Assembly: GCA_004124875.1 (NCBI GenBank)
Contig: SCKJ01000004.1
Span: forward strand, 62,001 to 126,000
DNA from: Fidelibacterota bacterium
GTDB taxonomy: Bacteria > Fidelibacterota > Marinisomatia > SCGC-AAA003-L08 > TS1B11
Reading direction: 5' to 3'
Length of the DNA: 64,000 bases
A program made the position numbers and the translations under genes. The notes below the pieces were generated by a model. The model saw nothing but the letters and a program-made list of their open reading frames with translations, ran no database searches and was not told where the DNA came from. Each line of letters opens with the position of its first letter. Positions within the stretch are counted from its first letter, which is position 1. Positions 1 through 64,000 of the stretch are shown here, in pieces.

Positions 1-42
1 CAGGGCCAGATATACTATGACGACAATCAGATAGGGTGACAT
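1..42 (-). CDS. 5' end of a membrane protein gene, cut by the window edge
   Basis: On the minus strand an ATG at 42-40 opens a frame that runs off the window; the 14 visible residues (MSPYLIVVIVYLAL) form a hydrophobic start like the first membrane helix of a transporter. The N-termini of sodium:solute symporters (SSS family) look like this, but 14 residues cannot prove a family. It lies downstream of the aminotransferase on the same strand, 57 bases after that gene's stop, so the two may be cotranscribed. The Shine-Dalgarno sequence is weak. Confidence 0.4.
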   Translation of the reverse strand, partial: MSPYLIVVIVYLAL

Positions 43-99
43 AATCGTTTCCAGTCCGTGGTTAGAGAAAGGCTGGCATGCATGCCGGCTCGGACCGCG

Positions 100-1263
100 C
101 TACAGGCGGGCGACTCCATCCTTAATGCGGTGCAGGGCCTCGGTGATATTTTCGACGGAATTGGCATAAGAGAGCCGGATGTACCCCTCTCCCAAGGCCC
201 CGAAGGAGGTGCCGGTAAGCATCGCCACGCCGCATTCCTCCAGGAAGTAGATCTCCAGCTCCTTGCTGGTGCGGCCCAGCGCTGTGATGTTGGGGAAGAC
301 GTAAAAGGCCCCCTCGGGTTGGAGGCAGCTGAAGCCGTCAATTTTATTGAGTCCCGACACAATGAAGTCCCTTCGGCGCTCAAACTCCGCCACCATGGCA
401 CGGACCTCGTCTTGCGGCCCGGTGAGCGCTTCAATGCCGGCGATCTGGGTAAAGCTGGCCGTGCAGGAATTGCTGTTGGTCATCAGCCGTCCGACCCAAA
501 AAGCGAGCTTCTCCGGCATGACGCCATATCCCAGACGCCAGCCCGTCATGGCGTAGATTTTGGAAAATCCGTCAAGCAGTATCAACCGCTCTGCCATGCC
601 GGGGAAGGTGAGCAGCGAGAGATGCTCGCCGCCATAAATAATGCGTGAGTAAATTTCATCGGCCAGGACGATAAAGTCGTGCTCGATGGCCAGTTCGGCA
701 ATGCGGGCCAGCTGCTCGCCCGTCGCCACTGCGCCGGTGGGGTTGGCCGGAGAGTTGAGGATCAGGAATGAGGTCCGGGGCGATATGAGCGTCTCGAGCT
801 CGCTCACATCGATGCCGAAACTGTTTGCTTCCCGCATCGGCAGCGGCACTGCCTTGGCGCCTATCCAGTTGATAACCGATTCATAAATGGGGAAGCCGGG
901 ATTGGGGTAGATGACCTCCTCGCCGGGATTCACGCAGGCCAGCAGCGAAAAAAAGATGATTGGTTTGCCTCCCGGCACCACGACCACCTGGGCGGGGGAG
1001 ACTTCAATGCCCCTGCTGCGGCCGATCTCCGTAGCGATGGCCTCCCTGAGCGCCGGAATTCCGGCTGAGGGACCGTAGTGGGTGTGGCCATCATCCAGCG
1101 CTTTTTTTGCCGCGTCGCGAATATTGGCCGGCGTATCGAAATCGGGCTCGCCAATCTCCAGATGGATAATGGACCGGCCTTCACCCTCCAAGGCCCTGGC
1201 CCTGGCCAGCACTTCAAAGGCCGTTTCGGTGCCCAGCCGTGACATGCTCTCGGCAATTTTCAT
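100..1263 (-). CDS. PLP-dependent aminotransferase, class I/II (aspartate aminotransferase family)
   Basis: Transfers an amino group between an amino acid and a 2-oxo acid using pyridoxal phosphate, in the cytoplasm. The fold-type I signature is visible: IGEPDFDTPANI near the N-terminus, the NSPANPTG motif near residue 180, DEIYS with the PLP-binding Asp/Tyr, and the Schiff-base lysine in GFSKIYAMTGWRLGYG near residue 235. Length (about 387 aa) is normal for the aspartate/aromatic aminotransferase subgroup. I place the start at the ATG giving MKIAESMSRLG because a GGGG tract precedes it at good spacing; an ATG four codons upstream (position 1275) is also possible. Substrate specificity cannot be read from sequence. 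It is divergent from the symporter at 1479, with a roughly 215-base shared promoter region. Confidence 0.93.
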   Translation of the reverse strand: MKIAESMSRLGTETAFEVLARARALEGEGRSIIHLEIGEPDFDTPANIRDAAKKALDDGHTHYGPSAGIPALREAIATEIGRSRGIEVSPAQVVVVPGGKPIIFFSLLACVNPGEEVIYPNPGFPIYESVINWIGAKAVPLPMREANSFGIDVSELETLISPRTSFLILNSPANPTGAVATGEQLARIAELAIEHDFIVLADEIYSRIIYGGEHLSLLTFPGMAERLILLDGFSKIYAMTGWRLGYGVMPEKLAFWVGRLMTNSNSCTASFTQIAGIEALTGPQDEVRAMVAEFERRRDFIVSGLNKIDGFSCLQPEGAFYVFPNITALGRTSKELEIYFLEECGVAMLTGTSFGALGEGYIRLSYANSVENITEALHRIKDGVARL

Positions 1264-1478
1264 GATCAGCCCCATGATGACAGTCGAATCCAGAGATGGA
1301 GATCAGTCCCGGGAAAGTTACGGCTGGGGCGCTGCCGGTGCAGTAAATCCATGGGAGGCGGTCCCGGCTCTGCCGGTTGTCCGCCGTGCCGCCAGTGCGT
1401 ATATTCGCCCTTCGCAACAGAGTCACGGTCATTTCGACACGGATCCATTGGGCCACAAATCCGGAGTATGGGAGCGGC

Positions 1479-2711
1479 ATGAAACTAAAATTACATTGGC
1501 AAATTTTCATTGCTATGGGGGCTGGCACCGCCTTCGCGCTGCTTTTTCCCGAGCAGGTGCCGTACATCGCCCCTCTCGGGGTTATCTTCATGCGTCTGTT
1601 GCGCATGGTCATCGTGCCGCTCATTATGACCTCTATTATTTCAGGGGTAGCCGGGATTGGCGACTCCAGAAGTCTGGGCAGATTGGGCGGTAAGACTTTC
1701 GCCTACTACGCGACCACCAGCATGCTGGCCATCCTCATTGGTCTCTCCGTGACCAACCTCATCCAGCCCGGCGCCGGTGTGGAAATCGCCCAGGAGCAGC
1801 GCATCCATCCGGACGACCTGGAGAAACCGGGTTCGGTCTCCGATATCCTGCTGCGCATCATCCCGCTGAATCCCATTGGCGCCGCCGCAGAGGGGGATGT
1901 GCTCAGCATCATTTTCTTCTCCATCATTTTTGGATTTGCCATTACGCGTCTGCCTGATAAGCACTCCAAGACGCTGCAGAATTTTTTCAATGCCGCCTTC
2001 TCGGCCATGATGACCCTCACCACATCGCTCATCAAGTTGGCCCCGCTGGGCGTGCTGGGACTCATTGCCAACGCCGTGGCGGGCATGGGCTTCGATCTGT
2101 TTGCCGCCGTGGGCAAGTACATGCTCACCATCACCATCGGGCTGTCTATCCACTTTTTGATTGTGCTGCCAGCCATGTTCTACCTGTTTACCAAACGCAA
2201 TCCCCTGGTTCACTACAGGGCGCTCGCTTCGGTGATGGTGTTCGCCTTCTCGTCAAGTTCGTCCGCGGCGACCCTCCCGCTGACGATGAAAACGATGGAA
2301 AATAACGTAGGGGTCTCCAACAAGGTTTCCAGTTTTGTGCTACCCATGGGGGCCACGGTGAACATGGACGGCACCGCGCTTTACGAGATGGCGGGCGTGC
2401 TGTTTATCGCCCAGGCGCTGGGCATTGACTTAACCCTGACCCAGCAGATTATCATGGCGGTAACGGCGCTGCTGGCCTCAGTAGGGGCGGCTGCTGTGCC
2501 ATCGGCGGGGCTGGTCATGATATTCATCGTCCTCGAGGCGGTAAACATTACCACGCCGGCCGCCTATGCGATGGTCGGGGTCATGCTGGGCGTCGACCGT
2601 CCCCTGGACATGTTCAGAACAGTGGTCAACGTGACCTCGGATTCGATTGGTGCTGCCATCATCGCCCAATCCGAAGGTGAGCAGCTCACTTATAAATCGA
2701 CGGCCAAGTAG
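1479..2711 (+). CDS. Dicarboxylate/amino acid:cation symporter (DAACS, GltP/DctA family)
   Basis: Inner-membrane secondary transporter coupling uptake of an acidic amino acid or C4-dicarboxylate to sodium or proton entry. The serine-rich re-entrant loop (FSSSSSAATLPLTMKTM) is followed by the ion and substrate site NMDGTALYE and the second hairpin (AAVPSAGLVMIFIVLEA). About eight hydrophobic segments span 410 residues, the usual family size. The frame is open 34 codons further upstream, but the ATG at 1479 has a GGAG ribosome-binding site and starts directly in the first hydrophobic region, so I use it. It is a single-gene unit with no obvious T-run terminator after it. Confidence 0.92.
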   Translation: MKLKLHWQIFIAMGAGTAFALLFPEQVPYIAPLGVIFMRLLRMVIVPLIMTSIISGVAGIGDSRSLGRLGGKTFAYYATTSMLAILIGLSVTNLIQPGAGVEIAQEQRIHPDDLEKPGSVSDILLRIIPLNPIGAAAEGDVLSIIFFSIIFGFAITRLPDKHSKTLQNFFNAAFSAMMTLTTSLIKLAPLGVLGLIANAVAGMGFDLFAAVGKYMLTITIGLSIHFLIVLPAMFYLFTKRNPLVHYRALASVMVFAFSSSSSAATLPLTMKTMENNVGVSNKVSSFVLPMGATVNMDGTALYEMAGVLFIAQALGIDLTLTQQIIMAVTALLASVGAAAVPSAGLVMIFIVLEAVNITTPAAYAMVGVMLGVDRPLDMFRTVVNVTSDSIGAAIIAQSEGEQLTYKSTAK

Positions 2712-2791
2712 GTCCGTGCCGACGAATACAACCGGTATTGCTTGACGGTGATTGAGGTGCGCACTAACTTGAGAACAAGGCAATGATTTAC

Positions 2792-2965
2792 TATTGCCCG
2801 TGAGTGGCAGACTAACTCAGATCCTACAATCTGATTAAATGGGGCGCCATATTCGGTTAAGGCAGCGCAGGCCTTTCCTCCGGGATTAAGGAAACCTGTT
2901 TTAATTGAGAGGGGCCCACCGTTCCTTAAAGAACGGATCTGAGTTACGAGCGCTCACGGGCATTA
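2792..2965. repeat. Imperfect inverted-repeat element in the intergenic region, about 175 bp
   Basis: The 362-base gap between the symporter and the protease contains two complementary arms. The left arm (2792-2824) includes GCCCGTGAG and TAACTCAGATCC. The right arm (2935-2965) carries GGATCTGAGTTA and CTCACGGGC, their reverse complements, with a two-base length difference between the blocks. The interior (about 110 bases) holds a smaller TTTCCT/AGGAAA hairpin. No open frame of note is inside. It could be a MITE-like element, a structured RNA or a large transcription terminator; no second copy was noticed in this window. Confidence 0.6.
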
Positions 2966-3006
2966 TTTTTTAAGTAAAATAGACCTTCTATGCGCCAGTT
3001 GGCGGA

Positions 3007-3029
3007 CTGACGCCTGACAACTGACGACT
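3007..3029. repeat. Heptamer tandem repeat (CTGACNN), left copy
   Basis: Three consecutive 7-base units (CTGACGC, CTGACAA, CTGACGA) followed by CT. The 16-mer CTGACAACTGACGACT at 3014-3029 recurs exactly at 10051-10066 in the same orientation. It lies just beyond the 3' end of the secreted protease gene. Confidence 0.8.
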
Positions 3030-3073
3030 ACTTCAGCAAAACCATGCTTCGAGAGCCTCAGCATGACCAGTGG

Positions 3074-4864
3074 CTATTTAAGTAAAATCATCTTGATCGA
3101 CTTGACGTATTTCGGCGTTACCAGCCGGGCAATGTACAGGCCGCTCGGCACAGGCCTGCCGGTTGCATCCCGGCCGTGCCAGAGGGCGGCATGGTATCCG
3201 GGGGCCATATGGCCCTCAGCCAACCGCACCACTTCACGCCCCAGCAGATTGTAAATCACCAGCCGCACCTCCGCCGGCTCCGGCAGGTCGTACCTAATAG
3301 TGGCGGTGGGGTTAAACGGGTTGGGGTAGGCGTTGTGCAGGGCGTAGACGGATGGGAGGGCGGGGTCGGTCTCCTCAACTTCCTCTGCTTCGGCGTCAGC
3401 AAATTGCTGCACAGAGGCCGATGGCCCCGAAGCGCCGATGGTGATGCCACCCACCGGGATGTGGAAGGTAATAGCCTTGCTGATCGTTACCGCTTCATTA
3501 TAATAGCCTGTGACGACACTGATGGTTTCCCCGGCCGCCGCCGCCGATACGGCCTCCCCGATGGTGTCATAGGGTCGAAAGACAGTGCCGTCCTCTGTGG
3601 CAATGTCATGCCCCGCGTCGGCGTAGGTGATATTGGCGCCGGGAAAGTTTTGGATAGCAGCTTCAAATTCATTATTTTCAAAGCCGGTGCCATAATTCTG
3701 AAAATGATCGAAAGTCTGACATGCGCCGTCTGTGAGTACGCCGATGGTTAAATTGGTACCGTTTACTATAATTGGTCCGCCGGATACACCATCTTTAACA
3801 TCTACTTGCAGAATCCAGTATACATCGTTGGCACTGTCATAATTTTCATCATCAGCAACAGCTGATGCCGTAGCGGTTTGCTGCGTTTTGTTAAGTGATC
3901 CAGCAGCATCTCCATAACCGGTAATGCGTAATGTGCTAGGGTCACTATCAATGGACATGCGGTAGAACGCTAACTGGGCCTCAACCGGAAGCAAGCCGGT
4001 ATTTGAATTGGAATAACAGTCAAAGACCGCCCAATCCTTGCCAAAGTGATTGAAGCCAACATCATCATCTGATACAATGCTGGATGCGATCACGCTATAT
4101 TGGCTGTCCGGATGTGAGAAATTGGGGGTGCCATCAGCGTCTGAGGCGCGCACATTAAATTCCAGAACAACGAGGTCGCTGGTCGGCTGTGCACAGTGCC
4201 CGGCAGTCAGATGAGCCCCATTGGAGGCGATCCATCCGGTGCACCAGGCGAGTGAGTCGCCCGAGACGACCTGGACTGTACGCCCGATTGCAGCGTCGGT
4301 CGATGGTACACGATCATCAGTACCACATATTTCTTGAATGGCCGTCGATTTGCTCATTCTAGCATCGGTTTGAACCTGGGGTATCCCTGCCATTACTTCC
4401 TTTGTTTCGAAAAATATTCCTCTGTCACCTGGGGCCACATGCAGCTCTATTTCAATCGCTTCCCCATTGAAAAAGGCTGAAGAATTGCGCCATTGGGAGA
4501 TGCTTGTTGCATCCAGACGTTGAGTAGCGCCATCCTCCAGTGAAGTCATTAAGATGTAGCTGCTTGTCGGGTCGGCTGAAATATCGACGCTGTCCAAATT
4601 GGAAACGGGTGGAGTATACAGATCGGCAAGGTGATAGGAGTTGAATACCAACCGGAGCCAAGACGCACCGGGTATCCGAATGACATCCTTGAAGGCCAAT
4701 CTAGCCTGAGCGCCAGGCTCCGTTGCGCCATCGTGGTTGCCGGAGTTCAAGAAATACGCCTCCCTATGGAATGGCGTTTTGGGTGATTGGGCCATCAACA
4801 GTATAGGGAGCAAGGTCACTAGGCCAAATTTTGCGTAATTCATAACGAAATATGTGTATTTCAT
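3074..4864 (-). CDS. Secreted trypsin-like serine protease with type IX-like C-terminal sorting tail
   Basis: A 596-residue exported protein. An N-terminal hydrophobic stretch (GLVTLLPILLMAQ) acts as signal peptide. The S1 protease core carries the triad in order: His223 in LTAGHC, Asp277 in KDWAVFDC, and Ser361 in DGVSGGPI. After the protease domain, residues about 405-460 (ATEDGTVFRPYDTIGEA and following) resemble a right-handed beta-helix stretch. The last 85 residues are a T9SS/FlgD-like Ig tail with YPNPFNPTATIRYDLP, VRLVIYNLLGREV, GLYIARL and a basic end (KMILLK). In known systems such tails direct passage through the type IX secretion system; no T9SS machinery is in the window. It is last in the AT-richer island, 85 bases after the lipoprotein gene. 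Substrate unknown. Confidence 0.9.
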   Translation of the reverse strand: MKYTYFVMNYAKFGLVTLLPILLMAQSPKTPFHREAYFLNSGNHDGATEPGAQARLAFKDVIRIPGASWLRLVFNSYHLADLYTPPVSNLDSVDISADPTSSYILMTSLEDGATQRLDATSISQWRNSSAFFNGEAIEIELHVAPGDRGIFFETKEVMAGIPQVQTDARMSKSTAIQEICGTDDRVPSTDAAIGRTVQVVSGDSLAWCTGWIASNGAHLTAGHCAQPTSDLVVLEFNVRASDADGTPNFSHPDSQYSVIASSIVSDDDVGFNHFGKDWAVFDCYSNSNTGLLPVEAQLAFYRMSIDSDPSTLRITGYGDAAGSLNKTQQTATASAVADDENYDSANDVYWILQVDVKDGVSGGPIIVNGTNLTIGVLTDGACQTFDHFQNYGTGFENNEFEAAIQNFPGANITYADAGHDIATEDGTVFRPYDTIGEAVSAAAAGETISVVTGYYNEAVTISKAITFHIPVGGITIGASGPSASVQQFADAEAEEVEETDPALPSVYALHNAYPNPFNPTATIRYDLPEPAEVRLVIYNLLGREVVRLAEGHMAPGYHAALWHGRDATGRPVPSGLYIARLVTPKYVKSIKMILLK

Positions 4865-4949
4865 TTTACCGCCATTTAATTCTACGATTATGTGAATTGC
4901 GACCCATTTGTAAATTTCACCAACATTGACGCAAACCTTATCAATTGAG

Positions 4950-5792
4950 CTAATCGGAACTGAAGGTTATCAAGTAGGCGCCGTCCGAACTGCTAAATTT
5001 TAGTTGGCTACCGGTAATTGTGTATAACTTTTCACCTTTCATTACATCACTATAATGCTGCTCAAGTGGCCCTCCTATTGGTCCACAGCCTGATGATGAA
5101 CTACCAAAGCCAAAGAAGATGATCTTTCCCATTTCGTTTATTTCATACACGCCAAAATATGTGTTACAAAGCAGCTGGCCTCCAGTAATTAATTCCCGGC
5201 GAAACTCGATAGTGAAAATGGGACTATAATTGCTGGTCTTCACATAGGTCGTATCACCCTGTTGGATAACCATCAGTTGCGTATCGCTGGTTGGAATGAC
5301 CACCATTTCAGGGCTTTGGAGCAGGTCCATCTTCCAAACATGGTCCAGCAATGCCTCCTCTATAAGCCCGTTATGGAAATAGATAATATTCCCATTGTCG
5401 TCGGAGAGACGCAGAGAACTGCCAGTCACCACGTAGCTGGTGACAGTGTTAAGGGCATCCGGGAACAGGCAAGTAAATGAGGGACCGCTGCACGAATATC
5501 CTGTTGGCTCCGAGAGGCTGATGTCGAGGGTATTGCGCCCTGTAATCTCGTAGCTGCCCTTGTGATCGCGATCTCCGCCTGCAAAACCCGACACCTGCAT
5601 ATCGCTTCCGAACCAGATGTTGCCGTAGCCCCCGCCCGTAGCTGTAACGAATGTCGCTTCCGGTGTCACCAATGAATCGGTGATCCACACAACATCCAGC
5701 AGCGCCTCATCGAGCCCCCATTCCTCATCCGCGCAGCCGGTCCCGGCTAGAGACAACAGGATGAGCGGTATTATGGCGGTAAATTTTTTCAT
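4950..5792 (-). CDS. Lipoprotein with two META (HslJ-like) domains
   Basis: Predicted lipoprotein of about 280 residues. The start MKKFTAIIPLILL gives a classic signal peptide ending in the lipobox LAGTGC; it is preceded by AAAGGAAC, whereas the longer frame (to 5849) has no signal peptide. The protein is an internal duplication: each half begins EALLDxVW and ends with a YxxTGSxLxxSxxxGxxxxF strand pair typical of META/HslJ domains, and the second half also has the LLCNTYFGVYE-like core. Function unknown; META domains occur in envelope stress and inhibitor-resistance proteins, but nothing here fixes a role. Its ribosome-binding site begins at the stop codon of the NHL gene, ten bases upstream, so it is probably translated from the same mRNA. 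Confidence 0.75.
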   Translation of the reverse strand: MKKFTAIIPLILLSLAGTGCADEEWGLDEALLDVVWITDSLVTPEATFVTATGGGYGNIWFGSDMQVSGFAGGDRDHKGSYEITGRNTLDISLSEPTGYSCSGPSFTCLFPDALNTVTSYVVTGSSLRLSDDNGNIIYFHNGLIEEALLDHVWKMDLLQSPEMVVIPTSDTQLMVIQQGDTTYVKTSNYSPIFTIEFRRELITGGQLLCNTYFGVYEINEMGKIIFFGFGSSSSGCGPIGGPLEQHYSDVMKGEKLYTITGSQLKFSSSDGAYLITFSSD

Positions 5793-5802
5793 GGTTGTTC
5801 CT

Positions 5803-6684
5803 TTACTGCAGGGTGACCAGCACCAGCACCAGGCCCCGGCCCGATTCAAGGGCGCTCATGGCTTTGCCGATCACGGCCCCTTGCGCCTGGGCGTGGTCGG
5901 AAACTCGCATCACGTGCCCCGGCGTGTCGGATGTGGAGTTGTCACCGTTGGCAGGATTTTTCCGCACGGCAATGCCGGATAGTCCGCTCAGGTCGTTATA
6001 GGTGGCCCCTGTGGAAGGGTTGTAGAGTGAAGAGATCGACAGCAGGTGCTGACCGCTTACGGTGAGCTTGATTACTTGCTCCAATGAGTTGTCGATGACC
6101 CACAGGTGGTCATCGCTTGGGTCGGTGTTACCCCGGTCATCGACATCCAGCGCCTTGGGACTTGATAACACAGTTTCACCAAGCGATGTAAAAGAGGAGG
6201 ATGTTATTTCTTCATTGGCAGCGTCGTAAAAGAGCTGGACCACGCGACCGTTATAGGTGTCGGCTACGTATAGGTTCCCCAAGCCATCGGTAACTACTGC
6301 ACCAGGATGGGCAAATTGCCCATTGCCGGACCCATACCCCCCAAAGCCCTTCGCCCACGTTTTGTAGTTCCCATAAACAATGCGACACCACGCAGGATCT
6401 ACAATAAAGGCAAGCAGACTCTGGCTGCCAATATATACAACTGACCCATCATAAGGTGTATTGAATAAGTTTTTATCGGGATCTCCGCTATGAATATAAT
6501 CCAGATTCAAGATGTACTGGGCGGCGTCAAAATAGAAAGGTTGCAAGAATGACGCATTTTGACCGGCGACCGGCTTAACTGCGCACATTACTAAAAAAAA
6601 CACAGCAACTGAACGGGCAGAACGGAACCATCGATGAACCCACGGACTGGCTAACCGCATGTCGGCCTTCAATCTGCCATTCAT
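5803..6684 (-). CDS. Exported NHL-repeat protein with a foreign C-terminal tail (probable chimera)
   Basis: The start at 6684 (MNGRLKADMRLAS) has GAGG at good spacing and leads into a signal peptide ending near KPVAGQ; the frame continues upstream to a TTG at 6738. Residues about 90-250 contain NHL beta-propeller repeats (GNGQFAHPGAVVTDGLGNLYVADT, NGRVVQLF, LSGIAVRKNP), too few for a full six-blade propeller. The last about 40 residues (DTPGHVMRVSDHAQAQGAVI and on to LVLVLVTLQ) do not continue the propeller. They resemble the C-terminal end of tail-fibre/adhesin-like proteins of FCB bacteria, from recall of the family. Base composition jumps from AT-rich to GC-rich at about 5935-5945, exactly at this junction. 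I infer a fusion by deletion or recombination. Confidence 0.75.
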   Translation of the reverse strand: MNGRLKADMRLASPWVHRWFRSARSVAVFFLVMCAVKPVAGQNASFLQPFYFDAAQYILNLDYIHSGDPDKNLFNTPYDGSVVYIGSQSLLAFIVDPAWCRIVYGNYKTWAKGFGGYGSGNGQFAHPGAVVTDGLGNLYVADTYNGRVVQLFYDAANEEITSSSFTSLGETVLSSPKALDVDDRGNTDPSDDHLWVIDNSLEQVIKLTVSGQHLLSISSLYNPSTGATYNDLSGLSGIAVRKNPANGDNSTSDTPGHVMRVSDHAQAQGAVIGKAMSALESGRGLVLVLVTLQ

Positions 6685-6798
6685 CTTGCTGCCTCGCGCG
6701 AGGTGTGTATCTCCATCCATTTCTTTATCGTTTCCCAAGATATCGTCCCATTTATATTTCTACGATTTGATCAGTGGAAATAATCCTGTTTGATTGGC

Positions 6799-7866
6799 TT
6801 AGGGTCGGTTCGGTATTTCTTCCAGGATCACTTTCCCATCCCGCTCTACCACAATTATCTTATTATTGCCAATCCATTTGCTGGGCAACCCTTCGAACTC
6901 CTTGATCACACGCCTGGTTTCTACATCAAAAAGAAAATGTTTTATGGATTCTCCTTGGACTATCTGGACCAGGTAATTGACTTTAGATGCCCCTCTTACG
7001 GGCGGTGGACTATCATACGTAGTGGTTCTGATGAGCAAAATTGATTTTCTCCCATTTATCCAATCCACAATATTGATAATCGTACCCCGCGCAACAATTT
7101 GGGGGAACTGCATTTGACGCTCATTTAAAAAAACCTCATTCGTTGCAGTGTCATAAATTTGGCGTTTATGACTTATCATAGGATCGTACCGGAGAAAATA
7201 ATATTGCCCATCAGGTGAAAAGTCTATTCCGGCATAATCAGTAGAATCTATCACGCCACTCTCACTGCTATATCGTAGGACATCCAAGCTTTGCGTAAAG
7301 TAGAGGTTGTTATCGAACTCTGCCCACTTTAGACGTTGGGCATATCTGGAAATCCTCCTTCTCTCGCCAGTCTCGAGATCGTAAATCCAAAGACCTGTAG
7401 GGGATTTATACGTATAGTCGGCATCATTGAGGTCATATGTTACGTAGGCGATCTTATTTCCATCGGGGCTCCAGGCAAATTTTAGGCCATCCTCAAGAGT
7501 ATGCAGTAACTCGCCATCGGGAGAGATCACCCGGATATAGGCTTTCCCCCAAACGTCAGGTCTCCCTTGGTGGCGTGCTTCAGCTGTATGGAATTGACCG
7601 GATTTTTTTTCGGCAAAGGCCAGCAATCCGCCATTGGGTGCAATTTTTAAGTATTGATGCCTTTTGTATCTCAGCGTAAAGATCAGGGATTCTTCACCCG
7701 TGTTGATGTCCAGTTTATAGAGTTTGCCTTTGCGGAAGGATACAAGCAGGGGAGTGGCGTCGCCCTGCAAGGCACCGGCAGGTATGCTTGATGAAATTTT
7801 CCGGGGCGCGGGTTGAGAATAAAGCATAAGACCCATTAGAGAGGCAAGTAGTACCATATTTTTCAT
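6799..7866 (-). CDS. Exported PD40/TolB-like beta-propeller protein
   Basis: A 355-residue protein starting at MKNMVLLASLMGLM (GAGG ribosome-binding site about ten bases upstream; an 11-codon extension to 7899 lacks one). A short signal peptide ends near LYSQPA. The body is a series of WD40-like PD40 blades: LYKLDINTGEESLIF, YLKIAPNGGLLAFA, YIRVISPDGELLHTL, FAWSPDGNKIAYV, LWIYDLETGERRRIS, GIDFSPDGQYYFLR. Such propellers in the periplasm bind proteins or glycans; the SPDG motifs are the typical blade corners. There is no catalytic domain, so it is not a prolyl oligopeptidase. It lies between the M74 endopeptidase (36 bases upstream) and the NHL gene. Specific role unknown. Confidence 0.8.
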   Translation of the reverse strand: MKNMVLLASLMGLMLYSQPAPRKISSSIPAGALQGDATPLLVSFRKGKLYKLDINTGEESLIFTLRYKRHQYLKIAPNGGLLAFAEKKSGQFHTAEARHQGRPDVWGKAYIRVISPDGELLHTLEDGLKFAWSPDGNKIAYVTYDLNDADYTYKSPTGLWIYDLETGERRRISRYAQRLKWAEFDNNLYFTQSLDVLRYSSESGVIDSTDYAGIDFSPDGQYYFLRYDPMISHKRQIYDTATNEVFLNERQMQFPQIVARGTIINIVDWINGRKSILLIRTTTYDSPPPVRGASKVNYLVQIVQGESIKHFLFDVETRRVIKEFEGLPSKWIGNNKIIVVERDGKVILEEIPNRP

Positions 7867-7902
7867 TTTATCATTCCTCACCCTTGTACTGGAGAACAAT
7901 TA

Positions 7903-8655
7903 TTAATTGCCGGTCCCATCCGGATCTATTATTCTCACGTGAAAATGGTTGTAATGGTCAACACGGTAAATAATCTGCGGAAGAGGTTCAGTTCTTGCCG
8001 AAATGCCTACATTCGGATGCACGTAAACCAAGGCTATGGGTATCTGTGTTTCGATTAGGAGGTTTATCATCTTCACCGTCCCTGTTACATCATACTCGTC
8101 ATAATTGGTTCCAATATCTAATCTGTCCTCAGCACCATCCTTCCTCAAATATCGAATATCTACATCCAGACCATTTTGATGAGAATCATGAGGCTGCCAA
8201 TCTCCTCCCGCCTTTAAGCTTAAATCCCCAAAACCTATTCTGGCAAGCCCCCCATCCTTCGATGATCTTCCGCCGCCTTCCAGCATGTTAATTAATGTCA
8301 GGGTACCCCAATCGTCAAAATACTCCACCACAGTGTCAGGGCCATAGTAATGGTAGTATCCCTCGCCTGCATCGGGCATATTCAGGCCACCTTCAAGCCA
8401 GCCGCTTGTTGGGGTGCCATGGGCAATACTGGGGTCAGCATCTACCGAGTCAACGTCAAAGCCGTATTCGGCATTCGCAGGGTTTGTCTCAACTGCATCA
8501 CTAATATTGTCACCGTCACTATCCCAGTATGGGTTGAGGTCAGCTGGAATTACTGGCTGGAGTTCACATTCCGATCCTAACGTCAGAGACAATAAGGTAA
8601 TAACAGCGGCCCATTCCCATATCTTTATCTTAACTCGGGGGATCTGACGCCTCAT
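7903..8655 (-). CDS. Exported M74 (MepA-like) murein endopeptidase with a calcium-binding-like motif
   Basis: A 250-residue protein. Its start overlaps the stop of the preceding gene as ATGA (8655-8652), which decides the start against a longer frame. An N-terminal hydrophobic stretch (EWAAVITLLSLTLGS) is a signal peptide without a proper lipobox. Residues about 40-70 hold a thrombospondin type-3-like acidic repeat (YWDSDGDNISDAVETN). The catalytic region shows the LAS-family zinc pattern HDSHQNGLDVDIRYL and a C-terminal HYNHFHVRI, which match the penicillin-insensitive D-alanyl-D-alanine endopeptidase MepA. Predicted role: cleavage of cross-links in peptidoglycan in the periplasm or outside the cell. 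Most MepA relatives stand alone; here it is coupled to an NTF2-like gene in a secreted-protein island. Confidence 0.82.
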   Translation of the reverse strand: MRRQIPRVKIKIWEWAAVITLLSLTLGSECELQPVIPADLNPYWDSDGDNISDAVETNPANAEYGFDVDSVDADPSIAHGTPTSGWLEGGLNMPDAGEGYYHYYGPDTVVEYFDDWGTLTLINMLEGGGRSSKDGGLARIGFGDLSLKAGGDWQPHDSHQNGLDVDIRYLRKDGAEDRLDIGTNYDEYDVTGTVKMINLLIETQIPIALVYVHPNVGISARTEPLPQIIYRVDHYNHFHVRIIDPDGTGN

Positions 8656-9218
8656 GGCCCAACCTCTTTGGGGAGTAGGTTGGTCAAATTTAGCACCCTT
8701 TTCATCCGCCATTCTCCACCAATCTTCTGAAAGCGGATCGTTACCGTCTGTTTCACGCCCAATGGCCAGTCGCTGCCCGGGTCCGGCTCTCTGGCTGCAA
8801 AATAGGCCCAACCTTTGGCTTCGGCAATCCCGTCGGCCAGAATGCGCACGGTGTCGATCTCCAGCGTGAAGTCCCAAGTACCGGTGAGGTTCGCGCCGGG
8901 CGGGGTCAGTTCCTGGAAACGGGCGCTTTTCCGGCGAACCTCCGCGCGGTTGAAGGCCGTTCTCAGCATGGCCTCGTACTGCCCCCTGGTCACCGTGGTC
9001 GAATCATTGATAAAAACCTCGGTCGCCAAGCCGTCGGTCATGAGCAATAAGTCCTGCTGCTTGATGCCTTGGGTCATGCGGTGCAGAAGGATACGTATAG
9101 CCTCCTCGTCGGTAAGATACCTGGGAGGCGGGATTGACCTGCTGGCGGTTTGGGCCTGTAAGGATGCCGCTGCCAACATGATCCCCAACAGATAGCCACC
9201 CAGTCGAAAGGCCCCCAT
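8652..9218 (-). CDS. Exported NTF2-like/SnoaL-fold protein, unknown function
   Basis: A 188-residue protein starting at MGAFRLGGYLLGIMLAAA with an AGGAAG ribosome-binding site; a longer frame to 9284 overlaps the upstream gene and adds no signal. The signal peptide ends near SLQAQ. The mature part (EEAIRILLHRMTQGIKQQDL, then GQYEAMLRTAF, a TWDFTLEIDTVRI strand, and VTIRFQKIGGEWRMKRVLNL) has the helix-then-sheet pattern of the NTF2-like superfamily (DUF4440/SnoaL). Such domains bind small hydrophobic ligands or serve as scaffolds; no catalytic residue can be assigned. It begins one base after the ancestral stop of the tail-fibre-like gene (TGA-C-ATG) and ends overlapping the M74 gene (ATGA), so the three are probably translated together. 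Confidence 0.65.
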   Translation of the reverse strand: MGAFRLGGYLLGIMLAAASLQAQTASRSIPPPRYLTDEEAIRILLHRMTQGIKQQDLLLMTDGLATEVFINDSTTVTRGQYEAMLRTAFNRAEVRRKSARFQELTPPGANLTGTWDFTLEIDTVRILADGIAEAKGWAYFAAREPDPGSDWPLGVKQTVTIRFQKIGGEWRMKRVLNLTNLLPKEVGP

Positions 9219-9219
9219 G

Positions 9220-9954
9220 TCACTCTTCCTGTTCAAGAGTTGCCACGCGCTCCTTGAGCGCATTATTTTCCCGCTGCATCTCAATCATGTAGAGCGTCAG
9301 CTCCTCGATCTTTTTCAGCAGCAGCGCCTGAGAGGCTCCCAGATCGAGGCCGTTGGCAGCCACCTCCTCCGAAGAAGGCACCTCCGGCAGGCGCCCGTTG
9401 GAAGCAATATAGGCGGCTACCTAAGCGAGTGGCATGAGGTTGTAATCATCGGCGAAGACATAGTCGGGCCAGCCGGTGGAGGTGACCTTGACTTCCTTGG
9501 CGGTGATGGTTCCGTTCACAGCCAACTTCGATGAGGGGTTGATTGTCCCTATGCCTACGTTGCCAGTTTCAGTATCGACCAGAAAAAGTGTAGCGCCAGA
9601 ACTGTTTCTAATTCCAAATTTTGCAGTGGATTGATCGGGATCCATAATTAACGACCCGTCATCACCTGAGTCGTAATAGGAGATACCGAAGGCCCACGTA
9701 CCACCCTGTGTTATAGTACGTGTTATTCTAAAGACTGCCATTACAGAAGTTTCTACATCAAGTTGATGTGTTGGAGTTGTCGTTCCAATGCCCACTTTGT
9801 CAGTGCTGGTCGTCAACCTGACAGCAGTACCATCATCGGTCCAGCCGTTTTGGCCATAGGCCGGTGCGGCCCCAACCGTTAGCCATAGCGCCGCCAGAAT
9901 GCCTGCGGCGCTTCGAAAAATGATGTTGTCCTCATGAGTCCCCCTCCGATCCAT
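9220..9954 (-). pseudogene. Tail-fibre-like structural protein interrupted by an in-frame TAG
   Basis: The first 177 codons (stop at 9423-9421) encode a signal peptide (ILAALWLTVGAAPAYGQ), repeated VGIGTTTPTHQLDV and VGIGTINPSSKLAVNG motifs, and the start of the tail (GWPDYVFADDYNLMPLA). These repeats are typical of tail-fibre/S74-like trimeric proteins of FCB bacteria. After the TAG the same frame stays open for 66 codons to a TGA at 9222-9220 and encodes the expected continuation (VAAYIASNGRLPEVPSSEEV, LLLKKIEELTLYMIEMQREN). The family usually has Glu (GAG) where TAG stands. The 5' end is also odd: a strong GGAGGGGG-ACTC-ATG start is out of frame with the signal peptide, and one extra T in a T5 run would repair it. 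I infer a decaying gene or sequence errors; amber readthrough is less likely. Confidence 0.75.
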
Positions 9955-10050
9955 GGTGGTGAAAAAAAGACGAGCCCTTAGTAAAGATGTCTATTAATAA
10001 GGTCGCCCATTCCTGGCCATAAGTCAAGGCAAAGTTGGGGTGGAGCATGT

Positions 10051-10080
10051 CTGACAACTGACGACTGACGACTGACGACT
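10051..10080. repeat. Heptamer tandem repeat (CTGACNA), right copy
   Basis: Four consecutive 7-base units (CTGACAA then three CTGACGA) plus CT. The first 16 bases are identical to 3014-3029. It lies in the 158-base gap between hflX and the tail-fibre-like gene, at the outer edge of the AT-richer island. Confidence 0.85.
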
Positions 10081-10112
10081 CTCTTCTGCCCTGCCATCTG
10101 CCGCTGTCACTG

Positions 10113-11405
10113 CTACCGGCCACTGCTACTGGCTGCCGCTTTCTCCATAAAAACCTCTACCAGCTCGCTGGGACCGCTCACCTCCAGCACGGTTTTGTCA
10201 CCCTCGAACGACCGGCTGCTGACTTCCAGGTTATCGTAGACGGCGCCAATGAGCTCCGAGTTCCCACTGGCCACGGTAAGGATGGCCTGCCGGTACTGTG
10301 CCGACTTGGCCGCCTTAATCGCCTCGTCGACCTGCTCCAGACGCAGCCGCTTGGCCGCGGAAACCATCACCGCATCGGGAAAAGCCCGCTTGAGGTGGGC
10401 CATGGCCTGCTGGTCTTCCACGAGGTCAATTTTGTTGAGTACGGTTATGGTCGGCGATGATTGGGCCCCCAGATCCTGCAGGACCGATTCTGTCGTTTCG
10501 TCATGCTCCTTGATCTGCGGCGATGAGGCGTCCAGTACCCTGATGACTAGGTGGGCCTCGGCCACTTCGGCCAGGGTGGCCCTGAACGAGGCCACCAGGT
10601 GATGGGGAAGTTTGCGGATGAAGCCCACGGTATCGCTGATGAGAATTGGCTTTCCGGCGTTGAGCGACAGTTTGCGGGTCGTGGTGTCAAGGGTCGCAAA
10701 AAGCTGATCCTCAACGAGGGTTGTGGCGCCGGTAAGTGCGTTGAACAAGGTAGATTTTCCGGCATTGGTATAACCGACCAACACGACCCGAAACAGAAAC
10801 TTCCTGCTCTGCCGCTGGGTGCTCCTTTCGGCGCTGATCCGCACCAGATCGCTTTCGAGCCGCAATATCCGCTTGCGTATCAATCGGCGGTCAACTTCAA
10901 TTTGTGTTTCGCCTGGCCCTCCACGGGCGCCGATGCCGCCCATCTGGCGTTCGAGGTGCGTCCACTGGCGCGTCAGGCGCGGCAACAGGTATTGCAAGCG
11001 GGCCAGCTCGACCTGCGTCTTGGACTCCCGTGTCCGGGCGTGGCGCGCGAATATATCGAGGATCAGTCCGCTCCGGTCAATGACCTTGAGTTCGTCACCC
11101 GCCATTTTCTGAAGGTTTTTTTGCTGCGTCGGTCCCAGATCGTCATCGAACACGATAAGGCTGCAACCGAGCTCCTGCGCCTGGTGGATCATCTGGTCCG
11201 CCTTGCCTTTGCCGATGAATGTGGCCGGATCGGGCCGGTCGCGGCGCTGTATAATCTGCCCGGCCACTTCCCCGCCGGCGGTCAAGGTCAGTTCGGCCAG
11301 CTCCGTCAGGTGCTCCTGCACCATGTTGCTTCTGTCGTCCCGTGGCCCGACCCCAACCAGCAGGGCGAGTTCTTTAGGTTGGCCGTCGCGGGGTACTGTA
11401 TGCAT
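10113..11405 (-). CDS. hflX: GTPase HflX
   Basis: Ribosome-associated GTPase that splits or rescues stalled 70S ribosomes under stress. The N-terminal HflX domain (VGVGPRDDRSNM, FIGKGKADQM) is followed by the conserved linker QMGGIGARGGPGETQIEVDR and a coiled coil. The G domain has P-loop GYTNAGKST at residues 211-219, DTVGFIRKLPHHLVASF (G3) and NKID (G4). The 430-residue length is normal. The start overlaps the 3' end of the BatA-like gene by 32 bases, so it is the last gene of the yajC-to-hflX run. The 3' end borders the repeat-flanked accessory island. Confidence 0.95.
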   Translation of the reverse strand: MHTVPRDGQPKELALLVGVGPRDDRSNMVQEHLTELAELTLTAGGEVAGQIIQRRDRPDPATFIGKGKADQMIHQAQELGCSLIVFDDDLGPTQQKNLQKMAGDELKVIDRSGLILDIFARHARTRESKTQVELARLQYLLPRLTRQWTHLERQMGGIGARGGPGETQIEVDRRLIRKRILRLESDLVRISAERSTQRQSRKFLFRVVLVGYTNAGKSTLFNALTGATTLVEDQLFATLDTTTRKLSLNAGKPILISDTVGFIRKLPHHLVASFRATLAEVAEAHLVIRVLDASSPQIKEHDETTESVLQDLGAQSSPTITVLNKIDLVEDQQAMAHLKRAFPDAVMVSAAKRLRLEQVDEAIKAAKSAQYRQAILTVASGNSELIGAVYDNLEVSSRSFEGDKTVLEVSGPSELVEVFMEKAAASSSGR

Positions 11406-13485
11406 TGGCTAATATGAGTTCTGCCAGGATCAGCAGTAGCAGGGTATAGAGTAATCCGCGCCACAGTTCGCGGCCAAATCTGGCTTGGGAAACCCAATCT
11501 GCGACATCGTCGCCCGGCTCGAATACGAATGTCCGCTGCTCTCCGGTCAGGGCTCTCAAATCTGAGGTCGACAGTTGGCCCGCAGCCAGCTCGGTTCTGC
11601 TGATATTGACGGGAAAGCGCTCCTCGATGCCGGTTATGCCGCCGTCATTATCACCGAATCGGGCCGTGTAAATGCCCGGCTCGTGCATATCTCTCAGCAG
11701 CACGATTCGGCGTCGGAGGTCGGGTATCAGCCGGCTGCTGACATTTCCGGGGCCCTCCAGCAGAACCGGTTGGGTCGCCTGGCGTGGCGACACCGGCAGC
11801 TCCCGTGATTCGCCTATGCGCATGTCACTGAGCGACCCGCTGGAAGGCCGCCATGAAATCAGCCGATGCCACATGGGGAGATAGCTGCCCTTGAGCGGCA
11901 GGTCGGTCCAGCGCAAGTCGAGGGGCAGGGAAAAGGTGAATACGTGTCCGCCTAAAGCAGGTGTGCGGATCAGCAGCGGCCTGCGGTTCTTCAGGCGCAG
12001 GATAACATCATCTTTGGCTCTGGGCACGATGGGGTACAGCGATTGCACCGTTGGGCCTTGGGCGCGCCGGGCCTCAGGGGAGAAGGCTCTCGCCATAAAG
12101 GAGTTCCTGATTCTCCGCTCGTCGAGCCCGAGCGGGGAGCTATAAATATCGGGCTCACGCGCAGCTACCGAAAGCCCCAGATCCTGTTGGATTTGCATAA
12201 ACGCCTGGGCGCTGTTTGGGGAGGGACCCGGCAGCAGAACAAGATGGCCGCCGGCCTCCAGCAGCTCTCTCAGCCTGCGGGGCAGCAGTCGCGGCACGCT
12301 GAGGGGACCGTTGAGGATAACCACATCAAAATCGACCGATGACCAGTTGACATTGCCATACGACAGCCGCTGCAGATCGATCTGCGGTGAAGCGGCCTCC
12401 AGCGCCGACAGCGCCAGATATCCGTAGGCCGGCAACTGGGCCAGGTTATCCAGGAGCAATATTCTGATATGGGTGGGAATATGTGCCGCAAAGTAGAAGC
12501 GGTTATCGCCGGTCCGCCCGTCAGGCCCGATTTCGGCATACCCATCCTGGAACCCCGGTCTTGTTGGGATCACCTGAAAGCGGACGTTTTTTTCTTCCCC
12601 CGCAGCGAGGTCCAGCACCAGTTGTCCGGCCCTGACGCCGTTAAGCACCACCTGCACGGACAGGTCCTCCAGCGCCGCCTTTCCACTGTTGCTGACGGTT
12701 ACGGCCACATTCATCACCTCGCCTACTATCGGTATTTCGGTGGTAATGACCGCGCGGGTAATGGCCGCATTGCGCTGCAACATTTCTATGGGCATGAGCA
12801 GCAGCTGCCAATCGTTCCACACGGTGGTATCGGCGGCCCACTGGCGCAGGATATTTTGCTGATGGACCTGGAAATCGCTGACAATAATCAGTTCGCGGTT
12901 GGCATACAGCCGGGCTCGATCCTGAAATGTCGCTCCGCTCAGGCTGTCATACACCGCCTCCAGATAGTCAGGTTCGAAGCGGGAGGCAAGGAGACCGGAC
13001 AGTTCCCTTACCGAGGGCAGTCCGGAAGCGTTGCCATCGTAGACCATGCGGCCGTCGGAGGTGCGGATCACCACTACCTGGGCCAGATCGCCCTGGCCTG
13101 AGAGCAGTTCAAACAGCGCGGTGAGTTGACCCTCGCTGCGCCCACGACGGCCGGAATCGGACTCCAACCCGCTGAGGCTGAAGGAGTCATCCACCAGCAC
13201 CAGGCTGAGGGTCGTCGCCCCCCGGCCTACAAGCCCCTGGTAATACCCCTCCATGACGGGCCGGGCCAGCAACAGGATCAGCATGAGTATCATGAGTGTG
13301 CGGATAATGATCATCAGCCATTGGCGCCATCTGAGGCGCCGGATCGACTCGTGCTCCATCTCCTTCAGGAAACGGAGCGCGGAAAACTGCACCGTCCGCG
13401 TGTTGATCTGGCTCATCAAGTGCAGGATCAGCGGCAGGGCAGCCACCGGCAGCGCCCACAGCGCCTGTGGTATCAGAAAGCTCAA
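11374..13485 (-). CDS. BatA-like membrane protein with von Willebrand A-type domain
   Basis: A 703-residue inner-membrane protein. It starts with the BatA N-terminal domain (two helices around LPLILHLMSQINTRTVQFSALRFL and WLMIIIRTLMILMLILLLARPV), followed by a VWA-like domain whose metal site reads DDSFSLSG. Beta-rich domains follow (a DUF4159/CARDB-like PIVGEVMNVAVTVSNSGKA region and glutamine-amidotransferase-like segment GGHLVLLPG), then a C-terminal helix (LLYTLLLLILAELILANAY). This architecture is common in Bacteroidetes and relatives, often near MoxR/BatB genes, none of which is here. Its exact role is unknown; a scaffold or aerotolerance-type envelope function is the family suggestion. 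It overlaps the upstream kinase-like gene by four bases (ATGA). Confidence 0.85.
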   Translation of the reverse strand: MSFLIPQALWALPVAALPLILHLMSQINTRTVQFSALRFLKEMEHESIRRLRWRQWLMIIIRTLMILMLILLLARPVMEGYYQGLVGRGATTLSLVLVDDSFSLSGLESDSGRRGRSEGQLTALFELLSGQGDLAQVVVIRTSDGRMVYDGNASGLPSVRELSGLLASRFEPDYLEAVYDSLSGATFQDRARLYANRELIIVSDFQVHQQNILRQWAADTTVWNDWQLLLMPIEMLQRNAAITRAVITTEIPIVGEVMNVAVTVSNSGKAALEDLSVQVVLNGVRAGQLVLDLAAGEEKNVRFQVIPTRPGFQDGYAEIGPDGRTGDNRFYFAAHIPTHIRILLLDNLAQLPAYGYLALSALEAASPQIDLQRLSYGNVNWSSVDFDVVILNGPLSVPRLLPRRLRELLEAGGHLVLLPGPSPNSAQAFMQIQQDLGLSVAAREPDIYSSPLGLDERRIRNSFMARAFSPEARRAQGPTVQSLYPIVPRAKDDVILRLKNRRPLLIRTPALGGHVFTFSLPLDLRWTDLPLKGSYLPMWHRLISWRPSSGSLSDMRIGESRELPVSPRQATQPVLLEGPGNVSSRLIPDLRRRIVLLRDMHEPGIYTARFGDNDGGITGIEERFPVNISRTELAAGQLSTSDLRALTGEQRTFVFEPGDDVADWVSQARFGRELWRGLLYTLLLLILAELILANAYSTPRRPT

Positions 13486-14072
13486 AGCCCCGTTGCCATC
13501 ATCGTCAGCATGACGCCGCCGGAAAAGAGCGGCACGGCCAGATTGTCATTGAGAAATCCCCAGGGAAGCAGTTCGGCGATGGTGGCCGCCACCGCTCCGG
13601 ATAATTTGACGGCCAGTGACAGCTCGAAAGGGACCACGATCAGCAGGCAGACCACCAGGCAGGCCAGGCTGCCTTCGACGGTTTTACCCTGCGCCCACTT
13701 CAACCGTCCATATTTCTGGCCGACCAGGGCCGCCGCCGCATCGCCCCAGCTCATAAACAGGAGCGCAGGAATGGCGATAACGGCCGGGAACACCACCACG
13801 GTCAGCACTGCGCCGGCCAGCAGGAAGCTTGCGCCGGTGAGGGCGCGGCTCTCTTCGGGCCGGGTCATCAGGCCGAAAAAACGGTTGTAGGTCCGGGCTC
13901 CCCAAGGGGTGACCAGCCGCGCGGCTTCGGCCAGAATCATGAGCGCCAGCAGGATCGCCAGGACGGCCAGGGTGGTACCGCGGCTGGTCAGGGCGTAGCC
14001 CAGCGCGATGGCGCCGGAACCGATATGGATAAGCTTGCGGTTGCGTTCCGCCGGCAGCAGCACGTGGCTCAC
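13482..14072 (-). CDS. Dolichol/phytol kinase-like (DGK1/VTE5/SEC59) polytopic membrane protein
   Basis: A 196-residue protein with about six hydrophobic helices. It matches the CTP-dependent lipid kinase group: N-terminal ERNRKLIHIGSGAIALGYAL, then the signature SWGDAAAALVGQKYGR followed by GKTVEGSLA near residues 112-140. Family members phosphorylate dolichol, phytol or diacylglycerol with CTP; the bacterial substrate is not established. The start is the ATG at 14072 overlapping the rpe stop (ATGA). Related cytidylyltransferases (CdsA) share the fold but have a longer C-terminal signature, absent here. Confidence 0.8.
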   Translation of the reverse strand: MSHVLLPAERNRKLIHIGSGAIALGYALTSRGTTLAVLAILLALMILAEAARLVTPWGARTYNRFFGLMTRPEESRALTGASFLLAGAVLTVVVFPAVIAIPALLFMSWGDAAAALVGQKYGRLKWAQGKTVEGSLACLVVCLLIVVPFELSLAVKLSGAVAATIAELLPWGFLNDNLAVPLFSGGVMLTMMATGL

Positions 14073-14731
14073 CCCTGCAGCTCCTTGAGCCGCCCGGGTA
14101 TGTCGTCCGCCCCAAAAAGGCCCGACCCGACAATAGCCATGTCGACGCCGGTGTCGAAGACCTGCTCAACCGTTGTCAGGTTGACGCCGCCATCGACGGC
14201 CACCAGGTACCCGTCAGGGGACCTGGCCTGGACCGCATGAACCATGTTGGTCAGGGCGGAATCGATGAAATTCTGGCCGCCGAAACCGGGATAGACCGAC
14301 ATGATCAGCACATAGTCGATGGCATCCAGACAGGGCTCAATTTGCGCGAATGGGGTATCGGGGTTGAGGGCCACTCCGGCCTGGGCCCCCAGATCGTGGA
14401 TGGCCTCCAGGTCGCGGCTTAAATCGTCGCTCGCCTCGGCATGCACAATCACCGTATCAGCGCCCGCCTCCACAAACTGTTGCAGGTAGCGATGGGGCTG
14501 CTCAATCATCAGATGAACGTCAAGGTGCGAGCCTGCCGCCTTGCGGATGGCCGCCACGATAAAGGGACCGAAAGTGATGTTGGGGACAAAGTGGCCGTCC
14601 ATAATATCAAGGTGCAGGCGGGTCGCCCCGGCCCTTTCCACCAGTTCAATCTGCTGCGCGAGTTGGGTAAAATCGGCCGACAGCAAGCTGGGCGATATGA
14701 GCCGCCGGGGACTACTCTTTGTCTCGGTCAT
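14069..14731 (-). CDS. rpe: Ribulose-phosphate 3-epimerase
   Basis: Interconverts ribulose 5-phosphate and xylulose 5-phosphate in the pentose phosphate pathway. The TIM barrel shows SPSLLSADFTQL at the N-terminus, HLDIMDGHFVPNITFG (metal-binding His and Asp), DVHLMIEQP, YVLIMSVYPGFGGQNFI and VDGGVN with the second catalytic Asp. The 220-residue length is standard. The start overlaps the PASTA gene by 20 bases. Confidence 0.96.
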   Translation of the reverse strand: MTETKSSPRRLISPSLLSADFTQLAQQIELVERAGATRLHLDIMDGHFVPNITFGPFIVAAIRKAAGSHLDVHLMIEQPHRYLQQFVEAGADTVIVHAEASDDLSRDLEAIHDLGAQAGVALNPDTPFAQIEPCLDAIDYVLIMSVYPGFGGQNFIDSALTNMVHAVQARSPDGYLVAVDGGVNLTTVEQVFDTGVDMAIVGSGLFGADDIPGRLKELQG

Positions 14732-15455
14732 AGGTGCTCACTTTCAGGCTGACCATCCGTTTAACTTTCAGAACCGTGCCCCCGGGTATACTTTGGTCGA
14801 TGATGGTGTTGGGTAGCAGGTTGGGCGCATAAATGTATTGGACGCGACCGATATCAAGACCGGCATCCAGCAGCTCCCGGCGGCCCGCCTGAAAACCCAT
14901 GTGGATGACGCTGGGAACGTAAAAGGTGGGCGGGGCGGTCCCCTTGCTGACCATCAGCGAGAGTCCCAGTCCCCGGCGCAGAAAATTACCCCCTTTGATC
15001 GATTGCCAGGTCACCGTTTCAGAGGAAAACTCATCGCTGTAAGTGGTCATAATCGTGTCGATATTTAGGCCGGCGCGCGCCACCTCGATTTCACTGGAGC
15101 GCAACGACTTGCCGATGAGGTCAGGAACGGTGACCATTCTCTCCTCTGCGGTGACCGTCAGCTGCACAATGCGCCCTTTTTTAACTCGCGAGTAAGCCTT
15201 GGGGTACATCTCAAACACCTGATTCGGCGGATACTCCTGCGTGTGGGCGACATCCGCTTTCTGCATCTTGAACCCTGCGGCACGCAGCGTTCTGGCCGCG
15301 TCGGGATAGGACATGCCTACAACGTTGGGCAGAAACTTCTCCTGTCCGTGGCGCACATAAAGCGGCATGAGCACCTTATCCATGACAATGGCCAGTGTGG
15401 CCAACAGGATAGCGCCGGCCATGAGCAACCGGCCAAAACTGCGCAGCGAGTTCAT
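14712..15455 (-). CDS. Membrane-anchored PASTA-domain protein
   Basis: A 247-residue protein with a single N-terminal membrane helix (LLMAGAILLATLAIVMDKVL) and three PASTA repeats outside: LPNVVGMSYPDAARTLRAAG, VTVPDLIGKSLRSSEIEVAR and VPSVIHMGFQAGRRELLDAG. PASTA domains bind peptidoglycan or beta-lactam-like structures in Ser/Thr kinases and PBPs; this protein has no kinase or transpeptidase domain. Free PASTA proteins next to rsmB/fmt/def are common in FCB bacteria. It is coupled to rsmB by a four-base overlap (15455-15452). Confidence 0.88.
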   Translation of the reverse strand: MNSLRSFGRLLMAGAILLATLAIVMDKVLMPLYVRHGQEKFLPNVVGMSYPDAARTLRAAGFKMQKADVAHTQEYPPNQVFEMYPKAYSRVKKGRIVQLTVTAEERMVTVPDLIGKSLRSSEIEVARAGLNIDTIMTTYSDEFSSETVTWQSIKGGNFLRRGLGLSLMVSKGTAPPTFYVPSVIHMGFQAGRRELLDAGLDIGRVQYIYAPNLLPNTIIDQSIPGGTVLKVKRMVSLKVSTYDRDKE

Positions 15456-16801
15456 CGGCTGAGCCTGACGGCGAACACGCCATCCACCTCATGGCTGGGA
15501 GGAAAAGTGCTCAGTGCGCCGTTGGCGTCAATCCATGCTGATGGCAGGTGATCAGGCAGTGGCGTCAACGTTACTTCCGGGTGCCGTTGCTGAAACTCAC
15601 CTACGGCGCCCCAGTTTTCCTCGGGTTCCAAAGAGCAGGTGGCGTAGACCAACAGGGCCTGGTGAGCGAGGGCGGAAGCGGCATGATCGAGCAGCTTCTG
15701 CTGCAGGCTGCACAGTTCGGTCAACTGCTCCGGCTGCCGTTTCCAGCGCAGGTCGGCCCGCCTGGCCAGCACGCCGGTGCCGGTGCATGGCACGTCGACC
15801 AGTATTTTGTCGGCCGCAGGCAGCGGTTGGTCCAGGGCGTCGCCGGGATAGAGTTTCACATTGTCCAGCCCCAGGCGGCCCAATGTCTGGTTAAGCATGT
15901 CGATCCTGCCGGGATCAATTTCAAACGCGTGAACCTGGCCCTGCGGCCCCACCGCTTCCGCCAGCGCGGCCGTCTTGCCGCCCGGTCCGGCGCACAGATC
16001 GATGATGGTCTCTCCCGGCTGCGGGTCGACCACCGCAACAACCGCGCCCGCCGATGGGTCCTGCACGATGTACAGCCCTCTATCCATGGGACCGCTTTCG
16101 AGCAACGGGGCCGGAGACGGCCGGGGCGCAAAGTAGAGGGGCAAATGCGGGTGCCGCTGCAGCGTCAATCCGGCCCCGGCAGCCAGCGCCTCAAGGGCGC
16201 TTTGGCTCTGCGGGTCATCCCGGACGCGCAGCCAGATCGTTGGCCGCAAGTTATTCCATTCCATCAGCTCGATGACTTTACTGCGGTCCCACTGGTCAAG
16301 CCATTTTTGCACCAGCCAACGGGGGTGGCTGAAGCTCGCGGCCAACGCCTCTGCCGAACCGGATTCGATATCGGGCACGGGTGGAACGGTTTGGCTGAGC
16401 TTGCGCAGCACGGCGTTGATCAGGCCTGCGGCCCGGTCGAGAGAGACCCCCCGTGCGAGGTCGACGGTGGTGTGCACGGCTGCGCGGTCAGGGACGGCGT
16501 CCATGAACCTGATCTGATAGGCGCCCAGCCGCAGCAGCGCTTTAACGCCGTTTTCCAGGTGCTGGTAGCGGCCGGAGTAGCAGCCGGTCAGCTGCGCATC
16601 CAGCAGTCCCTGCATGCGGGTCGATCCCAGGACCACCTCCGTCACAAAACTTTTCTGCCGGCTGTCCAGGTTTGCCCGGGCCAGCTCGCGGTGCAGGTGG
16701 TCATTGATACGGCCCCGCTTCCCCGCCTGAGCCAGCACCCGGTAAGCAACGCGGCGCGATTCATCGGCAGTGGGATGGTCGGTAGATTCGCGAGCGGCCA
16801 T
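15452..16801 (-). CDS. rsmB: 16S rRNA m5C967 methyltransferase RsmB
   Basis: SAM-dependent RNA C5-cytosine methyltransferase, expected to modify C967 of 16S rRNA. The first about 150 residues are a NusB-like RNA-binding domain (RVAYRVLAQAGKRGRINDHL, SFVTEVVLGSTRMQGLLDAQ). The methyltransferase domain shows the SAM loop DLCAGPGGKTAALAEAV, motif IV VDVPCTGTGVLARR with one catalytic Cys, and TCSLEPEENWG with the other. Length 449 aa is normal. It follows fmt by two bases on the same strand. Confidence 0.95.
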   Translation of the reverse strand: MAARESTDHPTADESRRVAYRVLAQAGKRGRINDHLHRELARANLDSRQKSFVTEVVLGSTRMQGLLDAQLTGCYSGRYQHLENGVKALLRLGAYQIRFMDAVPDRAAVHTTVDLARGVSLDRAAGLINAVLRKLSQTVPPVPDIESGSAEALAASFSHPRWLVQKWLDQWDRSKVIELMEWNNLRPTIWLRVRDDPQSQSALEALAAGAGLTLQRHPHLPLYFAPRPSPAPLLESGPMDRGLYIVQDPSAGAVVAVVDPQPGETIIDLCAGPGGKTAALAEAVGPQGQVHAFEIDPGRIDMLNQTLGRLGLDNVKLYPGDALDQPLPAADKILVDVPCTGTGVLARRADLRWKRQPEQLTELCSLQQKLLDHAASALAHQALLVYATCSLEPEENWGAVGEFQQRHPEVTLTPLPDHLPSAWIDANGALSTFPPSHEVDGVFAVRLSR

Positions 16802-16803
16802 AA

Positions 16804-17724
16804 CTATCCCAGGCGAGTCTCCGCTGCGACAGGTGTTCCTTTGAGAAAATCGGCGGTCGCCATGCGTTGCTTCCCTTCCAGCTGCACAAGTTTACAGCGC
16901 ACTGATCCAGACAGCGCGGCCACTTCCAGCTGCCCATTCTGCCGCAATACCAACCCCGGGCGGCCCTGTCCGGTCCCGGTTTCGGCGCTGAATATTTTCA
17001 GCCGCTTGCCATTCAGCTGAGTGACGGCGCCGGGCGCAGGCGAGAAGGCGCGGATGCGGTTGACAATATTGGCCGACGGTTGGCTCCAGTCAATGTGCAT
17101 ATCGGCAGGACCGATTTTTGGCGCCCGCCGCTTTCCGGGATCCTCGCCTTGCGGGCGGGGCTTCAGGCTGCCGGTCTCGAGGCCGTCAATGGTCTCAACA
17201 AGCAGATCGGCGCCGATGGCCGCCAGCCGGTCAGACAGCGATCCGTGGTCGTCATCCGCCTCAATGGCCACCTCGCGCTGCAGGCAAATGTCGCCGGCAT
17301 CAATGCGGCTGCTGATGGCGATGGTGGTCACGCCGGTGACCGTTTCGCCTTGCATCAGCGCATGCCGGATGGGCGCTGCGCCACGGTAGGCCGGCAGCAG
17401 CGAGGGGTGCAAGTTGATGGCTCCCATGGGCGGGATTTGCAGGACTTCGTCGGGCAAAAATTTAAACGCCAGCACAACAATCAGGTCGGGCTTGAGGTCC
17501 CGCAGCTGGCCGTGGAAATCGGGCGCGCTTAAATCCGCAGGCTGCAAAGCTGGGTAGCCCAGCTCCAGCGCCACCTCTTTTACCGGCGTTGGGCGCAACT
17601 GCCGTCCCCGTCCGGCCGGTTTGTCGGGACCGGTAACGACAGCGACAAGTTGGTGTGTGGAAAGATGAATGGCGCGGAGCGCCGGCACGGCGAACGCAGG
17701 GTTGCCCATGTAGACGACCCTCAT
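16804..17724 (-). CDS. fmt: Methionyl-tRNA formyltransferase
   Basis: Formylates initiator Met-tRNA using 10-formyltetrahydrofolate. It starts MRVVYMGNPAFAVPALRAI; the catalytic loop INLHPSLLPAYRGAAPI with Asn/His is near residues 105-125, and Asp-containing ISSRIDAGDICLQ follows. A C-terminal OB-like domain contains SPAPGAVTQLNGKRLKI. The 306-residue length is normal. It sits between def and rsmB, the classical order def-fmt-rsmB. Confidence 0.97.
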   Translation of the reverse strand: MRVVYMGNPAFAVPALRAIHLSTHQLVAVVTGPDKPAGRGRQLRPTPVKEVALELGYPALQPADLSAPDFHGQLRDLKPDLIVVLAFKFLPDEVLQIPPMGAINLHPSLLPAYRGAAPIRHALMQGETVTGVTTIAISSRIDAGDICLQREVAIEADDDHGSLSDRLAAIGADLLVETIDGLETGSLKPRPQGEDPGKRRAPKIGPADMHIDWSQPSANIVNRIRAFSPAPGAVTQLNGKRLKIFSAETGTGQGRPGLVLRQNGQLEVAALSGSVRCKLVQLEGKQRMATADFLKGTPVAAETRLG

Positions 17725-17741
17725 GCCGGTGCGGGATCCAT

Positions 17742-18269
17742 TCAGAGGATGATTCCGGTGGACGGAGCTCCCGTTTCGGCGATTTCAGCCAGCCGCTTGG
17801 TGATCAGGCCCCGTTTGGCAGGGGTGAGGTAATCGGTAAACAGAATCCCGTTGAGGTGGTCGACTTCATGCTGGATCACGCGGCTCATCAGCCCGTCAAA
17901 CCAGGACTCCTGCTCAACCCCCTCATCATCGAGATAGAGCAAACGCACCTTTTCGGCCCGCTCGATGGTGGCCCGTATGTCCGGCACGCTGAGGCAACCC
18001 TCCTCCATCTCGCTGGTGCCTTCTTTGCCGGTGATTTCCGGGTTGATGAACGTACGGGCATATTCGTCCTCTTCGACATGGCTGATATCGACGACCATGA
18101 AATTCATGTCAAGGCTTACCTGGTTGGCCGCCAGTCCCATGCCGGCCTCCTCGTACATGGTTTCGAGCATGTCCTCAATGTACGGCTCAACATCGGCGGC
18201 ATCGGCTACCGGCGCGGTTTTTTTGCGCAGAATCGGATCGCCATATTTAACCACCGCAAGAGCGCTCAT
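17742..18269 (-). CDS. def: Peptide deformylase
   Basis: Iron-dependent enzyme that removes the formyl group from nascent N-termini. All three motifs are present: GMGLAANQV (motif 1, residues about 44-52), EGCLSVPD with the metal Cys (motif 2) and QHEVDHLNGILF with the two metal His and catalytic Glu (motif 3). The start overlaps yajC by four bases. It is followed 17 bases later by fmt, its functional partner. Confidence 0.97.
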   Translation of the reverse strand: MSALAVVKYGDPILRKKTAPVADAADVEPYIEDMLETMYEEAGMGLAANQVSLDMNFMVVDISHVEEDEYARTFINPEITGKEGTSEMEEGCLSVPDIRATIERAEKVRLLYLDDEGVEQESWFDGLMSRVIQHEVDHLNGILFTDYLTPAKRGLITKRLAEIAETGAPSTGIIL

Positions 18270-18601
18270 CGCGAGTTGTCCGGCTTGGTAGATGCGGTTG
18301 CGGCGGGACCGACAATGTACGGTCTGGCGACAGTGATCTTGGTCCCTTTGCCCACGTCCAGAATCACCTGCTGGTCATCGGTCCCTTTAAAGGCCTCTAT
18401 GGTGCCGTAAACGCCACCGCGCGTCAACACCTTGTCACCCTTGCTTAAGGCGCTGAGCATGGTCTGCTGCGTGCGCTGCCTTCTCATCTGTGGTCGTATC
18501 AGCAAAAAGTAAATGATGGCGAACATGACGATCATGGGGAGGAACGTCAAGAATCCACCCCCTTGACCACCTTGCTGCGCCGCTGCCTGTAAAATATTCA
18601 A
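18266..18601 (-). CDS. yajC: Preprotein translocase subunit YajC
   Basis: Small accessory subunit of the Sec translocon, 111 residues. One membrane helix (FLTFLPMIVMFAIIYFLLIRP) is followed by the family motif QMRRQRTQQTMLSALSKGDKVLTRGGVYGTI. The start is a TTG (MNILQAA...) with GGAG five bases upstream; no in-frame ATG precedes the helix. It heads the run yajC-def-fmt-rsmB. The 131 bases upstream hold no gene. Confidence 0.93.
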   Translation of the reverse strand: MNILQAAAQQGGQGGGFLTFLPMIVMFAIIYFLLIRPQMRRQRTQQTMLSALSKGDKVLTRGGVYGTIEAFKGTDDQQVILDVGKGTKITVARPYIVGPAATASTKPDNSR

Positions 18602-18732
18602 AATTTCTCCATAATTGAACGCTGAAAATTTAAGACCATATGGACAGTGATAACAACGGGCGCAGAGGCCGGTTTTTCAGCGGGAGAAATTCGGGCCGTA
18701 GATGCCGCCGGGCCGCAGAAATGCCTCCGGCT

Positions 18733-19719
18733 TCAGTCTGCGGGCGATTTTTTGAGGACCCTGGCGGTAAGGCCTTTCACCGATCGGGTCATGGCGGTTT
18801 TGAGTCCTTCCAGGGTGGCGCCGGGAATCCGCTTGAGATGGTCCCGGGCGGCCTCCCAGATGGTACGCGACAGCGATCCGGAGGCGACCGATACCAGTCC
18901 CGCCAGCATGTTGAGCGCCTCAATGTTGGCGGCGGTCCTTTCTTCTTCAGGCGCGAAGGGGATGCCTTCCAGCCTGCGTTGGAATGTGCGCCGGGTCAGC
19001 ATGCCGATTCGCAACATGGCCAGCGCGTTGGCCGACCCCTGCACAACGGCGTCGGCGATGAGGGTGGAGACCAGGCTCGCGCCGGGAATGGCGCCGACCA
19101 CGGATGCGCCGACGATGGCCGGCCCGATTTGCGCCGCGTAATCGATCTCTTGCTGGGGAGAGGGTGACAAGGTGGCGTCAAGGACATCGACATAAAGCGA
19201 CGGCAGCCAGGCAAAGGAAGCGCCGGGATAGTAGAGCCGTGCTACCCGCCGCGCAAGATGCAGCTGCGCCCGCAGCGCAACCAGGCCGTCCATGCGTCCC
19301 GACTGGCTGATGGCGGTGTGGAAGAACAGGTTGGTGGCCTCCTCATGCAGCAGGGCTTCGCACGGCTCATGCAGCTCGGTATAGACGTGCTGCAAATATT
19401 CGCCGTCGTGATCGGTAATCACTTCAACGGATGCCGTCGATGCGGCGCGGTGCAGCCGGGCCAGCCGGGCTATATACCTGCGGTGACGGTTGGAACCGGC
19501 CATTACAGGATTGGCCATATGCCGCCGGATGGCGAGCAGGATGGCCACCGGGTAGATCACCGCCGCGGAAAACAGAACGGCCACCGCAGTAATGGCGGCG
19601 ACTTTCGGCATAGCGCCCCAGCGTCCCACCAGGTCAATGAGCGACAGGCCAAGTGACGTCATGAAAAATCCCAACAGGACAAATAGCGCAAGCAGGAGGC
19701 TCAGTAAAGCTTTTTTCAT
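18733..19719 (-). CDS. DUF697-type membrane protein, unknown function
   Basis: A 328-residue protein with two N-terminal membrane helices (LLSLLLALFVLLGFFMTSLGL; AITAVAVLFSAAVIYPVAILL). A soluble helical stretch follows, then a glycine/alanine-rich hydrophobic region (IGPAIVGASVVGAIPGASLVSTLIADAVVQGSANALAM) resembling DUF697/YcjF proteins. DUF697 is often linked to GTPases or stress proteins; no partner GTPase is adjacent. It lies 21 bases downstream of dusB. Assignment to DUF697 is from recalled family features. Confidence 0.65.
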   Translation of the reverse strand: MKKALLSLLLALFVLLGFFMTSLGLSLIDLVGRWGAMPKVAAITAVAVLFSAAVIYPVAILLAIRRHMANPVMAGSNRHRRYIARLARLHRAASTASVEVITDHDGEYLQHVYTELHEPCEALLHEEATNLFFHTAISQSGRMDGLVALRAQLHLARRVARLYYPGASFAWLPSLYVDVLDATLSPSPQQEIDYAAQIGPAIVGASVVGAIPGASLVSTLIADAVVQGSANALAMLRIGMLTRRTFQRRLEGIPFAPEEERTAANIEALNMLAGLVSVASGSLSRTIWEAARDHLKRIPGATLEGLKTAMTRSVKGLTARVLKKSPAD

Positions 19720-19740
19720 GGCCGTCTCCCGCGCTTGCCG

Positions 19741-20766
19741 CTAGGCCGCGTGCAGCTCCGTTTGGCCTGGGAGGGGCAGCGTAATCTCCTGATGCTCCCG
19801 GCAGTACCGGTCGAACTCGTCGAGCAGCCGGGCGACTTCGCCTGCCGAATCGGTGGCGTGGAATGCTTTGCGCCAGGTCACCGCTCCGTCGAATCCCTTC
19901 AGGTAGTGCCCAAAGTGCTTTTTCGTCAGGTTGATGGCCAGCCGTTCGTTTTTATCGGCCGCCAGCAGGTTAAAATGGGTCCGGCACATAGCCGCCACAT
20001 CGCTGATAGTGACCGGCGTCAACTCGGCGCCGGCGCGCAGCTCGTTGATCTGTCGAAATATCCACGGCCGTCCCAGCGCGCCACGGGCGATCATCACCGC
20101 GTCGCAGCCGGTCTGCTCGAACATGGCTTGGGCATCATGGGCTGTTAAAATATCGCCGTTGCCGATCACGGGGATGGAGACCGCCTCCTTCACCGCCGCG
20201 ATAAGCGGCCAGTCAGCCTTTCCGCCAAACGACTGCTTGGTGGTGCGCGGATGCAGGGCCACAGCCTGCGCGCCCTCAGCCTCGATGATTTGCGCCGCCT
20301 CGACAGCCACAATGGAGTTGGAGTCCCAGCCTGCCCGCATCTTGACCGTGACCGGAATCTGCCCCACCGCCGCCACCGTTTGGGCCACCACCTGGCGCAT
20401 CAGGACCAAGTCCCTGAGCATGGCCGAACCGGCCCCCTTTTTGGTCACTTTGGGAACCGGGCAGCCGAAATTGAGATCAATCACATCGGGCTGGAAACGC
20501 TCGGCCATGATGGCGGCCGACCGGGAGATCGTCTCTGCGTCTTCACCGAAAAGCTGGATGCCTATGGGCCGCTCATCGGGTGTAAACCGGACCATGTCGA
20601 GAGTCTTGACGCTCTCCCGGACGATGCCGTTGGCGCTGACAAACTCCGTGTAGACCATACCCACCCCGTAGCCCCGGCAGAGCACGCGAAAGGTGTGGTC
20701 GGTGACCCCGGCCATGGGGGCCAGAAATACGGGGTTGTCGATGTGCAGGTTACCGATATGCATCAT
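19741..20766 (-). CDS. dusB: tRNA-dihydrouridine synthase (DusB type)
   Basis: FMN- and NADPH-dependent reduction of uridines in tRNA D-loops. The TIM barrel begins PVFLAPMAGVTDHTFRVLCR; the catalytic Cys is in DLNFGCPVPKVTKKGAGSAM; ALHPRTTKQSFGG and PVIGNGDILTAHDA (FMN binding) follow, with ARGALGRPWIF near residue 225. Length 341 aa fits DusB. It is cotranscribed with the DNPH1-like gene nine bases upstream and the DUF697 gene downstream. Confidence 0.94.
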   Translation of the reverse strand: MMHIGNLHIDNPVFLAPMAGVTDHTFRVLCRGYGVGMVYTEFVSANGIVRESVKTLDMVRFTPDERPIGIQLFGEDAETISRSAAIMAERFQPDVIDLNFGCPVPKVTKKGAGSAMLRDLVLMRQVVAQTVAAVGQIPVTVKMRAGWDSNSIVAVEAAQIIEAEGAQAVALHPRTTKQSFGGKADWPLIAAVKEAVSIPVIGNGDILTAHDAQAMFEQTGCDAVMIARGALGRPWIFRQINELRAGAELTPVTISDVAAMCRTHFNLLAADKNERLAINLTKKHFGHYLKGFDGAVTWRKAFHATDSAGEVARLLDEFDRYCREHQEITLPLPGQTELHAA

Positions 20767-20775
20767 GCTGCCGGA

Positions 20776-21204
20776 TCACTCAGCGATCTCATGCTCCCGA
20801 AAATATTCATAAATGGCTTCCCTGGCCTCAATAATCGAATAATATTTTCGCACTGCCACATTGGGGTCGCCTTCAATCATGGCGGAGAGGCGCCGACCTT
20901 CCTTCGGCTGAAACAGGGCCAGCACCGGCTTGCCTAACTGTTGGGCGTGGGCTATTTCCACACCGACCCCCAGCGAGGGCACCGTCACGTCGGCGACCAT
21001 CATGTCGCACTGCGTGATCAGGTCGATATCGCGCCGGTAAATTTCCTCAGGCGTCATCTCGCTTTCGCCCATCTGCGTGATGCCCTGGTCTCCTAAAAAG
21101 GCCGTCAGCACCTTGCCTTTGGCCTCCAGCGCCTCAATGATGGCTGGATAAAGATGGGCCTGGTCCCGGCCTCCACTGATGCTCGCTGAAAAATAAATTT
21201 TCAT
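20776..21204 (-). CDS. Nucleoside 2-deoxyribosyltransferase-fold protein, DNPH1/RCL-like N-hydrolase
   Basis: A 142-residue protein of the nucleoside 2-deoxyribosyltransferase superfamily. The pattern matches 2'-deoxynucleoside 5'-phosphate N-hydrolase 1: MKIYFSASISGGRDQAHLYP (phosphate/sugar loop), EEIYRRDIDLITQCDMMVADVTVPSLGVGVEIAHA with the catalytic Glu in GVEIAHA, and GKPVLALFQ. Predicted role is hydrolysis of the N-glycosidic bond of deoxynucleotides (nucleotide pool cleaning or salvage). It lies two bases after the YwaF-like gene and nine before dusB. Confidence 0.8.
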   Translation of the reverse strand: MKIYFSASISGGRDQAHLYPAIIEALEAKGKVLTAFLGDQGITQMGESEMTPEEIYRRDIDLITQCDMMVADVTVPSLGVGVEIAHAQQLGKPVLALFQPKEGRRLSAMIEGDPNVAVRKYYSIIEAREAIYEYFREHEIAE

Positions 21205-21206
21205 TT

Positions 21207-21938
21207 TCAGATCGCCTCCTTAACTGTTGTCTTGTGACGCCTGTAATCTGCGATGGCGAAGGGAAGGTAAACAACGTAAAAATTAAGCAGTGCGATGAGC
21301 GCCAATTGGGGGATATACCACGGCCAGGGCGACAGGTAGAGGGAAATGATATTGTCTCCCATTGGAGGCCGGCAGAGAAACATGTAGTTGCTGCCCAGCG
21401 CCAGATTAATGCCGCCGATAACAGCCGTGACCCCCAGCGTGAGACCGAAAGTCTGGTGCAGTCCTGACAAGGTAGGGCGCAGTGGAGTGGTGGCCACTAG
21501 GTGCAGTGGAGCCAGCATCAGCATGGCGTGAAAGAAAAAGAAAGCGGAAAACTGCCAGGATGGCCACCCGGCGAACAGTTCCGGCGTGAGGATGGAATTG
21601 ATCGCTGACGCAACCCCCCAAAAGTAACCGACCTGGAAGAGCCGCGCGTTGTGGGTCCACAAGGCTGCTGAAAGGATAAAAATGGACAGTCCGCACAGGT
21701 GCAGCGGCAGCGAAAAATTGAGGGACCATCTCTCCAGCACCACGATCCAGATGAATTGCTGGACCACCTCAGTGCCGACGAGGGTGAGGGCCAATGCTCG
21801 GTCAATGCGGCGTCGGCCCCCGGCCGAGAGGCGGCGGGCCAGCAGGGGGATCACGATCCAGGCGGCCACGACGGCGCCCATGGCAACCCGGTGCGCCGGC
21901 CCAAACTGCACAAACATGGGGATGGTGCCATCAGCCAT
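21207..21938 (-). CDS. YwaF/TIGR02206-like integral membrane protein
   Basis: A 243-residue protein with about seven hydrophobic segments, including FSLPLHLCGLSIFILSAALW and TPELFAGWPSWQFSAFFFFHAMLML. The FxLPLHLC and N/SYMFLCRPP motifs are diagnostic of the TIGR02206 (Bacillus YwaF) family, whose function is unknown. An alternative start is the Met eight codons in. It follows a terminator at 21986-22005, so it probably starts its own transcript with the DNPH1-like and dusB genes. Confidence 0.72.
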   Translation of the reverse strand: MADGTIPMFVQFGPAHRVAMGAVVAAWIVIPLLARRLSAGGRRRIDRALALTLVGTEVVQQFIWIVVLERWSLNFSLPLHLCGLSIFILSAALWTHNARLFQVGYFWGVASAINSILTPELFAGWPSWQFSAFFFFHAMLMLAPLHLVATTPLRPTLSGLHQTFGLTLGVTAVIGGINLALGSNYMFLCRPPMGDNIISLYLSPWPWYIPQLALIALLNFYVVYLPFAIADYRRHKTTVKEAI

Positions 21939-21985
21939 ACATCGGGAAATGTAACCTTCCGGTCGCGGGCCGCCGACATAAAAAA

Positions 21986-22005
21986 GCCCCTGCGCCGGCA
22001 GGGGC
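21986..22005. terminator. Rho-independent terminator after the PuuD-like gene, possibly bidirectional
   Basis: A perfect 8-bp stem GCCCCTGC/GCAGGGGC with loop GCCG. On the minus strand the stem is followed by a T-run (five A on the plus strand at 21981-21985) about 30 bases after the stop of the gene at 22034. Confidence 0.85.
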
Positions 22006-22033
22006 CTTTATCAAATCACAATGGGCCGGCCGA

Positions 22034-22807
22034 TTACATGCCCTCGACCTTGGCCGATTTTTTATACATCAGCGATACGATGAACCAGCCCACCAGCACC
22101 ACCCCCCACAGGATGTAGCGGCTGTCCGCCCCGACGGTCGTCGAGTGCGCGTTGAGCATGGTCCATACCAGTGGCACCGACATGTAAGTGTTGTGTTTGC
22201 TGCGCATGCCTGCCCTGGCCAGCAAGGCCGCGTCGGGCGCTTCGCCGGCTTTAATGGCCGGGATAATCTTCTTCTGCGCCGGCCAGATAACCATCCAGAC
22301 ATTCATCATCATGAAGGTACCGAACATGGCGCCCAAATGAATGACGTAACCGCGGTACGACCATCCGGCCCAGCCTTCAAATATCCACAGTGCGCCGGCT
22401 ACCAGCACGGCCGAGATGGCGGTGGCGATCATGTCGTTCTTGGACAGCGGTCCCTTGTAGAGCCAGTCGTAGACAAAAAAGCCGAGGAAGACCACCGCGA
22501 GGCCGACAAACGAGGGCAGGCCCCAACCGCCGTCCATGTCGAACATGAGGCCGCCCATGTAGAATGTCGTCAGCAGCATCAGCAAGCCGGTGACCCAGGT
22601 ATACATGGCTCCCCAGCGGAACCAGTAGAGGGTCCTGGGGAACATTTCCACCGCCACCGCCTTTTTGGTGTCGCCTTCAATCTTGCCCTGGAAGGGGGCG
22701 TTGATAAAATTGAACCAGTAGAGCAGACCAATCCACATGATGCCCGCCACCACATGGACCCAGCGGAGCAGGATTGAGAAAAGGTCCATTACAAAATTGT
22801 TTTCCAT
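22034..22807 (-). CDS. PuuD-like (urate oxidase N-terminal family) membrane protein without cytochrome c domain
   Basis: A 257-residue protein with about seven membrane helices. The N-terminal RWVHVVAGIMWIGLLYWFNF, WFRWGAMYTWVTGLLML and HLGAMFGTFMMMNVWMVIWP are typical of the urate hydroxylase PuuD membrane domain (PF06181). Full PuuD proteins carry a C-terminal cytochrome c domain with CxxCH; it is absent here, and no purine catabolism genes lie near. The conserved His residues in helices suggest heme or metal binding. Substrate is therefore open. It is a monocistronic unit ending at a strong terminator. Confidence 0.75.
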   Translation of the reverse strand: MENNFVMDLFSILLRWVHVVAGIMWIGLLYWFNFINAPFQGKIEGDTKKAVAVEMFPRTLYWFRWGAMYTWVTGLLMLLTTFYMGGLMFDMDGGWGLPSFVGLAVVFLGFFVYDWLYKGPLSKNDMIATAISAVLVAGALWIFEGWAGWSYRGYVIHLGAMFGTFMMMNVWMVIWPAQKKIIPAIKAGEAPDAALLARAGMRSKHNTYMSVPLVWTMLNAHSTTVGADSRYILWGVVLVGWFIVSLMYKKSAKVEGM

Positions 22808-22936
22808 CAGCAGCCCTCTCTATGTGTTAGCATTGAGTCTTGTCGTTTATAGGCATATCTGGAGTCCGGTAAGCGCGCCAAAGCTACGCATCCCGCGTAG
22901 GAGTTGCAATTACCGCGATGGTTGCCCCTGACCGCG

Positions 22937-23524
22937 CTAATCGGGCAGCAGGTCGCGGGACAGCGACCGCCGTGACTCCTCAGTCAACGTTTCGCGGTAC
23001 CTGTAGTCGCCCATGTCGATGTTCAGAGACACCTCGGCGGCCGGATTTTCCAGGGCCGCAGCCATTTCTGAAGGGATGTCAAACTTGATGTAATGGACCG
23101 AGCTGATCTGATCCTCGGTGCTGCGGCCCTCTTCAAACTGGCCGTAGCTGCGCTGCCCGCCGGCCTCCAGCCACAGGCGGTTACCCTCGGTCAAACCGAT
23201 GAACCGGTGCAGCAGCTCCTTGATCTGATCCTCCTGCGTAATTTCGATGAACAGGGTGGCGCTCAGCTGGCCCGGCTCGGGGATGAGCGTATTATAGATG
23301 TCCAGCTCTTCCTCGATAGGCGCCTGCGCGGTCATGGTCTCGGCGCGCATCATCTCCTGTATCTGGAAGGTCATGGTGGTGCGGTCTTCAAAGGTGACGG
23401 CAATATCGGGGCCTAAATTGATCCGCCTAGGCTGTTTGTGGCTCAGCACGCTTTTGCGGTACGCGTCCCTTCCAAGCTCGTACTCGGCAATCGGTTGCAG
23501 GTCGTCCATGGTCAGTTTTTTCAT
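22937..23524 (-). CDS. DUF3501 family protein
   Basis: A 195-residue soluble protein. It starts MKKLTMDDLQPIAEYELGRD and continues with FEDRTTMTFQIQEMMRAE and LIPEPGQLSATLFIEIT, recognisable as DUF3501. The function is unknown. In many bacteria DUF3501 follows rubrerythrin and a large Fe-S oxidoreductase, exactly the order here (49 bases after the Fe-S gene). That fixed neighbourhood suggests a structural or electron-transfer partner in peroxide reduction, by inference. Confidence 0.8.
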   Translation of the reverse strand: MKKLTMDDLQPIAEYELGRDAYRKSVLSHKQPRRINLGPDIAVTFEDRTTMTFQIQEMMRAETMTAQAPIEEELDIYNTLIPEPGQLSATLFIEITQEDQIKELLHRFIGLTEGNRLWLEAGGQRSYGQFEEGRSTEDQISSVHYIKFDIPSEMAAALENPAAEVSLNIDMGDYRYRETLTEESRRSLSRDLLPD

Positions 23525-23573
23525 CAGATCAGTCCGTTATAGTGTGATTTTGTAAGCATCTTTTGAGGCGCCT

Positions 23574-25028
23574 TTACGACGCGTCGGCCAATCCGTAAGC
23601 CCGGTGGAGCAGAGTCACGGGGTGCAGGGGATCGATTTCACCGCCGCTGGCCTGGCGAATCTGCATGCCGGCAAGGGAGCAGTCCGAGCAGGTGTGGTCA
23701 GCAGGTTTTTTTTGCAGTTGAGCCACCAGTTTGCCGGCCACCGCCATCGAGGCGTCAAAAAACTCCGCTTTCATGCCCCAGCCGCCGTCCATGCCGGAAC
23801 ACTTGTCGATCATGTTCACCTTGGTGCCGGGAATCAGATTGAGCAGATCCCGGCTCTTGTAGCCGGAGCGCTGGGCCTTCAGGTGACACGGCAGATGATA
23901 GTTTATCTCTCCGATCTCATGCATAAAATCCGTTCGGAGATGACCACCTTTGTGCAGCTGCATCAGGTACTGGGAGATATCAAGGGTGCTGGCCGCCACC
24001 TTGGCAATGTCGGCTTCCAAAGCCGCCTGCCCCTGCGTATCCAGGTAGCTGTAGTCCTGGCGCAAGGTCATGGAGCAGGTTGGGGGGCCGGTCACCACAA
24101 TCTGGTAGCCTTTGTCGACCCACCCAGCCAGCTCGCTGACGTTGGGCAGCGCCTGCTTCCCGAAGCCGCCAAAATCGCCGGGGGAGAGATAGGGCGCGCC
24201 GCAGCATCTCTGCCGGGCCAGCTGCACCTCGATGTTGTTGTGCTCCAGAATCTCCACCGCCGTTTTCCCCAGACCGGGATCGTTGGCGTTGGTGTAGCAG
24301 GTGGCGAAGATGACCACCTTTCCGGCCGGGTTATCGGCCAGGGCGCGCGTCTTGCGGTGCCGCCGGAACCATTTGGCGAAAGTGAGCCGGTGGAAACGTG
24401 GCAGGACCCTGTGGCGCGAGATGCCCAGGAACTTCTCCATAATGAAGCGCACCGGCGCCAGGTTGTTGCCCCAGTTGGACACGGGGGCCATCAGCGAACC
24501 CATTTTCCCGGCGGCGTCGGTGTTGGCCAGGAAGCGGTCGTTCATTTTTACGCCCCGCTGCTTGGTGCGCACGGCCTGTGACCGCAGCATGAGCCGTGGA
24601 AAGTCGAGTTGGAATTCGTGTTCCTTCTCCGGCGTGTACGGACAGATCGAATCGCACAGCTTGCACTGGTAGCACAGGTCGACCACTTCCCATTTCTCAG
24701 CGTGGGTCAATCTTTCAGGCGAGCCGATGAATGTCGCCTCGGCGCTGGCCTGCGCCTGTTGCTCGCCTTCCGGCAGATCGAGGTAGTCCGATTTTATCTC
24801 GGCCGCTTCAAACTCGCCACGGTCAATGGCGGACTGGCGCAGCGCATCGCCCTGAGCATCAAGGGCATCGAACAGGACCGGAAAGGAGGGGCACAGATTA
24901 AAGCAGAGCCGGCAGCCGGTGCAGATATCGTAGACCCGGTTGAGTTCCGTGTCCAGCGACCCCGCATCCCAGTAGAGCTCCTGGCGAATGTCGTAAACGG
25001 TTTGGCTGGTGTCAGAATGATTGATCAT
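23574..25028 (-). CDS. Fe-S oxidoreductase (GlpC/heterodisulfide reductase-like)
   Basis: A 484-residue cytoplasmic protein. Two [4Fe-4S] motifs are near the N-terminus: CTGCRLCFNLCPSFP (residues about 37-51) and CYQCKLCDSICPYTP (about 120-134). Two CCG-type cysteine domains follow: RQRCCGAPYLSPGDFG and the C-terminal PCHLKAQ ... DKCSGMDGGWGMK. Such CCG domains bind non-cubane clusters or FAD partners. Together with rubrerythrin and DUF3501 it probably passes electrons to rubrerythrin, since this rubrerythrin lacks its own rubredoxin domain. The start is the ATG two codons inside the longest frame, which begins with TTG. Confidence 0.85.
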   Translation of the reverse strand: MINHSDTSQTVYDIRQELYWDAGSLDTELNRVYDICTGCRLCFNLCPSFPVLFDALDAQGDALRQSAIDRGEFEAAEIKSDYLDLPEGEQQAQASAEATFIGSPERLTHAEKWEVVDLCYQCKLCDSICPYTPEKEHEFQLDFPRLMLRSQAVRTKQRGVKMNDRFLANTDAAGKMGSLMAPVSNWGNNLAPVRFIMEKFLGISRHRVLPRFHRLTFAKWFRRHRKTRALADNPAGKVVIFATCYTNANDPGLGKTAVEILEHNNIEVQLARQRCCGAPYLSPGDFGGFGKQALPNVSELAGWVDKGYQIVVTGPPTCSMTLRQDYSYLDTQGQAALEADIAKVAASTLDISQYLMQLHKGGHLRTDFMHEIGEINYHLPCHLKAQRSGYKSRDLLNLIPGTKVNMIDKCSGMDGGWGMKAEFFDASMAVAGKLVAQLQKKPADHTCSDCSLAGMQIRQASGGEIDPLHPVTLLHRAYGLADAS

Positions 25029-25132
25029 GGACAACCGCCCTTCGGCGGAACATAGCGTCTATATTCATGGATGGGCCGGCAGGGACCATCCGCGGGATCG
25101 AAAAGTCCCGCGAATGATCGTCATGCAACGGT

Positions 25133-25546
25133 CTAAAGCGAGTCGGAGGTTGACTGAAATCTCCCGGCGTGGGACTTCTCAGCCCGGGCCAGAGTCTCAA
25201 ACCATCCGGCAATTTCCTCATGCCCCTCTTCGCGGGCAGTCTTGGCAAAGCCGGGATACATTTCAGTATACTCATACGTCTCGCCCGCAACGGCGGCGGC
25301 CAAATTTTCCTTGGTGTCGCCAATGGGCAGTCCGGTGGCCGGGTCGCCGGTTTCCTTGAGGAACTCGAGGTGGCCAAAGGCATGACCGGTTTCACCATCG
25401 GCCGTATTTTTGAACACGCCCGCCGCTTCAGTGTAGCCCTCAATATCGGCCTGGCGGGCAAAAAACAGGTACCGCCGGTTGGCTTGTGATTCGCCGGCAA
25501 ACGCCGCCTTGAGGTTTTCTTCGGTTTTACTTCCTTTAAGACTCAT
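25133..25546 (-). CDS. Rubrerythrin (single-domain, no rubredoxin tail)
   Basis: Di-iron peroxide reductase of 137 residues. The four-helix bundle shows both iron-binding half sites: [17 protein letters not shown] with [14 protein letters not shown], and [20 protein letters not shown] with [12 protein letters not shown]. Classical rubrerythrin has a C-terminal rubredoxin domain with two CxxC motifs; this protein stops before it. It must receive electrons from another protein; the next gene (Fe-S oxidoreductase) is the obvious candidate. Second gene after the peroxiredoxin in the fur-led operon. Confidence 0.92.
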
Positions 25547-25591
25547 CAGGGTCTCCTTAGCTATGATAGTGATAAAAAAAAGGCGCTGTGC

Positions 25592-26050
25592 TTACAAGGC
25601 ATCCAGGGCGCCAAAAATATCCTCTATTGTCGCCGTGTCATCGCCCGGCGATTTTTCCACGTTAGACCAGCGCACCTTGCCTGCCTTGTCGATGAGAAAT
25701 TCCGCGCGATTGGCAGTATGCCCCGGCAGCTTCACGCCATAGTTATCGGCGATCTCCAGGGTCATATCGCTGAGCATCGGATAGTCGATGCCGCCCATCG
25801 AATCGCAGAATGCCTCCTGGCTGAACGCGTTGTCAACGCTGACGGCAATGACCTCACAGTCCCTGGAACGGAATCCGTCCAGATTGCTGTTGTACCGGGG
25901 GAGCTGTACGGCGCAGACGCCTGAGAAAGCCTTCACGTAGAAGACTAAAAATACGTTCTTGCTCCCGCTATAATCAGACAAGGCCACAGTGTTTCCCTTT
26001 AAGTCCGTCCCGGAAAATTGTGGCGCCTGGTCTCCAATATTAAGCGACAT
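25592..26050 (-). CDS. Peroxiredoxin (AhpE/BCP-like) with altered catalytic motif
   Basis: A 152-residue thioredoxin-fold peroxidase. It starts MSLNIGDQAPQFSGTDLKGN. The peroxidatic Cys lies in FYVKAFSGVCAVQLP. The family motif is PxxxT/SxxC; Ser is kept three residues before the Cys, but the near-universal Pro seven residues before it is Val here (GTG codon). The conserved Arg occurs in HTANRAEFLID. The start overlaps the Fur-family gene by 11 bases, so the regulator and the peroxidase are translationally linked. The reductant is unknown. Confidence 0.88.
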   Translation of the reverse strand: MSLNIGDQAPQFSGTDLKGNTVALSDYSGSKNVFLVFYVKAFSGVCAVQLPRYNSNLDGFRSRDCEVIAVSVDNAFSQEAFCDSMGGIDYPMLSDMTLEIADNYGVKLPGHTANRAEFLIDKAGKVRWSNVEKSPGDDTATIEDIFGALDAL

Positions 26051-26444
26051 GGCTATTTTCTCCTTTTATCTCTTTGATTTGGCATTCATTGCACACGCCC
26101 AACAGTTCCAGATTGATGCCGGTGACTTTGAAGGGCACATCGGCAGGCAGCCCGGCAGTCATATCATCGTGTGACATGTGGATATCGAAAATAGAGCTGC
26201 AAGTGAGGCAGCGAAAATGATCGTGTGGCGAGAGGTTGGCATCGAACCGCGATTGGCCATCAGCATTAATCCGGCGGATCTGCCCCATCTCTTCCAACTG
26301 GGCCAAATTGCGGTAGACCGTCCCCAGGGAGATGTTGGAGATTTCCCGCCGCACTTTGTCATAAACCCAATCGGCCGTGGGATGACTCTCGGTGGCCTGT
26401 AAAATTGACAGGATGGATTCTCTTTGTCTGCTGTAGCGCATCAT
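26040..26444 (-). CDS. Fur-family regulator, PerR-like
   Basis: A 134-residue DNA-binding repressor. An N-terminal winged helix (SRQRESILSILQATESHPTA, SLGTVYRNLAQLEEMGQI) is followed by a metal-binding dimer domain with HDHFRCLTC and GVCNEC, the two CxxC of the structural zinc site. The regulatory-site residues are consistent with PerR, but Fur and PerR cannot be separated with certainty from sequence. The gene content downstream (peroxiredoxin, rubrerythrin) favours a peroxide sensor. It probably represses its own operon through the dyads just upstream. Confidence 0.88.
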   Translation of the reverse strand: MMRYSRQRESILSILQATESHPTADWVYDKVRREISNISLGTVYRNLAQLEEMGQIRRINADGQSRFDANLSPHDHFRCLTCSSIFDIHMSHDDMTAGLPADVPFKVTGINLELLGVCNECQIKEIKGENSHVA

Positions 26445-26449
26445 AAACA

Positions 26450-26474
26450 GTAATAGTTACCATTAAGTTTAATG
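26450..26474. promoter_or_regulatory. Candidate Fur/PerR operator dyads upstream of the regulator gene
   Basis: Two adjacent short palindromes lie 5-30 bases upstream of the regulator start: GTAATAGTTAC (26450-26460; arms GTAA/TTAC) and CATTAAGTTTAATG (26461-26474; arms CATTAA/TTAATG). Read on the minus strand, the second overlaps a possible -10 (TAAACT), 18 bases after a TTGCGA -35. AT-rich dyads of this type bind Fur-family proteins. The fit to a PerR consensus is only partial. Confidence 0.45.
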
Positions 26475-26578
26475 GCTGCATACGCCGGTTCGCAACACAA
26501 ATTTACGGCCACAGGCACTGCCGCTGCCGCTGCCCCCTCGACCCGTCCCTTCAATGGGTAAGCGGCGTGGGTCGCATT

Positions 26579-28375
26579 TCAGTCGTCCGGAGGGAAAAAT
26601 TGCCAGGTAAGCGAATAGTGCGTCATGGGCAACGGCGATAGGTAAATGGGTGAATTCTGCACCGTTTGACTGGTGAAGTTGATACGTCCATAGCGCAGTT
26701 CGAACTGCCGCACTTTGATGCCCATCTCGTAGGTGCCCCAGAACGTCATGCTGCGCAGATCGTCATCAGGCCGGTCGAGCGGCGCCAGATCGCCATAGCG
26801 GGGGTCGAGCCACCAGGTGAAGTCGCTGCCCACCAGGATGCCCTTGAGGGAAACGAACGGCTTGGCGCGAGTCCGCTTGAGGGGCAAGGTCAGCGTGAGG
26901 GAGCCGCTGGCGTTCACCCACACCGGCAACGGGCGTTTCAGATCTGACTGCACGGCCACCACCGCAGCCTTGATGCTCAGCACTTCAGGCCAGGGCGCCA
27001 GTTGAATTTGCCCTCCGGCAGATACGGCGCTGGGTCCGTCCGGGCTCAGGAATTGGGCTGCGCGGATGCCCAGTTGCAGTCGCCGCCGCTCAAAGGTGAC
27101 CTCCATGACCGTTCGCTGGACAAGGCTTGGCCGGTCAATCCAGAAGGTCGAGCCGCCTGTGGCGACGCGGTTAAAGTGCGGGAAATCGAGATACGGGACC
27201 GACTCGTGCGAAAGTCGCCAGCGGCCCAATTTCCCGGCTAGCGCCGCGCTCAGTTCTACATGGAATCCCGCTGAGGTCGCGCCCAAACCACCGGAAACAG
27301 CCAGCCCTCCCTGAGCCCAATGGGCGCGCAAGCTGCCCAGGAGGGATGAAACGCGCAAGAAGCCCAGCTGGCCGTCTTGAATCGCGCGGTTTTTGCCGTG
27401 GAATGTCACCTGGATGGCGACCCGCTCATTGATGCGGTAGGCCGCCTGGCCGCCCAGCCAGGCCGTCTGCGATCGGCGATCAAGGTAGTTCGTTCCGGCG
27501 CCGGACGGGGCGGTAACCAGCGTGGCTGTCAGCACCGAGCCGTATAACTTCAGCGACACAGGCCCACTGTTCCAGCGCGCCGATAAGCCCTGACTCCAGG
27601 TGTCGCTCCGCCGCACATCGGCATCGATCACGGAGTCGGGGGTCCAGTACGGCAGGCCGGTCCCCTCCTGCTGGTGCAGTAGCGTGTAGTTCACCTCGAC
27701 CCGCTCCGAGAGGGTCCCGCGATAGTCGATGAGGTAATTCTGCAGGAGGAAGTTGGCGATCCCAACCGCTTCGGGAACGGACCTCCCACGCGGACCGGGA
27801 TGGGCCATGCCCTGGGCGGCGATCATCAGGTTTTTTCCAGGGCTGAGATTGATGACGGTGCCCACCTGCACATCGCGAAAGCCGAAATCGCCCTGGTCCC
27901 AGTAGAAAAACGTCTGCGTTGCTCGCTCCCCGGCATTCAAGGGGGTGGCTTTAAAGGCAACCGCCACGGGCGCTCCCCACAGGTCGTCATCATGCTCAAT
28001 GGACTTGACAGCTCGCGTGGCTGCCGGGATGGCCACCGACAGGACCGGCGCGGCAGTGGAGCCATCAAGGAGCGCCGCTCCCACTCTGATGTCGCCCGGC
28101 ACGAGGGGGTTAAGCCATGTGGCGGCGATATCGGAATGCCCCCACACGTCCCAGGGGTGGCGCAGCAGATCAGGTCCCCACCTATCCTGGGGGGTGGCGA
28201 CCATACGCTCCGTCCAGGCCACGGGCGCAGCGGCCACGCTGTCCGTCAGGGTGCTGTCACTTTGAGCGGTGCCACTTTGAGCAGGGCTGTCCGGTTGCTG
28301 CTGCCATCCAAAAAGCGGGGCCGCCGACAGCGTCAGGATGCTCAGGCAGTGGGCGCATTTTGACAGACCGGCCAC
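26579..28375 (-). CDS. Predicted outer-membrane beta-barrel protein, unknown function
   Basis: A 598-residue protein. It has a short signal peptide (LSILTLSAAPLFGWQQ), then a low-complexity Ser/Thr linker, then long alternating hydrophobic/polar strands with many aromatic girdle residues (RWNSGPVSLKLYGSVLTATL, GSLTLTLPLKRTRAKPFVSL, FWGTYEMGIKVRQFELRYGR) ending in HYSLTWQFF. No TonB box, plug domain or enzyme motif was seen. It lies four bases before the ECF-S-like gene stops being read on the same strand, so the two may be cotranscribed. Substrate unknown. Confidence 0.65.
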   Translation of the reverse strand: MAGLSKCAHCLSILTLSAAPLFGWQQQPDSPAQSGTAQSDSTLTDSVAAAPVAWTERMVATPQDRWGPDLLRHPWDVWGHSDIAATWLNPLVPGDIRVGAALLDGSTAAPVLSVAIPAATRAVKSIEHDDDLWGAPVAVAFKATPLNAGERATQTFFYWDQGDFGFRDVQVGTVINLSPGKNLMIAAQGMAHPGPRGRSVPEAVGIANFLLQNYLIDYRGTLSERVEVNYTLLHQQEGTGLPYWTPDSVIDADVRRSDTWSQGLSARWNSGPVSLKLYGSVLTATLVTAPSGAGTNYLDRRSQTAWLGGQAAYRINERVAIQVTFHGKNRAIQDGQLGFLRVSSLLGSLRAHWAQGGLAVSGGLGATSAGFHVELSAALAGKLGRWRLSHESVPYLDFPHFNRVATGGSTFWIDRPSLVQRTVMEVTFERRRLQLGIRAAQFLSPDGPSAVSAGGQIQLAPWPEVLSIKAAVVAVQSDLKRPLPVWVNASGSLTLTLPLKRTRAKPFVSLKGILVGSDFTWWLDPRYGDLAPLDRPDDDLRSMTFWGTYEMGIKVRQFELRYGRINFTSQTVQNSPIYLSPLPMTHYSLTWQFFPPDD

Positions 28376-28381
28376 TGTTAT

Positions 28382-28942
28382 TTACGGCTCCTGATGCTGC
28401 TGGCCGGACTCCGTTGGCGCGCCGGGGTTGACTCGGCCCCGCCCGATTTCGATGAGCCTGGGGACCAGCAGGAAAAATATCAGCGTGTTGGATATCTGGT
28501 GCACGAGGGTAAAGACCAGGCCCGCAACCAGGACGGCGATGATCTCGGCCCTGCCGGCCCCGGAGAACAGGGGGAAACTGATGGAGGTCAGGCCATCATA
28601 CAGCAAGGTGACCGCCAGTCCCGTCACAGCCAGCATCAATCGACCGGCCGTGCTGTGCAGCTTTTGCAATGAGACGCTGAAAAAAATGCCGCCGGAACCC
28701 CCCACGACAGCCATGGCCACTATCTGGCTGACCAGCAGCAGTGGGAAGGCGAGACCCGACCCCACCGGATTGGTGGCCGAGAACAGGAACATGCCCCCCG
28801 CGCCGATGAGCATCCCCCTGCGCGCGCCGAGGGTGACTCCCGATACGAAGGCCACCGCCGTCACCACCTCGATGTTCGGCACCATGGCCAGCGCCCAGCC
28901 ACTGGCGATGAAAATAGCGGTAAACATGGCCGCCACAGACAT
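28382..28942 (-). CDS. ECF transporter S-component-like membrane protein
   Basis: About 187 residues with five to six hydrophobic helices: SVAAMFTAIFIASGWALAMV, TAVAFVSGVTLGARRGMLIG, FPLLLVSQIVAMAVVGGSGG and LVAGLVFTLVHQISNTLIFF. The PNIEVVTAVAFVSGVTLG region and the GxxxG helices match the substrate-binding S components of energy-coupling-factor vitamin or metal transporters. No EcfA or EcfT gene is nearby, so it would need a shared module elsewhere. The longest frame starts at 29047 inside the preceding HD gene; the ATG at 28942, or a TTG at 28957, follows that gene's stop and is more sensible. Confidence 0.65.
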   Translation of the reverse strand: MSVAAMFTAIFIASGWALAMVPNIEVVTAVAFVSGVTLGARRGMLIGAGGMFLFSATNPVGSGLAFPLLLVSQIVAMAVVGGSGGIFFSVSLQKLHSTAGRLMLAVTGLAVTLLYDGLTSISFPLFSGAGRAEIIAVLVAGLVFTLVHQISNTLIFFLLVPRLIEIGRGRVNPGAPTESGQQHQEP

Positions 28943-28967
28943 GAGCGTCGGGTTCAAGGGGCCTGTC

Positions 28968-29927
28968 TCAGCCGGAGTAGTGCTTCCATAACGCGGCGCG
29001 GAACCGGTTATGGCTGCTGGTAAACGGCTGCGTATCATCGGCGGCATCGAGTTCCCGGAATATCAGGTCGAGCTGGCCATCGAAAGAGTCGATCAGATGG
29101 GCTGCCAGCGCCTCGGGGAATCGTGGCGGCTGCGGCGAACCGTCCGCTTTTGAGCCCTGATGGGAAATAATCATATGCTCCAGTTGCAGCAGCAGCTGGC
29201 CGGGAATTTTGCCCAGCTCGGCGGCCGCTTCCAGCAGGATATCTCTCCCCAGCACGATATGCCCGATCAGTTGGCCTTCATCCGTGTAGCCGGCTTCCAG
29301 GCCGCCTCCCAGGCTCCGCACCTTGCCAATATCATGGAGCAGGGTCCCGGCCAGCAGCAGATCCCGATTGAGGCGCGGCTCGTGTCCGGCCAGCAGAATG
29401 GCCAGTTGGCCGGTAGATATGAGGTGCTTGAGGTAACCGCCCCTGACTGGATGATGGTGCTTGAGCGACGCCGGGATGATCAGCACGGCATCCTTGTGGC
29501 TTTTGAAAATATGGCGCAGCAGCCGTTTTATGTGGCGGTCTTTTACCGTGCCGATCATCTCCCGCAGCTGCTCCCATAGCTCCCTGGGGTCTTCCTCAAT
29601 GCGGGGGACGAGCAGCTCTTCGCGAAAGCCGTAGCGGCCATATTTTGCCGGTGTCGCCAGGGCCACCTGCGAACATTTCAGCTGCAGCGAGCCCTGGTAA
29701 CGCTCGACCACCCCCTTCACCGCAATGGGATTGCCGACTTCAAACTGGCGCTGGAGATGATCGACATTGTCCCACACGCGGCCGATGATGCGGCCGGTGG
29801 CATCCTGCAGCAACAGATCGAGGTAGCTGTCACCGGCCCGGGTAATGCGCAGGCTTTTTTCAAGGCAGATAAAAAAGCCCTGGATGGTGCTGTTTTCCTG
29901 AAAGTCTTTAATGGCGGTGAGCTGCAT
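28968..29927 (-). CDS. OB-fold and HD-domain protein, YhaM-like 3'-5' exoribonuclease
   Basis: A 319-residue cytoplasmic protein. An N-terminal OB-fold (GFFICLEKSLRITRAGDSYLD, GRIIGRVWDNVDHLQRQFEVG) is followed by an HD domain: HHHPVRGGYLKHLIS, GTLLHDIGKVRSLGG (the HD pair), EHMIISHQG and FPEALAAHLIDSFDGQLD. This matches Bacillus YhaM, a 3'-5' exonuclease on RNA and single-stranded DNA. It is divergent from the NlpC/P60 gene and is the first gene of the long minus-strand block. Confidence 0.85.
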   Translation of the reverse strand: MQLTAIKDFQENSTIQGFFICLEKSLRITRAGDSYLDLLLQDATGRIIGRVWDNVDHLQRQFEVGNPIAVKGVVERYQGSLQLKCSQVALATPAKYGRYGFREELLVPRIEEDPRELWEQLREMIGTVKDRHIKRLLRHIFKSHKDAVLIIPASLKHHHPVRGGYLKHLISTGQLAILLAGHEPRLNRDLLLAGTLLHDIGKVRSLGGGLEAGYTDEGQLIGHIVLGRDILLEAAAELGKIPGQLLLQLEHMIISHQGSKADGSPQPPRFPEALAAHLIDSFDGQLDLIFRELDAADDTQPFTSSHNRFRAALWKHYSG

Positions 29928-30019
29928 TCACGCGAATTTGAGGGCGCAGCCTCCCGTAAACAAGCTTCTAGGCCAGGTCGCCCTTATAACACCTTAACTT
30001 TTACCCGTCGTCAAAAACC

Positions 30020-30048
30020 TTGAACGTGCCCTCCCGGCAAAATAACAT
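30020..30048 (+). promoter_or_regulatory. Candidate sigma-70 promoter for the plus-strand block
   Basis: TTGAAC (30020-30025), a 17-base spacer and TAACAT (30043-30048), about 33 bases before the ATG at 30081. It sits in the divergent gap where the coding strand switches. The match is by consensus only; FCB housekeeping sigma factors can prefer other elements. Confidence 0.4.
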
Positions 30049-30080
30049 TGGGGATTCGATGTGCCAGCAGCCGCAATATC

Positions 30081-30911
30081 ATGATGGATCGACAAGCCAT
30101 GGCGCATAAGCCCGCGGACATGGTCGTCAATGCCGGTGTCGTCAATCTGTACCGCCACCCGGCGTTTGCCTCCGAAGTTGTGTCGCAGGCCTTCCTGGGA
30201 GAGTGCCCCACCGTGATCGGCCAGCAGGGTAAGTGGTTTAAATTGCGGCAGTGGGACGGCTACGAAGGTTGGGTCTATTACTTTTATTTAGCCCACAGCC
30301 CTGGCTATTTTAACGGCGCGCGGGAACTGACCGTGCTCTCGCCGGTCGTCAATATCCGCAGTGAGCCCAGCGATGGAGCGCGGGTCATCCGCGATGCCGT
30401 CTACACCAGCCGGTTGCCGGTGAACGCACAGTCCGGCGGTTGGAACCAGGTGGCGCTGCCCGATGGCGCCGAAGGTTGGATAGCCGGCCAGCACGATGGC
30501 TTTTCAGGATCGCGGCGGGAGCAGCTCGTGGCCATTGGCATGCAGTTTTTGGGAGCGCCGTACATGTGGGGCGGCAAATCGGTGCGCGGCTTTGACTGCT
30601 CCGGCCTGGTGCAGACCATCTATAAAGGCATCGGCGTCGGCCTGCCCCGGGATGCCCACTTGCAGCACCGTTTCGAAGATTTGCCCGGCACTTCGCCTGA
30701 GCTGGCCGCCGCGGGCGATCTGTTCTACTTCAGCGACACCGGCGAGGGCATCACCCATGTGGCCATGTCCATTGGCGGAGCGCAGTTCATCCACGCATCG
30801 GGATGGGTCAAAATGGAGAGCTTGAGCGCCGGTGACGACAACTTCAACCATCTGCTCAAAGGCCTTTACAGCGGCGCGAAGGACATGTCGAGGCTCATCG
30901 ATGCAGACTAA
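30081..30911 (+). CDS. SH3-domain NlpC/P60 cell-wall peptidase-like protein
   Basis: About 276 residues. Two SH3b domains (VVNAGVVNLYRHPAFASEVV ... WDGYEGWVYYFYL; TVLSPVVNIRSEPSDGARVI ... DGAEGWIAG) precede a C-terminal NlpC/P60 domain with Cys in GFDCSGLVQTIYKGIG, His in ITHVAMSIG and a third polar residue near QFIHAS. This architecture cleaves gamma-D-Glu-diamino-acid bonds in muropeptides. No signal peptide is visible, so a cytoplasmic muropeptide-recycling role is more likely than wall hydrolysis (inference). Start uncertain: tandem ATGs at 30081 and 30084, another at 30099, none with a strong ribosome-binding site. Confidence 0.85.
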   Translation: MMDRQAMAHKPADMVVNAGVVNLYRHPAFASEVVSQAFLGECPTVIGQQGKWFKLRQWDGYEGWVYYFYLAHSPGYFNGARELTVLSPVVNIRSEPSDGARVIRDAVYTSRLPVNAQSGGWNQVALPDGAEGWIAGQHDGFSGSRREQLVAIGMQFLGAPYMWGGKSVRGFDCSGLVQTIYKGIGVGLPRDAHLQHRFEDLPGTSPELAAAGDLFYFSDTGEGITHVAMSIGGAQFIHASGWVKMESLSAGDDNFNHLLKGLYSGAKDMSRLIDAD

Positions 30912-31434
30912 CGGCAACGGCATCATGAACCGCTACGTGCTGGTGCTCAACCAGAGCTACGAGCCGGTGATGGTCACCAACGCCAAGCGGGCCGTTATCC
31001 TGGTCCTGCTCGACAAGGCGGAAGAGGTGGTGCATTACGATGAGGAGATTCACTCGCCCAGCACCACCATGCCGCTACCCAGCGTCGTCAGGCTTTCGCG
31101 TTATGTGCACATTCGTTCCCGGGGCATTGTGCTGACCCGCAAAAATATCTTCAAGCGTGACAACCACCGTTGCCAGTACTGCGGCACTACCTCCGTGCCG
31201 TTGACGCTCGACCATGTCCATCCCCGCCACCGGGGCGGCAAGGACACCTGGGAAAATCTGGTTGCCGCCTGCCATCCGTGCAATGTCAAAAAGGGCAACC
31301 GCCTGCCTGCCGAAGCCGAGATGCCCCTTCGGCGCAAGCCCCACAAGCCATCACGCATCACCTATTTTCAGAAGTTCGTGCGCCGTCGCCAGGCTGCGTG
31401 GCGGCCTTACCTCTACATGGAACCGGTCTCTTGA
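30901..31434 (+). CDS. HNH endonuclease family protein
   Basis: A 177-residue protein. The N-terminal part (RYVLVLNQSYEPVMVTNAKR, VVHYDEEIHSP) is typical of a conserved HNH family found next to housekeeping genes in FCB and other phyla. The HNH core reads CQYCG, then LTLDHVHPRHRGGKDTWENL, then CHPCNVKKGNR, giving zinc-finger CxxC pairs and catalytic His/Asn. The ATG at 30901 has GAGG seven bases upstream and overlaps the previous gene by 11 bases; a second ATG at 30925 is possible. Biological role unknown; not obviously part of a restriction system. Confidence 0.85.
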   Translation: MQTNGNGIMNRYVLVLNQSYEPVMVTNAKRAVILVLLDKAEEVVHYDEEIHSPSTTMPLPSVVRLSRYVHIRSRGIVLTRKNIFKRDNHRCQYCGTTSVPLTLDHVHPRHRGGKDTWENLVAACHPCNVKKGNRLPAEAEMPLRRKPHKPSRITYFQKFVRRRQAAWRPYLYMEPVS

Positions 31435-32408
31435 GGCGGCGGATTCTCAGCGGCATGCGGCCCACGGGGAAACTGCATCTGGGCCACTATGTGGGCGCTT
31501 TGGAAAACTGGGTGAATCTGCAAAAGGACCATGACAACTTTCATTTAATTGCCGACTACCACGTCCTGACCACCCAGCATGACACGAGCGAAATCAGGCA
31601 GAACACCCTCGACATGTTGCTCGATTGGCTGGCGGCGGGCATCGATCCCGGCCAGAGCCCCATTTTCAGGCAGAGCGCCGTCAAGGAGCATACGGAGCTG
31701 TTTTTGCTGCTGAGTATGCTGGTGACCTCGGCGCGCCTGGAACGCAACCCGACCCTGAAAGCCCAGGTGCGGGACTTGCATCTGGAAAACATGAGCTATG
31801 GCCACCTGGGCTACCCGGTGCTGCAGGCGGCCGATATTTTGCTCTACCGCGGAGAGGCGGTGCCCATCGGGGAGGACCAGGGTCCCCATGTGGAAATTGC
31901 CCGGGAGCTCGCCCGGCGCTTTAATCGCCTCTATGGCAAGGTATTTCCTCTGCCGGAAGCGATGCTGACCAAGTATTCGCGGCTCCCCGGACTGCATGGA
32001 AAATCTAAAATGAGCAAATCGTTGAATAACGTAATCCTGATGTCGGACGATCCGGCGACCATTGCCAAGCGGCTGAAGCCGGCATTCACCGATCCCCTGA
32101 AACTGCGCAAGCACGATCCGGGCCGCCCGGATATTTGCTTGGTGTTCACCTACCATACCCGCTTTAATTCTGCCGGCTCAGGCGAGATCAGGTCGGGCTG
32201 CGAAAGCGGCCGCCTGGGGTGCGTTGACTGCAAGGTCATCTGCGCAACCGCCATTGCCGATGTGATGCAGCCGGTGCGGGAGCGGCGCAAGGTCTACGAA
32301 AATCGCCCCGCCGACCTGATGGACATTCTGCTGGACGGGGAGCAACGGGCCGGTGAAGTGGCCCGGCAAACCATGGGCGATGTCCACGACGCCATGCAGC
32401 TCGGCTGA
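31431..32408 (+). CDS. trpS: Tryptophan--tRNA ligase
   Basis: Class Ic aminoacyl-tRNA synthetase of 325 residues. HIGH-like motif SGMRPTGKLHLGHYVGAL at the N-terminus; DLHLENMSYGHLGYPVLQAADIL; GEDQGPHVEIARELARRFN; KMSKS loop in HGKSKMSKSLNN. The start is a TTG at 31431 that overlaps the HNH stop codon (TTGA). The first ATG, eight codons in, would remove the first strand. A cysteine-rich segment SGCESGRLGCVDCK near residue 260 may bind zinc or a cluster, as in some bacterial TrpRS. Confidence 0.95.
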   Translation: MRRRILSGMRPTGKLHLGHYVGALENWVNLQKDHDNFHLIADYHVLTTQHDTSEIRQNTLDMLLDWLAAGIDPGQSPIFRQSAVKEHTELFLLLSMLVTSARLERNPTLKAQVRDLHLENMSYGHLGYPVLQAADILLYRGEAVPIGEDQGPHVEIARELARRFNRLYGKVFPLPEAMLTKYSRLPGLHGKSKMSKSLNNVILMSDDPATIAKRLKPAFTDPLKLRKHDPGRPDICLVFTYHTRFNSAGSGEIRSGCESGRLGCVDCKVICATAIADVMQPVRERRKVYENRPADLMDILLDGEQRAGEVARQTMGDVHDAMQLG

Positions 32409-33133
32409 TGGCCTACTCGGTCCATCTCGACAACTTTGAGGGCCCGCTGGACCTCCTGCTCTACTTTATCCAGCGCGACAAAATCGACATTTATGACATT
32501 CCCATTGCTCAACTTGCCGGCGAATATCTGGAGTATCTGGGGATGATCAAGGCGCTCAATCTCGCCGTCGCCGGAGAATTCGTGGTGCTGGCAGCTTCGC
32601 TCATGCGCATCAAGGCCAAAATGCTGCTGCCCCGGACTGTTGACGAAAGCGAAGAGCTCATGGAGGATCCCCGGCAGGAGCTGGTGGACCAGTTGGTGAA
32701 CTACCAGCGGTTCAAAAGCGCGGCTGTGGAGCTGGGCGAACTGGCCGAGCTGCGTGGAGCCTACTACCCCGTGGGCGGCATGGAGCTGCCCGCAAGCAAC
32801 GGCAATGGGGTCCAGGAGTATCTACAGGACGTGAGCCTGTTCGACCTCATGTCCGTTTTCCGGGAAGTGCTGGGCCGCATGCCATCAACCGAGCCGCTGC
32901 GCATGGCGATGGAGCCGATCAAACTCGATGACCAGATGTCGGTTATCCGCCGGGCGCTGGACAGCGAGGGCAAGATCGCCTTCAAGGAAATTTTGCTCAA
33001 AGCCGTGGACCGGCATGAGGTGGTGGTGACGTTTCTGGCGCTGCTGGAAATGGTGAAGCGCCAACAAATTGTGGTGTTGCAAGCCGACCCGTTTGGTGAA
33101 ATTATGCTGCAGGGCCTGGAGGCGCAGGCATGA
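32408..33133 (+). CDS. scpA: Segregation and condensation protein A
   Basis: Kleisin subunit bridging SMC heads in chromosome condensation. The family start YSVHLDNFEGPLDLLLYFIQRDKIDIYDIPI is clear, then FVVLAASLMRIKAKMLLP. The C-terminal winged helix includes KIAFKEILLKAVDRHEVVVTFLALLEMVK. 241 aa. Start codon ATG shares one base with the trpS stop (TGATG). No smc gene in the window. Confidence 0.95.
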   Translation: MAYSVHLDNFEGPLDLLLYFIQRDKIDIYDIPIAQLAGEYLEYLGMIKALNLAVAGEFVVLAASLMRIKAKMLLPRTVDESEELMEDPRQELVDQLVNYQRFKSAAVELGELAELRGAYYPVGGMELPASNGNGVQEYLQDVSLFDLMSVFREVLGRMPSTEPLRMAMEPIKLDDQMSVIRRALDSEGKIAFKEILLKAVDRHEVVVTFLALLEMVKRQQIVVLQADPFGEIMLQGLEAQA

Positions 33134-33708
33134 CCGAGGCGATGATCGATCTGGAGCTTTTGCAGATCACCGAACTGTTGCTGACCGCCTCTCCCGAGCC
33201 GTTGACGCCGGCCAAGTTTAACCAGGTGATGGATGGGCGCGGCGGTGATCTCGAGACAATTATCACGCAGCTCAATGACCGTTTTGAGCAACAGGCGCGC
33301 CCGGTGGAAATCGTCCATGTGGCAGGAGGATACCAGCTGGTATCGCGGCCTGAGCACCGCCATTACCTGCAGAAACTCCATCAGAAGAGTGGCCGCCTTG
33401 CGCTGAGCCGCGCCGCTCTTGAAACCATCGCCGTGGTGGCCTACAAGCAGCCGATTACGCGGGGAGATATCGAACAGATCCGGGGCGTCAGCAGCGGCTC
33501 GGTTCTGCGCACGCTGCTCGAAAGGGGGCTGGTGACGGTGAAAGGGCGCGATGAAGGGCCCGGCCGGCCGCTGCTCTATGGCACCACCTCCGCTTTCCTG
33601 CAGGCGTTTGGATTGGCCGGGCTGCGCGATCTGCCCAAACTGCGCGAGATCAATGAAATCATGGGCGAGGGTGAAGCGCCGGAGGCCGTTGCTGATGCGG
33701 CTGAATAA
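33130..33708 (+). CDS. scpB: Segregation and condensation protein B
   Basis: ScpA partner with two winged-helix domains. LLQITELLLTASPEPLTPAKFNQVM at the N-terminus; LSRAALETIAVVAYKQPITRGDIEQIRGVSSGSVLRTLLERGLVTVKG is the family core, followed by TTSAFLQAFGLAGLRDLPKL. 192 aa. Overlaps scpA by four bases. Confidence 0.95.
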   Translation: MTEAMIDLELLQITELLLTASPEPLTPAKFNQVMDGRGGDLETIITQLNDRFEQQARPVEIVHVAGGYQLVSRPEHRHYLQKLHQKSGRLALSRAALETIAVVAYKQPITRGDIEQIRGVSSGSVLRTLLERGLVTVKGRDEGPGRPLLYGTTSAFLQAFGLAGLRDLPKLREINEIMGEGEAPEAVADAAE

Positions 33709-34426
33709 ATATCTGGCCCAGGCGGGCATTGCCTCGCGCAGGGCAGCGGACCGGCTGATAGCCGCAGGAGAGGTGCGGGTCAACGGGCTGGTGGTGACGG
33801 CCATGGGCGTCGATGTCGGCGAAAATGATGCCGTGGATATTGGCGGCGATCCCGTTTCCGCTCCGGAAGCGGCCATTGTCTATCTGCTGAACAAGCCGAA
33901 AGGGGTCATCTCCTCAGCCAGCGATGACAAGGGCCGCAGAACGGTCGTCGATCTGATTCGCGACCGGCGGCGGCTCTATCCCGTGGGACGCCTTGACCGC
34001 GACACCACCGGCGCGCTGCTGGTCACCAATCGCGGTGAACTCACTCACAAACTGACGCACCCCAAATATGGCGTCAAGCGCAGATACATTGCCCAGGTGC
34101 GCGGTCAACTGCCCAGGGAGGCAGCGGGAAATTTGAAGCGCGGTCTGCGGCTGGCCGACGGCATGAAAGTGCGGGCCTCGATCAAGTTACTTGACCGGCG
34201 CGGTGGCATGTTCCTGTATGAGCTGGTCCTGACCGAAGGTCAGAACCGGGAGATCAAGCGCATTTTCAAGCACTACAAGTTGCCCCTGATGCACCTGCAC
34301 CGGGCCGAGTTTGCCGGTCTGCATGTGGATCAGCTGGCCGAAGGCAAATATCGCCGGTTGCGCCCCGCCGAAGTAGCGGCTCTATCGCGTTTGGTGGCTG
34401 GGGGGCAGAGGCAACATCCTGCTTAA
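33695..34426 (+). CDS. RsuA/RluB-family pseudouridine synthase
   Basis: A 243-residue enzyme that isomerises a uridine in rRNA (RluB/large-subunit type most likely). An N-terminal S4 domain (MRLNKYLAQAGIASRRAADR, GEVRVNGLVV) is followed by the catalytic domain: YPVGRLDRDTTGALLVTNRG with the nucleophile Asp, then THPKYGVKRRYIAQVRG and LTEGQNREIKRIFK. The start at 33695 has GGAGG nine bases upstream and overlaps scpB by 14 bases; the much longer frame upstream is an artefact. The order scpA-scpB-rluB is widely conserved. Confidence 0.93.
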   Translation: MRLNKYLAQAGIASRRAADRLIAAGEVRVNGLVVTAMGVDVGENDAVDIGGDPVSAPEAAIVYLLNKPKGVISSASDDKGRRTVVDLIRDRRRLYPVGRLDRDTTGALLVTNRGELTHKLTHPKYGVKRRYIAQVRGQLPREAAGNLKRGLRLADGMKVRASIKLLDRRGGMFLYELVLTEGQNREIKRIFKHYKLPLMHLHRAEFAGLHVDQLAEGKYRRLRPAEVAALSRLVAGGQRQHPA

Positions 34427-34544
34427 AAACAGATGGATATTCGACGTGACCGGCTGTAAACTACTCTGCTTTTTGATGCCCTGTTTTTTGACGGCTGTGC
34501 CCTCGTGAAGGCAGTGTCCTTATGAAGATGGGCTGCCACCAGAG

Positions 34545-35216
34545 GTGAAAGATGTTGTTGCCATAGACGGCCCCTCGGCATCGGGCAAGAGCACTACCGC
34601 CAGAATGGTCGCCAGGGAACTGGGCTACCTGCACCTGGACACAGGCGCTATGTACCGTGCAGTGACAGTTGCATGCCTCAGGCAAAACCTGCCTCCCCAG
34701 CCCTCTCCACAGCTCGACCTGCTGCTGGACGAATTGGATATTCAGTTCGACAGGGAAGGCAGCGGTGATCAGCGCGTATTGCTGGCTGGGGAGGATGTTT
34801 CCGGCCAGATCAGGTCGCCGGAGGTCAACGCGGTCGTCAGCTCTTACAGCGCCTTGCCACAGGTGCGCAAGCGGCTGGTCAAGCTGCAGCAGCAGGCGGC
34901 CGAAGGAAATAATGTGGTCTGCGAGGGGCGCGACATCGGCACCCGGGTATTTCCCGATGCCCGGCACAAATTTTTTATCGTAGCCGATCTGAAAGTGCGG
35001 GCCGAGCGCCGGCGGGACGAGCTGGAAGCCGCCGGAACCGCCGCGGACCTTGAGGAACTTATGGCCGAGCTGGCCCGGCGCGATAAGGCCGATACGATCA
35101 GGGAGCATTCCCCGCTGGTCAAAGCAGAGGATGCCATCGAACTGGACACGTCGAATTTGACCATTGAAATGCAGGTTGAGAGAGTGATCGCTCATGTAAA
35201 GGGGCGGTCAGCATGA
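34545..35216 (+). CDS. cmk: Cytidylate kinase
   Basis: Phosphorylates CMP and dCMP. P-loop IDGPSASGKSTTARMVARELG at the N-terminus, LDTGAMYRAVTVA, CEGRDIGTRVFPDA (catalytic Arg/Asp), and LARRDKADTIREHSPL. 223 aa. The start is a GTG at 34545; no ATG in this frame precedes the P-loop. It is followed by rpsA, a very common pair. Confidence 0.94.
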   Translation: MKDVVAIDGPSASGKSTTARMVARELGYLHLDTGAMYRAVTVACLRQNLPPQPSPQLDLLLDELDIQFDREGSGDQRVLLAGEDVSGQIRSPEVNAVVSSYSALPQVRKRLVKLQQQAAEGNNVVCEGRDIGTRVFPDARHKFFIVADLKVRAERRRDELEAAGTAADLEELMAELARRDKADTIREHSPLVKAEDAIELDTSNLTIEMQVERVIAHVKGRSA

Positions 35217-35253
35217 AAACAGACAGTTACACCCAGGAGACTAAAACCGCCAT

Positions 35254-37611
35254 ATGTTCGCAACTGAAACCGAAAACCCCCAACCCGAAGCTGCTCAAGC
35301 AGAGACTTCGGCTGACCTGACCGAAGAAACTCCCCAAACCGATAGCACGACAGAAACTCAGACGGCTGAGCCAGCCGCTGAGCCAGCCGCCGAGCCAGCC
35401 GCTGAACCAGCCGCTGAGCCGTCAGTGGAGGCCATAGAGGAGACCCCTCCCCCCGCACCGGAGCGGGCGCCCATCATCGATTATCTCGCGCCCAATCTGC
35501 TCGGTGACATCACCACCGTGACAGCCGACCAGCTGCTGGCCATGGAGGAGCCGGAACAGGAGACCCGGAACGAAGCGCTGGAAGAGCTCATCAGCACTTC
35601 CGTAGGAGAAATTCGCGAAGACCGTGTCATCAAAGGGCGCGTCATAGGCAGCAATGACCGGGAGGTGCTGGTCGACATTGGATTCAAGTCCGAAGGCATT
35701 GTGGCCAGGGAAGAGTTTGGCTCCGGAGGTCTACCGGCCATTGGCGATGAAATCACCGTTTATCTGGTGCGCATGGAGGACATTAACGGCCAGACGGTGC
35801 TCTCCAAGGAAAAAGCCGATTTCATGGGCCGCTGGTCCGAGCTCAAGGAGAAAGAGGCCTCCGAGGAGACCGTCATGGGCACCATTTCCCGCCGCATAAA
35901 AGGTGGCCTGATTGTCGACCTTGACGGCGTGCCTGCCTTCCTCCCCGGCTCACAGGTCGACATACGGCCGGTGCAGGATTTTGACGATTACATTGGCCGG
36001 GAGTTTGAGTTCAAGATCGTAAAAATCAACGAGTCACGCAAAAATATTGTGCTTTCCCGCAAGGAACTGCTCGAAGCCGACATGCAAGAGAAACGGGCCG
36101 AACTCATCTCCGGTCTCAAAGTGGGGCAGATTCTGGACGGCCGGGTCAAGAACCTCACCGATTTCGGCGCTTTTGTCGATCTGGGTGGGCTTGACGGCCT
36201 CCTACACATCACCGACCTCAGCTGGGGCCGGGTGCAGCACCCATCCGAAGTGGTGAGCCTGGATGAAGTGATTACCGTCAAGGTTATCGATTTCGATCCT
36301 GAGAAGCAGCGGGTCTCATTGGGACTCAAGCAGTTGCAGCCGCACCCGTGGGACAGCGTGGACACCAGTTATCCCGCCGGTTCGGTCATTACCGGCAAGG
36401 TTGTCAGCATGACCAATTACGGCGCCTTTGTGGAGCTGGAACGGGGTGTTGAGGGCCTGGTGCACGTGTCGGAAATGTCATGGACCAAGCACATTCGACA
36501 CCCCTCCGAAATATTTACCCTTGGCGAATCCATTGAGGCGAAAATTCTCAATGTCGATCTCGAAGAGCGCAAAATTTCGCTGGGCGTCAAGCAGTTGCAG
36601 CCCGATCCCTGGGACCATATTGAGGAGCGCTACGAAGTCGATTCCATATACGAAGGGGTGGTCCGCAACCTGACGCAGTTTGGCGCCTTTGTAGAGCTGG
36701 AGGAGGGCGTTGACGGTTTGATTCATGTCACCGATCTCTCGTGGACGCGCAATGTCCGGCACCCCAAAGAGTGCCTCGACAAGGGCGACAAAGTAAAAGT
36801 GCGCATCCTCGACGTATCCCGGGAAAACCGCCGGATCGCCTTGGGCCTGAAGCAGGTCAATGACGATCCGTGGGAACAGCTGGAAGCCCATTTCACATCC
36901 GGCAAGCAGGTGGAAGGCACCGTGTTCCGCATCCTGGAGAAAGGTGTCATTCTCCAGATGGAGATGGACATCGAAGGCATCATTCCGGCGCGGGACTTGT
37001 CCAAAGCCGAGCGGGATGACCTGCACAAAGCGTTAAACCCCGGTGATTTACTGTCGGTGACGGTTCAGGAGCTCAATGCCGATGACAAAAAAGTCGTGCT
37101 GATGCCTGAATTTGAAGTAAAAGTGGCCGCACCGGCGAAAAAGGAGGAAGAGCCTGCCGCCGAAGTTGACAAGCAGCCGGAAGCGAGTGCGGCAGATGCC
37201 ACAGATGATGGCGACGCTGTGGAGGCAGAGGCCGCCACCCCGGCCGGGGATACAGCTGTGGAGAGCGCCGCAGCGACGGTTGAGGACCCGGCAGTTGAGG
37301 AGACCGTTGCGGCTTCGGCTGAAGCGGGGGTAGCGGAACCGGCCGAAGAGGAAAAGCCGAAAAAAGGGACGGCAAAAAAGAAGACTGCGAGCAAATCCGA
37401 TGAAGCGGAACCGGCGGCGGCAGAAGTAGCGGAAAAGCCGGTAAAAGCCGCGGCCAAAAAGACGGATACCAAAAAGAAAGCTGCCACGGCCAAAAAAGCG
37501 ACTGCCAAGAAAGCGGCCAAGGCTGAGTCCAAGGACGATGGCAAAAAAGCCGGCGCCGCTAAAATGAAGCCGGCCGCCAAGAAAAAGGCCGCCAAAGATG
37601 AGGCCCAATAA
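35254..37611 (+). CDS. rpsA: 30S ribosomal protein S1 with acidic N-terminal and histone-like C-terminal extensions
   Basis: A 785-residue protein. The first about 75 residues are Ala/Pro/Glu-rich with AEPA repeats. Six S1 domains follow, each with the V-G-x-V-x-x-FV core: DRVIKGRVIGSN, ETVMGTISRRIKG, GQILDGRVKNLTDFGAFVDL, GSVITGKVVSMTNYGAFVEL, DSIYEGVVRNLTQFGAFVEL and GKQVEGTVFRILEKGVILQM. From about residue 625 an Ala/Glu-rich linker leads to a Lys/Ala tail (KKAAKAESKDDGKKAG type), like histone H1. S1 recruits mRNA to the ribosome; the tail may add RNA or DNA binding (inference). Ribosome-binding site AGGAG lies 14 bases before the ATG, rather far; another ATG at 35213 overlaps the cmk stop but is out of frame. 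Confidence 0.93.
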   Translation: MFATETENPQPEAAQAETSADLTEETPQTDSTTETQTAEPAAEPAAEPAAEPAAEPSVEAIEETPPPAPERAPIIDYLAPNLLGDITTVTADQLLAMEEPEQETRNEALEELISTSVGEIREDRVIKGRVIGSNDREVLVDIGFKSEGIVAREEFGSGGLPAIGDEITVYLVRMEDINGQTVLSKEKADFMGRWSELKEKEASEETVMGTISRRIKGGLIVDLDGVPAFLPGSQVDIRPVQDFDDYIGREFEFKIVKINESRKNIVLSRKELLEADMQEKRAELISGLKVGQILDGRVKNLTDFGAFVDLGGLDGLLHITDLSWGRVQHPSEVVSLDEVITVKVIDFDPEKQRVSLGLKQLQPHPWDSVDTSYPAGSVITGKVVSMTNYGAFVELERGVEGLVHVSEMSWTKHIRHPSEIFTLGESIEAKILNVDLEERKISLGVKQLQPDPWDHIEERYEVDSIYEGVVRNLTQFGAFVELEEGVDGLIHVTDLSWTRNVRHPKECLDKGDKVKVRILDVSRENRRIALGLKQVNDDPWEQLEAHFTSGKQVEGTVFRILEKGVILQMEMDIEGIIPARDLSKAERDDLHKALNPGDLLSVTVQELNADDKKVVLMPEFEVKVAAPAKKEEEPAAEVDKQPEASAADATDDGDAVEAEAATPAGDTAVESAAATVEDPAVEETVAASAEAGVAEPAEEEKPKKGTAKKKTASKSDEAEPAAAEVAEKPVKAAAKKTDTKKKAATAKKATAKKAAKAESKDDGKKAGAAKMKPAAKKKAAKDEAQ
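35365..35421 (+). repeat. 12-bp tandem repeat inside rpsA (AEPA codons)
   Basis: Four and a half units of a 12-base repeat (consensus GCTGAGCCAGCC) with few changes, encoding the AEPA repeats of the S1 N-terminal extension. Such arrays change length by slippage in whole-codon steps and keep the frame. Confidence 0.85.
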
Positions 37612-37681
37612 GCCTGAATCTCCCGGCGAGGATTGCCGGTCCCGATGGATGGCCGCAGACTAGGGCGATAGGGGCAGCAGA

Positions 37682-38674
37682 GTGGCCGATCCCAAACAGC
37701 CCCGGCGGCTATACGGTGACCTTGTCTACAAGGGCGTCGCAGTCGGTCTGGCAATCATCCTGTGGTTTTTCTCCATCAGCACAAGCCGCTTCGAGGCGGA
37801 CGTCACCTTTCCCCTGGAAATCCGCAATATACGGGCCGGAAAAACGCTGAGTGAAGAGGCGCCCCGAACGGCTACCTTAAGGTTCCTGGGCACCGGACGC
37901 GCGCTGGCCAAACTGTTCCTGCTGCGGCCTTTCTCCAATCTTAAACTGGTGCTCGACCTGGATCGAGTCCAGCGCCGTCACGTGTTTTATCTCAACGACT
38001 ACCTGCGCGACAATCCACAACGCATCGTTATCCCCATTGTCGGCATGCGCGAAAACCTCGTTTTCGTGGAAGTGGTGCGGCCGGACAGCATTCCCATTGT
38101 GCTGGGTGACTACACTGAAAAGGTCGTTGCCGTGATTCCCCAGGTAACCATTGATATTGCATCGGGCCATACCCAGGTTGGCCCCCTGAAAATCGTCCCG
38201 CCGCAGGTAACGGTACGGGGCGCGCTGGAGGCGGTTTCATCGGTGGATAAAGTGCGCACGATGCGGCGCTCGTACCAGGAAGTGACCTCAGCGCTTGAAT
38301 TCTCCGTCGGGTTGCAGCACCCCGACCCCGGAAAAGTGCTCGATATATCACCGGTCAACGTCACGATTCAGATCAATGTGCAGGCGCTGGGGGAGCGGCG
38401 CATCGATGAGGTGCCGGTCCATGTTATCAACGCGCCGCGCAGCCTCAGCGTTTTCGTGTCGCCTTCAACAGTGGCCCTCACCCTGGTGGGCGGCGTCGAT
38501 TTCCTGTCCGGCGTCGATTCAACGCTGGTACAGGTCATTGTCGACTACCGGGAACAGTTCAGTTCCACCAACCCGTTGGTTGTGCCCCAGGTGATTCCTC
38601 ATCCCTACATGGCGCGCATCAGCGATGTGGTCCCCCGGCAGGTGGAACTGATTTCCACCCGCCGCAACCGGTGA
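37682..38674 (+). CDS. YbbR/CdaR-like domain protein
   Basis: A 330-residue protein with one N-terminal membrane helix (GVAVGLAIILWFFSISTS) and several YbbR domains outside (VTFPLEIRNIRAGKTL, VTIDIASGHTQVGPLKIVPPQVTVRGA, VNVTIQINVQALGERRIDEV, VALTLVGGVDFLSGVDSTLV). In Firmicutes CdaR regulates the cyclic-di-AMP synthase CdaA; no cdaA gene is seen here, so the link is only by family. Start GTG at 37682. It overlaps tsaD by four bases. Confidence 0.8.
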   Translation: MADPKQPRRLYGDLVYKGVAVGLAIILWFFSISTSRFEADVTFPLEIRNIRAGKTLSEEAPRTATLRFLGTGRALAKLFLLRPFSNLKLVLDLDRVQRRHVFYLNDYLRDNPQRIVIPIVGMRENLVFVEVVRPDSIPIVLGDYTEKVVAVIPQVTIDIASGHTQVGPLKIVPPQVTVRGALEAVSSVDKVRTMRRSYQEVTSALEFSVGLQHPDPGKVLDISPVNVTIQINVQALGERRIDEVPVHVINAPRSLSVFVSPSTVALTLVGGVDFLSGVDSTLVQVIVDYREQFSSTNPLVVPQVIPHPYMARISDVVPRQVELISTRRNR

Positions 38675-39678
38675 CCATTCTCGGCATCGAAAGCAGCTGC
38701 GATGACACCGCCGCGGCCGTGCTGACCGATGGCCGGCTCCGGGCCCATATTGTGGCCACACAGCTCGACCATGCCCGCTATGGCGGGATCGTTCCTGAAA
38801 TGGCCTCGCGGTTGCATGAGCAAAACATTGTGCCGGTAGTCCGGGCGGCGCTGGAAAAGTCGGGGACCGGATTCTCCGATCTATCGGCGGTGGCGGTAAC
38901 GCACGGTCCCGGCCTGGCCGGCGCTCTCGCCGTAGGGGTATCGTTCGCCAAGGGACTGGCGCAAGCGCTCGGGATTCCGCTCATCGGCGTCAACCATATG
39001 GAAGGTCATCTCTGGGCCAGTTTTCTGCCAGGTGAAAGCGAAGCGCTCCGCCACCCCTTTATCTGCCTGCTGGCCAGCGGAGGGCACACGCAGCTGTGGC
39101 AGGTGAACGGCTCGGGGGACTACCAGCTGCTGGGGCGGTCCCTCGATGACGCGGCCGGGGAGGCGTTTGACAAAGGGGCGCGGATGCTGGGGTTGAGCTA
39201 CCCCGGCGGACCGGCCATCCAGTCAGCGGCGGAAGGGGGCCAGCCGGATGCCGTCAGTTTCCCACGGCCGTTGGCAGGCGATCCGCAGCCGAATTTTTCC
39301 TTCAGCGGCCTGAAAACGGCGCTGCTGTACTACCTGAAAAAGTTGACCGAACAGGAGATCAAGGCTCAGCGGGCCGATATTGCCGCTTCGTACCAGGCGG
39401 CCATCATCGATTGCCTCATCGACAGGCTGCAGGTTGCGGTCCGCCTGACCGGCGTCCATTCGGTCTGCGTGGCAGGCGGAGTTTCCGCGAATGCTTCGCT
39501 GCGCAGCCGGCTGAAGAGCTGGAGCCGGACCGAAGCGGCCGAGGTGGTCTATCCACCGCTGGAGTTTTGCACCGACAACGCCGCCATGATTGCCCTGGCC
39601 GGATACCACCACTACAAAGCAGGCCGCACGGATGACTTCACGCTGCCCATCGTGCCCGGCCTGAGACTCGATTCATGA
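38671..39678 (+). CDS. tsaD: tRNA threonylcarbamoyladenosine synthase subunit TsaD
   Basis: Catalytic subunit of the t6A37 tRNA modification. ASKHA-fold ATPase: TILGIESSCDDTAAAVLTDG at the N-terminus; metal His in VNHMEGHLWA; LLASGGHTQLW; DDAAGEAFDKGARMLGLSYPGGP; and VCVAGGVSANASLR; ends with CTDNAAMIALAGYHHYKAGR. 335 aa. Start GTG (38671) overlaps the YbbR gene's stop (GTGA). Confidence 0.96.
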   Translation: MTILGIESSCDDTAAAVLTDGRLRAHIVATQLDHARYGGIVPEMASRLHEQNIVPVVRAALEKSGTGFSDLSAVAVTHGPGLAGALAVGVSFAKGLAQALGIPLIGVNHMEGHLWASFLPGESEALRHPFICLLASGGHTQLWQVNGSGDYQLLGRSLDDAAGEAFDKGARMLGLSYPGGPAIQSAAEGGQPDAVSFPRPLAGDPQPNFSFSGLKTALLYYLKKLTEQEIKAQRADIAASYQAAIIDCLIDRLQVAVRLTGVHSVCVAGGVSANASLRSRLKSWSRTEAAEVVYPPLEFCTDNAAMIALAGYHHYKAGRTDDFTLPIVPGLRLDS

Positions 39679-41768
39679 GCCGCTTCGAGCTCGAGTCGGC
39701 GGTCACCTTTGGATGGGGCTTGCTGATTATACTCCTGCTCAGCGGGTTGCTCGTGTTTTACCGGCTGCAGTTGCATGCTCTCCCGCGCATATTGAGGTTG
39801 TGGATCTTTGGCGCCCGGGCACTGTTTTTGCTGCTGGTCGCAGCGCTGCTCATCGATCCGCACCTGACGTGGAAGAGACTGGTCGAGGCGCCACCCAAGA
39901 TCGGCATTTTTCTGGATAACTCACTGTCGATGGCCAACCATTCGGCTTCATCGGTCAGCACCATTTATGCCCAGGTGTCAGCGCTCTACAACTGGGCCAT
40001 ACGCAACAATTACCAGCCCGTGCTGCTTACTTTTGGTGAATCGCTGGCCACTCTGGAATCGGACAAATTCGATTACCGGCCGGATGAGCGTCTCACCGAT
40101 TTTGATCTGATACAGGATTGGTGGCCCACGGCGAACCTCGCTGCCGGTTTTATCTTTTCCGATGGCGTGGCAACAACCGGACCGGGTCCGGCGCTGATCA
40201 GCGGTCCACCGCAGGTGCCGATCTATACTATCGGCGTGGGAGATACGGTAGCCAGCGTCGATTTGAACATTGAGGATTTGCACTACCCGCTGTCGCTGCT
40301 GGCGCAGGAGCAGAGTGAGATGCGCATTACGGTCCGTGGGAGAAATGCCATGGGTCAGCGTCGTCGTCTGTTTTTGTTCCACGAGGGCGAGCTGATCTTT
40401 TCAAAACTGATAAGGTTTGGCTCGCAGGATCACGTGGAGTCGGTAACGGCCCCTGTCGTAGGCCGGCTCGATGCGACGCGATTCCAGATAGAACTGGAAG
40501 TGTTGCCGGAGGAGTCGAACATCGCTAACAACCGCCGCGAAATTCAAATTGATGTGCTGCCGGGACGGCGTCAGGTAACAGTGGTCACGGGAGGCCTTTC
40601 GCCGAACACGCAGATGTGGAACAGGGTCATCGATGATTTGTCCCAGGTCAGGATCAGCCGCCTGGTTTACCTGCGCGGCAGCTGGCGGGGCGGGGAAGAG
40701 GCGTTCTGGCGGGAAAAGCAGGACCTGATTATCCTGGACAATTACCCGACCAACCGGCACTCAGCGGAGCATCTTGACAGAATGTTGGGGAAGATCAAAC
40801 GTGACCGGTCAGCGGTTATAGTTTCAGAGGGGCCGGACAGCGGGCATCGCGGATTCGTGCGATTGTTGCGCGAGCTGGGCGTCACGGTAACAGAGCACAA
40901 GAGCCCGGCGGGCGATCCCGCCAGGCTGCGGCTCTACCCGCGCTCGGGCTTGCCGGCACTGGACAGATCGGGCCTGATTGAACTGATCTCCGGCAATTTT
41001 CCCCCTGCCCGTTTGCGCTATGTCATGCCCCCTTCTTCCAACCGGCGGTTGTCACCTTTGGTGCAAATGGGCAAGGGTGGCTGGGTGTTCGCTTATGGTC
41101 CGCAGAATCGGGGCAAACGGGGCGTCTTGCTGTTGCCCGGTCTCGCGGGCATGCACCTTAAGATGGGGCGCACCGCCGGCTCGGAATTCCTGCGCGAGGC
41201 CATGTCGGCCATGATCGAGTGGACCCTGGAGCCGGAGGGCTTTACCCCCTTTGTGGTGCAGACCGACCGCAAGGATTACCACCTGGGCGAGAAAGTTCGC
41301 TTTAGAGCGTTGCAGCGGGATCGGGCCGGGGAGTCCATGTTGCAGCCGGTTCTGACCCTCGAGGCCGAGGGCCCGCAGAACGCCGCCCTGATTACATTGA
41401 ACTACAACTTTGAGTCCGGAGAATACGAAGGGGAGTACTGGCCCAGCGAACCTGGCGTTCACCGGTACCGGGTTGAAGGGGACGGCGGCGGCCGCGACTG
41501 GCAGAGATTTGAAATGCAGGCGGGCCGGGTGGAGCTGGAGTCTCTCTCGCAAAACCGTTACGGCCTGCAGCGGCTGGCGCAGCTTAACGGTGGCAGCTAT
41601 ATCACCCTGACTGAGGCCGCCCAACTCTGGGAGAAAATGGAATATGCGCCCCGCACCGTCGCCCGGGAATCAAACTTCAACTTGTGGCAGCTGAGCTACC
41701 TCGGGCCGGTCATGCTGTTGCTGCTGGCGGTGGAATGGGTGCTGCGCCGTCGCATGGGTCTGATTTAA
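39675..41768 (+). CDS. Large VWA-domain membrane protein, unknown function
   Basis: A 697-residue protein with two N-terminal membrane helices (WGLLIILLLSGLLVFYRL, FGARALFLLLVAALLIDPHL), a VWA-like domain with metal-site DNSLSM near residue 82 and later FIFSDGVATTG, a glutamine-amidotransferase-like stretch (VIVSEGPDSGHRGFVRLL) and a C-terminal helix (LSYLGPVMLLLLAVEWVLRRR). Its layout matches the BatA-like protein at 11374-13485 although the sequences differ. Overlaps tsaD by four bases. It ends 165 bases before the terminator at 41934. Confidence 0.78.
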   Translation: MSRFELESAVTFGWGLLIILLLSGLLVFYRLQLHALPRILRLWIFGARALFLLLVAALLIDPHLTWKRLVEAPPKIGIFLDNSLSMANHSASSVSTIYAQVSALYNWAIRNNYQPVLLTFGESLATLESDKFDYRPDERLTDFDLIQDWWPTANLAAGFIFSDGVATTGPGPALISGPPQVPIYTIGVGDTVASVDLNIEDLHYPLSLLAQEQSEMRITVRGRNAMGQRRRLFLFHEGELIFSKLIRFGSQDHVESVTAPVVGRLDATRFQIELEVLPEESNIANNRREIQIDVLPGRRQVTVVTGGLSPNTQMWNRVIDDLSQVRISRLVYLRGSWRGGEEAFWREKQDLIILDNYPTNRHSAEHLDRMLGKIKRDRSAVIVSEGPDSGHRGFVRLLRELGVTVTEHKSPAGDPARLRLYPRSGLPALDRSGLIELISGNFPPARLRYVMPPSSNRRLSPLVQMGKGGWVFAYGPQNRGKRGVLLLPGLAGMHLKMGRTAGSEFLREAMSAMIEWTLEPEGFTPFVVQTDRKDYHLGEKVRFRALQRDRAGESMLQPVLTLEAEGPQNAALITLNYNFESGEYEGEYWPSEPGVHRYRVEGDGGGRDWQRFEMQAGRVELESLSQNRYGLQRLAQLNGGSYITLTEAAQLWEKMEYAPRTVARESNFNLWQLSYLGPVMLLLLAVEWVLRRRMGLI

Positions 41769-41933
41769 GCCAGGGTTGACTCGCGGGATACATCCGGCTA
41801 AATTCCGGCGCAGATATTTTACGTGCCTTGTCTTTTTTACCATTAAGGGGACCTGTCTGGAACTTCGCTAAGGCTGACTGATCTTTTCATCGAAATGAAA
41901 TGACCTTCAGTTTGCCTGACACGAGGTTCGTGG

Positions 41934-41962
41934 AACCGAATGTGTTAGCATTCGGTTTTTTT
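41934..41962 (+). terminator. Strong rho-independent terminator before the exopolysaccharide cluster
   Basis: A 9-bp stem AACCGAATG/CATTCGGTT (loop TGTTAG) runs straight into seven T. A second hairpin, GGTTC-GTG-GAACC at 41924-41936, overlaps its left arm, so the two are mutually exclusive. It ends the tsaD/VWA transcript, or may act as an attenuator for the downstream cluster. Confidence 0.88.
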
Positions 41963-42028
41963 ATGCTCTGAAGTTGTGTGGCGGTTAAAAGTGAAGTGTA
42001 ATATTAAAATGAAAGCGAGTTAGGCGTG

Positions 42029-43231
42029 ATGCGCCGAATCGGGCCAGTCGCCTTGCTATCAATCTTGCTTCTCAACTCTGTTGTTTGGGCACAGGGGAGG
42101 AGTGGCGAGAGGAGTATAGCAGCCAAGTCAGGTCGTCCAATTCCGGTTATCCCGCCTTTTAAGGCCCAAGTCGGCAATACGGCACTGGACATGCCTGTCT
42201 CAATTGAAGACTACATGGTGGGACCGGGAGATATTTTTCTTGTTTCCATTGTTGGGTTAGACCCTTATTTGATCCAGGCAACTGTTTCACCCTCCCGCCG
42301 TCTGGTGGTTCCGCAAATTGGATCTTTCGCAGTACAGGGGCTGAATGCCGCTGAAGTCAGGAACCAGGTTATAGCAAAAATAAGCCAGGTTTATCCGAAC
42401 TACGAAGCCGACTGCATTCTCTACGGAATTCGTGAGATAAAAGTGAGTTTGAGCGGCGCGGTAAGCGCGCCCGGCATGTATAAGGTGACTCCACTGACGC
42501 GCCTGGTTACCCTTCTTCGCCAGGGGGGCGGCTGGAAAAGTCAAGGCGCATTGCATCGGGTGGAAATACGCAACGGAAACGAGGTATCCGTGGTAGACAT
42601 GAACCGGTATCTCGTTGAAGGAGACGCGGAGCAGAATCCACGACTGCGCCAGGGGGATGATGTGTTAGTGCCCTACGGCGACATGGCTTCGGAAATAGTG
42701 ACAGTTCGCGGTGTGGAGGTTAAACCCGCCTATCATGCAATCCGGCCAGCTGAATTGCTGAGTGATTTCCTGAAGCGCTGGTACACCGCCGGCAGCGGCG
42801 CAGATTTATCGCAAGTTGAGATTAACAGGGCGGGGGAGGCCGCCGAACCGCTGTCAATTACAGTGAAGCTTGAGCATTATGGCGAAATTGAGCTCGAGGG
42901 GGGTGACATTATCTACATCACTCCCTTTGAGAAAGTCGCCATTGTAGGTGAAGTGCGCAATCCCGGGAGGTACGCTTTTCAACCGGGATTTTCGGCCGCC
43001 GACTATCTTACGCGTGCCGGCGGCGTAGTCAGCGATGGATCCCGTCGCAGCGTTACGGTCACCCGCAAAAGTGGTCAGCGGGAACGGGGCGTCGATACGA
43101 TGGTTGAGGCGGGAGATGTGATAACCGTTCCCCGTTCAGCGAGAACATTGCTCGTGGGCCAGACCGGCATGGTCCAGGTTTTACTTGCCATATTTAATAT
43201 ATATCTCACCTTTTTGGCTGCCACATCATGA
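42029..43231 (+). CDS. Polysaccharide export protein (Wza-like, Poly_export and SLBB domains)
   Basis: About 400 residues. Signal peptide LLSILLLNSVVWAQ without a lipobox Cys, unusual for Wza proteins, which are commonly lipoproteins. The Poly_export domain is clear (YMVGPGDIFLVSIVGLDPYL, RLVVPQIGSFAVQGLNAAEV), followed by SLBB-like domains (VSLSGAVSAPGMYKVTPLTR, KVAIVGEVRNPGRYAFQPG). A C-terminal hydrophobic segment (VLLAIFNIYLTFLAAT) may be a membrane helix. It forms or feeds the outer-membrane export channel. GTG at 42026 is also a possible start. First gene of the exopolysaccharide operon, coupled to the Wzz gene. Confidence 0.88.
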   Translation: MRRIGPVALLSILLLNSVVWAQGRSGERSIAAKSGRPIPVIPPFKAQVGNTALDMPVSIEDYMVGPGDIFLVSIVGLDPYLIQATVSPSRRLVVPQIGSFAVQGLNAAEVRNQVIAKISQVYPNYEADCILYGIREIKVSLSGAVSAPGMYKVTPLTRLVTLLRQGGGWKSQGALHRVEIRNGNEVSVVDMNRYLVEGDAEQNPRLRQGDDVLVPYGDMASEIVTVRGVEVKPAYHAIRPAELLSDFLKRWYTAGSGADLSQVEINRAGEAAEPLSITVKLEHYGEIELEGGDIIYITPFEKVAIVGEVRNPGRYAFQPGFSAADYLTRAGGVVSDGSRRSVTVTRKSGQRERGVDTMVEAGDVITVPRSARTLLVGQTGMVQVLLAIFNIYLTFLAATS

Positions 43232-44385
43232 ACGATACGACTGAAAATCCCGGCGCTGAGGGGAGAGAATTGACCGGACTGATAATTATCATGAGCATTT
43301 GGCGGAACAGACGATTGATCGCCCGAAATGTGGTGGGCATGGCGATCCTTTCGGTGATTACGGCATTACTTCTGCCAGTCTGGTTTGTCTCTCAATTTAC
43401 CATTCTGCCCGCCTCTCTCGGCAACCAGGATATTCTATCGGGAATAATGGGAATCGGGAATCCCCTTGCCGGGCTGGGCTTTGGGGTGAGTAGTGAAGAG
43501 CTCAACGGTTACATCAGCATCCTCAAAAGCAGGGAGGTAAGGGACCATATCATCACGGAATTCGATCTCCTTGAGGATTATGATGTGAAGACGATTGAGG
43601 ATGCGCTGTTCATTCTTGATGAGCGGATAGATATAAATATCAGCGATGAGGGCGCTTTACGGATTGCTCTGATGGATCGTGATCCGCAGGCGGCCAAGGC
43701 GCTGGCGGAAGGATTTTTGAATGCGCTTGGCCAGACCATGACTGATTTGGGTCATGCCATGGGGCAACACCAGAAACGGTTTATCGCCAGCCGGATTGCC
43801 GCAGTTGAAACGGAATTGGTACAGATTGAAGAGGAACTTAAGGAATTTACCCGCGAATACGGCACCTTCGATTTACCCGCGCAGATTCCCGTCGTGATGG
43901 AGAAACTGGTGGAGATGGAGATTCAATTAATTCAGGCGGAAATCGAATATAGCGTCGCCAGTTCCAACGCATATCAGGGGGATCCAGCGGTGGCCATTTT
44001 ATTGAGTCAGCGCGATGAAATCCGAAAACAGCTCGATGGGATAATTCACGGCAAAAGCAGGAACAATATCATTCCCAACCTTGAACTTCTCCCCGATATA
44101 TCGGTTCAGTATGCACGATTTCAGCGCGGAGTATTGATCCTGGCCACTCTTCTTGAGTATCTATATCCCCAACTTGAGCAAGCGCGACTCAAGGAGGCGA
44201 AAGATGAACCGACTTTGCAGATTCTCGATTATCCAAAATTACCCCAGAAAAAAGCGAAACCTCATCGTTCAGTGATTGTGATATCGGCGACAATGTTCAG
44301 CCTGCTGACAACTTGTGTCTGGGTCGTGTTCAGGCCCCGCTTGGAGGCCACTATCGAAGCCCTTAAGGCCATGGGCGCCGGATGA
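43228..44385 (+). CDS. Polysaccharide chain-length determinant (Wzz family)
   Basis: A 385-residue co-polymerase. Two membrane helices frame a long periplasmic coiled coil: VVGMAILSVITALLLPVWFV near residue 35 and VIVISATMFSLLTTCVWVVF near 355. The Wzz core (ISILKSREVRDHIITEFDLL) and a proline-rich turn before the second helix (LDYPKLPQKKAKPHRS) are present. No cytoplasmic tyrosine-kinase domain (Wzc type) follows. Overlaps the genes on both sides by four bases. Confidence 0.86.
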   Translation: MNDTTENPGAEGRELTGLIIIMSIWRNRRLIARNVVGMAILSVITALLLPVWFVSQFTILPASLGNQDILSGIMGIGNPLAGLGFGVSSEELNGYISILKSREVRDHIITEFDLLEDYDVKTIEDALFILDERIDINISDEGALRIALMDRDPQAAKALAEGFLNALGQTMTDLGHAMGQHQKRFIASRIAAVETELVQIEEELKEFTREYGTFDLPAQIPVVMEKLVEMEIQLIQAEIEYSVASSNAYQGDPAVAILLSQRDEIRKQLDGIIHGKSRNNIIPNLELLPDISVQYARFQRGVLILATLLEYLYPQLEQARLKEAKDEPTLQILDYPKLPQKKAKPHRSVIVISATMFSLLTTCVWVVFRPRLEATIEALKAMGAG

Positions 44386-45767
44386 ACTGGAGGCCGTCCA
44401 GCAACGTCATGACCGCGCTGTTAATTTCCGTTCAGCTGGGTGGGCTGGGGCTAGCCGTGGTACACCCGCTGGCGCCATACCTGCTGATCCTGGGGATGCT
44501 GGGTATTGGTTTTGCAATAGCGTATCATCACTTGATTATAACATTATTGGGCAACCTCTATGTCATTAAGGCCGTACTGATCAGCAGCGTCCCCGGCTTG
44601 GCATTCATCGACCCGATAATAATTCTCGCTGTCCTCTCCTACTCGTATATTATCTGGACAGTCGGCACGGAACGGGGCCGGCAAGCTGTTAACCGGCATG
44701 GGCATCTGTTACTGGCGGTAGTGGCCTGGATAGGCTTTGTACTGATGAGCACGGTCTATGCGCCAATGCTGGGCGAGGCCCTTGTAAAAGCGGGGCGATT
44801 CGCATTTATAGTGCCGGCCCTGTTTTTGGGGCCTTTGGTATTGATCCAATCCTCGAGGGACGCTCGCCTGCTGCTAGGCTTATTCATTGCGCTAGGTGTT
44901 ATTTCGGCCTTATTGCTTTACGCAAAAATGTGGGGCATTGCAACAGGGTCTGCCATCGAAGACCCTTCTCTCAGGTTAAGCATCCTGGGCACGAACCCGA
45001 TAGCCACTTCACGAATTTTGGTCGTGTCGGTGGCTATGATCGCCGCAGCAATTATTGGTCGGACGCTCTCTGCAATCAAGTGGATGCCGGTGATTATATT
45101 TCTGCTGGGGGCCGCTCTATTAACCGGCTCTCGCGGACCTTTATTGAGTCTGTTGCTTGCCGGGGTGGTCCTCGGGCTGCTATATGCCGGCCGTCCCAGA
45201 AGAATCTTGCTTGGCGGGATCCTGAGCGTCGTGATTTTGGTGGCCATTTTCCTGGTGCTGGCCCCCGAGGGGATGACTGGACGATACTTCGCATTGACGC
45301 AAGGCGAACTGGGAGTTAGCAAACAGGGTCTGAGAGTTTTCAGCACCGTTGTTTCCCGATTCCGGCTTTGGGAGATAGCTTTGGAGAGCTGGACCAGCAG
45401 TTCATTCAACCTGCTTTTCGGTACCGGTGTCGGCGGGTATGCCGCATTGATCACCTGGCGCGATTATCAATACCCGCATAATTTACTGTTGGAAGTGCTC
45501 GTCGAGTTTGGGTTGGTGGGCGCGGCCGTATTCAGCTGGCAAATCGCGTTGGTATTTCGCCGGTTGTTCAGCCGTTCAATTCAGCAGATATCGCCAGAAG
45601 CGTCCATGTGGCTGGCAGCAATATTCACCTTTTTTATATCCACGATGTTCTCGGGCGATTTGAATGATAACCGCCTGCTATGGTATTTTTTAGCGGCCTA
45701 CATAGCGACGCTATCCCTGAAAACGGGCGTGACGGCCCAAACGGCTCAAACTGATCGGAATTATTAG
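44382..45767 (+). CDS. O-antigen ligase/polymerase (Wzy/WaaL-like) membrane protein
   Basis: A 461-residue protein with about 11 hydrophobic segments. The Wzy_C signature is near residues 310-370: LRVFSTVVSRFRLWEIALES ... LLFGTGVGGYAAL ... YPHNLLLEVLVEFGLVGAAVF, with the conserved HN(L)LLE motif, and an upstream ALLTGSRGPLLSLLLAG motif. Family members polymerise or ligate lipid-linked glycan repeats; the direction here (polymerase) follows from Wza and Wzz next door. It is AT-richer than the genes after 46 kb. Confidence 0.85.
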   Translation: MNWRPSSNVMTALLISVQLGGLGLAVVHPLAPYLLILGMLGIGFAIAYHHLIITLLGNLYVIKAVLISSVPGLAFIDPIIILAVLSYSYIIWTVGTERGRQAVNRHGHLLLAVVAWIGFVLMSTVYAPMLGEALVKAGRFAFIVPALFLGPLVLIQSSRDARLLLGLFIALGVISALLLYAKMWGIATGSAIEDPSLRLSILGTNPIATSRILVVSVAMIAAAIIGRTLSAIKWMPVIIFLLGAALLTGSRGPLLSLLLAGVVLGLLYAGRPRRILLGGILSVVILVAIFLVLAPEGMTGRYFALTQGELGVSKQGLRVFSTVVSRFRLWEIALESWTSSSFNLLFGTGVGGYAALITWRDYQYPHNLLLEVLVEFGLVGAAVFSWQIALVFRRLFSRSIQQISPEASMWLAAIFTFFISTMFSGDLNDNRLLWYFLAAYIATLSLKTGVTAQTAQTDRNY

Positions 45768-46051
45768 ATGTCTCCGCATCCCCTTGAGGGGTGGCAACGG
45801 GTGAACCGGCAACCCGTGAGTCCGCCAGCATGATCGCCTCATCCGGCCATCCTTGGGTTGACTCGCCGGGGCAGGCGGCCGCGACCGCGCCAACGGGTCA
45901 TCCATGTTGTCGGGGAGCTCAGGTATGACGCAACGGTCATTGATGTGCACAGCTCGGAGTTACTGCTGCTGCTGATGAACTCGCTACGCTGGCCGCTTTC
46001 GGCAACCCCGTTCAAGCCGGCGATCCAGCCTCTCATTGAGAGGGCGCCGTA
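45768..46051 (+). other. Mini-ORF region between wzy-like and acyltransferase genes
   Basis: No convincing gene. Three short frames chain together: an ATG directly after the wzy-like stop (45768, 21 codons), an ATGA-linked frame at 45830 (32 codons) and an open frame from 45858 (TTG) to a TAG overlapping the next start (TAGTG at 46050-46054). The last one (VIHVVGELRYDATVIDVHSS) is protein-like and coupled to the acyltransferase. Two short hairpins (45780-45791 and 45797-45817) lie at the front. Best guess: a shortened, decayed gene or a small protein. Confidence 0.4.
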
Positions 46052-46516
46052 GTGATTCAGGTGAGCAGCCGCCAGATGCTGGATGTCGATTCGCCCACCA
46101 CCTATGCCAGGGGCGTCGATGTTGAGGCCGGCAGTTCCATCTGGGACTATGTGCACCTGACGAACTGCCACATTGGAAGGGAGTGCATGATCGGCGCGTT
46201 TGTGGAGATAGCCTCTGGCGCGGTCATTGGAGACCGGACGCGGATTCAGTCCCACACCACTATCTGCGCCGGCGTTACCATCGGGGCCGACTGCTTTGTG
46301 GCCCATGGGGTGGTTTTTGTGTCTGCCGGCGATGGGCATCAAGAGCATGCAGCCCGACTATCGGAGCGGGTGTCGGTCGGTTCCAACGCGACGATTTTGC
46401 CGGTTACGATTGGCGCTGGCAGCGTGGTCGGCGCCGGCTCCGTGGTTACCGGTGATGTTCCCGCCGGGGTCGTCGTGGCAGGAAACCCGGCCGTGGTCAT
46501 CAGGGAGCTCGACTGA
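46052..46516 (+). CDS. Hexapeptide-repeat acyltransferase (WlbB/WbbJ-like)
   Basis: A 154-residue left-handed beta-helix protein. Hexapeptide repeats run throughout (CMIGAFVEIASGAVIGDRTR, TTICAGVTIGADCFVAHGVV, ATILPVTIGAGSVVGAGSVV). Ends with PAGVVVAGNPAVVI, the usual lid. Such enzymes acetylate amino sugars or glycans in polysaccharide synthesis; the substrate is unknown. Start is GTG at 46052, sharing a base with the upstream stop (TAGTG). Confidence 0.83.
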   Translation: MIQVSSRQMLDVDSPTTYARGVDVEAGSSIWDYVHLTNCHIGRECMIGAFVEIASGAVIGDRTRIQSHTTICAGVTIGADCFVAHGVVFVSAGDGHQEHAARLSERVSVGSNATILPVTIGAGSVVGAGSVVTGDVPAGVVVAGNPAVVIRELD

Positions 46517-46520
46517 AGCC

Positions 46521-47645
46521 ATGCTGCCCCCCAAGGTCATGATCATCTCCTCAGTCCACTTCTGGGACGATCCGCGCATCTTCTACCGGGAGGCCCTGTC
46601 GCTGGCCAAAAGGTACCGCGTCGAAGTCCATGCTCTGGCGCCGTTCAAGGAGGAGTGGCATCAGGGGATCAAAGTGGTGGGATTGCCGTGCCGCAAGCCC
46701 TGGGCCAGACCGCTCCAGTGGTTGGCGCTCGGGAGGAGAGCGCTCAGCTGCAGGGCGCAGCTGATCTCATTCCACGATCCTGAGCTCATAATCCTGGCGC
46801 TGTTCCTGCGGCTCTGCGGCCGGAAGGTGATTTACGATGTGCATGAGCTGGTGGCCGAGGATATCCTCACCAAGCAATGGCTTCCGGCGTTCCTTCGTCC
46901 GGCGGCCAGATGGCTTTACAGGCTGGTAGCGGGGGCCGCCATGCCGATGCTTTCGGCCGTCATAGGCGCCAGCCGGCCCATATCTGCCGCCTACCGCCAC
47001 AAGCGCAAGGCTGTCGTGCGCAACTATCCGCCCCTGGAGCTGTTTTCAGGCCCAAGGGATTCAGTTTCGCCGTATGCCAAAGGGGAGACCCTGCGGCTGA
47101 TCTATTCCGGTTCCCTGCAGCCCGCCAGGGGCATCGCCGAAATGCTGGAGGCCTGTAGGCAGCTGCCTGAGAGCCTGCCCTACCATCTTGATATAGTCGG
47201 GCAATGGCCCCAGGACAACGCTTACGCCGCCCGGCTGGAGCGAGCTATGGAGCCCATCGCCGACCACGTGACATTGCACGGATGGATGCAGTTTCCCGAC
47301 GTTGTCCGCCTCATGTCCACCGCCCATATCGGACTGGTCTGCACCCAGCCCAATGCCATTGATGCGCTGGGGAGTCCCCTGAAGCTGTATGAGTATATGG
47401 CGGCGGGTCTGGGTATTGTCGTCTCCGATTTCGCTGAGTGGCGGCCTCTGACGGTCCCCTACGTGGCGGCTGCCCGGGTCGATTCTTCCAGCCCTGCCGG
47501 CATCGCCGGCGGCATCGTGGCGGTGTCTGACCTCCTGCGCAACGGGGCAGGCAGCGGCATTGACCGCAGCCGCCTTTACAGCTGGAGCGGCGAGGAGCAG
47601 ACTTTGCTGGAACTTTACGCGCAACTGCTTCCGGTGGCAGCATGA
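46521..47645 (+). CDS. Glycosyltransferase, GT4-type
   Basis: A 374-residue GT-B enzyme. N-terminal domain (KVMIISSVHFWDDPRIFYRE, YRVEVHALAPFKEE, KVIYDVHELVAEDI); C-terminal domain with LRLIYSGSLQPARGIAEML, HVTLHGWMQFPDVVRLMSTA and LGSPLKLYEYMAAGLGIVVSD holding the E(x7)E-like nucleotide-sugar site. Starts at ATG 46521, four bases after the acyltransferase stop; a longer frame starting at 46227 is an artefact. Sugar donor unknown. Confidence 0.85.
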   Translation: MLPPKVMIISSVHFWDDPRIFYREALSLAKRYRVEVHALAPFKEEWHQGIKVVGLPCRKPWARPLQWLALGRRALSCRAQLISFHDPELIILALFLRLCGRKVIYDVHELVAEDILTKQWLPAFLRPAARWLYRLVAGAAMPMLSAVIGASRPISAAYRHKRKAVVRNYPPLELFSGPRDSVSPYAKGETLRLIYSGSLQPARGIAEMLEACRQLPESLPYHLDIVGQWPQDNAYAARLERAMEPIADHVTLHGWMQFPDVVRLMSTAHIGLVCTQPNAIDALGSPLKLYEYMAAGLGIVVSDFAEWRPLTVPYVAAARVDSSSPAGIAGGIVAVSDLLRNGAGSGIDRSRLYSWSGEEQTLLELYAQLLPVAA

Positions 47646-48136
47646 TTATAGAGACCACGCGGACGCATACCTTTGAGGAAAGCCGGCGTACGGTTAAAGA
47701 GGCGCACATCGGCGCGGGTACCCGGCTGGGACACTTTATAAACCTGTACGGCTGCGTGATTGGGGTCGATTGCGAGATCGGCCAGTTTGTGGAGATCACT
47801 AAAGGGGTGACCATTGGCGACCGCTGCCGGATTGAGTCGCTCAGCTTTATTTGTGACGGCGTCACCATTGGCAACGACTGCACGATCGGATTGGGAAGCA
47901 TGTTCATCAACGACACCTTCCCCGGCGGCCGCCCCGCCCCCAGCCCCGATTTGTGGGGCAAAACGACCGTTGAGGATGGGGTGACCATCGGCGCCCACGC
48001 CACCTTATTGCCGGTTCATATTGGCGCCGGGGCGGTGATTATGCCGGGCGCAGTGGTAACGACCGATGTCCCGCCGGGCTCAACCGTAGAGGGGAATCCG
48101 GCGCGGGTCGCCAGCCATGCCAGGGAGGCGCCCTAA
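47642..48136 (+). CDS. Second hexapeptide-repeat acyltransferase (WlbB-like)
   Basis: A 164-residue left-handed beta-helix enzyme, paralogous in type to the one at 46052. Repeats: HIGAGTRLGHFINLYGCVIG, CEIGQFVEITKGVTIGDRCR, and a FINDTFPGGRPAPSPDLWGK loop followed by TIGAHATLLPVHIGAGAVIM. The loop resembles WlbB-type UDP-amino-sugar N-acetyltransferases. Overlaps the GT4 gene by four bases. Confidence 0.83.
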   Translation: MIIETTRTHTFEESRRTVKEAHIGAGTRLGHFINLYGCVIGVDCEIGQFVEITKGVTIGDRCRIESLSFICDGVTIGNDCTIGLGSMFINDTFPGGRPAPSPDLWGKTTVEDGVTIGAHATLLPVHIGAGAVIMPGAVVTTDVPPGSTVEGNPARVASHAREAP

Positions 48137-49206
48137 TGACCGGCAGCGCCTCTTCACTGAAACGCCCCGGCTGGCTCGATGATGAGTCCCTGTTCCCGTC
48201 CATCAGCTTTGTGATTCCGATGTACAACGAACAGGCGCACATCGCCAACTGTCTGAGCTCCATCCTGGCGCAGAATTATCCCGCCGGCAAATTGCAGATT
48301 GTGGTGATTGACGGCAATTCCACCGACGCTTCGGTGCGGCTGGTGAAGGATCTGTTTGGCGGCCTTGACACGCCGGTGAGCCTCATCACCAATCCGCTGC
48401 GCAAGACAGCCCGCAGCCTCAACATGGGTCTGGCCGAAGCCAACGGTGATGTGATCGTGATCCTGGGGGCGCATGCGGAAATCGAAGCGGGGTTCATCCG
48501 CCATAACCTGGAAAATCTGCGGTCGCGGCCGGTGGTCTGTTCCGGCGGCACGCTGACCAATGGCGGCAGCGGCAGGACCCAGCGGTCCATCGGCGAGGCG
48601 ATGAGCCACCCGTTTGGCATGGCCGCCGCCACGCATCGTTACCGCACAAAGCCGGGCCTGGCCCGGACGGCTGTTTTTGGCGCCTACCGGAGAGAGATTT
48701 TTGATATTGTAGGCGATTTCGAGGAGCAGGGAGAGATGGCGGAAGACGCCGAGCTCAATTGGCGCATTGTGGATGCCGGTTATGGCATATGGTACGATCC
48801 GCGCATCAAATCTGTCTACCATCCCCGGCAAAATCTGTCGTCCCTGGCCCGGCAACTTTACACCTACGGGTCGCTCAGGGCACAAATGGTCCGCAAGCAC
48901 CCGGGCGGGCTTTCCATGTTGCACTATGCGCCGCCCCTGTCGCTGCTGGCCCTGCTGACACTCTCCATCGCCTCCCTGGCCGCGCCGTCGTGGCTGGTCC
49001 CCCTGGCACTTTTGACGGGCCTGTACGCTACATTGGCGCTGCTGTTCAGCCTGCAGCTCTGGGCGACCCGCAGGCGCGTCAATCCGTTGGTGATAGGGGT
49101 TGGGTTTGCGGTGATCCATGTGGGCTGGGGGCTCGGTTTTCTCATCGGGCTGACCCGGCGAAAAGTGAACTATGACTTGGCGGCAGGCAAGGCGGCGCAG
49201 GCATGA
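48136..49206 (+). CDS. Glycosyltransferase family 2 (ExoA-like)
   Basis: A 356-residue GT-A enzyme. Donor-binding start FPSISFVIPMYNEQAHIANCL, QIVVIDGNSTDAS; then ARSLNMGLAEANGDVIVILGAHAEI (a DXD-like position reads GAH, also seen in ExoA); acceptor region MAEDAELNWRIVDAGYGIWY; C-terminal membrane helices (LSLLALLTLSIASLAAP, LTGLYATLALLFSLQL). Resembles succinoglycan glucosyltransferase ExoA. Start shares one base with the previous stop (TAATG). Confidence 0.85.
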   Translation: MTGSASSLKRPGWLDDESLFPSISFVIPMYNEQAHIANCLSSILAQNYPAGKLQIVVIDGNSTDASVRLVKDLFGGLDTPVSLITNPLRKTARSLNMGLAEANGDVIVILGAHAEIEAGFIRHNLENLRSRPVVCSGGTLTNGGSGRTQRSIGEAMSHPFGMAAATHRYRTKPGLARTAVFGAYRREIFDIVGDFEEQGEMAEDAELNWRIVDAGYGIWYDPRIKSVYHPRQNLSSLARQLYTYGSLRAQMVRKHPGGLSMLHYAPPLSLLALLTLSIASLAAPSWLVPLALLTGLYATLALLFSLQLWATRRRVNPLVIGVGFAVIHVGWGLGFLIGLTRRKVNYDLAAGKAAQA

Positions 49207-50567
49207 TGCGCAGGGGCAGATGGCTGGTGCCCCTCCTGTTGCTGGGCTGGGATATTTTCAGCCTGAGGGTCGGCTTCGAATGGATCGTGACAGATCTGAT
49301 GGCGCCGATGGAAAATCCATGGGTGGCCGCTTATATCGTTATACTCTTTGGCATGTTGGCCGTGGACGGCGCCTACACCTATAATGCGGCCATTTCCAGG
49401 GTGGACGAAACATTCCGCGTAGGACGCGCCGCTATCGTGGCGACGTTATGCCTGCTGCTGGCGGGCGCCGTCGGACAGCTGCGTCTGCCCATCGGCCCCC
49501 GGGGGTTCGTCAAACTGAGCCTGGTGTTCACAGCCTTGAGTATACCGTTTCGCTGGATCGTGAGGACCATCCAGAAAAAGCTGCTCAGGTTCCGCATTGG
49601 CACACGCAGGACCCTGCTGGTGGGAGCCGCAGACAGGGCCAGGGTCATAGCCGGGGAGATAGCCGCAAAACCTGAGCTCGGGTACGAGGTGGTGGGTTAC
49701 GTGGGCGCAGGCGAGGACCTGGGGATAGCGGGCATCCCCTCGATGGCGGGAGACGCCGGCACCATACCCGGCCAGATCAAGATGACCCGCTCGGATGAAG
49801 TGATCCTGACACACGATACATTCCAGCACGAACTGATCCCCGATCTGATTACGACCATTAACGGATCGCCGGTGATCATCCAGATTCTTCCGGACATGTC
49901 TGAGACTGTCACCGGCCTCGGTCGAACGGAAACCATTTACGGGCTGCCTCTTATTCGAGTCAACCCGGATATAATGACACCCTGGATCGCCGCCACGAAA
50001 CGTATCGGCGACCTGCTGACCGCTTCAGCCGTGCTCATGCTCACGTTCCCGTTGCTGCTGGTCATCGGCCTGCTGGTGAGGCTGGGCAGCGCCGGGCCGG
50101 CGATCTTTTCCCAGGAGCGAGTCGGCTACAGGGGGCGGCATTTCACGATCCACAAATTTCGGACCATGTATAATAACGCCGAAGAAAACTCCGGCCCCGT
50201 GTGGGCGACGCCCGATGATCCGCGCATCACGCCCCTGGGACGCTTCCTGCGGAGGTTCCGGCTGGATGAGCTGCCACAGATGTGGAATATTCTCAACGGC
50301 GATATGAGCTTTGTGGGCCCCCGGCCTGAGCGTCCGCACTTTGTCGATCTGCTCAAGGGGGAGTTTGCCTTTTACCATCGCCGCCTGCTGGTGCGGCCCG
50401 GTCTGACCGGATGGGCACAGATCAGGGGCAACTATGATAACTCTCTGGATGATGTCGGCTCTAAATTAAGGCACGATCTTTATTACATCGAAAACCTGTC
50501 GATACGGCTCGACCTTAAAATCCTGCTGCTGACGGTCAAGGTCATGTTGAGCGGCAAAGGGCAGTAA
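49203..50567 (+). CDS. Undecaprenyl-phosphate sugar phosphotransferase (WbaP/polyprenyl glycosylphosphotransferase)
   Basis: A 454-residue enzyme that starts repeat-unit assembly by moving a sugar-1-phosphate to undecaprenyl phosphate. Four to five N-terminal helices, a CoA-binding-like Rossmann domain (RRTLLVGAADRARVIAGEIA, ELGYEVVGYVGAGED), another helix (LTASAVLMLTFPLLLVIGLLV) and the catalytic domain with KFRTMYNNAEENSGPVWA, DDPRITPLGRFLRRFRLDEL, PQMWNILNGDMSFVGPRPER. Last gene of the cluster, overlapping the GT2 gene by four bases. Confidence 0.92.
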   Translation: MMRRGRWLVPLLLLGWDIFSLRVGFEWIVTDLMAPMENPWVAAYIVILFGMLAVDGAYTYNAAISRVDETFRVGRAAIVATLCLLLAGAVGQLRLPIGPRGFVKLSLVFTALSIPFRWIVRTIQKKLLRFRIGTRRTLLVGAADRARVIAGEIAAKPELGYEVVGYVGAGEDLGIAGIPSMAGDAGTIPGQIKMTRSDEVILTHDTFQHELIPDLITTINGSPVIIQILPDMSETVTGLGRTETIYGLPLIRVNPDIMTPWIAATKRIGDLLTASAVLMLTFPLLLVIGLLVRLGSAGPAIFSQERVGYRGRHFTIHKFRTMYNNAEENSGPVWATPDDPRITPLGRFLRRFRLDELPQMWNILNGDMSFVGPRPERPHFVDLLKGEFAFYHRRLLVRPGLTGWAQIRGNYDNSLDDVGSKLRHDLYYIENLSIRLDLKILLLTVKVMLSGKGQ

Positions 50568-50674
50568 AACCGGCTCGTAAAAAAAGACCCGTAACACAGG
50601 CCGCTGAATGTGGGGCGGTCATTCTCGATTCCAGCGGCGGAGTGCCATAACCGCGTTGCAAACATGCAGGAGCC

Positions 50675-51949
50675 ATGATACCCCTTAAACGGATACGCGA
50701 GGAGACAGAGAGCCTGAAAAAGGCCCTTGCCGACAGAGGCGAGCCGGCGGAGCTCCTTGATAAAATTCTTGCACAGGACGAAACGGTGCGCGGCCTGATG
50801 ACCGAGGTGGAGGGACTCAAAGCCCGGCGCAACTCCGCCAGCGCCGAGATCGGCGCGCTTAAAAACCGGGGCGAAAACGCAGACGAACAGATCAGGGGGC
50901 TGGGCGACCTTTCCAGCCGTGTCAAAGCGCTCGACCGGCAACTCGACCAGGCCCGGCAAGCTCTCGATTCCGATCTGCTCTGGCTCCCCAACCCGCCCCA
51001 CGCGTCGGTGCCGGTGGGCGCCGACGCCAGCGGAAACGTGGAAGTCGCCCGCTGGGGAGCGGCGCCGCAGCACGATTTTCCCGCCCGGGACCAGCACGAT
51101 CTGATGGTGTCGTTGCGGCTCGTCGATTTTGAGGCGGGCGCGCGCATGTCCGGCGCCGGTTTTCCGCTGTATACCGGGCGCGGCGCCCGTTTGGAGAGGG
51201 CCCTCATCAATTTCATGCTCGATTTGCAGACCGGCCAGAACGGCTATGAGGAGTTGTGGCCCCCTTACCTCGTCAGACGTGATGCCGCCCTGACCACCGG
51301 CCAGCTGCCCAAGCTGGAAGCCGATATGTACCTGGCGGCGCAGGATGACCTGTTCCTGATTCCCACGGCGGAAGTGCCGGTGACCAACATGTTCAAGGGG
51401 GAGGTTCTGGATGAGGCCGATCTGCCTTTAAAATACGCCGCCTACAGCGCCTGCTTCCGCCGTGAGGCCGGCAGTTACGGCAAGGAATCCCGTGGACTGC
51501 TGCGGGTCCATCAGTTTAACAAAGTGGAACTGGTCAAGTTTACCCATCCCGACCGTTCCTACGCCGAGCTCGAGACGTTGCGCGGGGATGCCGAAGAGGT
51601 GCTGCGGCAGCTGGGACTGGCCTACCGGGTGGTGGAACTGTGCAGCGGCGACCTCTCTTTCGCCGCGGCCAAGTGCTACGATCTGGAGCTGTTTGCGCCG
51701 GTAACCGGCCGTTGGCTGGAAGTGAGCAGCTGCAGCAATTTTGTCGATTTCCAGGCCCGGCGGGGCAACTTGCGCTTCCGCCGCAGCGACACCGGGAAGC
51801 TGGACTATCTGCATACCGTCAACGGGTCAGGGGTGGCCACTCCGCGGCTGATGGCGACGCTGCTGGAAACGGGCCAGCAGAAAGACGGAGCGGTGCTGAT
51901 CCCTGAGGCCCTGCGGCCTTACTTCGGCAGCGAGGTGATCGAGCCCTGA
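50675..51949 (+). CDS. serS: Serine--tRNA ligase
   Basis: Class II synthetase, 424 aa. N-terminal tRNA-binding coiled coil (IPLKRIREETESLKKALADR ... LDRQLDQARQAL); motif 2 FRREAGSYGKESRGLLRVHQF; FNKVELVKF; motif 3 near GSGVATPRLMATLLETGQQ. AGGAG five bases before the ATG. The 107-base leader contains a CCGCTG/CAGCGG hairpin but no T-box sequence. Confidence 0.96.
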   Translation: MIPLKRIREETESLKKALADRGEPAELLDKILAQDETVRGLMTEVEGLKARRNSASAEIGALKNRGENADEQIRGLGDLSSRVKALDRQLDQARQALDSDLLWLPNPPHASVPVGADASGNVEVARWGAAPQHDFPARDQHDLMVSLRLVDFEAGARMSGAGFPLYTGRGARLERALINFMLDLQTGQNGYEELWPPYLVRRDAALTTGQLPKLEADMYLAAQDDLFLIPTAEVPVTNMFKGEVLDEADLPLKYAAYSACFRREAGSYGKESRGLLRVHQFNKVELVKFTHPDRSYAELETLRGDAEEVLRQLGLAYRVVELCSGDLSFAAAKCYDLELFAPVTGRWLEVSSCSNFVDFQARRGNLRFRRSDTGKLDYLHTVNGSGVATPRLMATLLETGQQKDGAVLIPEALRPYFGSEVIEP

Positions 51950-52668
51950 TGGCGGCGGCGTTGCGCAAGATATGGGTGGTGCTCAACATTCTTCTGGCTA
52001 CGGTAATTTTCGCCGCTATCACGATTGTCGTCAGCCTGTTCGACCGGCGCAAGCGCCATCTGGGAATTTATTCCGGGCTGTGGGCCCGCTGGATATTATG
52101 GTCAATGAGGTTGCGTTCTGCGGTGCAGGGGCTCGAAAATCTTGAAACCGGGCGCCGGTACGTATTCGTATCCAATCACGCCAGCATGATCGACATCATT
52201 CTGGCGCTGGCTTACCTGCCGGGGACGGTGGCCTTCATGGCCAAAAAAAACCTGTTTAACATCCCCCTGTTCGGCTGGGCCATCAGGGCGATCGGTTGCA
52301 TTCCGGTGGACCGGTCGAGCCGCGTCAAGGCGCAGCAGTCGGTGGATCAGGGTGTGCGCAAATTGCAGCGGACAGTCGTCAATATGCTCCTGTATCCCGA
52401 GGGAACCCGGTCGCGCGATGGCCACCTGCAGCCGTTTAAAAGTGGCGGGTTCCTGCTGGCGATTCGCAGCGGGATGCCCATTGTTCCGATAGCATCCATA
52501 GGGACTTTTGAAGCGCTGCGGAGCGGAAGTAGGAACTTGACTGCGGTACCTCTAAGCCTTACAATTGGACTGCCCATCCGCACAGCGGAGCTATCCGATG
52601 ATGATCGCCACGCGCTCAGAGACCAGGCCTACCGGGCCGTATCCGACCTCCTTGCCCCCGCAGCATAG
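51949..52668 (+). CDS. plsC: 1-acyl-sn-glycerol-3-phosphate acyltransferase
   Basis: Makes phosphatidic acid in the inner membrane; 239 aa with an N-terminal helix (VVLNILLATVIFAAITIVVSL). Motif I is NHASMIDII (HxxxxD), then PVDRSSRVKAQQSVDQGVRK, and motif III YPEGTRSRDGHLQPFKSGG, then MPIVPIASIGT. The start shares a base with the serS stop (TGATG). Confidence 0.93.
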   Translation: MAAALRKIWVVLNILLATVIFAAITIVVSLFDRRKRHLGIYSGLWARWILWSMRLRSAVQGLENLETGRRYVFVSNHASMIDIILALAYLPGTVAFMAKKNLFNIPLFGWAIRAIGCIPVDRSSRVKAQQSVDQGVRKLQRTVVNMLLYPEGTRSRDGHLQPFKSGGFLLAIRSGMPIVPIASIGTFEALRSGSRNLTAVPLSLTIGLPIRTAELSDDDRHALRDQAYRAVSDLLAPAA

Positions 52669-53731
52669 CTACGCCCGCCCCCAGGATGCGCCTCCGGCCC
52701 GATACTTTGTCGCCGATAGCGAAGCGGCGCTGCATGCCCGCTGGGCCCGGAGCGCAGGCCGCACCCTGGCCGCGGTCCAAGGGGCCTATGAAGTTGTCCA
52801 TCCCGGGCGGCACAACGGCGGCGCCGGTCCCGATTTCCTGGACGCGGTGCTGCGCTTTCCCGATGGAAAATTGCGGCGGGGCGATGTGGAGATTCACTTT
52901 CCCCGCTCCGGCTGGCGGGCCCACGGGCACCAGCTCGACCCCCGCTACGCAGCGGTGATGGCCCATGTGGTGCTGGGTGGTCCGCTGCAGAGCGTGGCCA
53001 CGGTGAGCGGCGGCGTCCCGACGTTGCGCATGCCGGTTGGTCCCTCCGGCGAAACCAGGGCCTGCGAAGAGGGCGTCCGGCTGGCGGGAGCGGCCATCGG
53101 GCAGGGGCATGAACTGCTGACCGACCTGGCGCTGCTGCGCTGGCACTCCAGATTCAATGACTGGCGGTCCCTGGCGCCCGCTGCGCGCCTGCGTCTGTTG
53201 GCCCGCAGGCTGGGTCCGGGGGCAGGGGCCCAGCGTCTCCATGAAAACTGGCAAAAGTTTCTGTCGCCTGGCGACGACATGCAGAAATTCCTCGATCTGA
53301 CAGGCTGCGGCGAAAACGCAGAGCCGGCTGCCGCAGGCGGTCGAAATCAGCTGCGCAGGGCCAGGCTGCTCAGTGCCGTGGCGTACCGCACCTGCGTGGC
53401 TCCAGCCGGCCTGCCGGATAATGGCTGGGCCGCCATGACGCAAATTTCGGGGCAGCTGGGACATCTGGGATATGAGCCGCCGACGCGCCAGTTCGCCGTG
53501 GAAGTGGCCGGAAACTGGCTGATTCCGTGGCTGGCGGAGAGGCGCGGCGTCGATGGGTTCCAGCAGTGGCTGGCCCTGCCGCGGGGCTGGGTCTACCAGC
53601 GGGTAAAACGGCTGGCCAATAAGGTGGGTCTGCCGGCGCCGGCCAACTTTGGCCAGCAGCAGGGATGGCTTGAGTGGGAGCAATCGCTCTGCGCCGGCAG
53701 CCTGTGCCAGGCCTGCCCACTGAGCGGGTAG
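52598..53731 (+). CDS. DUF2851 family protein
   Basis: A 377-residue protein of unknown function. Recognised from HPGRHNGGAGPDFLDAVLRF, GDVEIHFPRSGWRAHGHQLD and the final CAGSLCQACPL, as in DUF2851 proteins of Bacteroidetes-type genomes. The middle contains LLRWHSRFNDW and NWLIPWLAERRG. The start (ATG 52598) has GGAG eight bases upstream and overlaps plsC by 71 bases. The conserved charged HFPRSGW and RHNGG motifs hint at an enzyme, unproven. Confidence 0.75.
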   Translation: MMIATRSETRPTGPYPTSLPPQHSYARPQDAPPARYFVADSEAALHARWARSAGRTLAAVQGAYEVVHPGRHNGGAGPDFLDAVLRFPDGKLRRGDVEIHFPRSGWRAHGHQLDPRYAAVMAHVVLGGPLQSVATVSGGVPTLRMPVGPSGETRACEEGVRLAGAAIGQGHELLTDLALLRWHSRFNDWRSLAPAARLRLLARRLGPGAGAQRLHENWQKFLSPGDDMQKFLDLTGCGENAEPAAAGGRNQLRRARLLSAVAYRTCVAPAGLPDNGWAAMTQISGQLGHLGYEPPTRQFAVEVAGNWLIPWLAERRGVDGFQQWLALPRGWVYQRVKRLANKVGLPAPANFGQQQGWLEWEQSLCAGSLCQACPLSG

Positions 53732-53818
53732 GAGCCGGCCGGGCTAAAAATCGAGCCGGGACCGCAGCGCAATTGAAGGGTGCTTCAGCGGCGGCAGACC
53801 CCTAAATTCGCAGCCGTT

Positions 53819-55699
53819 ATGATACTCTTTCCACATGTTCCACATGCGGCCCGGTGGCCGGTCATTTTGCTGGCCCTCACCCTGGCGCCCCTGCAGGCCC
53901 AGGAGGATGAACTGCGCATTCAGCTCGGCGACGGCGTCGTGGCCATTGACCCCCGGATGGAGGAAGATGAGCTCTCGCGGTTCGATGAACTCTTTGCTGA
54001 AGCGCGGCTGATTTTCACCGATGCCATCGTGGCGGACAAGTCTCAGGACACGCTCGAAGCGGCCTTCTACTTCGATCTGCTGTTCGAAGCCATGTCCGAC
54101 ATTGAGCAACTCCCTTACCTGGATGAGCGGCAGCAGCTCGAGTTCAACCGTTTCCTCAACGCCGCGGTGGACTTTTACGAAACCGACTCCCGGACCCTCG
54201 AACATGTCGAGACATCGCTGACGGTTTCCGCGCTGAGAGACGAACTCGGCCGCTATACGCGTTCCCTGACGTTTGATTTAGGGGCTGTTTCGACGATCGA
54301 TGTGGAAGGCGCCAACCGGCTGCCCATTACCCACAATGATCATGTGGAAAGGATCATCCAGTTTTTCAATACTCAGGGCCGCCGCAACATGCAGGCGTGG
54401 TTGAACCGGCTGCCCAAAAACGCCAAGTTCATCGGCGCAATTCTCGAGGAAGAAGGGGTGCCCCGGGACCTCATCTTTCTGGCGCTTATTGAGAGCGGCC
54501 TCAACCCCCGGGCCTACTCCTGGAAGCATGCCTCGGGTCCCTGGCAATTTATTACCTCCACCGGCAAACGTTACGGCCTCAAACGCGATTGGTGGATTGA
54601 TGAGCGCCGCCATGTGGAAAAGTCGACCCGCGCCGCGGCCCGCTATCTGAGCGATCTATACGAGGAATTTGGCGACTGGTATCTGGCCATGGCGGCCTAC
54701 AACACCGGCGAAACGCGGGTCCGGCGAGCCATTCGGATCCACGGCACCCGCGATTTCTGGAAGATGCACGTCCTGCCACGGCAGACCCGCAACTATGTGC
54801 CCAACGTTCTGGCTGCCTTTCTCATTGCCCAGGATCCTGAGAAGTACGGTTTTACGATTACGCCGGACCCGGAGGTGCCCTGGGACGAAGTGCCGGTAGA
54901 CCGCTCCCTTACTTTCGATATCCTGGCCCAGATCGGTGGTTTCCCGGCCGACTCCCTGCGGCTCTACAATCCCGAGCTGCGGCAAAAAGCGACCCCGCCT
55001 GTGGCCAAGGATCAGCCTTACACGCTCATGATCCCTGTGGGCTACAAGCAGCAGTTTCTGGCCAACTATGACTCCATTGCCTCGCAGGTCGGACCGGACC
55101 TGGCCGCGGTGCAGCCGCTGCGGCACCGGGTCCGCAGGGGTGAAAGCCTCTACTCCATTTCCAAGCGCTATGGCGTGCCGATCCGCCGCATCCAGCAGGC
55201 GAATGACATCCGCAACCGGGACCGTCTGCGCATTGGGCAGGTGTTGTCTGTGCCGCTCACCGCTTCGGCCGTGAAAGGCAGGCAGGCCGATGTCCCCACC
55301 CCACGCGGCCTGCGCAAACTCTACCACACCGTGCGTCCCAGCGACACCCTGGGAGAGATCGCCGAAGCGTATGATGTCGGTTATTCCAGACTCAGGAGCT
55401 GGAACGGCATCCGGTCTTCCGCGGCGGGCAACATCAAGGTGGGCCAGAGACTGGTGGTCTGGGTCCCCAAGGCATGGAACGGCGGCCAGAGCCTCGACCC
55501 ACCGGCGCCGCTGCCGGCTCCCGACCTGTCCGGCATGGAGAAGATTTATTATACCGTGCAGATCGGCGATACGCTTGGCGATATTGCTGAAACGCACAAT
55601 GTGGGGCTGTCCAAGCTGCGCCTGTGGAACGGCATGTCTGTGTCCAGCAACCATCTCCGGGTGGGCCAGCAGCTGGTTATTGTGCGGGAGGCCGGATGA
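53819..55699 (+). CDS. MltD-like lytic murein transglycosylase with three LysM domains
   Basis: About 626 residues. Signal peptide (WPVILLALTLAPLQAQ). The SLT domain is central: AILEEEGVPRDLIFLALIESGLNPRAYS (catalytic Glu in LIESGLN), ASGPWQFITSTGKRYGL, WYLAMAAYNTGETRVRRAI. Three LysM domains follow (RHRVRRGESLYSISKRYGVP, YHTVRPSDTLGEIAEAYDVG, YYTVQIGDTLGDIAETHNVG). Cuts glycan strands of peptidoglycan in the periplasm. Start at ATG 53819 gives the signal peptide; a GTG at 53780 is longer. Overlaps sppA by four bases. Confidence 0.92.
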   Translation: MILFPHVPHAARWPVILLALTLAPLQAQEDELRIQLGDGVVAIDPRMEEDELSRFDELFAEARLIFTDAIVADKSQDTLEAAFYFDLLFEAMSDIEQLPYLDERQQLEFNRFLNAAVDFYETDSRTLEHVETSLTVSALRDELGRYTRSLTFDLGAVSTIDVEGANRLPITHNDHVERIIQFFNTQGRRNMQAWLNRLPKNAKFIGAILEEEGVPRDLIFLALIESGLNPRAYSWKHASGPWQFITSTGKRYGLKRDWWIDERRHVEKSTRAAARYLSDLYEEFGDWYLAMAAYNTGETRVRRAIRIHGTRDFWKMHVLPRQTRNYVPNVLAAFLIAQDPEKYGFTITPDPEVPWDEVPVDRSLTFDILAQIGGFPADSLRLYNPELRQKATPPVAKDQPYTLMIPVGYKQQFLANYDSIASQVGPDLAAVQPLRHRVRRGESLYSISKRYGVPIRRIQQANDIRNRDRLRIGQVLSVPLTASAVKGRQADVPTPRGLRKLYHTVRPSDTLGEIAEAYDVGYSRLRSWNGIRSSAAGNIKVGQRLVVWVPKAWNGGQSLDPPAPLPAPDLSGMEKIYYTVQIGDTLGDIAETHNVGLSKLRLWNGMSVSSNHLRVGQQLVIVREAG

Positions 55700-56580
55700 C
55701 CCGCAGCCTTTACGACCTGGTGCTCAAATGGGTGCTGATAAGCATTGGAGTCATCATTTTGCTGACGCTTGTCAGCCTGTTTGACCGGCGGTCAGCCAGC
55801 CGCGCGTGGAGCTTCAGCAAAGGTCCCCGCATCGGCCTGGTTGAAATCACCGGCCTGATTTTGGACAGCGGGCCAGTGGTGCGCCGCATCGACGAGCTCT
55901 CCCGCCGGAAGGACATTGACGCCATCCTGGTGCGCATCGAATCGCCGGGTGGCGCCGTGGCCGCCAGCCAGGAGATTTACATGAAACTGGCCAAAGTGCG
56001 CGACGAGGGCCATAAACCGCTGGTGGCATCCATGGGCAACGTGGCTGCCTCAGGGGGGGTCTACGTGGCCATGGGGGTCGATACGATCATGGCCAACCCC
56101 GGCACGGCCACCGGGTCCATCGGCGTGATTCTCGATTATGTGGTGGCCGAAGACCTGCTTAAAAAATTGGGCCTCAGCATCGAAGTGGTGAAAAGCGGCC
56201 CCCTCAAAGACGCCGGAGCGCCGTACCGCGCCGCCACCGAGCAGGACCGGGCCATCTTCCAAGGCCTCATTGACGACTTGTATGATCAGTTTATTGAGAC
56301 GGTGGCCATGGAGCGGGGCCTCGCCCTGGCGGACGTCAGGAAAATGGCTACCGGAGAAATATTCACGGGCCGGCAAGCGCAAAAATTGGGCCTGATAGAC
56401 CTTTTGGGCAGCTATGATGATGCCGTAAACTTAGCAGGGTTAATGACCGGCAGTGATGAGCGGCCGGAAGTGGTGCGGCCGGTTCGGCGTCGTCGCCGGA
56501 CGTTGCTCGATTGGATCCTGGGTGATCTGACGAGCCAGATTCTTTACCCTCAATTGATGCCACAGTATCGTTTGCGCTAG
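55696..56580 (+). CDS. sppA: Signal peptide peptidase SppA (short form)
   Basis: Inner-membrane serine peptidase that digests leftover signal peptides; 294 aa, one copy of the domain. N-terminal helix (VLISIGVIILLTLVSLF); GLVEITGLILDSGPVVRRI; RIESPGGAVAASQEIYMKL; catalytic Ser in MGNVAASGGVYVAM; catalytic Lys in VVKSGPLKDAGAPYRAATEQ. Start ATG overlaps the MltD-like stop (ATGA). Confidence 0.92.
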   Translation: MTRSLYDLVLKWVLISIGVIILLTLVSLFDRRSASRAWSFSKGPRIGLVEITGLILDSGPVVRRIDELSRRKDIDAILVRIESPGGAVAASQEIYMKLAKVRDEGHKPLVASMGNVAASGGVYVAMGVDTIMANPGTATGSIGVILDYVVAEDLLKKLGLSIEVVKSGPLKDAGAPYRAATEQDRAIFQGLIDDLYDQFIETVAMERGLALADVRKMATGEIFTGRQAQKLGLIDLLGSYDDAVNLAGLMTGSDERPEVVRPVRRRRRTLLDWILGDLTSQILYPQLMPQYRLR

Positions 56581-56593
56581 GTTGGAGGCAGGC

Positions 56594-56932
56594 ATGATAA
56601 AAGGGAATCTTGATGCGATTATCGGCCAGAAACCGGGCCTGACCAAAAGTGAGACGGTTTCTTATCTGGCCCATAAAACGGGCCTGACCCGGATCGAGAC
56701 TGAAACCGTGGTGGACGGTCTGCTCGGTATCGTGCAGGAGGTCTTGAGCCTGGGCAAGAAAGTGGAACTGCGCGGTTTCGGCACATTCTCTGTCAGGATT
56801 CGGCAACCACGGGAGGCGCGTAATCCGGCCACCCAGGAGACGGTCATGCTGGACCGGCGCTTTGTGCCGGTGTTCAAGCCGTCAAAAACATTGCGTGCCG
56901 CAGTGGACAGCGCCATGGAGTCCCAAAGATGA
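56594..56932 (+). CDS. HU/IHF-family DNA-binding protein
   Basis: A 112-residue nucleoid protein. Start MIKGNLDAIIGQ at 56594 has GGAGG at good spacing. The N-terminal about 15 residues extend the usual HU start; then KSETVSYLAHKTGLTRIETETVVDGLL, the DNA-binding arm GFGTFSVRIRQPREARNPATQE and VPVFKPSKTLRAAVD. The signature GFGTF ... R.A.NP.T is intact. Between sppA and the COX24-type gene. Confidence 0.92.
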   Translation: MIKGNLDAIIGQKPGLTKSETVSYLAHKTGLTRIETETVVDGLLGIVQEVLSLGKKVELRGFGTFSVRIRQPREARNPATQETVMLDRRFVPVFKPSKTLRAAVDSAMESQR

Positions 56933-56977
56933 CTTTGGGGCCGGAATTTTACATTTTAATGAGCGGAGCAAAATAAT

Positions 56978-57073
56978 ATGCCCTGTGGACGCAAGCGGAA
57001 ACGCCGCAAGATCAATACGCACAAGCGTAAAAAGCGGCTTCGCGCCAACCGGCACAAAAAGAAATTGCGCTAA
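56978..57073 (+). CDS. AURKAIP1/COX24-type small basic protein (31 aa)
   Basis: The sequence MPCGRKRKRRKINTHKRKKR continues RANRHKKKLR to a TAA. Ribosome-binding site GGAG nine bases upstream. The KR(K/R)KMxxHK(R/K)KKRxR(x)RxKKK pattern is that of the AURKAIP1/COX24 family, homologous to mitochondrial ribosomal protein mS38 and to small ribosomal proteins of other bacteria. It may be a small-subunit ribosomal protein. Very short, so easily missed by gene finders. Confidence 0.85.
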   Translation: MPCGRKRKRRKINTHKRKKRLRANRHKKKLR

Positions 57074-57096
57074 ATAGACGAAGGAGGGGCGGCGTG

Positions 57097-57987
57097 ATGC
57101 ATCTTCGCAGGCGCTTGGTCTTGCTCACATTGTTGGTGGCCGGTCTGGCAGGACCGGTGGCTTCCCCGCTATGGGGCTGGGGATTTCCCGCCCATCAGCG
57201 CATCAACGGGCGGGCCGTAGAACTGCTGCCGGGCCCCTTGGGCGAATACTTCATGGCGCACCGCAACTGGCTGGTGTCGCTGGCGGTGGACGCTGATCGC
57301 CGTAAAAGCTACTCTCCTGAGGAACGCCCCAGCCACTATATCGACTTCGAGTATTACGGCAGCGGGCCTTATGACAGTCTGCCCCACCAGCGCCGGGATG
57401 CGGAAGAGAAGTTCGGCCGGGAGAATCTCCCCAAGTGGGGCACTCTGCCCTGGCATGTTACCGGCCTGACGCGTTCCCTGTCCCAGGCCATGCGGGCAGG
57501 CGAATGGGAACGGGTGGTGGTCCTTTCCGCCGATCTGGGGCACTTCATTGGCGATGGCCATCAACCGCTGCATACCACGGTCAACTACGACGGCAAAGAC
57601 TCGGGGAACGACGGCATTCATGTCATGTTCGAGACGCTGATGGTCAATCATTACATGCAGCGGTACCGGCCGGCCGATCTCAAAATTATCGAAATCAAGC
57701 ATCTCGACGAGGCCGTCTTCAGCTGGCTGATTGAGGCCCACGGGCTGCTCGATCATCTGCTGGAGGCCGACACCAAGGCGCGCGAATCCCTCTCGCCAAA
57801 GCAGCAGGGAGCGTTGATTGTCCGCTTCGATACCGATCCGGCCACGCTGCCCCGCGACTACCTCGACGACCTGTATGCAGGCGCCGGCCAGCTGGCCTGG
57901 CGACAGATGGATTTAGCGGCCATCAGGCTGGCCTCCCTGTGGCATTGGGCCTGGCTTGAGGCCGGCAGCCCCGCTCCCCCCTCCTGA
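57097..57987 (+). CDS. Exported zinc-dependent phospholipase C / S1-P1 nuclease-fold protein
   Basis: About 296 residues. Signal peptide (LVLLTLLVAGLAGPVASPLWG) leaves WGFPAHQRINGRAV at the mature end, the N-terminal Trp/His zinc ligands. Further ligand motifs: VDADRRKS, RPSHYIDFEYYG, ADLGHFIGDGHQPLHTTVNY, GNDGIHVMFE. The trinuclear zinc pattern is that of the S1/P1 nuclease and phospholipase C superfamily; substrate (lipid or nucleic acid) undecided. AGGAGGGG just upstream. Confidence 0.85.
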   Translation: MHLRRRLVLLTLLVAGLAGPVASPLWGWGFPAHQRINGRAVELLPGPLGEYFMAHRNWLVSLAVDADRRKSYSPEERPSHYIDFEYYGSGPYDSLPHQRRDAEEKFGRENLPKWGTLPWHVTGLTRSLSQAMRAGEWERVVVLSADLGHFIGDGHQPLHTTVNYDGKDSGNDGIHVMFETLMVNHYMQRYRPADLKIIEIKHLDEAVFSWLIEAHGLLDHLLEADTKARESLSPKQQGALIVRFDTDPATLPRDYLDDLYAGAGQLAWRQMDLAAIRLASLWHWAWLEAGSPAPPS

Positions 57988-57988
57988 G

Positions 57989-59218
57989 ATGGCCCGCCCC
58001 GGAGGTCTTGAAGTCCTCACTGTCAGCGAGCTGAACAAACAGGCGCGGCAACTGCTGGAGTCATCCTTTGCCCTCGCCTGGGTCGAAGGGGAAATTTCCA
58101 ACTTCAAGCACCACAGTTCGGGACACATGTACTTTTCGCTGAAAGATCAGGCGGCCTCAATTTCGGTGGCCATGTTCGCTTCGGCCAACGCCGCCTTAAC
58201 GTTTCGTCCCGGCGATGGGCAGCAGGTGGTGGCCCGGGGACGCGTTACCCTCTATGAGGCCCGGGGCCAATATCAGCTGGTGGCGCAAAATCTCTATCCC
58301 GCCGGCGATGGCGCCCTGTGGCTTAAGTTTGAGCAGCTGCGGGATAAACTGAGCCGGGAAGGCCTGTTCGAGACGGCTGCCAAAAAACCGCTGCCCCGCT
58401 TTCCCGCGAGGATCGGGCTGGTCACTTCTCCCACCGGCGCGGCCGTGCGCGATATCCTGAATGTGCTGGCGCGCAGGGCGCCCCATGTTACGGCCCTCCT
58501 GCGGCCCACCATCGTGCAGGGCTCTGCGGCGGCAGCCGATATTGCCATTGCACTGGCCGAGCTGGAGGCGCATGGGCAGGTCGATGTCATCATCGTGGCG
58601 CGAGGCGGGGGCTCGCTCGAAGATTTGTGGGCCTTTAACGAGGAGCAGGTGGTACGGGCCGTAGCGGGCTGCGGATTGCCGGTTATCTCTGCGGTGGGCC
58701 ATGAAACGGACGTGACCCTGTGTGATTTGGCCGCTGACCAGCGCGCGCCGACGCCCTCTGCCGCTGCCGAACTGGCTGCGCCGGAGCGTGAGGGATACCT
58801 GCAGTATATTGATGAGCAGACAGCCGCTATGGAACGTCAGTTGCGGCGCAAATTGGCCCACATGGCCGGGCGGCTGGAAGAGTTGGAAAGCCGTTACGTG
58901 CTGCGCGAGCCCCTGCGGCCCATTCGCCTCTGGCAGCAGACTGTGACTGAAAAGGACCGTTTGATGGGCATAAATTTCGGGCATCAACTGGGCGCCATGC
59001 AGGGCCGGCTAAGCATGCTGGCGCAGCGCCTGGGGGCGGCCGACCCCCAGCATCTGATGCGGCGCGGATACGTTATCGTGACCGATGATTCGACGGGTAA
59101 ACAGGTGCTGCGCCGGAAAGGTTTGTCCCGCGGCCAGCGCCTGCGGCTGCACTTTGCCGATGGTGAGGCGGCGGCCACGGTCAATGCGAAGTTAAATGAG
59201 ACGGGAAACTTATTCTGA
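57989..59218 (+). CDS. xseA: Exodeoxyribonuclease VII large subunit
   Basis: Degrades single-stranded DNA to oligonucleotides with XseB. N-terminal OB-fold (LEVLTVSELNKQARQLLESS, WVEGEISNFKHHSSGHMYFSL), catalytic domain ARIGLVTSPTGAAVRDILNVL, VDVIIVARGGGSLEDLWAFNEE, VISAVGHETDVTLCDLAADQRAPTPSAAAEL, C-terminal coiled coil. 409 aa; start at ATG 57989, one base after the previous stop. Confidence 0.96.
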   Translation: MARPGGLEVLTVSELNKQARQLLESSFALAWVEGEISNFKHHSSGHMYFSLKDQAASISVAMFASANAALTFRPGDGQQVVARGRVTLYEARGQYQLVAQNLYPAGDGALWLKFEQLRDKLSREGLFETAAKKPLPRFPARIGLVTSPTGAAVRDILNVLARRAPHVTALLRPTIVQGSAAAADIAIALAELEAHGQVDVIIVARGGGSLEDLWAFNEEQVVRAVAGCGLPVISAVGHETDVTLCDLAADQRAPTPSAAAELAAPEREGYLQYIDEQTAAMERQLRRKLAHMAGRLEELESRYVLREPLRPIRLWQQTVTEKDRLMGINFGHQLGAMQGRLSMLAQRLGAADPQHLMRRGYVIVTDDSTGKQVLRRKGLSRGQRLRLHFADGEAAATVNAKLNETGNLF

Positions 59219-59478
59219 TGGCCAAAGCCAAAACAGCAGGCACAATGAATTTCGAAGCGGCCGTTGAGCGACTGTCAGAAATTGTGGAGGAACTGGAACA
59301 GGAAAATGTCGGTCTCGACCGCTCCATGGAGCTCTTCGCCGAAGGCCGCAAGCTGGCCGACATTTGCCATGAGCAGCTGGCCGTAGCCGAGGAAAAAGTG
59401 AAAACCTTGCTGAAATCAGCTGACGGCTTCAGGGAGGAGCCGGGACTGCGGGATGGCAGCGGGAAAAGCGTGGCATGA
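59218..59478 (+). CDS. xseB: Exodeoxyribonuclease VII small subunit
   Basis: 86-residue helical hairpin partner of XseA: NFEAAVERLSEIVEELEQEN, LDRSMELFAEGRKLADICHE, LAVAEEKVKTLL. Start shares a base with the xseA stop (TGATG); end overlaps nadK by four bases. Confidence 0.95.
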   Translation: MAKAKTAGTMNFEAAVERLSEIVEELEQENVGLDRSMELFAEGRKLADICHEQLAVAEEKVKTLLKSADGFREEPGLRDGSGKSVA

Positions 59479-60353
59479 CCTCCTTCGGCATTATCGCCAA
59501 CTATCGCAAGCCGGAGCTGTGGAACCTGCTGCCACCCCTGGTGGAGTGGCTGCTTGATCAGGGGCAGTCGGTGGCGGTGACGGACCGCATGGCCGGCTCC
59601 AACTACCAGCCGCCGGACGCTGTGGCGGTGCACTCCACGGCAACCATCGTCAAACATTCCGATATGATCCTTTCCATGGGTGGCGACGGAACCTTGCTTT
59701 CCAGCGCGCGCATCGTCGGCAAAGCGGACGTGCCGATCCTGGGCATTCACATGGGCGGGCTCGGCTTTTTAGCCGAAGTGCCGGTCGATGATACCTACCG
59801 GGCGCTTGAGCAGGTGCTGGCCGGCAAGTACCATCTGGATGCGCGCCTGGTGCTGGCGGTCGACTTGCAGACGGATGGAAAACTGCAGACATATTACGCC
59901 ATCAACGATCTGGTGATAGACCGTGGCGCTTCGCCGCGGCTGCTCAAGGCCAGCGTCGAGGTCAGCGGCCGGCCGGTGAACGACTACGTGGCCGACGGTC
60001 TCATTGTGGCCACGCCAACGGGCTCCACGGCCTATTCGCTGTCGGCAGGGGGACCCATTGTGGTGCCTACCCTGGAGGCGCTGATCATCACCCCTATCTG
60101 TCCGCACTCACTGTCGGCGCGATCCCTCGTGGTGCCCGGCACCGAAAAGGTGGTCATCCGTTTTGACGCGGGGCAGGAGCGGCTGTCGCTGACGCTTGAC
60201 GGTCAGGTGAAGTTCGATATTGACAGCACAGCAGTGGTGACGACACGTCAGGCGCGGTGGACCATCAAGCTGGTGCGGCTGGAAGACTCCGACTATTACC
60301 ATGTGCTGCGGACAAAGATGGGCTGGAGCGGCGAGGCGGGAGGCGGCCGGTAG
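59475..60353 (+). CDS. nadK: NAD kinase
   Basis: Makes NADP from NAD and ATP or polyphosphate. Motifs: GGDGTLLSSARIV (nucleotide loop, residues about 71-83), PILGIHMGGLGFLAEV, NDLVIDRGASPRLLKASVEV, and VATPTGSTAYSLSAGGPIV. 292 aa. Last gene of the plus-strand run before the repeat-rich gap. Confidence 0.95.
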   Translation: MTSFGIIANYRKPELWNLLPPLVEWLLDQGQSVAVTDRMAGSNYQPPDAVAVHSTATIVKHSDMILSMGGDGTLLSSARIVGKADVPILGIHMGGLGFLAEVPVDDTYRALEQVLAGKYHLDARLVLAVDLQTDGKLQTYYAINDLVIDRGASPRLLKASVEVSGRPVNDYVADGLIVATPTGSTAYSLSAGGPIVVPTLEALIITPICPHSLSARSLVVPGTEKVVIRFDAGQERLSLTLDGQVKFDIDSTAVVTTRQARWTIKLVRLEDSDYYHVLRTKMGWSGEAGGGR

Positions 60354-60402
60354 GCGTCAGTGGCAGGGGGCGGTGGCCCGTCTACGTCCTGCAGTGGCCG
60401 GA

Positions 60403-60543
60403 CTACGCCGGGTAAACAGTAGCAGCTTGCCCGGCGTAGCGGAGCGGAGACGGGGGGCAGGGGCAGGAAGACACTCACCCCTCGACTGCGTCGTTCCCCT
60501 CTCTCTGGATAGAGGGGAATCGCGAAACCTGAAACCTGAAACC
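60403..60543. repeat. Structured intergenic region: two inverted repeats and a heptamer array
   Basis: The 234-base convergent gap between nadK and the CoA-binding gene holds three elements: a perfect 10-bp inverted repeat CTACGCCGGG/CCCGGCGTAG (60403-60412 and 60430-60439, loop 17), a 9-bp one TTCCCCTCT/AGAGGGGAA (60494-60502 and 60511-60519), and the tandem heptamer GAAACCT (60524-60543, nearly three units). No T-run follows either stem, so neither is a standard terminator. No open frame is convincing. Confidence 0.8.
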
Positions 60544-60587
60544 GGCTGGCAGTTAGCCACCATCCAATATCAGTCTTCAATACTCAG

Positions 60588-61016
60588 CTATTCGGGAGTC
60601 TGTATTTGTCCTCTGCCCATCAATCGCCAGTGCTCTATCTTGATGCACCGGTCCTCCACGGCCAGCAGGCCCCCATCATGGGCGATGCGCAGCGCCTCCT
60701 CATTGCGGATGCCCAGCTGCAACCACAGCGCCTGAGCCCCAATGGCGACGGCCTCGGTGGCGACCTCCGGCGTATATTCCGGCCTGCGGAACACATTGAC
60801 GATGTCCACCGGCCCGGGGATATCGGCGAGTCGGGCGTAGGCCGTCAGTCCCATAATTTCGTCATGGCCGGGGTTCACGGGAATAATCGTATAGCCGCTA
60901 TGCTGCATATAATGGGACACACCGTGCGAAGTCCGCGCCGGGTTGGGTGAGAGGCCTATTACGGCAATGGTTTTCATCCCGAGTATGGCCTGCAGCTGCT
61001 CCTCGATAATCGACAT
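60588..61016 (-). CDS. CoA-binding protein (YccU-like)
   Basis: A 142-residue Rossmann-fold protein: KTIAVIGLSPNPARTSHGVS, GYTIIPVNPGHDEIMGLTAY, VDIVNVFRRPEYTPEVATEA and ALWLQLGIRNEEALRIAHDGG. The family binds CoA; role unknown. 24 bases downstream of proline dehydrogenase on the same strand. Confidence 0.88.
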   Translation of the reverse strand: MSIIEEQLQAILGMKTIAVIGLSPNPARTSHGVSHYMQHSGYTIIPVNPGHDEIMGLTAYARLADIPGPVDIVNVFRRPEYTPEVATEAVAIGAQALWLQLGIRNEEALRIAHDGGLLAVEDRCIKIEHWRLMGRGQIQTPE

Positions 61017-61040
61017 AAGTTGGGTTCCCTTTGTGGGCCT

Positions 61041-61949
61041 CTATGAGGCCCGGTGAAAGATATTTTTCAGGATATAACCGGCAATGGCGGGGTTTTCCTT
61101 CAGGCGGCGCAGACCGTAGTCATACCACTTTTCCCCGAACGGCACATAGACCCGCACTTTGTGCCCCGCCTTGAGCAGTTGCTCCAGCCGGCCCTGCATG
61201 GGGACGCCATAGAGCACCTGGAATTCAAGCCGCGCCTGATCGGCCTCCAGCTCCTTGATCAAGTCCAATGCGGCTGAGATCAATCGCTGGTCGTGGGTGG
61301 CGATGGCGACATAGGCGCCGCCTTCCAGCCCCTGCCGCAGCAGGGCGATAAAGTTGCGGTTAATCTCCCCCGGATCGTTAAAGGCAATGTCAGCCGGTTC
61401 CAGGTAAATGCCTTTGCACAACCGGAAGTTGAGCGGTTCGCCGGTCAGCTGGGCGAGGTCGCCGGAGCTGCGGCGGAGGTAGGCCTGCAGCACCGGTCCG
61501 ACATGCCGGTAGCGGGCGGCCAGGTCCCTGTAAAGCTGCAGGGTCTCATCGGTCTGGCGGGAGCTCTCCATATCGATGCGCAGAAAATTGTCATGCTGTT
61601 GGGCGGCATCGAGCAGCTGGCCAAAATTATCGCGGCAGAGCTCTGCTGACAGGTCGAGCCCCAGGTGGGTCGGTTTTACGGAAATGTTGCCCTTGATGCC
61701 GCCGGCAGCCAGCTCCCCATAGAGATGGACGTATGCCTGGGTAACATCGCGGGCCTCCTGGGATGTGGCGACATGCTCACCGAGAATATCGAGGGTGACC
61801 TCGAAGCCTCGATCATTGAGGTCGCGGGCGACGGACAGGACCTCCTGCACAGATTCTCCGGCCACATATCTCCCTGCGAAGCGGGCGGCGAATGCTTTGG
61901 GCAGGTAGGGTATGAACCAGACCAGGGCGCGGTTCACAAGAGCCATCAT
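61041..61949 (-). CDS. Proline dehydrogenase (monofunctional)
   Basis: A 302-residue FAD enzyme oxidising proline to pyrroline-5-carboxylate. TIM-barrel motifs: NISVKPTHLGLDLSAEL, FLRIDMESSRQTDETLQLYR, VLQAYLRRSSGDLAQL, FRLCKGIYLEPADIAF and VRVYVPFGEKWYDYGLRRLKENP. No P5C dehydrogenase domain or gene in the window. First gene of the short minus-strand pair, divergent from nuoA. Confidence 0.93.
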   Translation of the reverse strand: MMALVNRALVWFIPYLPKAFAARFAGRYVAGESVQEVLSVARDLNDRGFEVTLDILGEHVATSQEARDVTQAYVHLYGELAAGGIKGNISVKPTHLGLDLSAELCRDNFGQLLDAAQQHDNFLRIDMESSRQTDETLQLYRDLAARYRHVGPVLQAYLRRSSGDLAQLTGEPLNFRLCKGIYLEPADIAFNDPGEINRNFIALLRQGLEGGAYVAIATHDQRLISAALDLIKELEADQARLEFQVLYGVPMQGRLEQLLKAGHKVRVYVPFGEKWYDYGLRRLKENPAIAGYILKNIFHRAS

Positions 61950-62074
61950 AGGGGCAAATTTAGGTCGTCAAATTCCAGCTCCACAACCTTAGCGACACTT
62001 GCGGCGATCCGTTGGTGGCTTAAAAGCGGCGCCAAATAAAGACGGCCGGCACAATTCCCTGCGACGTATAAGGC

Positions 62075-62104
62075 TTGACTTGAAAATTGGCACTGCGGTA
62101 ATTT
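62075..62104 (+). promoter_or_regulatory. Candidate promoter of the nuo operon
   Basis: TTGACT (62075-62080) and TAATTT (62099-62104) with an 18-base spacer, about 28 bases before the nuoA ATG and just before its GGGGAGG ribosome-binding site (62117-62123). The only good match in the divergent gap to proline dehydrogenase. Confidence 0.4.
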
Positions 62105-62131
62105 TGCAGATTCCGAGGGGGAGGTAATGCT

Positions 62132-62545
62132 ATGTATAATGACTTTGCTCCAATACCCGTTTTTGCTGTCCTGTCAGTTGTGCTGATAGGGGTGGCGCTA
62201 TTTCTCCAATGGATATTGGCCCCTGCTGAGACGACCGAACTGAAGGCGTCAGTCTATGAGTGTGGCGAGGAGGTGGAAGGTCCCGCCCAGGTGCAGTTCA
62301 ATATTCGCTTCTACGTGATCGCCCTGGTTTTCCTGATTTTTGATGTTGAAGTCGTGCTGCTGTTTCCCTGGGCGGTTGTGTTCAAACAGTTTGGGTGGGT
62401 GGCCCTCATCGAAATGATGCTCTTTCTTGGAATTTTAACGGTGGGCCTGGTAGCTGTCTGGCGGCGCCAGGATCTCGATTGGGTGAAAATGAAGGTGCCC
62501 TACGGCAAGGGGCGCTATGCCAAGTTGCGCGGCGAGGTCAAGTGA
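62132..62545 (+). CDS. nuoA: NADH-quinone oxidoreductase subunit A
   Basis: Membrane subunit of Complex I, 137 aa, three helices: PIPVFAVLSVVLIGVALFLQ, FYVIALVFLIFDVEVVLLFP (conserved Glu/Asp), ALIEMMLFLGILTVGLVAVW. YECGEEVEGPAQVQFNIRFY is the family signature. Confidence 0.95.
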   Translation: MYNDFAPIPVFAVLSVVLIGVALFLQWILAPAETTELKASVYECGEEVEGPAQVQFNIRFYVIALVFLIFDVEVVLLFPWAVVFKQFGWVALIEMMLFLGILTVGLVAVWRRQDLDWVKMKVPYGKGRYAKLRGEVK

Positions 62546-62590
62546 AGTCTTCGCCCTCTTGTATTTTGACTGGTTAACCGAGGATTTACA

Positions 62591-63085
62591 ATGGCTTTTT
62601 CCCTCGTAAACAGATTTGAGCAGGATAATGTCTTCGTCGAAAAAATTGACAATCTGATCAACTGGGCGCGGTCCAACTCACCGTGGTTTTTCCAATTTGG
62701 TCTGGCCTGTTGCGGCATAGAAATGATGGCTGCGGCGGCCCCGCGCCATGACCTCGAGCGCTTTGGCGCCATGCCGAGGGCCTCACCCCGGCAATCCGAT
62801 GTGATGATCGTCGCCGGCACGGTGACCCTCAAAATGGCCACCCGGGTGAAGCGGCTTTATGAGCAGATGGCCAATCCCAAGTATGTCATTTCCATGGGCT
62901 CCTGCGCCAATTCGGGCGGTCCCTATTGGCAATATGGTTACCATGTGCTCAAAGGGGTCGACCTGGTGATCCCGGTCGACATCTATGTGCCGGGGTGCCC
63001 GCCGCGGCCCGAGGCGCTGATTCAGGGCATTAACGAGCTACAACGGAAAATTAGAGAAGAGACGCCGCTGAGGAAAGTTTCCTGA
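62591..63085 (+). CDS. nuoB: NADH-quinone oxidoreductase subunit B
   Basis: Complex I subunit carrying cluster N2, 164 aa. The cysteine ligands are all present: [20 protein letters not shown] and [20 protein letters not shown] and [19 protein letters not shown] complete the signature. GAGG ribosome-binding site upstream. Confidence 0.97.
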
Positions 63086-63089
63086 CTCT

Positions 63090-63602
63090 GTGGCCAAGTC
63101 CCAGGCAAAAATGGAGTTAAGCGATTTTCGCAAGGCGATATCTGGCGCCCATCCGGACGCCTTGGCCGCCGATGCTGAGTCGCAGCAGTGGCTGGAGATT
63201 ATCCCGGAAAAGTGGGGTGAGGTGGCGCTGACGCTCCGCGATGACAAGGCCCTGCGGTTCGACTACCTCAGCTGCCTGTCCGGCTACGATGAAGGGGTTG
63301 ACGGCCAACTGGCGGTGATCTACAATCTGCATTCCATGGAGCTGTTGCAGCAGCTGGAAATCAGGGTGAAACTGCCCCGCGAAGGGGGCCGGGTGCCGTC
63401 CGTGGCCCACATCTGGCGAGCGGCCGATTGGCACGAGCGTGAGGCCTACGATATGTACGGCATGACGTTCAGCGGCCATCCCGACTTGCGCCGCATGCTG
63501 CTGCCGGAAGACTGGGTGGGGCATCCGTTGCTCAAGGATTATGAGACGCCCGAGTATTACCGTGGCATTGAGGTAGAAAAAGACAAGCGAGGTTGGGAGT
63601 GA
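63090..63602 (+). CDS. nuoC: NADH-quinone oxidoreductase subunit C
   Basis: Peripheral-arm subunit, 170 aa. [35 protein letters not shown], and the signature [34 protein letters not shown] are clear. Start GTG at 63090; an ATG at 63111 is possible. NuoC and NuoD are separate proteins here. Confidence 0.94.
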
Positions 63603-64000
63603 CAGTTTCAGAGAAATCGGCCGACAATTTCGGCGTGGTAAAAGCGGAGGAGATGGTCCTGAACATGGGACCCCAGCATCCCAGCACCCACGGGGTTCTG
63701 CGGCTTAAGATATATACCGATGGGGAAATTGTTTCGCGCATTGAGCCGCACCTCGGCTATCTGCACCGCTGCTTCGAGAAGCATTGCGAGTACCTTTCCT
63801 ACGAACAGGTGATACCGTTTACCGACAGGTGCGACTACCTCGCATCCATGGCCAACAACCATATCTACGCCATGGCCGTGGAAAAGCTCATGGACCTGGA
63901 AGTGACCGAAAAGGTCGAGTATATCCGCGTCATTATGGTGGAACTGCAGCGCATCGCCAGCCACCTGATGGCCATCGGCACATTCGGTCTGGATGTGGGC
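63599..64000 (+). CDS. nuoD: NADH-quinone oxidoreductase subunit D (5' part)
   Basis: First 134 codons, cut by the window end. Start GTG overlaps the nuoC stop (GTGA). Shows [60 protein letters not shown] and [20 protein letters not shown], the quinone-site subunit of Complex I. Confidence 0.95.

Follow-up and report, generated by a model that had tools for sequence, protein, structure and literature searches.

A secreted-protein gene block beside hflX in Candidatus Neomarinimicrobiota, better explained as one of a family of cassettes with common ends and differing cargo

How does a run of genes for exported proteins come to stand between a symporter gene and hflX, and do the short repeats at its two ends account for its arrival? 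The question is posed by a block of ~7 kb (~2,970–10,110) in the 3.02-Mb, 17-contig genome of an uncultured bacterium, placed by its closest hflX relatives in the phylum Candidatus Neomarinimicrobiota. Positions refer to the window, the whole 64-kb stretch of DNA that was analysed. The original prediction described this block as an AT-richer island coding almost only for exported proteins, holding a broken and a chimeric gene and bracketed by identical 16-bp repeat copies that would mark a region inserted or swapped through an att-like boundary. The descriptive part holds throughout, as does the insertion; the att-like site does not, and the homology that informs on the origin of the block lies elsewhere.

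Composition of the block and the empty site at hflX

The block lies between the symporter gene with its neighbouring RNA on one side and hflX on the other, and its seven open reading frames all run on the minus strand (Table 1). Every one of them begins with a signal-peptide or lipobox-like segment, as read by eye on the translations. GC content per kb is 0.44–0.56 in the block and mostly 0.57–0.64 in the rest of the window, and the third-position GC (GC3) of the cargo bodies is 0.45–0.56 against 0.716 ± 0.068 for the background genes of the window. A second AT-richer stretch of the window, at 41.5–45.5 kb, carries ordinary polysaccharide-type genes.

Table 1. Features of the block and its left neighbour (window coordinates)
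Feature	Position	Strand	Evidence or remark
Probable 6S (SsrS) RNA gene	2792–2966	+	Conserved left neighbour, outside cassette
Heptamer array, cassette 3′ end; in gene direction TCGTCAGTTGTCAGGCGTCAGT	3006–3029	−	
Second copy of final sorting-domain codons and stop, ATGGTTTTGCTGAAGTAG	3028–3045	−	Exact 3′ signature
REP-like palindrome between live stop codon and putative scar	3042–3067		By eye on sequence
Trypsin-fold protein with T9SS-type C-terminal sorting domain (~3074–3400)	3074–4864	−	PF00089, 3.6e-8
META-domain lipoprotein	4950–5792	−	PF03724, 4.1e-14
Chimeric NHL-repeat protein, native C-terminal tail ~5803–5960, start codon uncertain	5803–6738	−	PF01436, 5e-5
PD40 beta-propeller protein, start codon uncertain	6799–7899	−	PF07676, 3.1e-5
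M74 murein-endopeptidase-like lipoprotein	7903–8655	−	PF03411, 3.1e-12
SnoaL-like exported protein	8652–9218	−	PF13577, E 0.001, below family cutoff
Leader gene, tail-fibre/adhesin-like exported protein, in-frame TAG at 9421–9423	9220–9954	−	
5′ constant region; promoter-like 30-base signature CTTGACTTATGGCCAGGAATGGGCGACCTT at 9999–10028	9955–10050	−	Signature search, alignment
Heptamer array, cassette 5′ end	10051–10080	−	

The shift in composition occurs inside single genes, with GC3 passing from 0.71–0.79 in native-like ends to 0.44–0.55 in AT-rich bodies. The broken gene of the original prediction is the leader, which carries an in-frame TAG and has a GC3 of 0.71 in its 3′ part and 0.44 in the remainder; the chimeric gene joins an AT-rich NHL body (0.55) to a native tail (0.79); and the trypsin-fold gene changes from 0.52 in its body to 0.75 in its sorting domain. 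That domain scores 29.8 bits against TIGR04183, above the curated cutoff of 23, which marks the protein as a predicted T9SS cargo, and the same protein matches PF13860 (FlgD-like) at 5.3e-7. Since GC3 is native at the ends and low in the bodies of the same genes, native ends joined to foreign bodies is the simplest reading, and it suggests that the AT-rich cargo bodies were imported. As for relatives, the META-domain lipoprotein has them in three genomes (G001, the congener, G007 and G009), and the NHL tail region is 89% identical in DNA to its counterpart in the congener; among 245 genomes of the phylum, the PD40 protein has a single weak relative and the M74-like lipoprotein none at E ≤ 1e-8. 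A phage or plasmid origin was considered and set aside, the M74 protein having no phage match and one distant plasmid match; in a PHROGs search of the block the leader alone matched (E ~1e-7).

The left neighbour of the block helps to define what was there before. The segment at 2792–2966 matches the 6S RNA family RF00013 over its full length at 37.2 bits (E 3.4e-6), below the gathering score of 46.4, and has a fold z-score of −7; the RNA of relatives at the same place scores 33–40 bits. Its conserved place and its fold make it probably a 6S RNA. Wherever else in the family the junction is kept, the congener included, the gap between hflX and the symporter gene measures only a few hundred bases and carries this conserved, 6S-like structured RNA. 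With the spacer of these relatives so short and holding the RNA, the block can be placed as an insertion flanked by the 6S terminator and the stop codon of hflX; the comparison across relatives that the original prediction had called for thus found the block absent, and by this synteny it is a lineage-specific insertion at hflX. An assembly misjoin is unlikely, as both flanks are collinear with relatives and the end modules described below recur elsewhere. The empty site in relatives contains no heptamer array. Its sequence in the congener is too diverged for the insertion to be located to the base, which bears on any target-site duplication; one candidate duplication, the direct repeat TTTAAGTAAAAT (near 2972 and 3077), was rejected and is read as another sorting-domain end.

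By the features compared, the block fits neither an integrase-borne island nor a transposon nor an integron cassette. No integrase, transposase or recombinase domain was found among its proteins, and no tRNA or tmRNA gene that could serve as a target lies within the 64-kb window. It differs from an integrase-borne island in lacking an integrase gene and in having end repeats that are dispersed heptamers missing from the empty site, and from a transposon in having neither a transposase domain nor terminal inverted repeats, the single inverted pair in the block being internal and chance-like. No sequence common to both block ends was found beyond the heptamers. Integron gene cassettes offer a likeness, as they too set variable cargo beside a constant promoter-like module; the block, however, has no integrase domain and no attC-like inverted-repeat structure at its ends, and its multi-gene cargo lies behind a leader gene.

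End modules shared by cassettes at unrelated loci

Judged from sequence, the block is better explained as a member of a genus-level family of cassettes that have common ends, differing cargo and differing loci. The family comprises the block and a sister (L141) in the host genome and three or four members in the congener, the fourth of which (L214) is a 5′ end interrupted by a contig end. The 5′ module usually consists of an array, a promoter-like 30-mer and a leader gene, and the 3′ module of sorting-domain codons of the T9SS type, in many cases a REP-like palindrome, and an array. The sister cassette, at C1:215.9–219.9 kb, follows the same order: array, promoter-like element, leader, a cargo whose last gene encodes a T9SS-tagged M4 protease, stop codon, array; its leader also bears in-frame stops. 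When the DNA of the two is compared, the leaders are 84% identical over 322 bp and the 5′ regions 73% over 173 bp, while the sorting domains are 85% identical over 285 bp and the 3′ ends 97% over 36 bp, with no match between these shared ends. It is these longer end modules, the promoter–leader segment and the T9SS sorting-domain end, rather than the 16-mer of the original prediction, that are the informative homology on present sequence comparison.

Searches with short signatures of the modules delimit the family. The 30-base 5′ signature CTTGACTTATGGCCAGGAATGGGCGACCTT occurs at two places in the host and four in the congener, and at none in nine other genomes of the family or in the reversed control; the 3′ signature occurs at five and four places, respectively. 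Related cargo stands at different loci in the two genomes, and for the block the empty sites are reciprocal. The congener is empty at hflX, where the host carries the block, and its counterpart of the NHL tail–META–trypsin cargo has metH on one side and a small gene on the other, a site that in the host is a 204-bp spacer. The M4-protease cassette lies in the host between htrA and a gene without a Pfam match, and in the congener between rho/cas6 and thrS. Of two further congener cassettes, one is flanked by genes for an outer-membrane beta-barrel protein and an aminotransferase, the other by trpF-like and rpoD-like genes, which were named by reading translations. Since the comparison covers two genomes of the genus that are ~70% identical in DNA, the insertion points are not placeable to the base.

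The end modules resemble each other by genome more than by cargo. The two host cassettes share 83.6% identity in their sorting-domain ends, against 66–71% with congener cassettes of related cargo, and leader 3′ ends follow the same trend (83.4% versus 78.4%); host genes are 68–74% identical in DNA to those of the congener. Trees of the end modules, built on five and four rows only, cluster them by genome rather than by cargo with support of 100/100 and bootstrap fractions of 0.98–1.0. A possible trace of exchange is preserved at the 3′ end, where the T9SS gene has, beyond its live stop codon, first the REP-like palindrome, then its final sorting-domain codons a second time and, where there is one, the array. 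This layout recurs in two congener cassettes (B and C; L185 and L213), which have counterparts of the palindrome, and probably at C1:684961. The second sorting-domain end at 3028–3045 may thus be a scar, left by the previous occupant when its cargo was replaced.

Heptamer arrays at cassette ends

The repeat that drew attention to the locus, CTGACAACTGACGACT, is indeed present exactly at 3014–3029 and 10051–10066, in the same (+) orientation and each time within a heptamer array, and both end arrays (3006–3029 and 10051–10080) are also detected by Tandem Repeats Finder. With up to three mismatches it gives 5 matches against 0.21 expected, a count reached in no shuffle. Genome-wide, the exact 16-mer has three copies, two at the block and one at C12:102548, and with up to one mismatch 11, against none for the reversed control. 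It corresponds to two units of a dispersed, degenerate heptamer family, ACTGAYN (TAACTGA-like), whose arrays occupy ~25 loci in the host and fewer in the congener (reversed-pattern control: 0 in the host, 5 in the congener) and are almost all intergenic. Being part of this family, and missing from the empty sites, the 16-mer is ruled out as an att site of its own. What remains of the proposed repeat-marked boundary is a lineage-specific insertion with same-orientation end repeats in a recurring arrangement, which carries no integrase or transposase. The suggested genome search likewise returned a dispersed degenerate family, yet one whose arrays also bracket the sister cassette.

The arrays nevertheless keep company with cassette ends. 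The sequence of the 3′ array, TCGTCAGTTGTCAGGCGTCAGT, recurs after a sorting-domain stop codon at three loci (L141, L151 and L156), and a same-orientation array stands upstream of the 5′ signature in L141 and L185, in degenerate form in L213 and L215. Arrays share orientation at both cassette ends in the host; in the congener, some ends (the 3′ end of L185, L175 and L214) have a weak array or none. In the host, arrays lie 3′ of 4 of 9 sampled sorting-domain genes and 8 of 301 other long open reading frames (p = 1.5e-4), in a sample chosen around arrays. Junctions bearing arrays are disrupted between the congeners in 17 of 22 cases, against 33 of 75 other junctions (p = 0.0075), a result of supportive weight only, as loci were picked around arrays and spacer length was uncontrolled.

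Proposed exchange between the ends, its alternatives and known systems

The reading that we hold to be somewhat more probable than the reverse is that of a modular secreted-protein cassette, in which constant ends bracket a variable, largely foreign cargo that is replaced or copied by host recombination. Replacement of cargo at the shared ends is inferred from the ends themselves, the related cargo found elsewhere, the genome-wise clustering of the ends and the mosaic composition. Host homologous recombination at the end modules would swap the cargo, and copies of a cassette would reach further intergenic sites by short-homology recombination at arrays and palindromes. The promoter-like element is predicted to drive the cargo and the sorting domain to export its last protein by the T9SS, such that a newly acquired exported protein would fall under an existing promoter-like element and gain a native secretion tag. 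A more specific version, in which foreign exported genes are captured without an integrase by recombination between promoter–leader and T9SS-tag modules, the captured proteins would be expressed and secreted straight away, and cassettes move via arrays and REP-like palindromes, is put forward only tentatively.

Several other histories would produce part of this pattern. The convergent symporter–hflX junction may simply tolerate insertion and gather foreign genes by ordinary transfer, the arrays being neutral repeats of long spacers. Other lineages of the phylum do carry unrelated gene inserts near this junction, so that it evidently tolerates them, and the dispersed, almost wholly intergenic arrays agree with neutrality; yet end modules common to cassettes at unrelated loci, and their clustering by genome, are left unexplained, and this account is considered unlikely. 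Those same homogenised ends, together with frequently broken leaders and partial copies, are what would be expected of old paralogous operons at many loci, thinned by differential loss, kept alike by gene conversion and never moved. Against such operons speak the hflX site, which is empty in the family relatives that have the junction (congener included), the lack of the 5′ signature in nine further genomes of the family, and AT-rich bodies suggestive of import; with site and signature so distributed, gain within the genus is simpler, and immobile paralogs appear quite unlikely. Conceivably, the palindrome or the arrays are the target of a recombinase acting in trans, such as a tyrosine recombinase or a REP-associated transposase. 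This would suit the equal orientation of the end arrays in the host, and also the fact that in either genome both palindromes and arrays are found at the 3′ ends of cassettes. However, no such recombinase gene lies within the block and its two ends share no sequence beyond heptamers, which leaves mobilisation in trans very unlikely.

Among known systems, the modular cassette likely works most like a recombinase-less, repeat-bounded island combined with end exchange between exported-protein genes. A small Escherichia coli genomic island without a recombinase of its own undergoes RecA-independent excision between short direct repeats (PMC5426353). Both elements lack a recombinase gene and carry short direct repeats, but excision was demonstrated for that island, whereas the block is known from sequence and its shared ends are long coding modules of several cassettes. 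The 3′ ends of meningococcal tpsA/tpsC are exchanged (PMC3848433), as are domains of Porphyromonas gingivalis surface proteins (PMC5266723). In these cases, as proposed here, recombination at conserved parts of exported-protein genes yields new combinations; the exchange there concerns one gene or locus, in contrast to the block, a multi-gene cassette that has both its ends in common with cassettes at unrelated loci. A search of the open literature on Marinimicrobia islands and integrase-independent cassettes returned nothing matching; as the search was limited to open-access papers, this speaks only weakly for novelty. The cassettes suggest a route for swapping secreted proteins without a dedicated integrase; if this is true, the bacterium would renew its secreted proteins by replacing the central part of an operon; the promoter and the secretion tag would stay, and the element would need to carry no dedicated recombinase.

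The arrays, too, have a precedent in the TAACTGA intergenic heptamer direct repeats of Beggiatoaceae, Cyanobacteria and Bacteroidetes (MacGregor, 2015; PMC4679880). Like those, the ACTGAYN arrays are short, dispersed and intergenic, with a seven-base unit and an ACTGA core; unlike them, their units at the block are degenerate and occur in another phylum. The TAACTGA repeats are tied to start codons, whereas the ACTGAYN arrays go with cassette ends and the ends of sorting-domain genes. ACTGA-type heptamers would thereby gain a concrete association, testable in other phyla with T9SS sorting domains.

The hflX–symporter junction in relatives

The small RNA beside the window cassette (see table) has counterparts in many relatives, whose hflX–symporter spacers likewise carry a probable 6S RNA (stretches L049-L065, L069, L076-L085 and others). 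The place of these candidates is kept across the phylum, while their Rfam scores reach 33-40 bits against a gathering score of 46.4; a covariance model specific to the phylum may be lacking. In the open literature, no paper naming Marinimicrobia and 6S RNA together was found.

The junction that holds the window cassette is occupied in other Neomarinimicrobiota (L068, L086, L112) by a 4.8-kb insert between hflX and the 6S motif. Judged from their translations in these three stretches, its genes would encode HMG-CoA-reductase-like, acyltransferase-like, FAD-oxidase-like and short-chain-dehydrogenase-like proteins. An insert of equal size lies between hflX and the 6S motif in L072 and L075.

Coordinates of features in the window and in other stretches
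Feature	Stretch	Position	Strand	Remark
Probable 6S RNA	window	2792-2966	+	Rfam match under gathering score
Cas6b-like gene	L185 (congener)	4902-5579		directly between rho and cassette
Tandem units	L213 (congener)	~6480-8890		inside cassette C
Seven-base array	L157 (window genome)	6938-7000		
Seven-base array	L142 (window genome)	8443-8544		
Second AT-richer stretch	window	41500-45800		51-54% GC

Cassettes of the congener

The tandem units of cassette C measure ~1 kb each and are roughly 81% alike, and L185 contains a 376-bp repeat of 98.9% identity; both are signs of recent duplication within cassettes. Among the ORFs listed around the Cas6b-like gene in L185, no further cas genes occur.

AT-richer DNA and seven-base arrays elsewhere in the genome

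Translations from the second AT-richer stretch suggest polysaccharide-export-like, chain-length-like and O-antigen-ligase-like functions; neither the 16-mer (which is two units of the cassette-end heptamer family) nor a tandem array was found there. Seven-base arrays elsewhere in the same genome, in L157 and L142, are built from differing units, ATTGATG and AGTGATG: across the arrays of this genome the unit varies and the period is constant.
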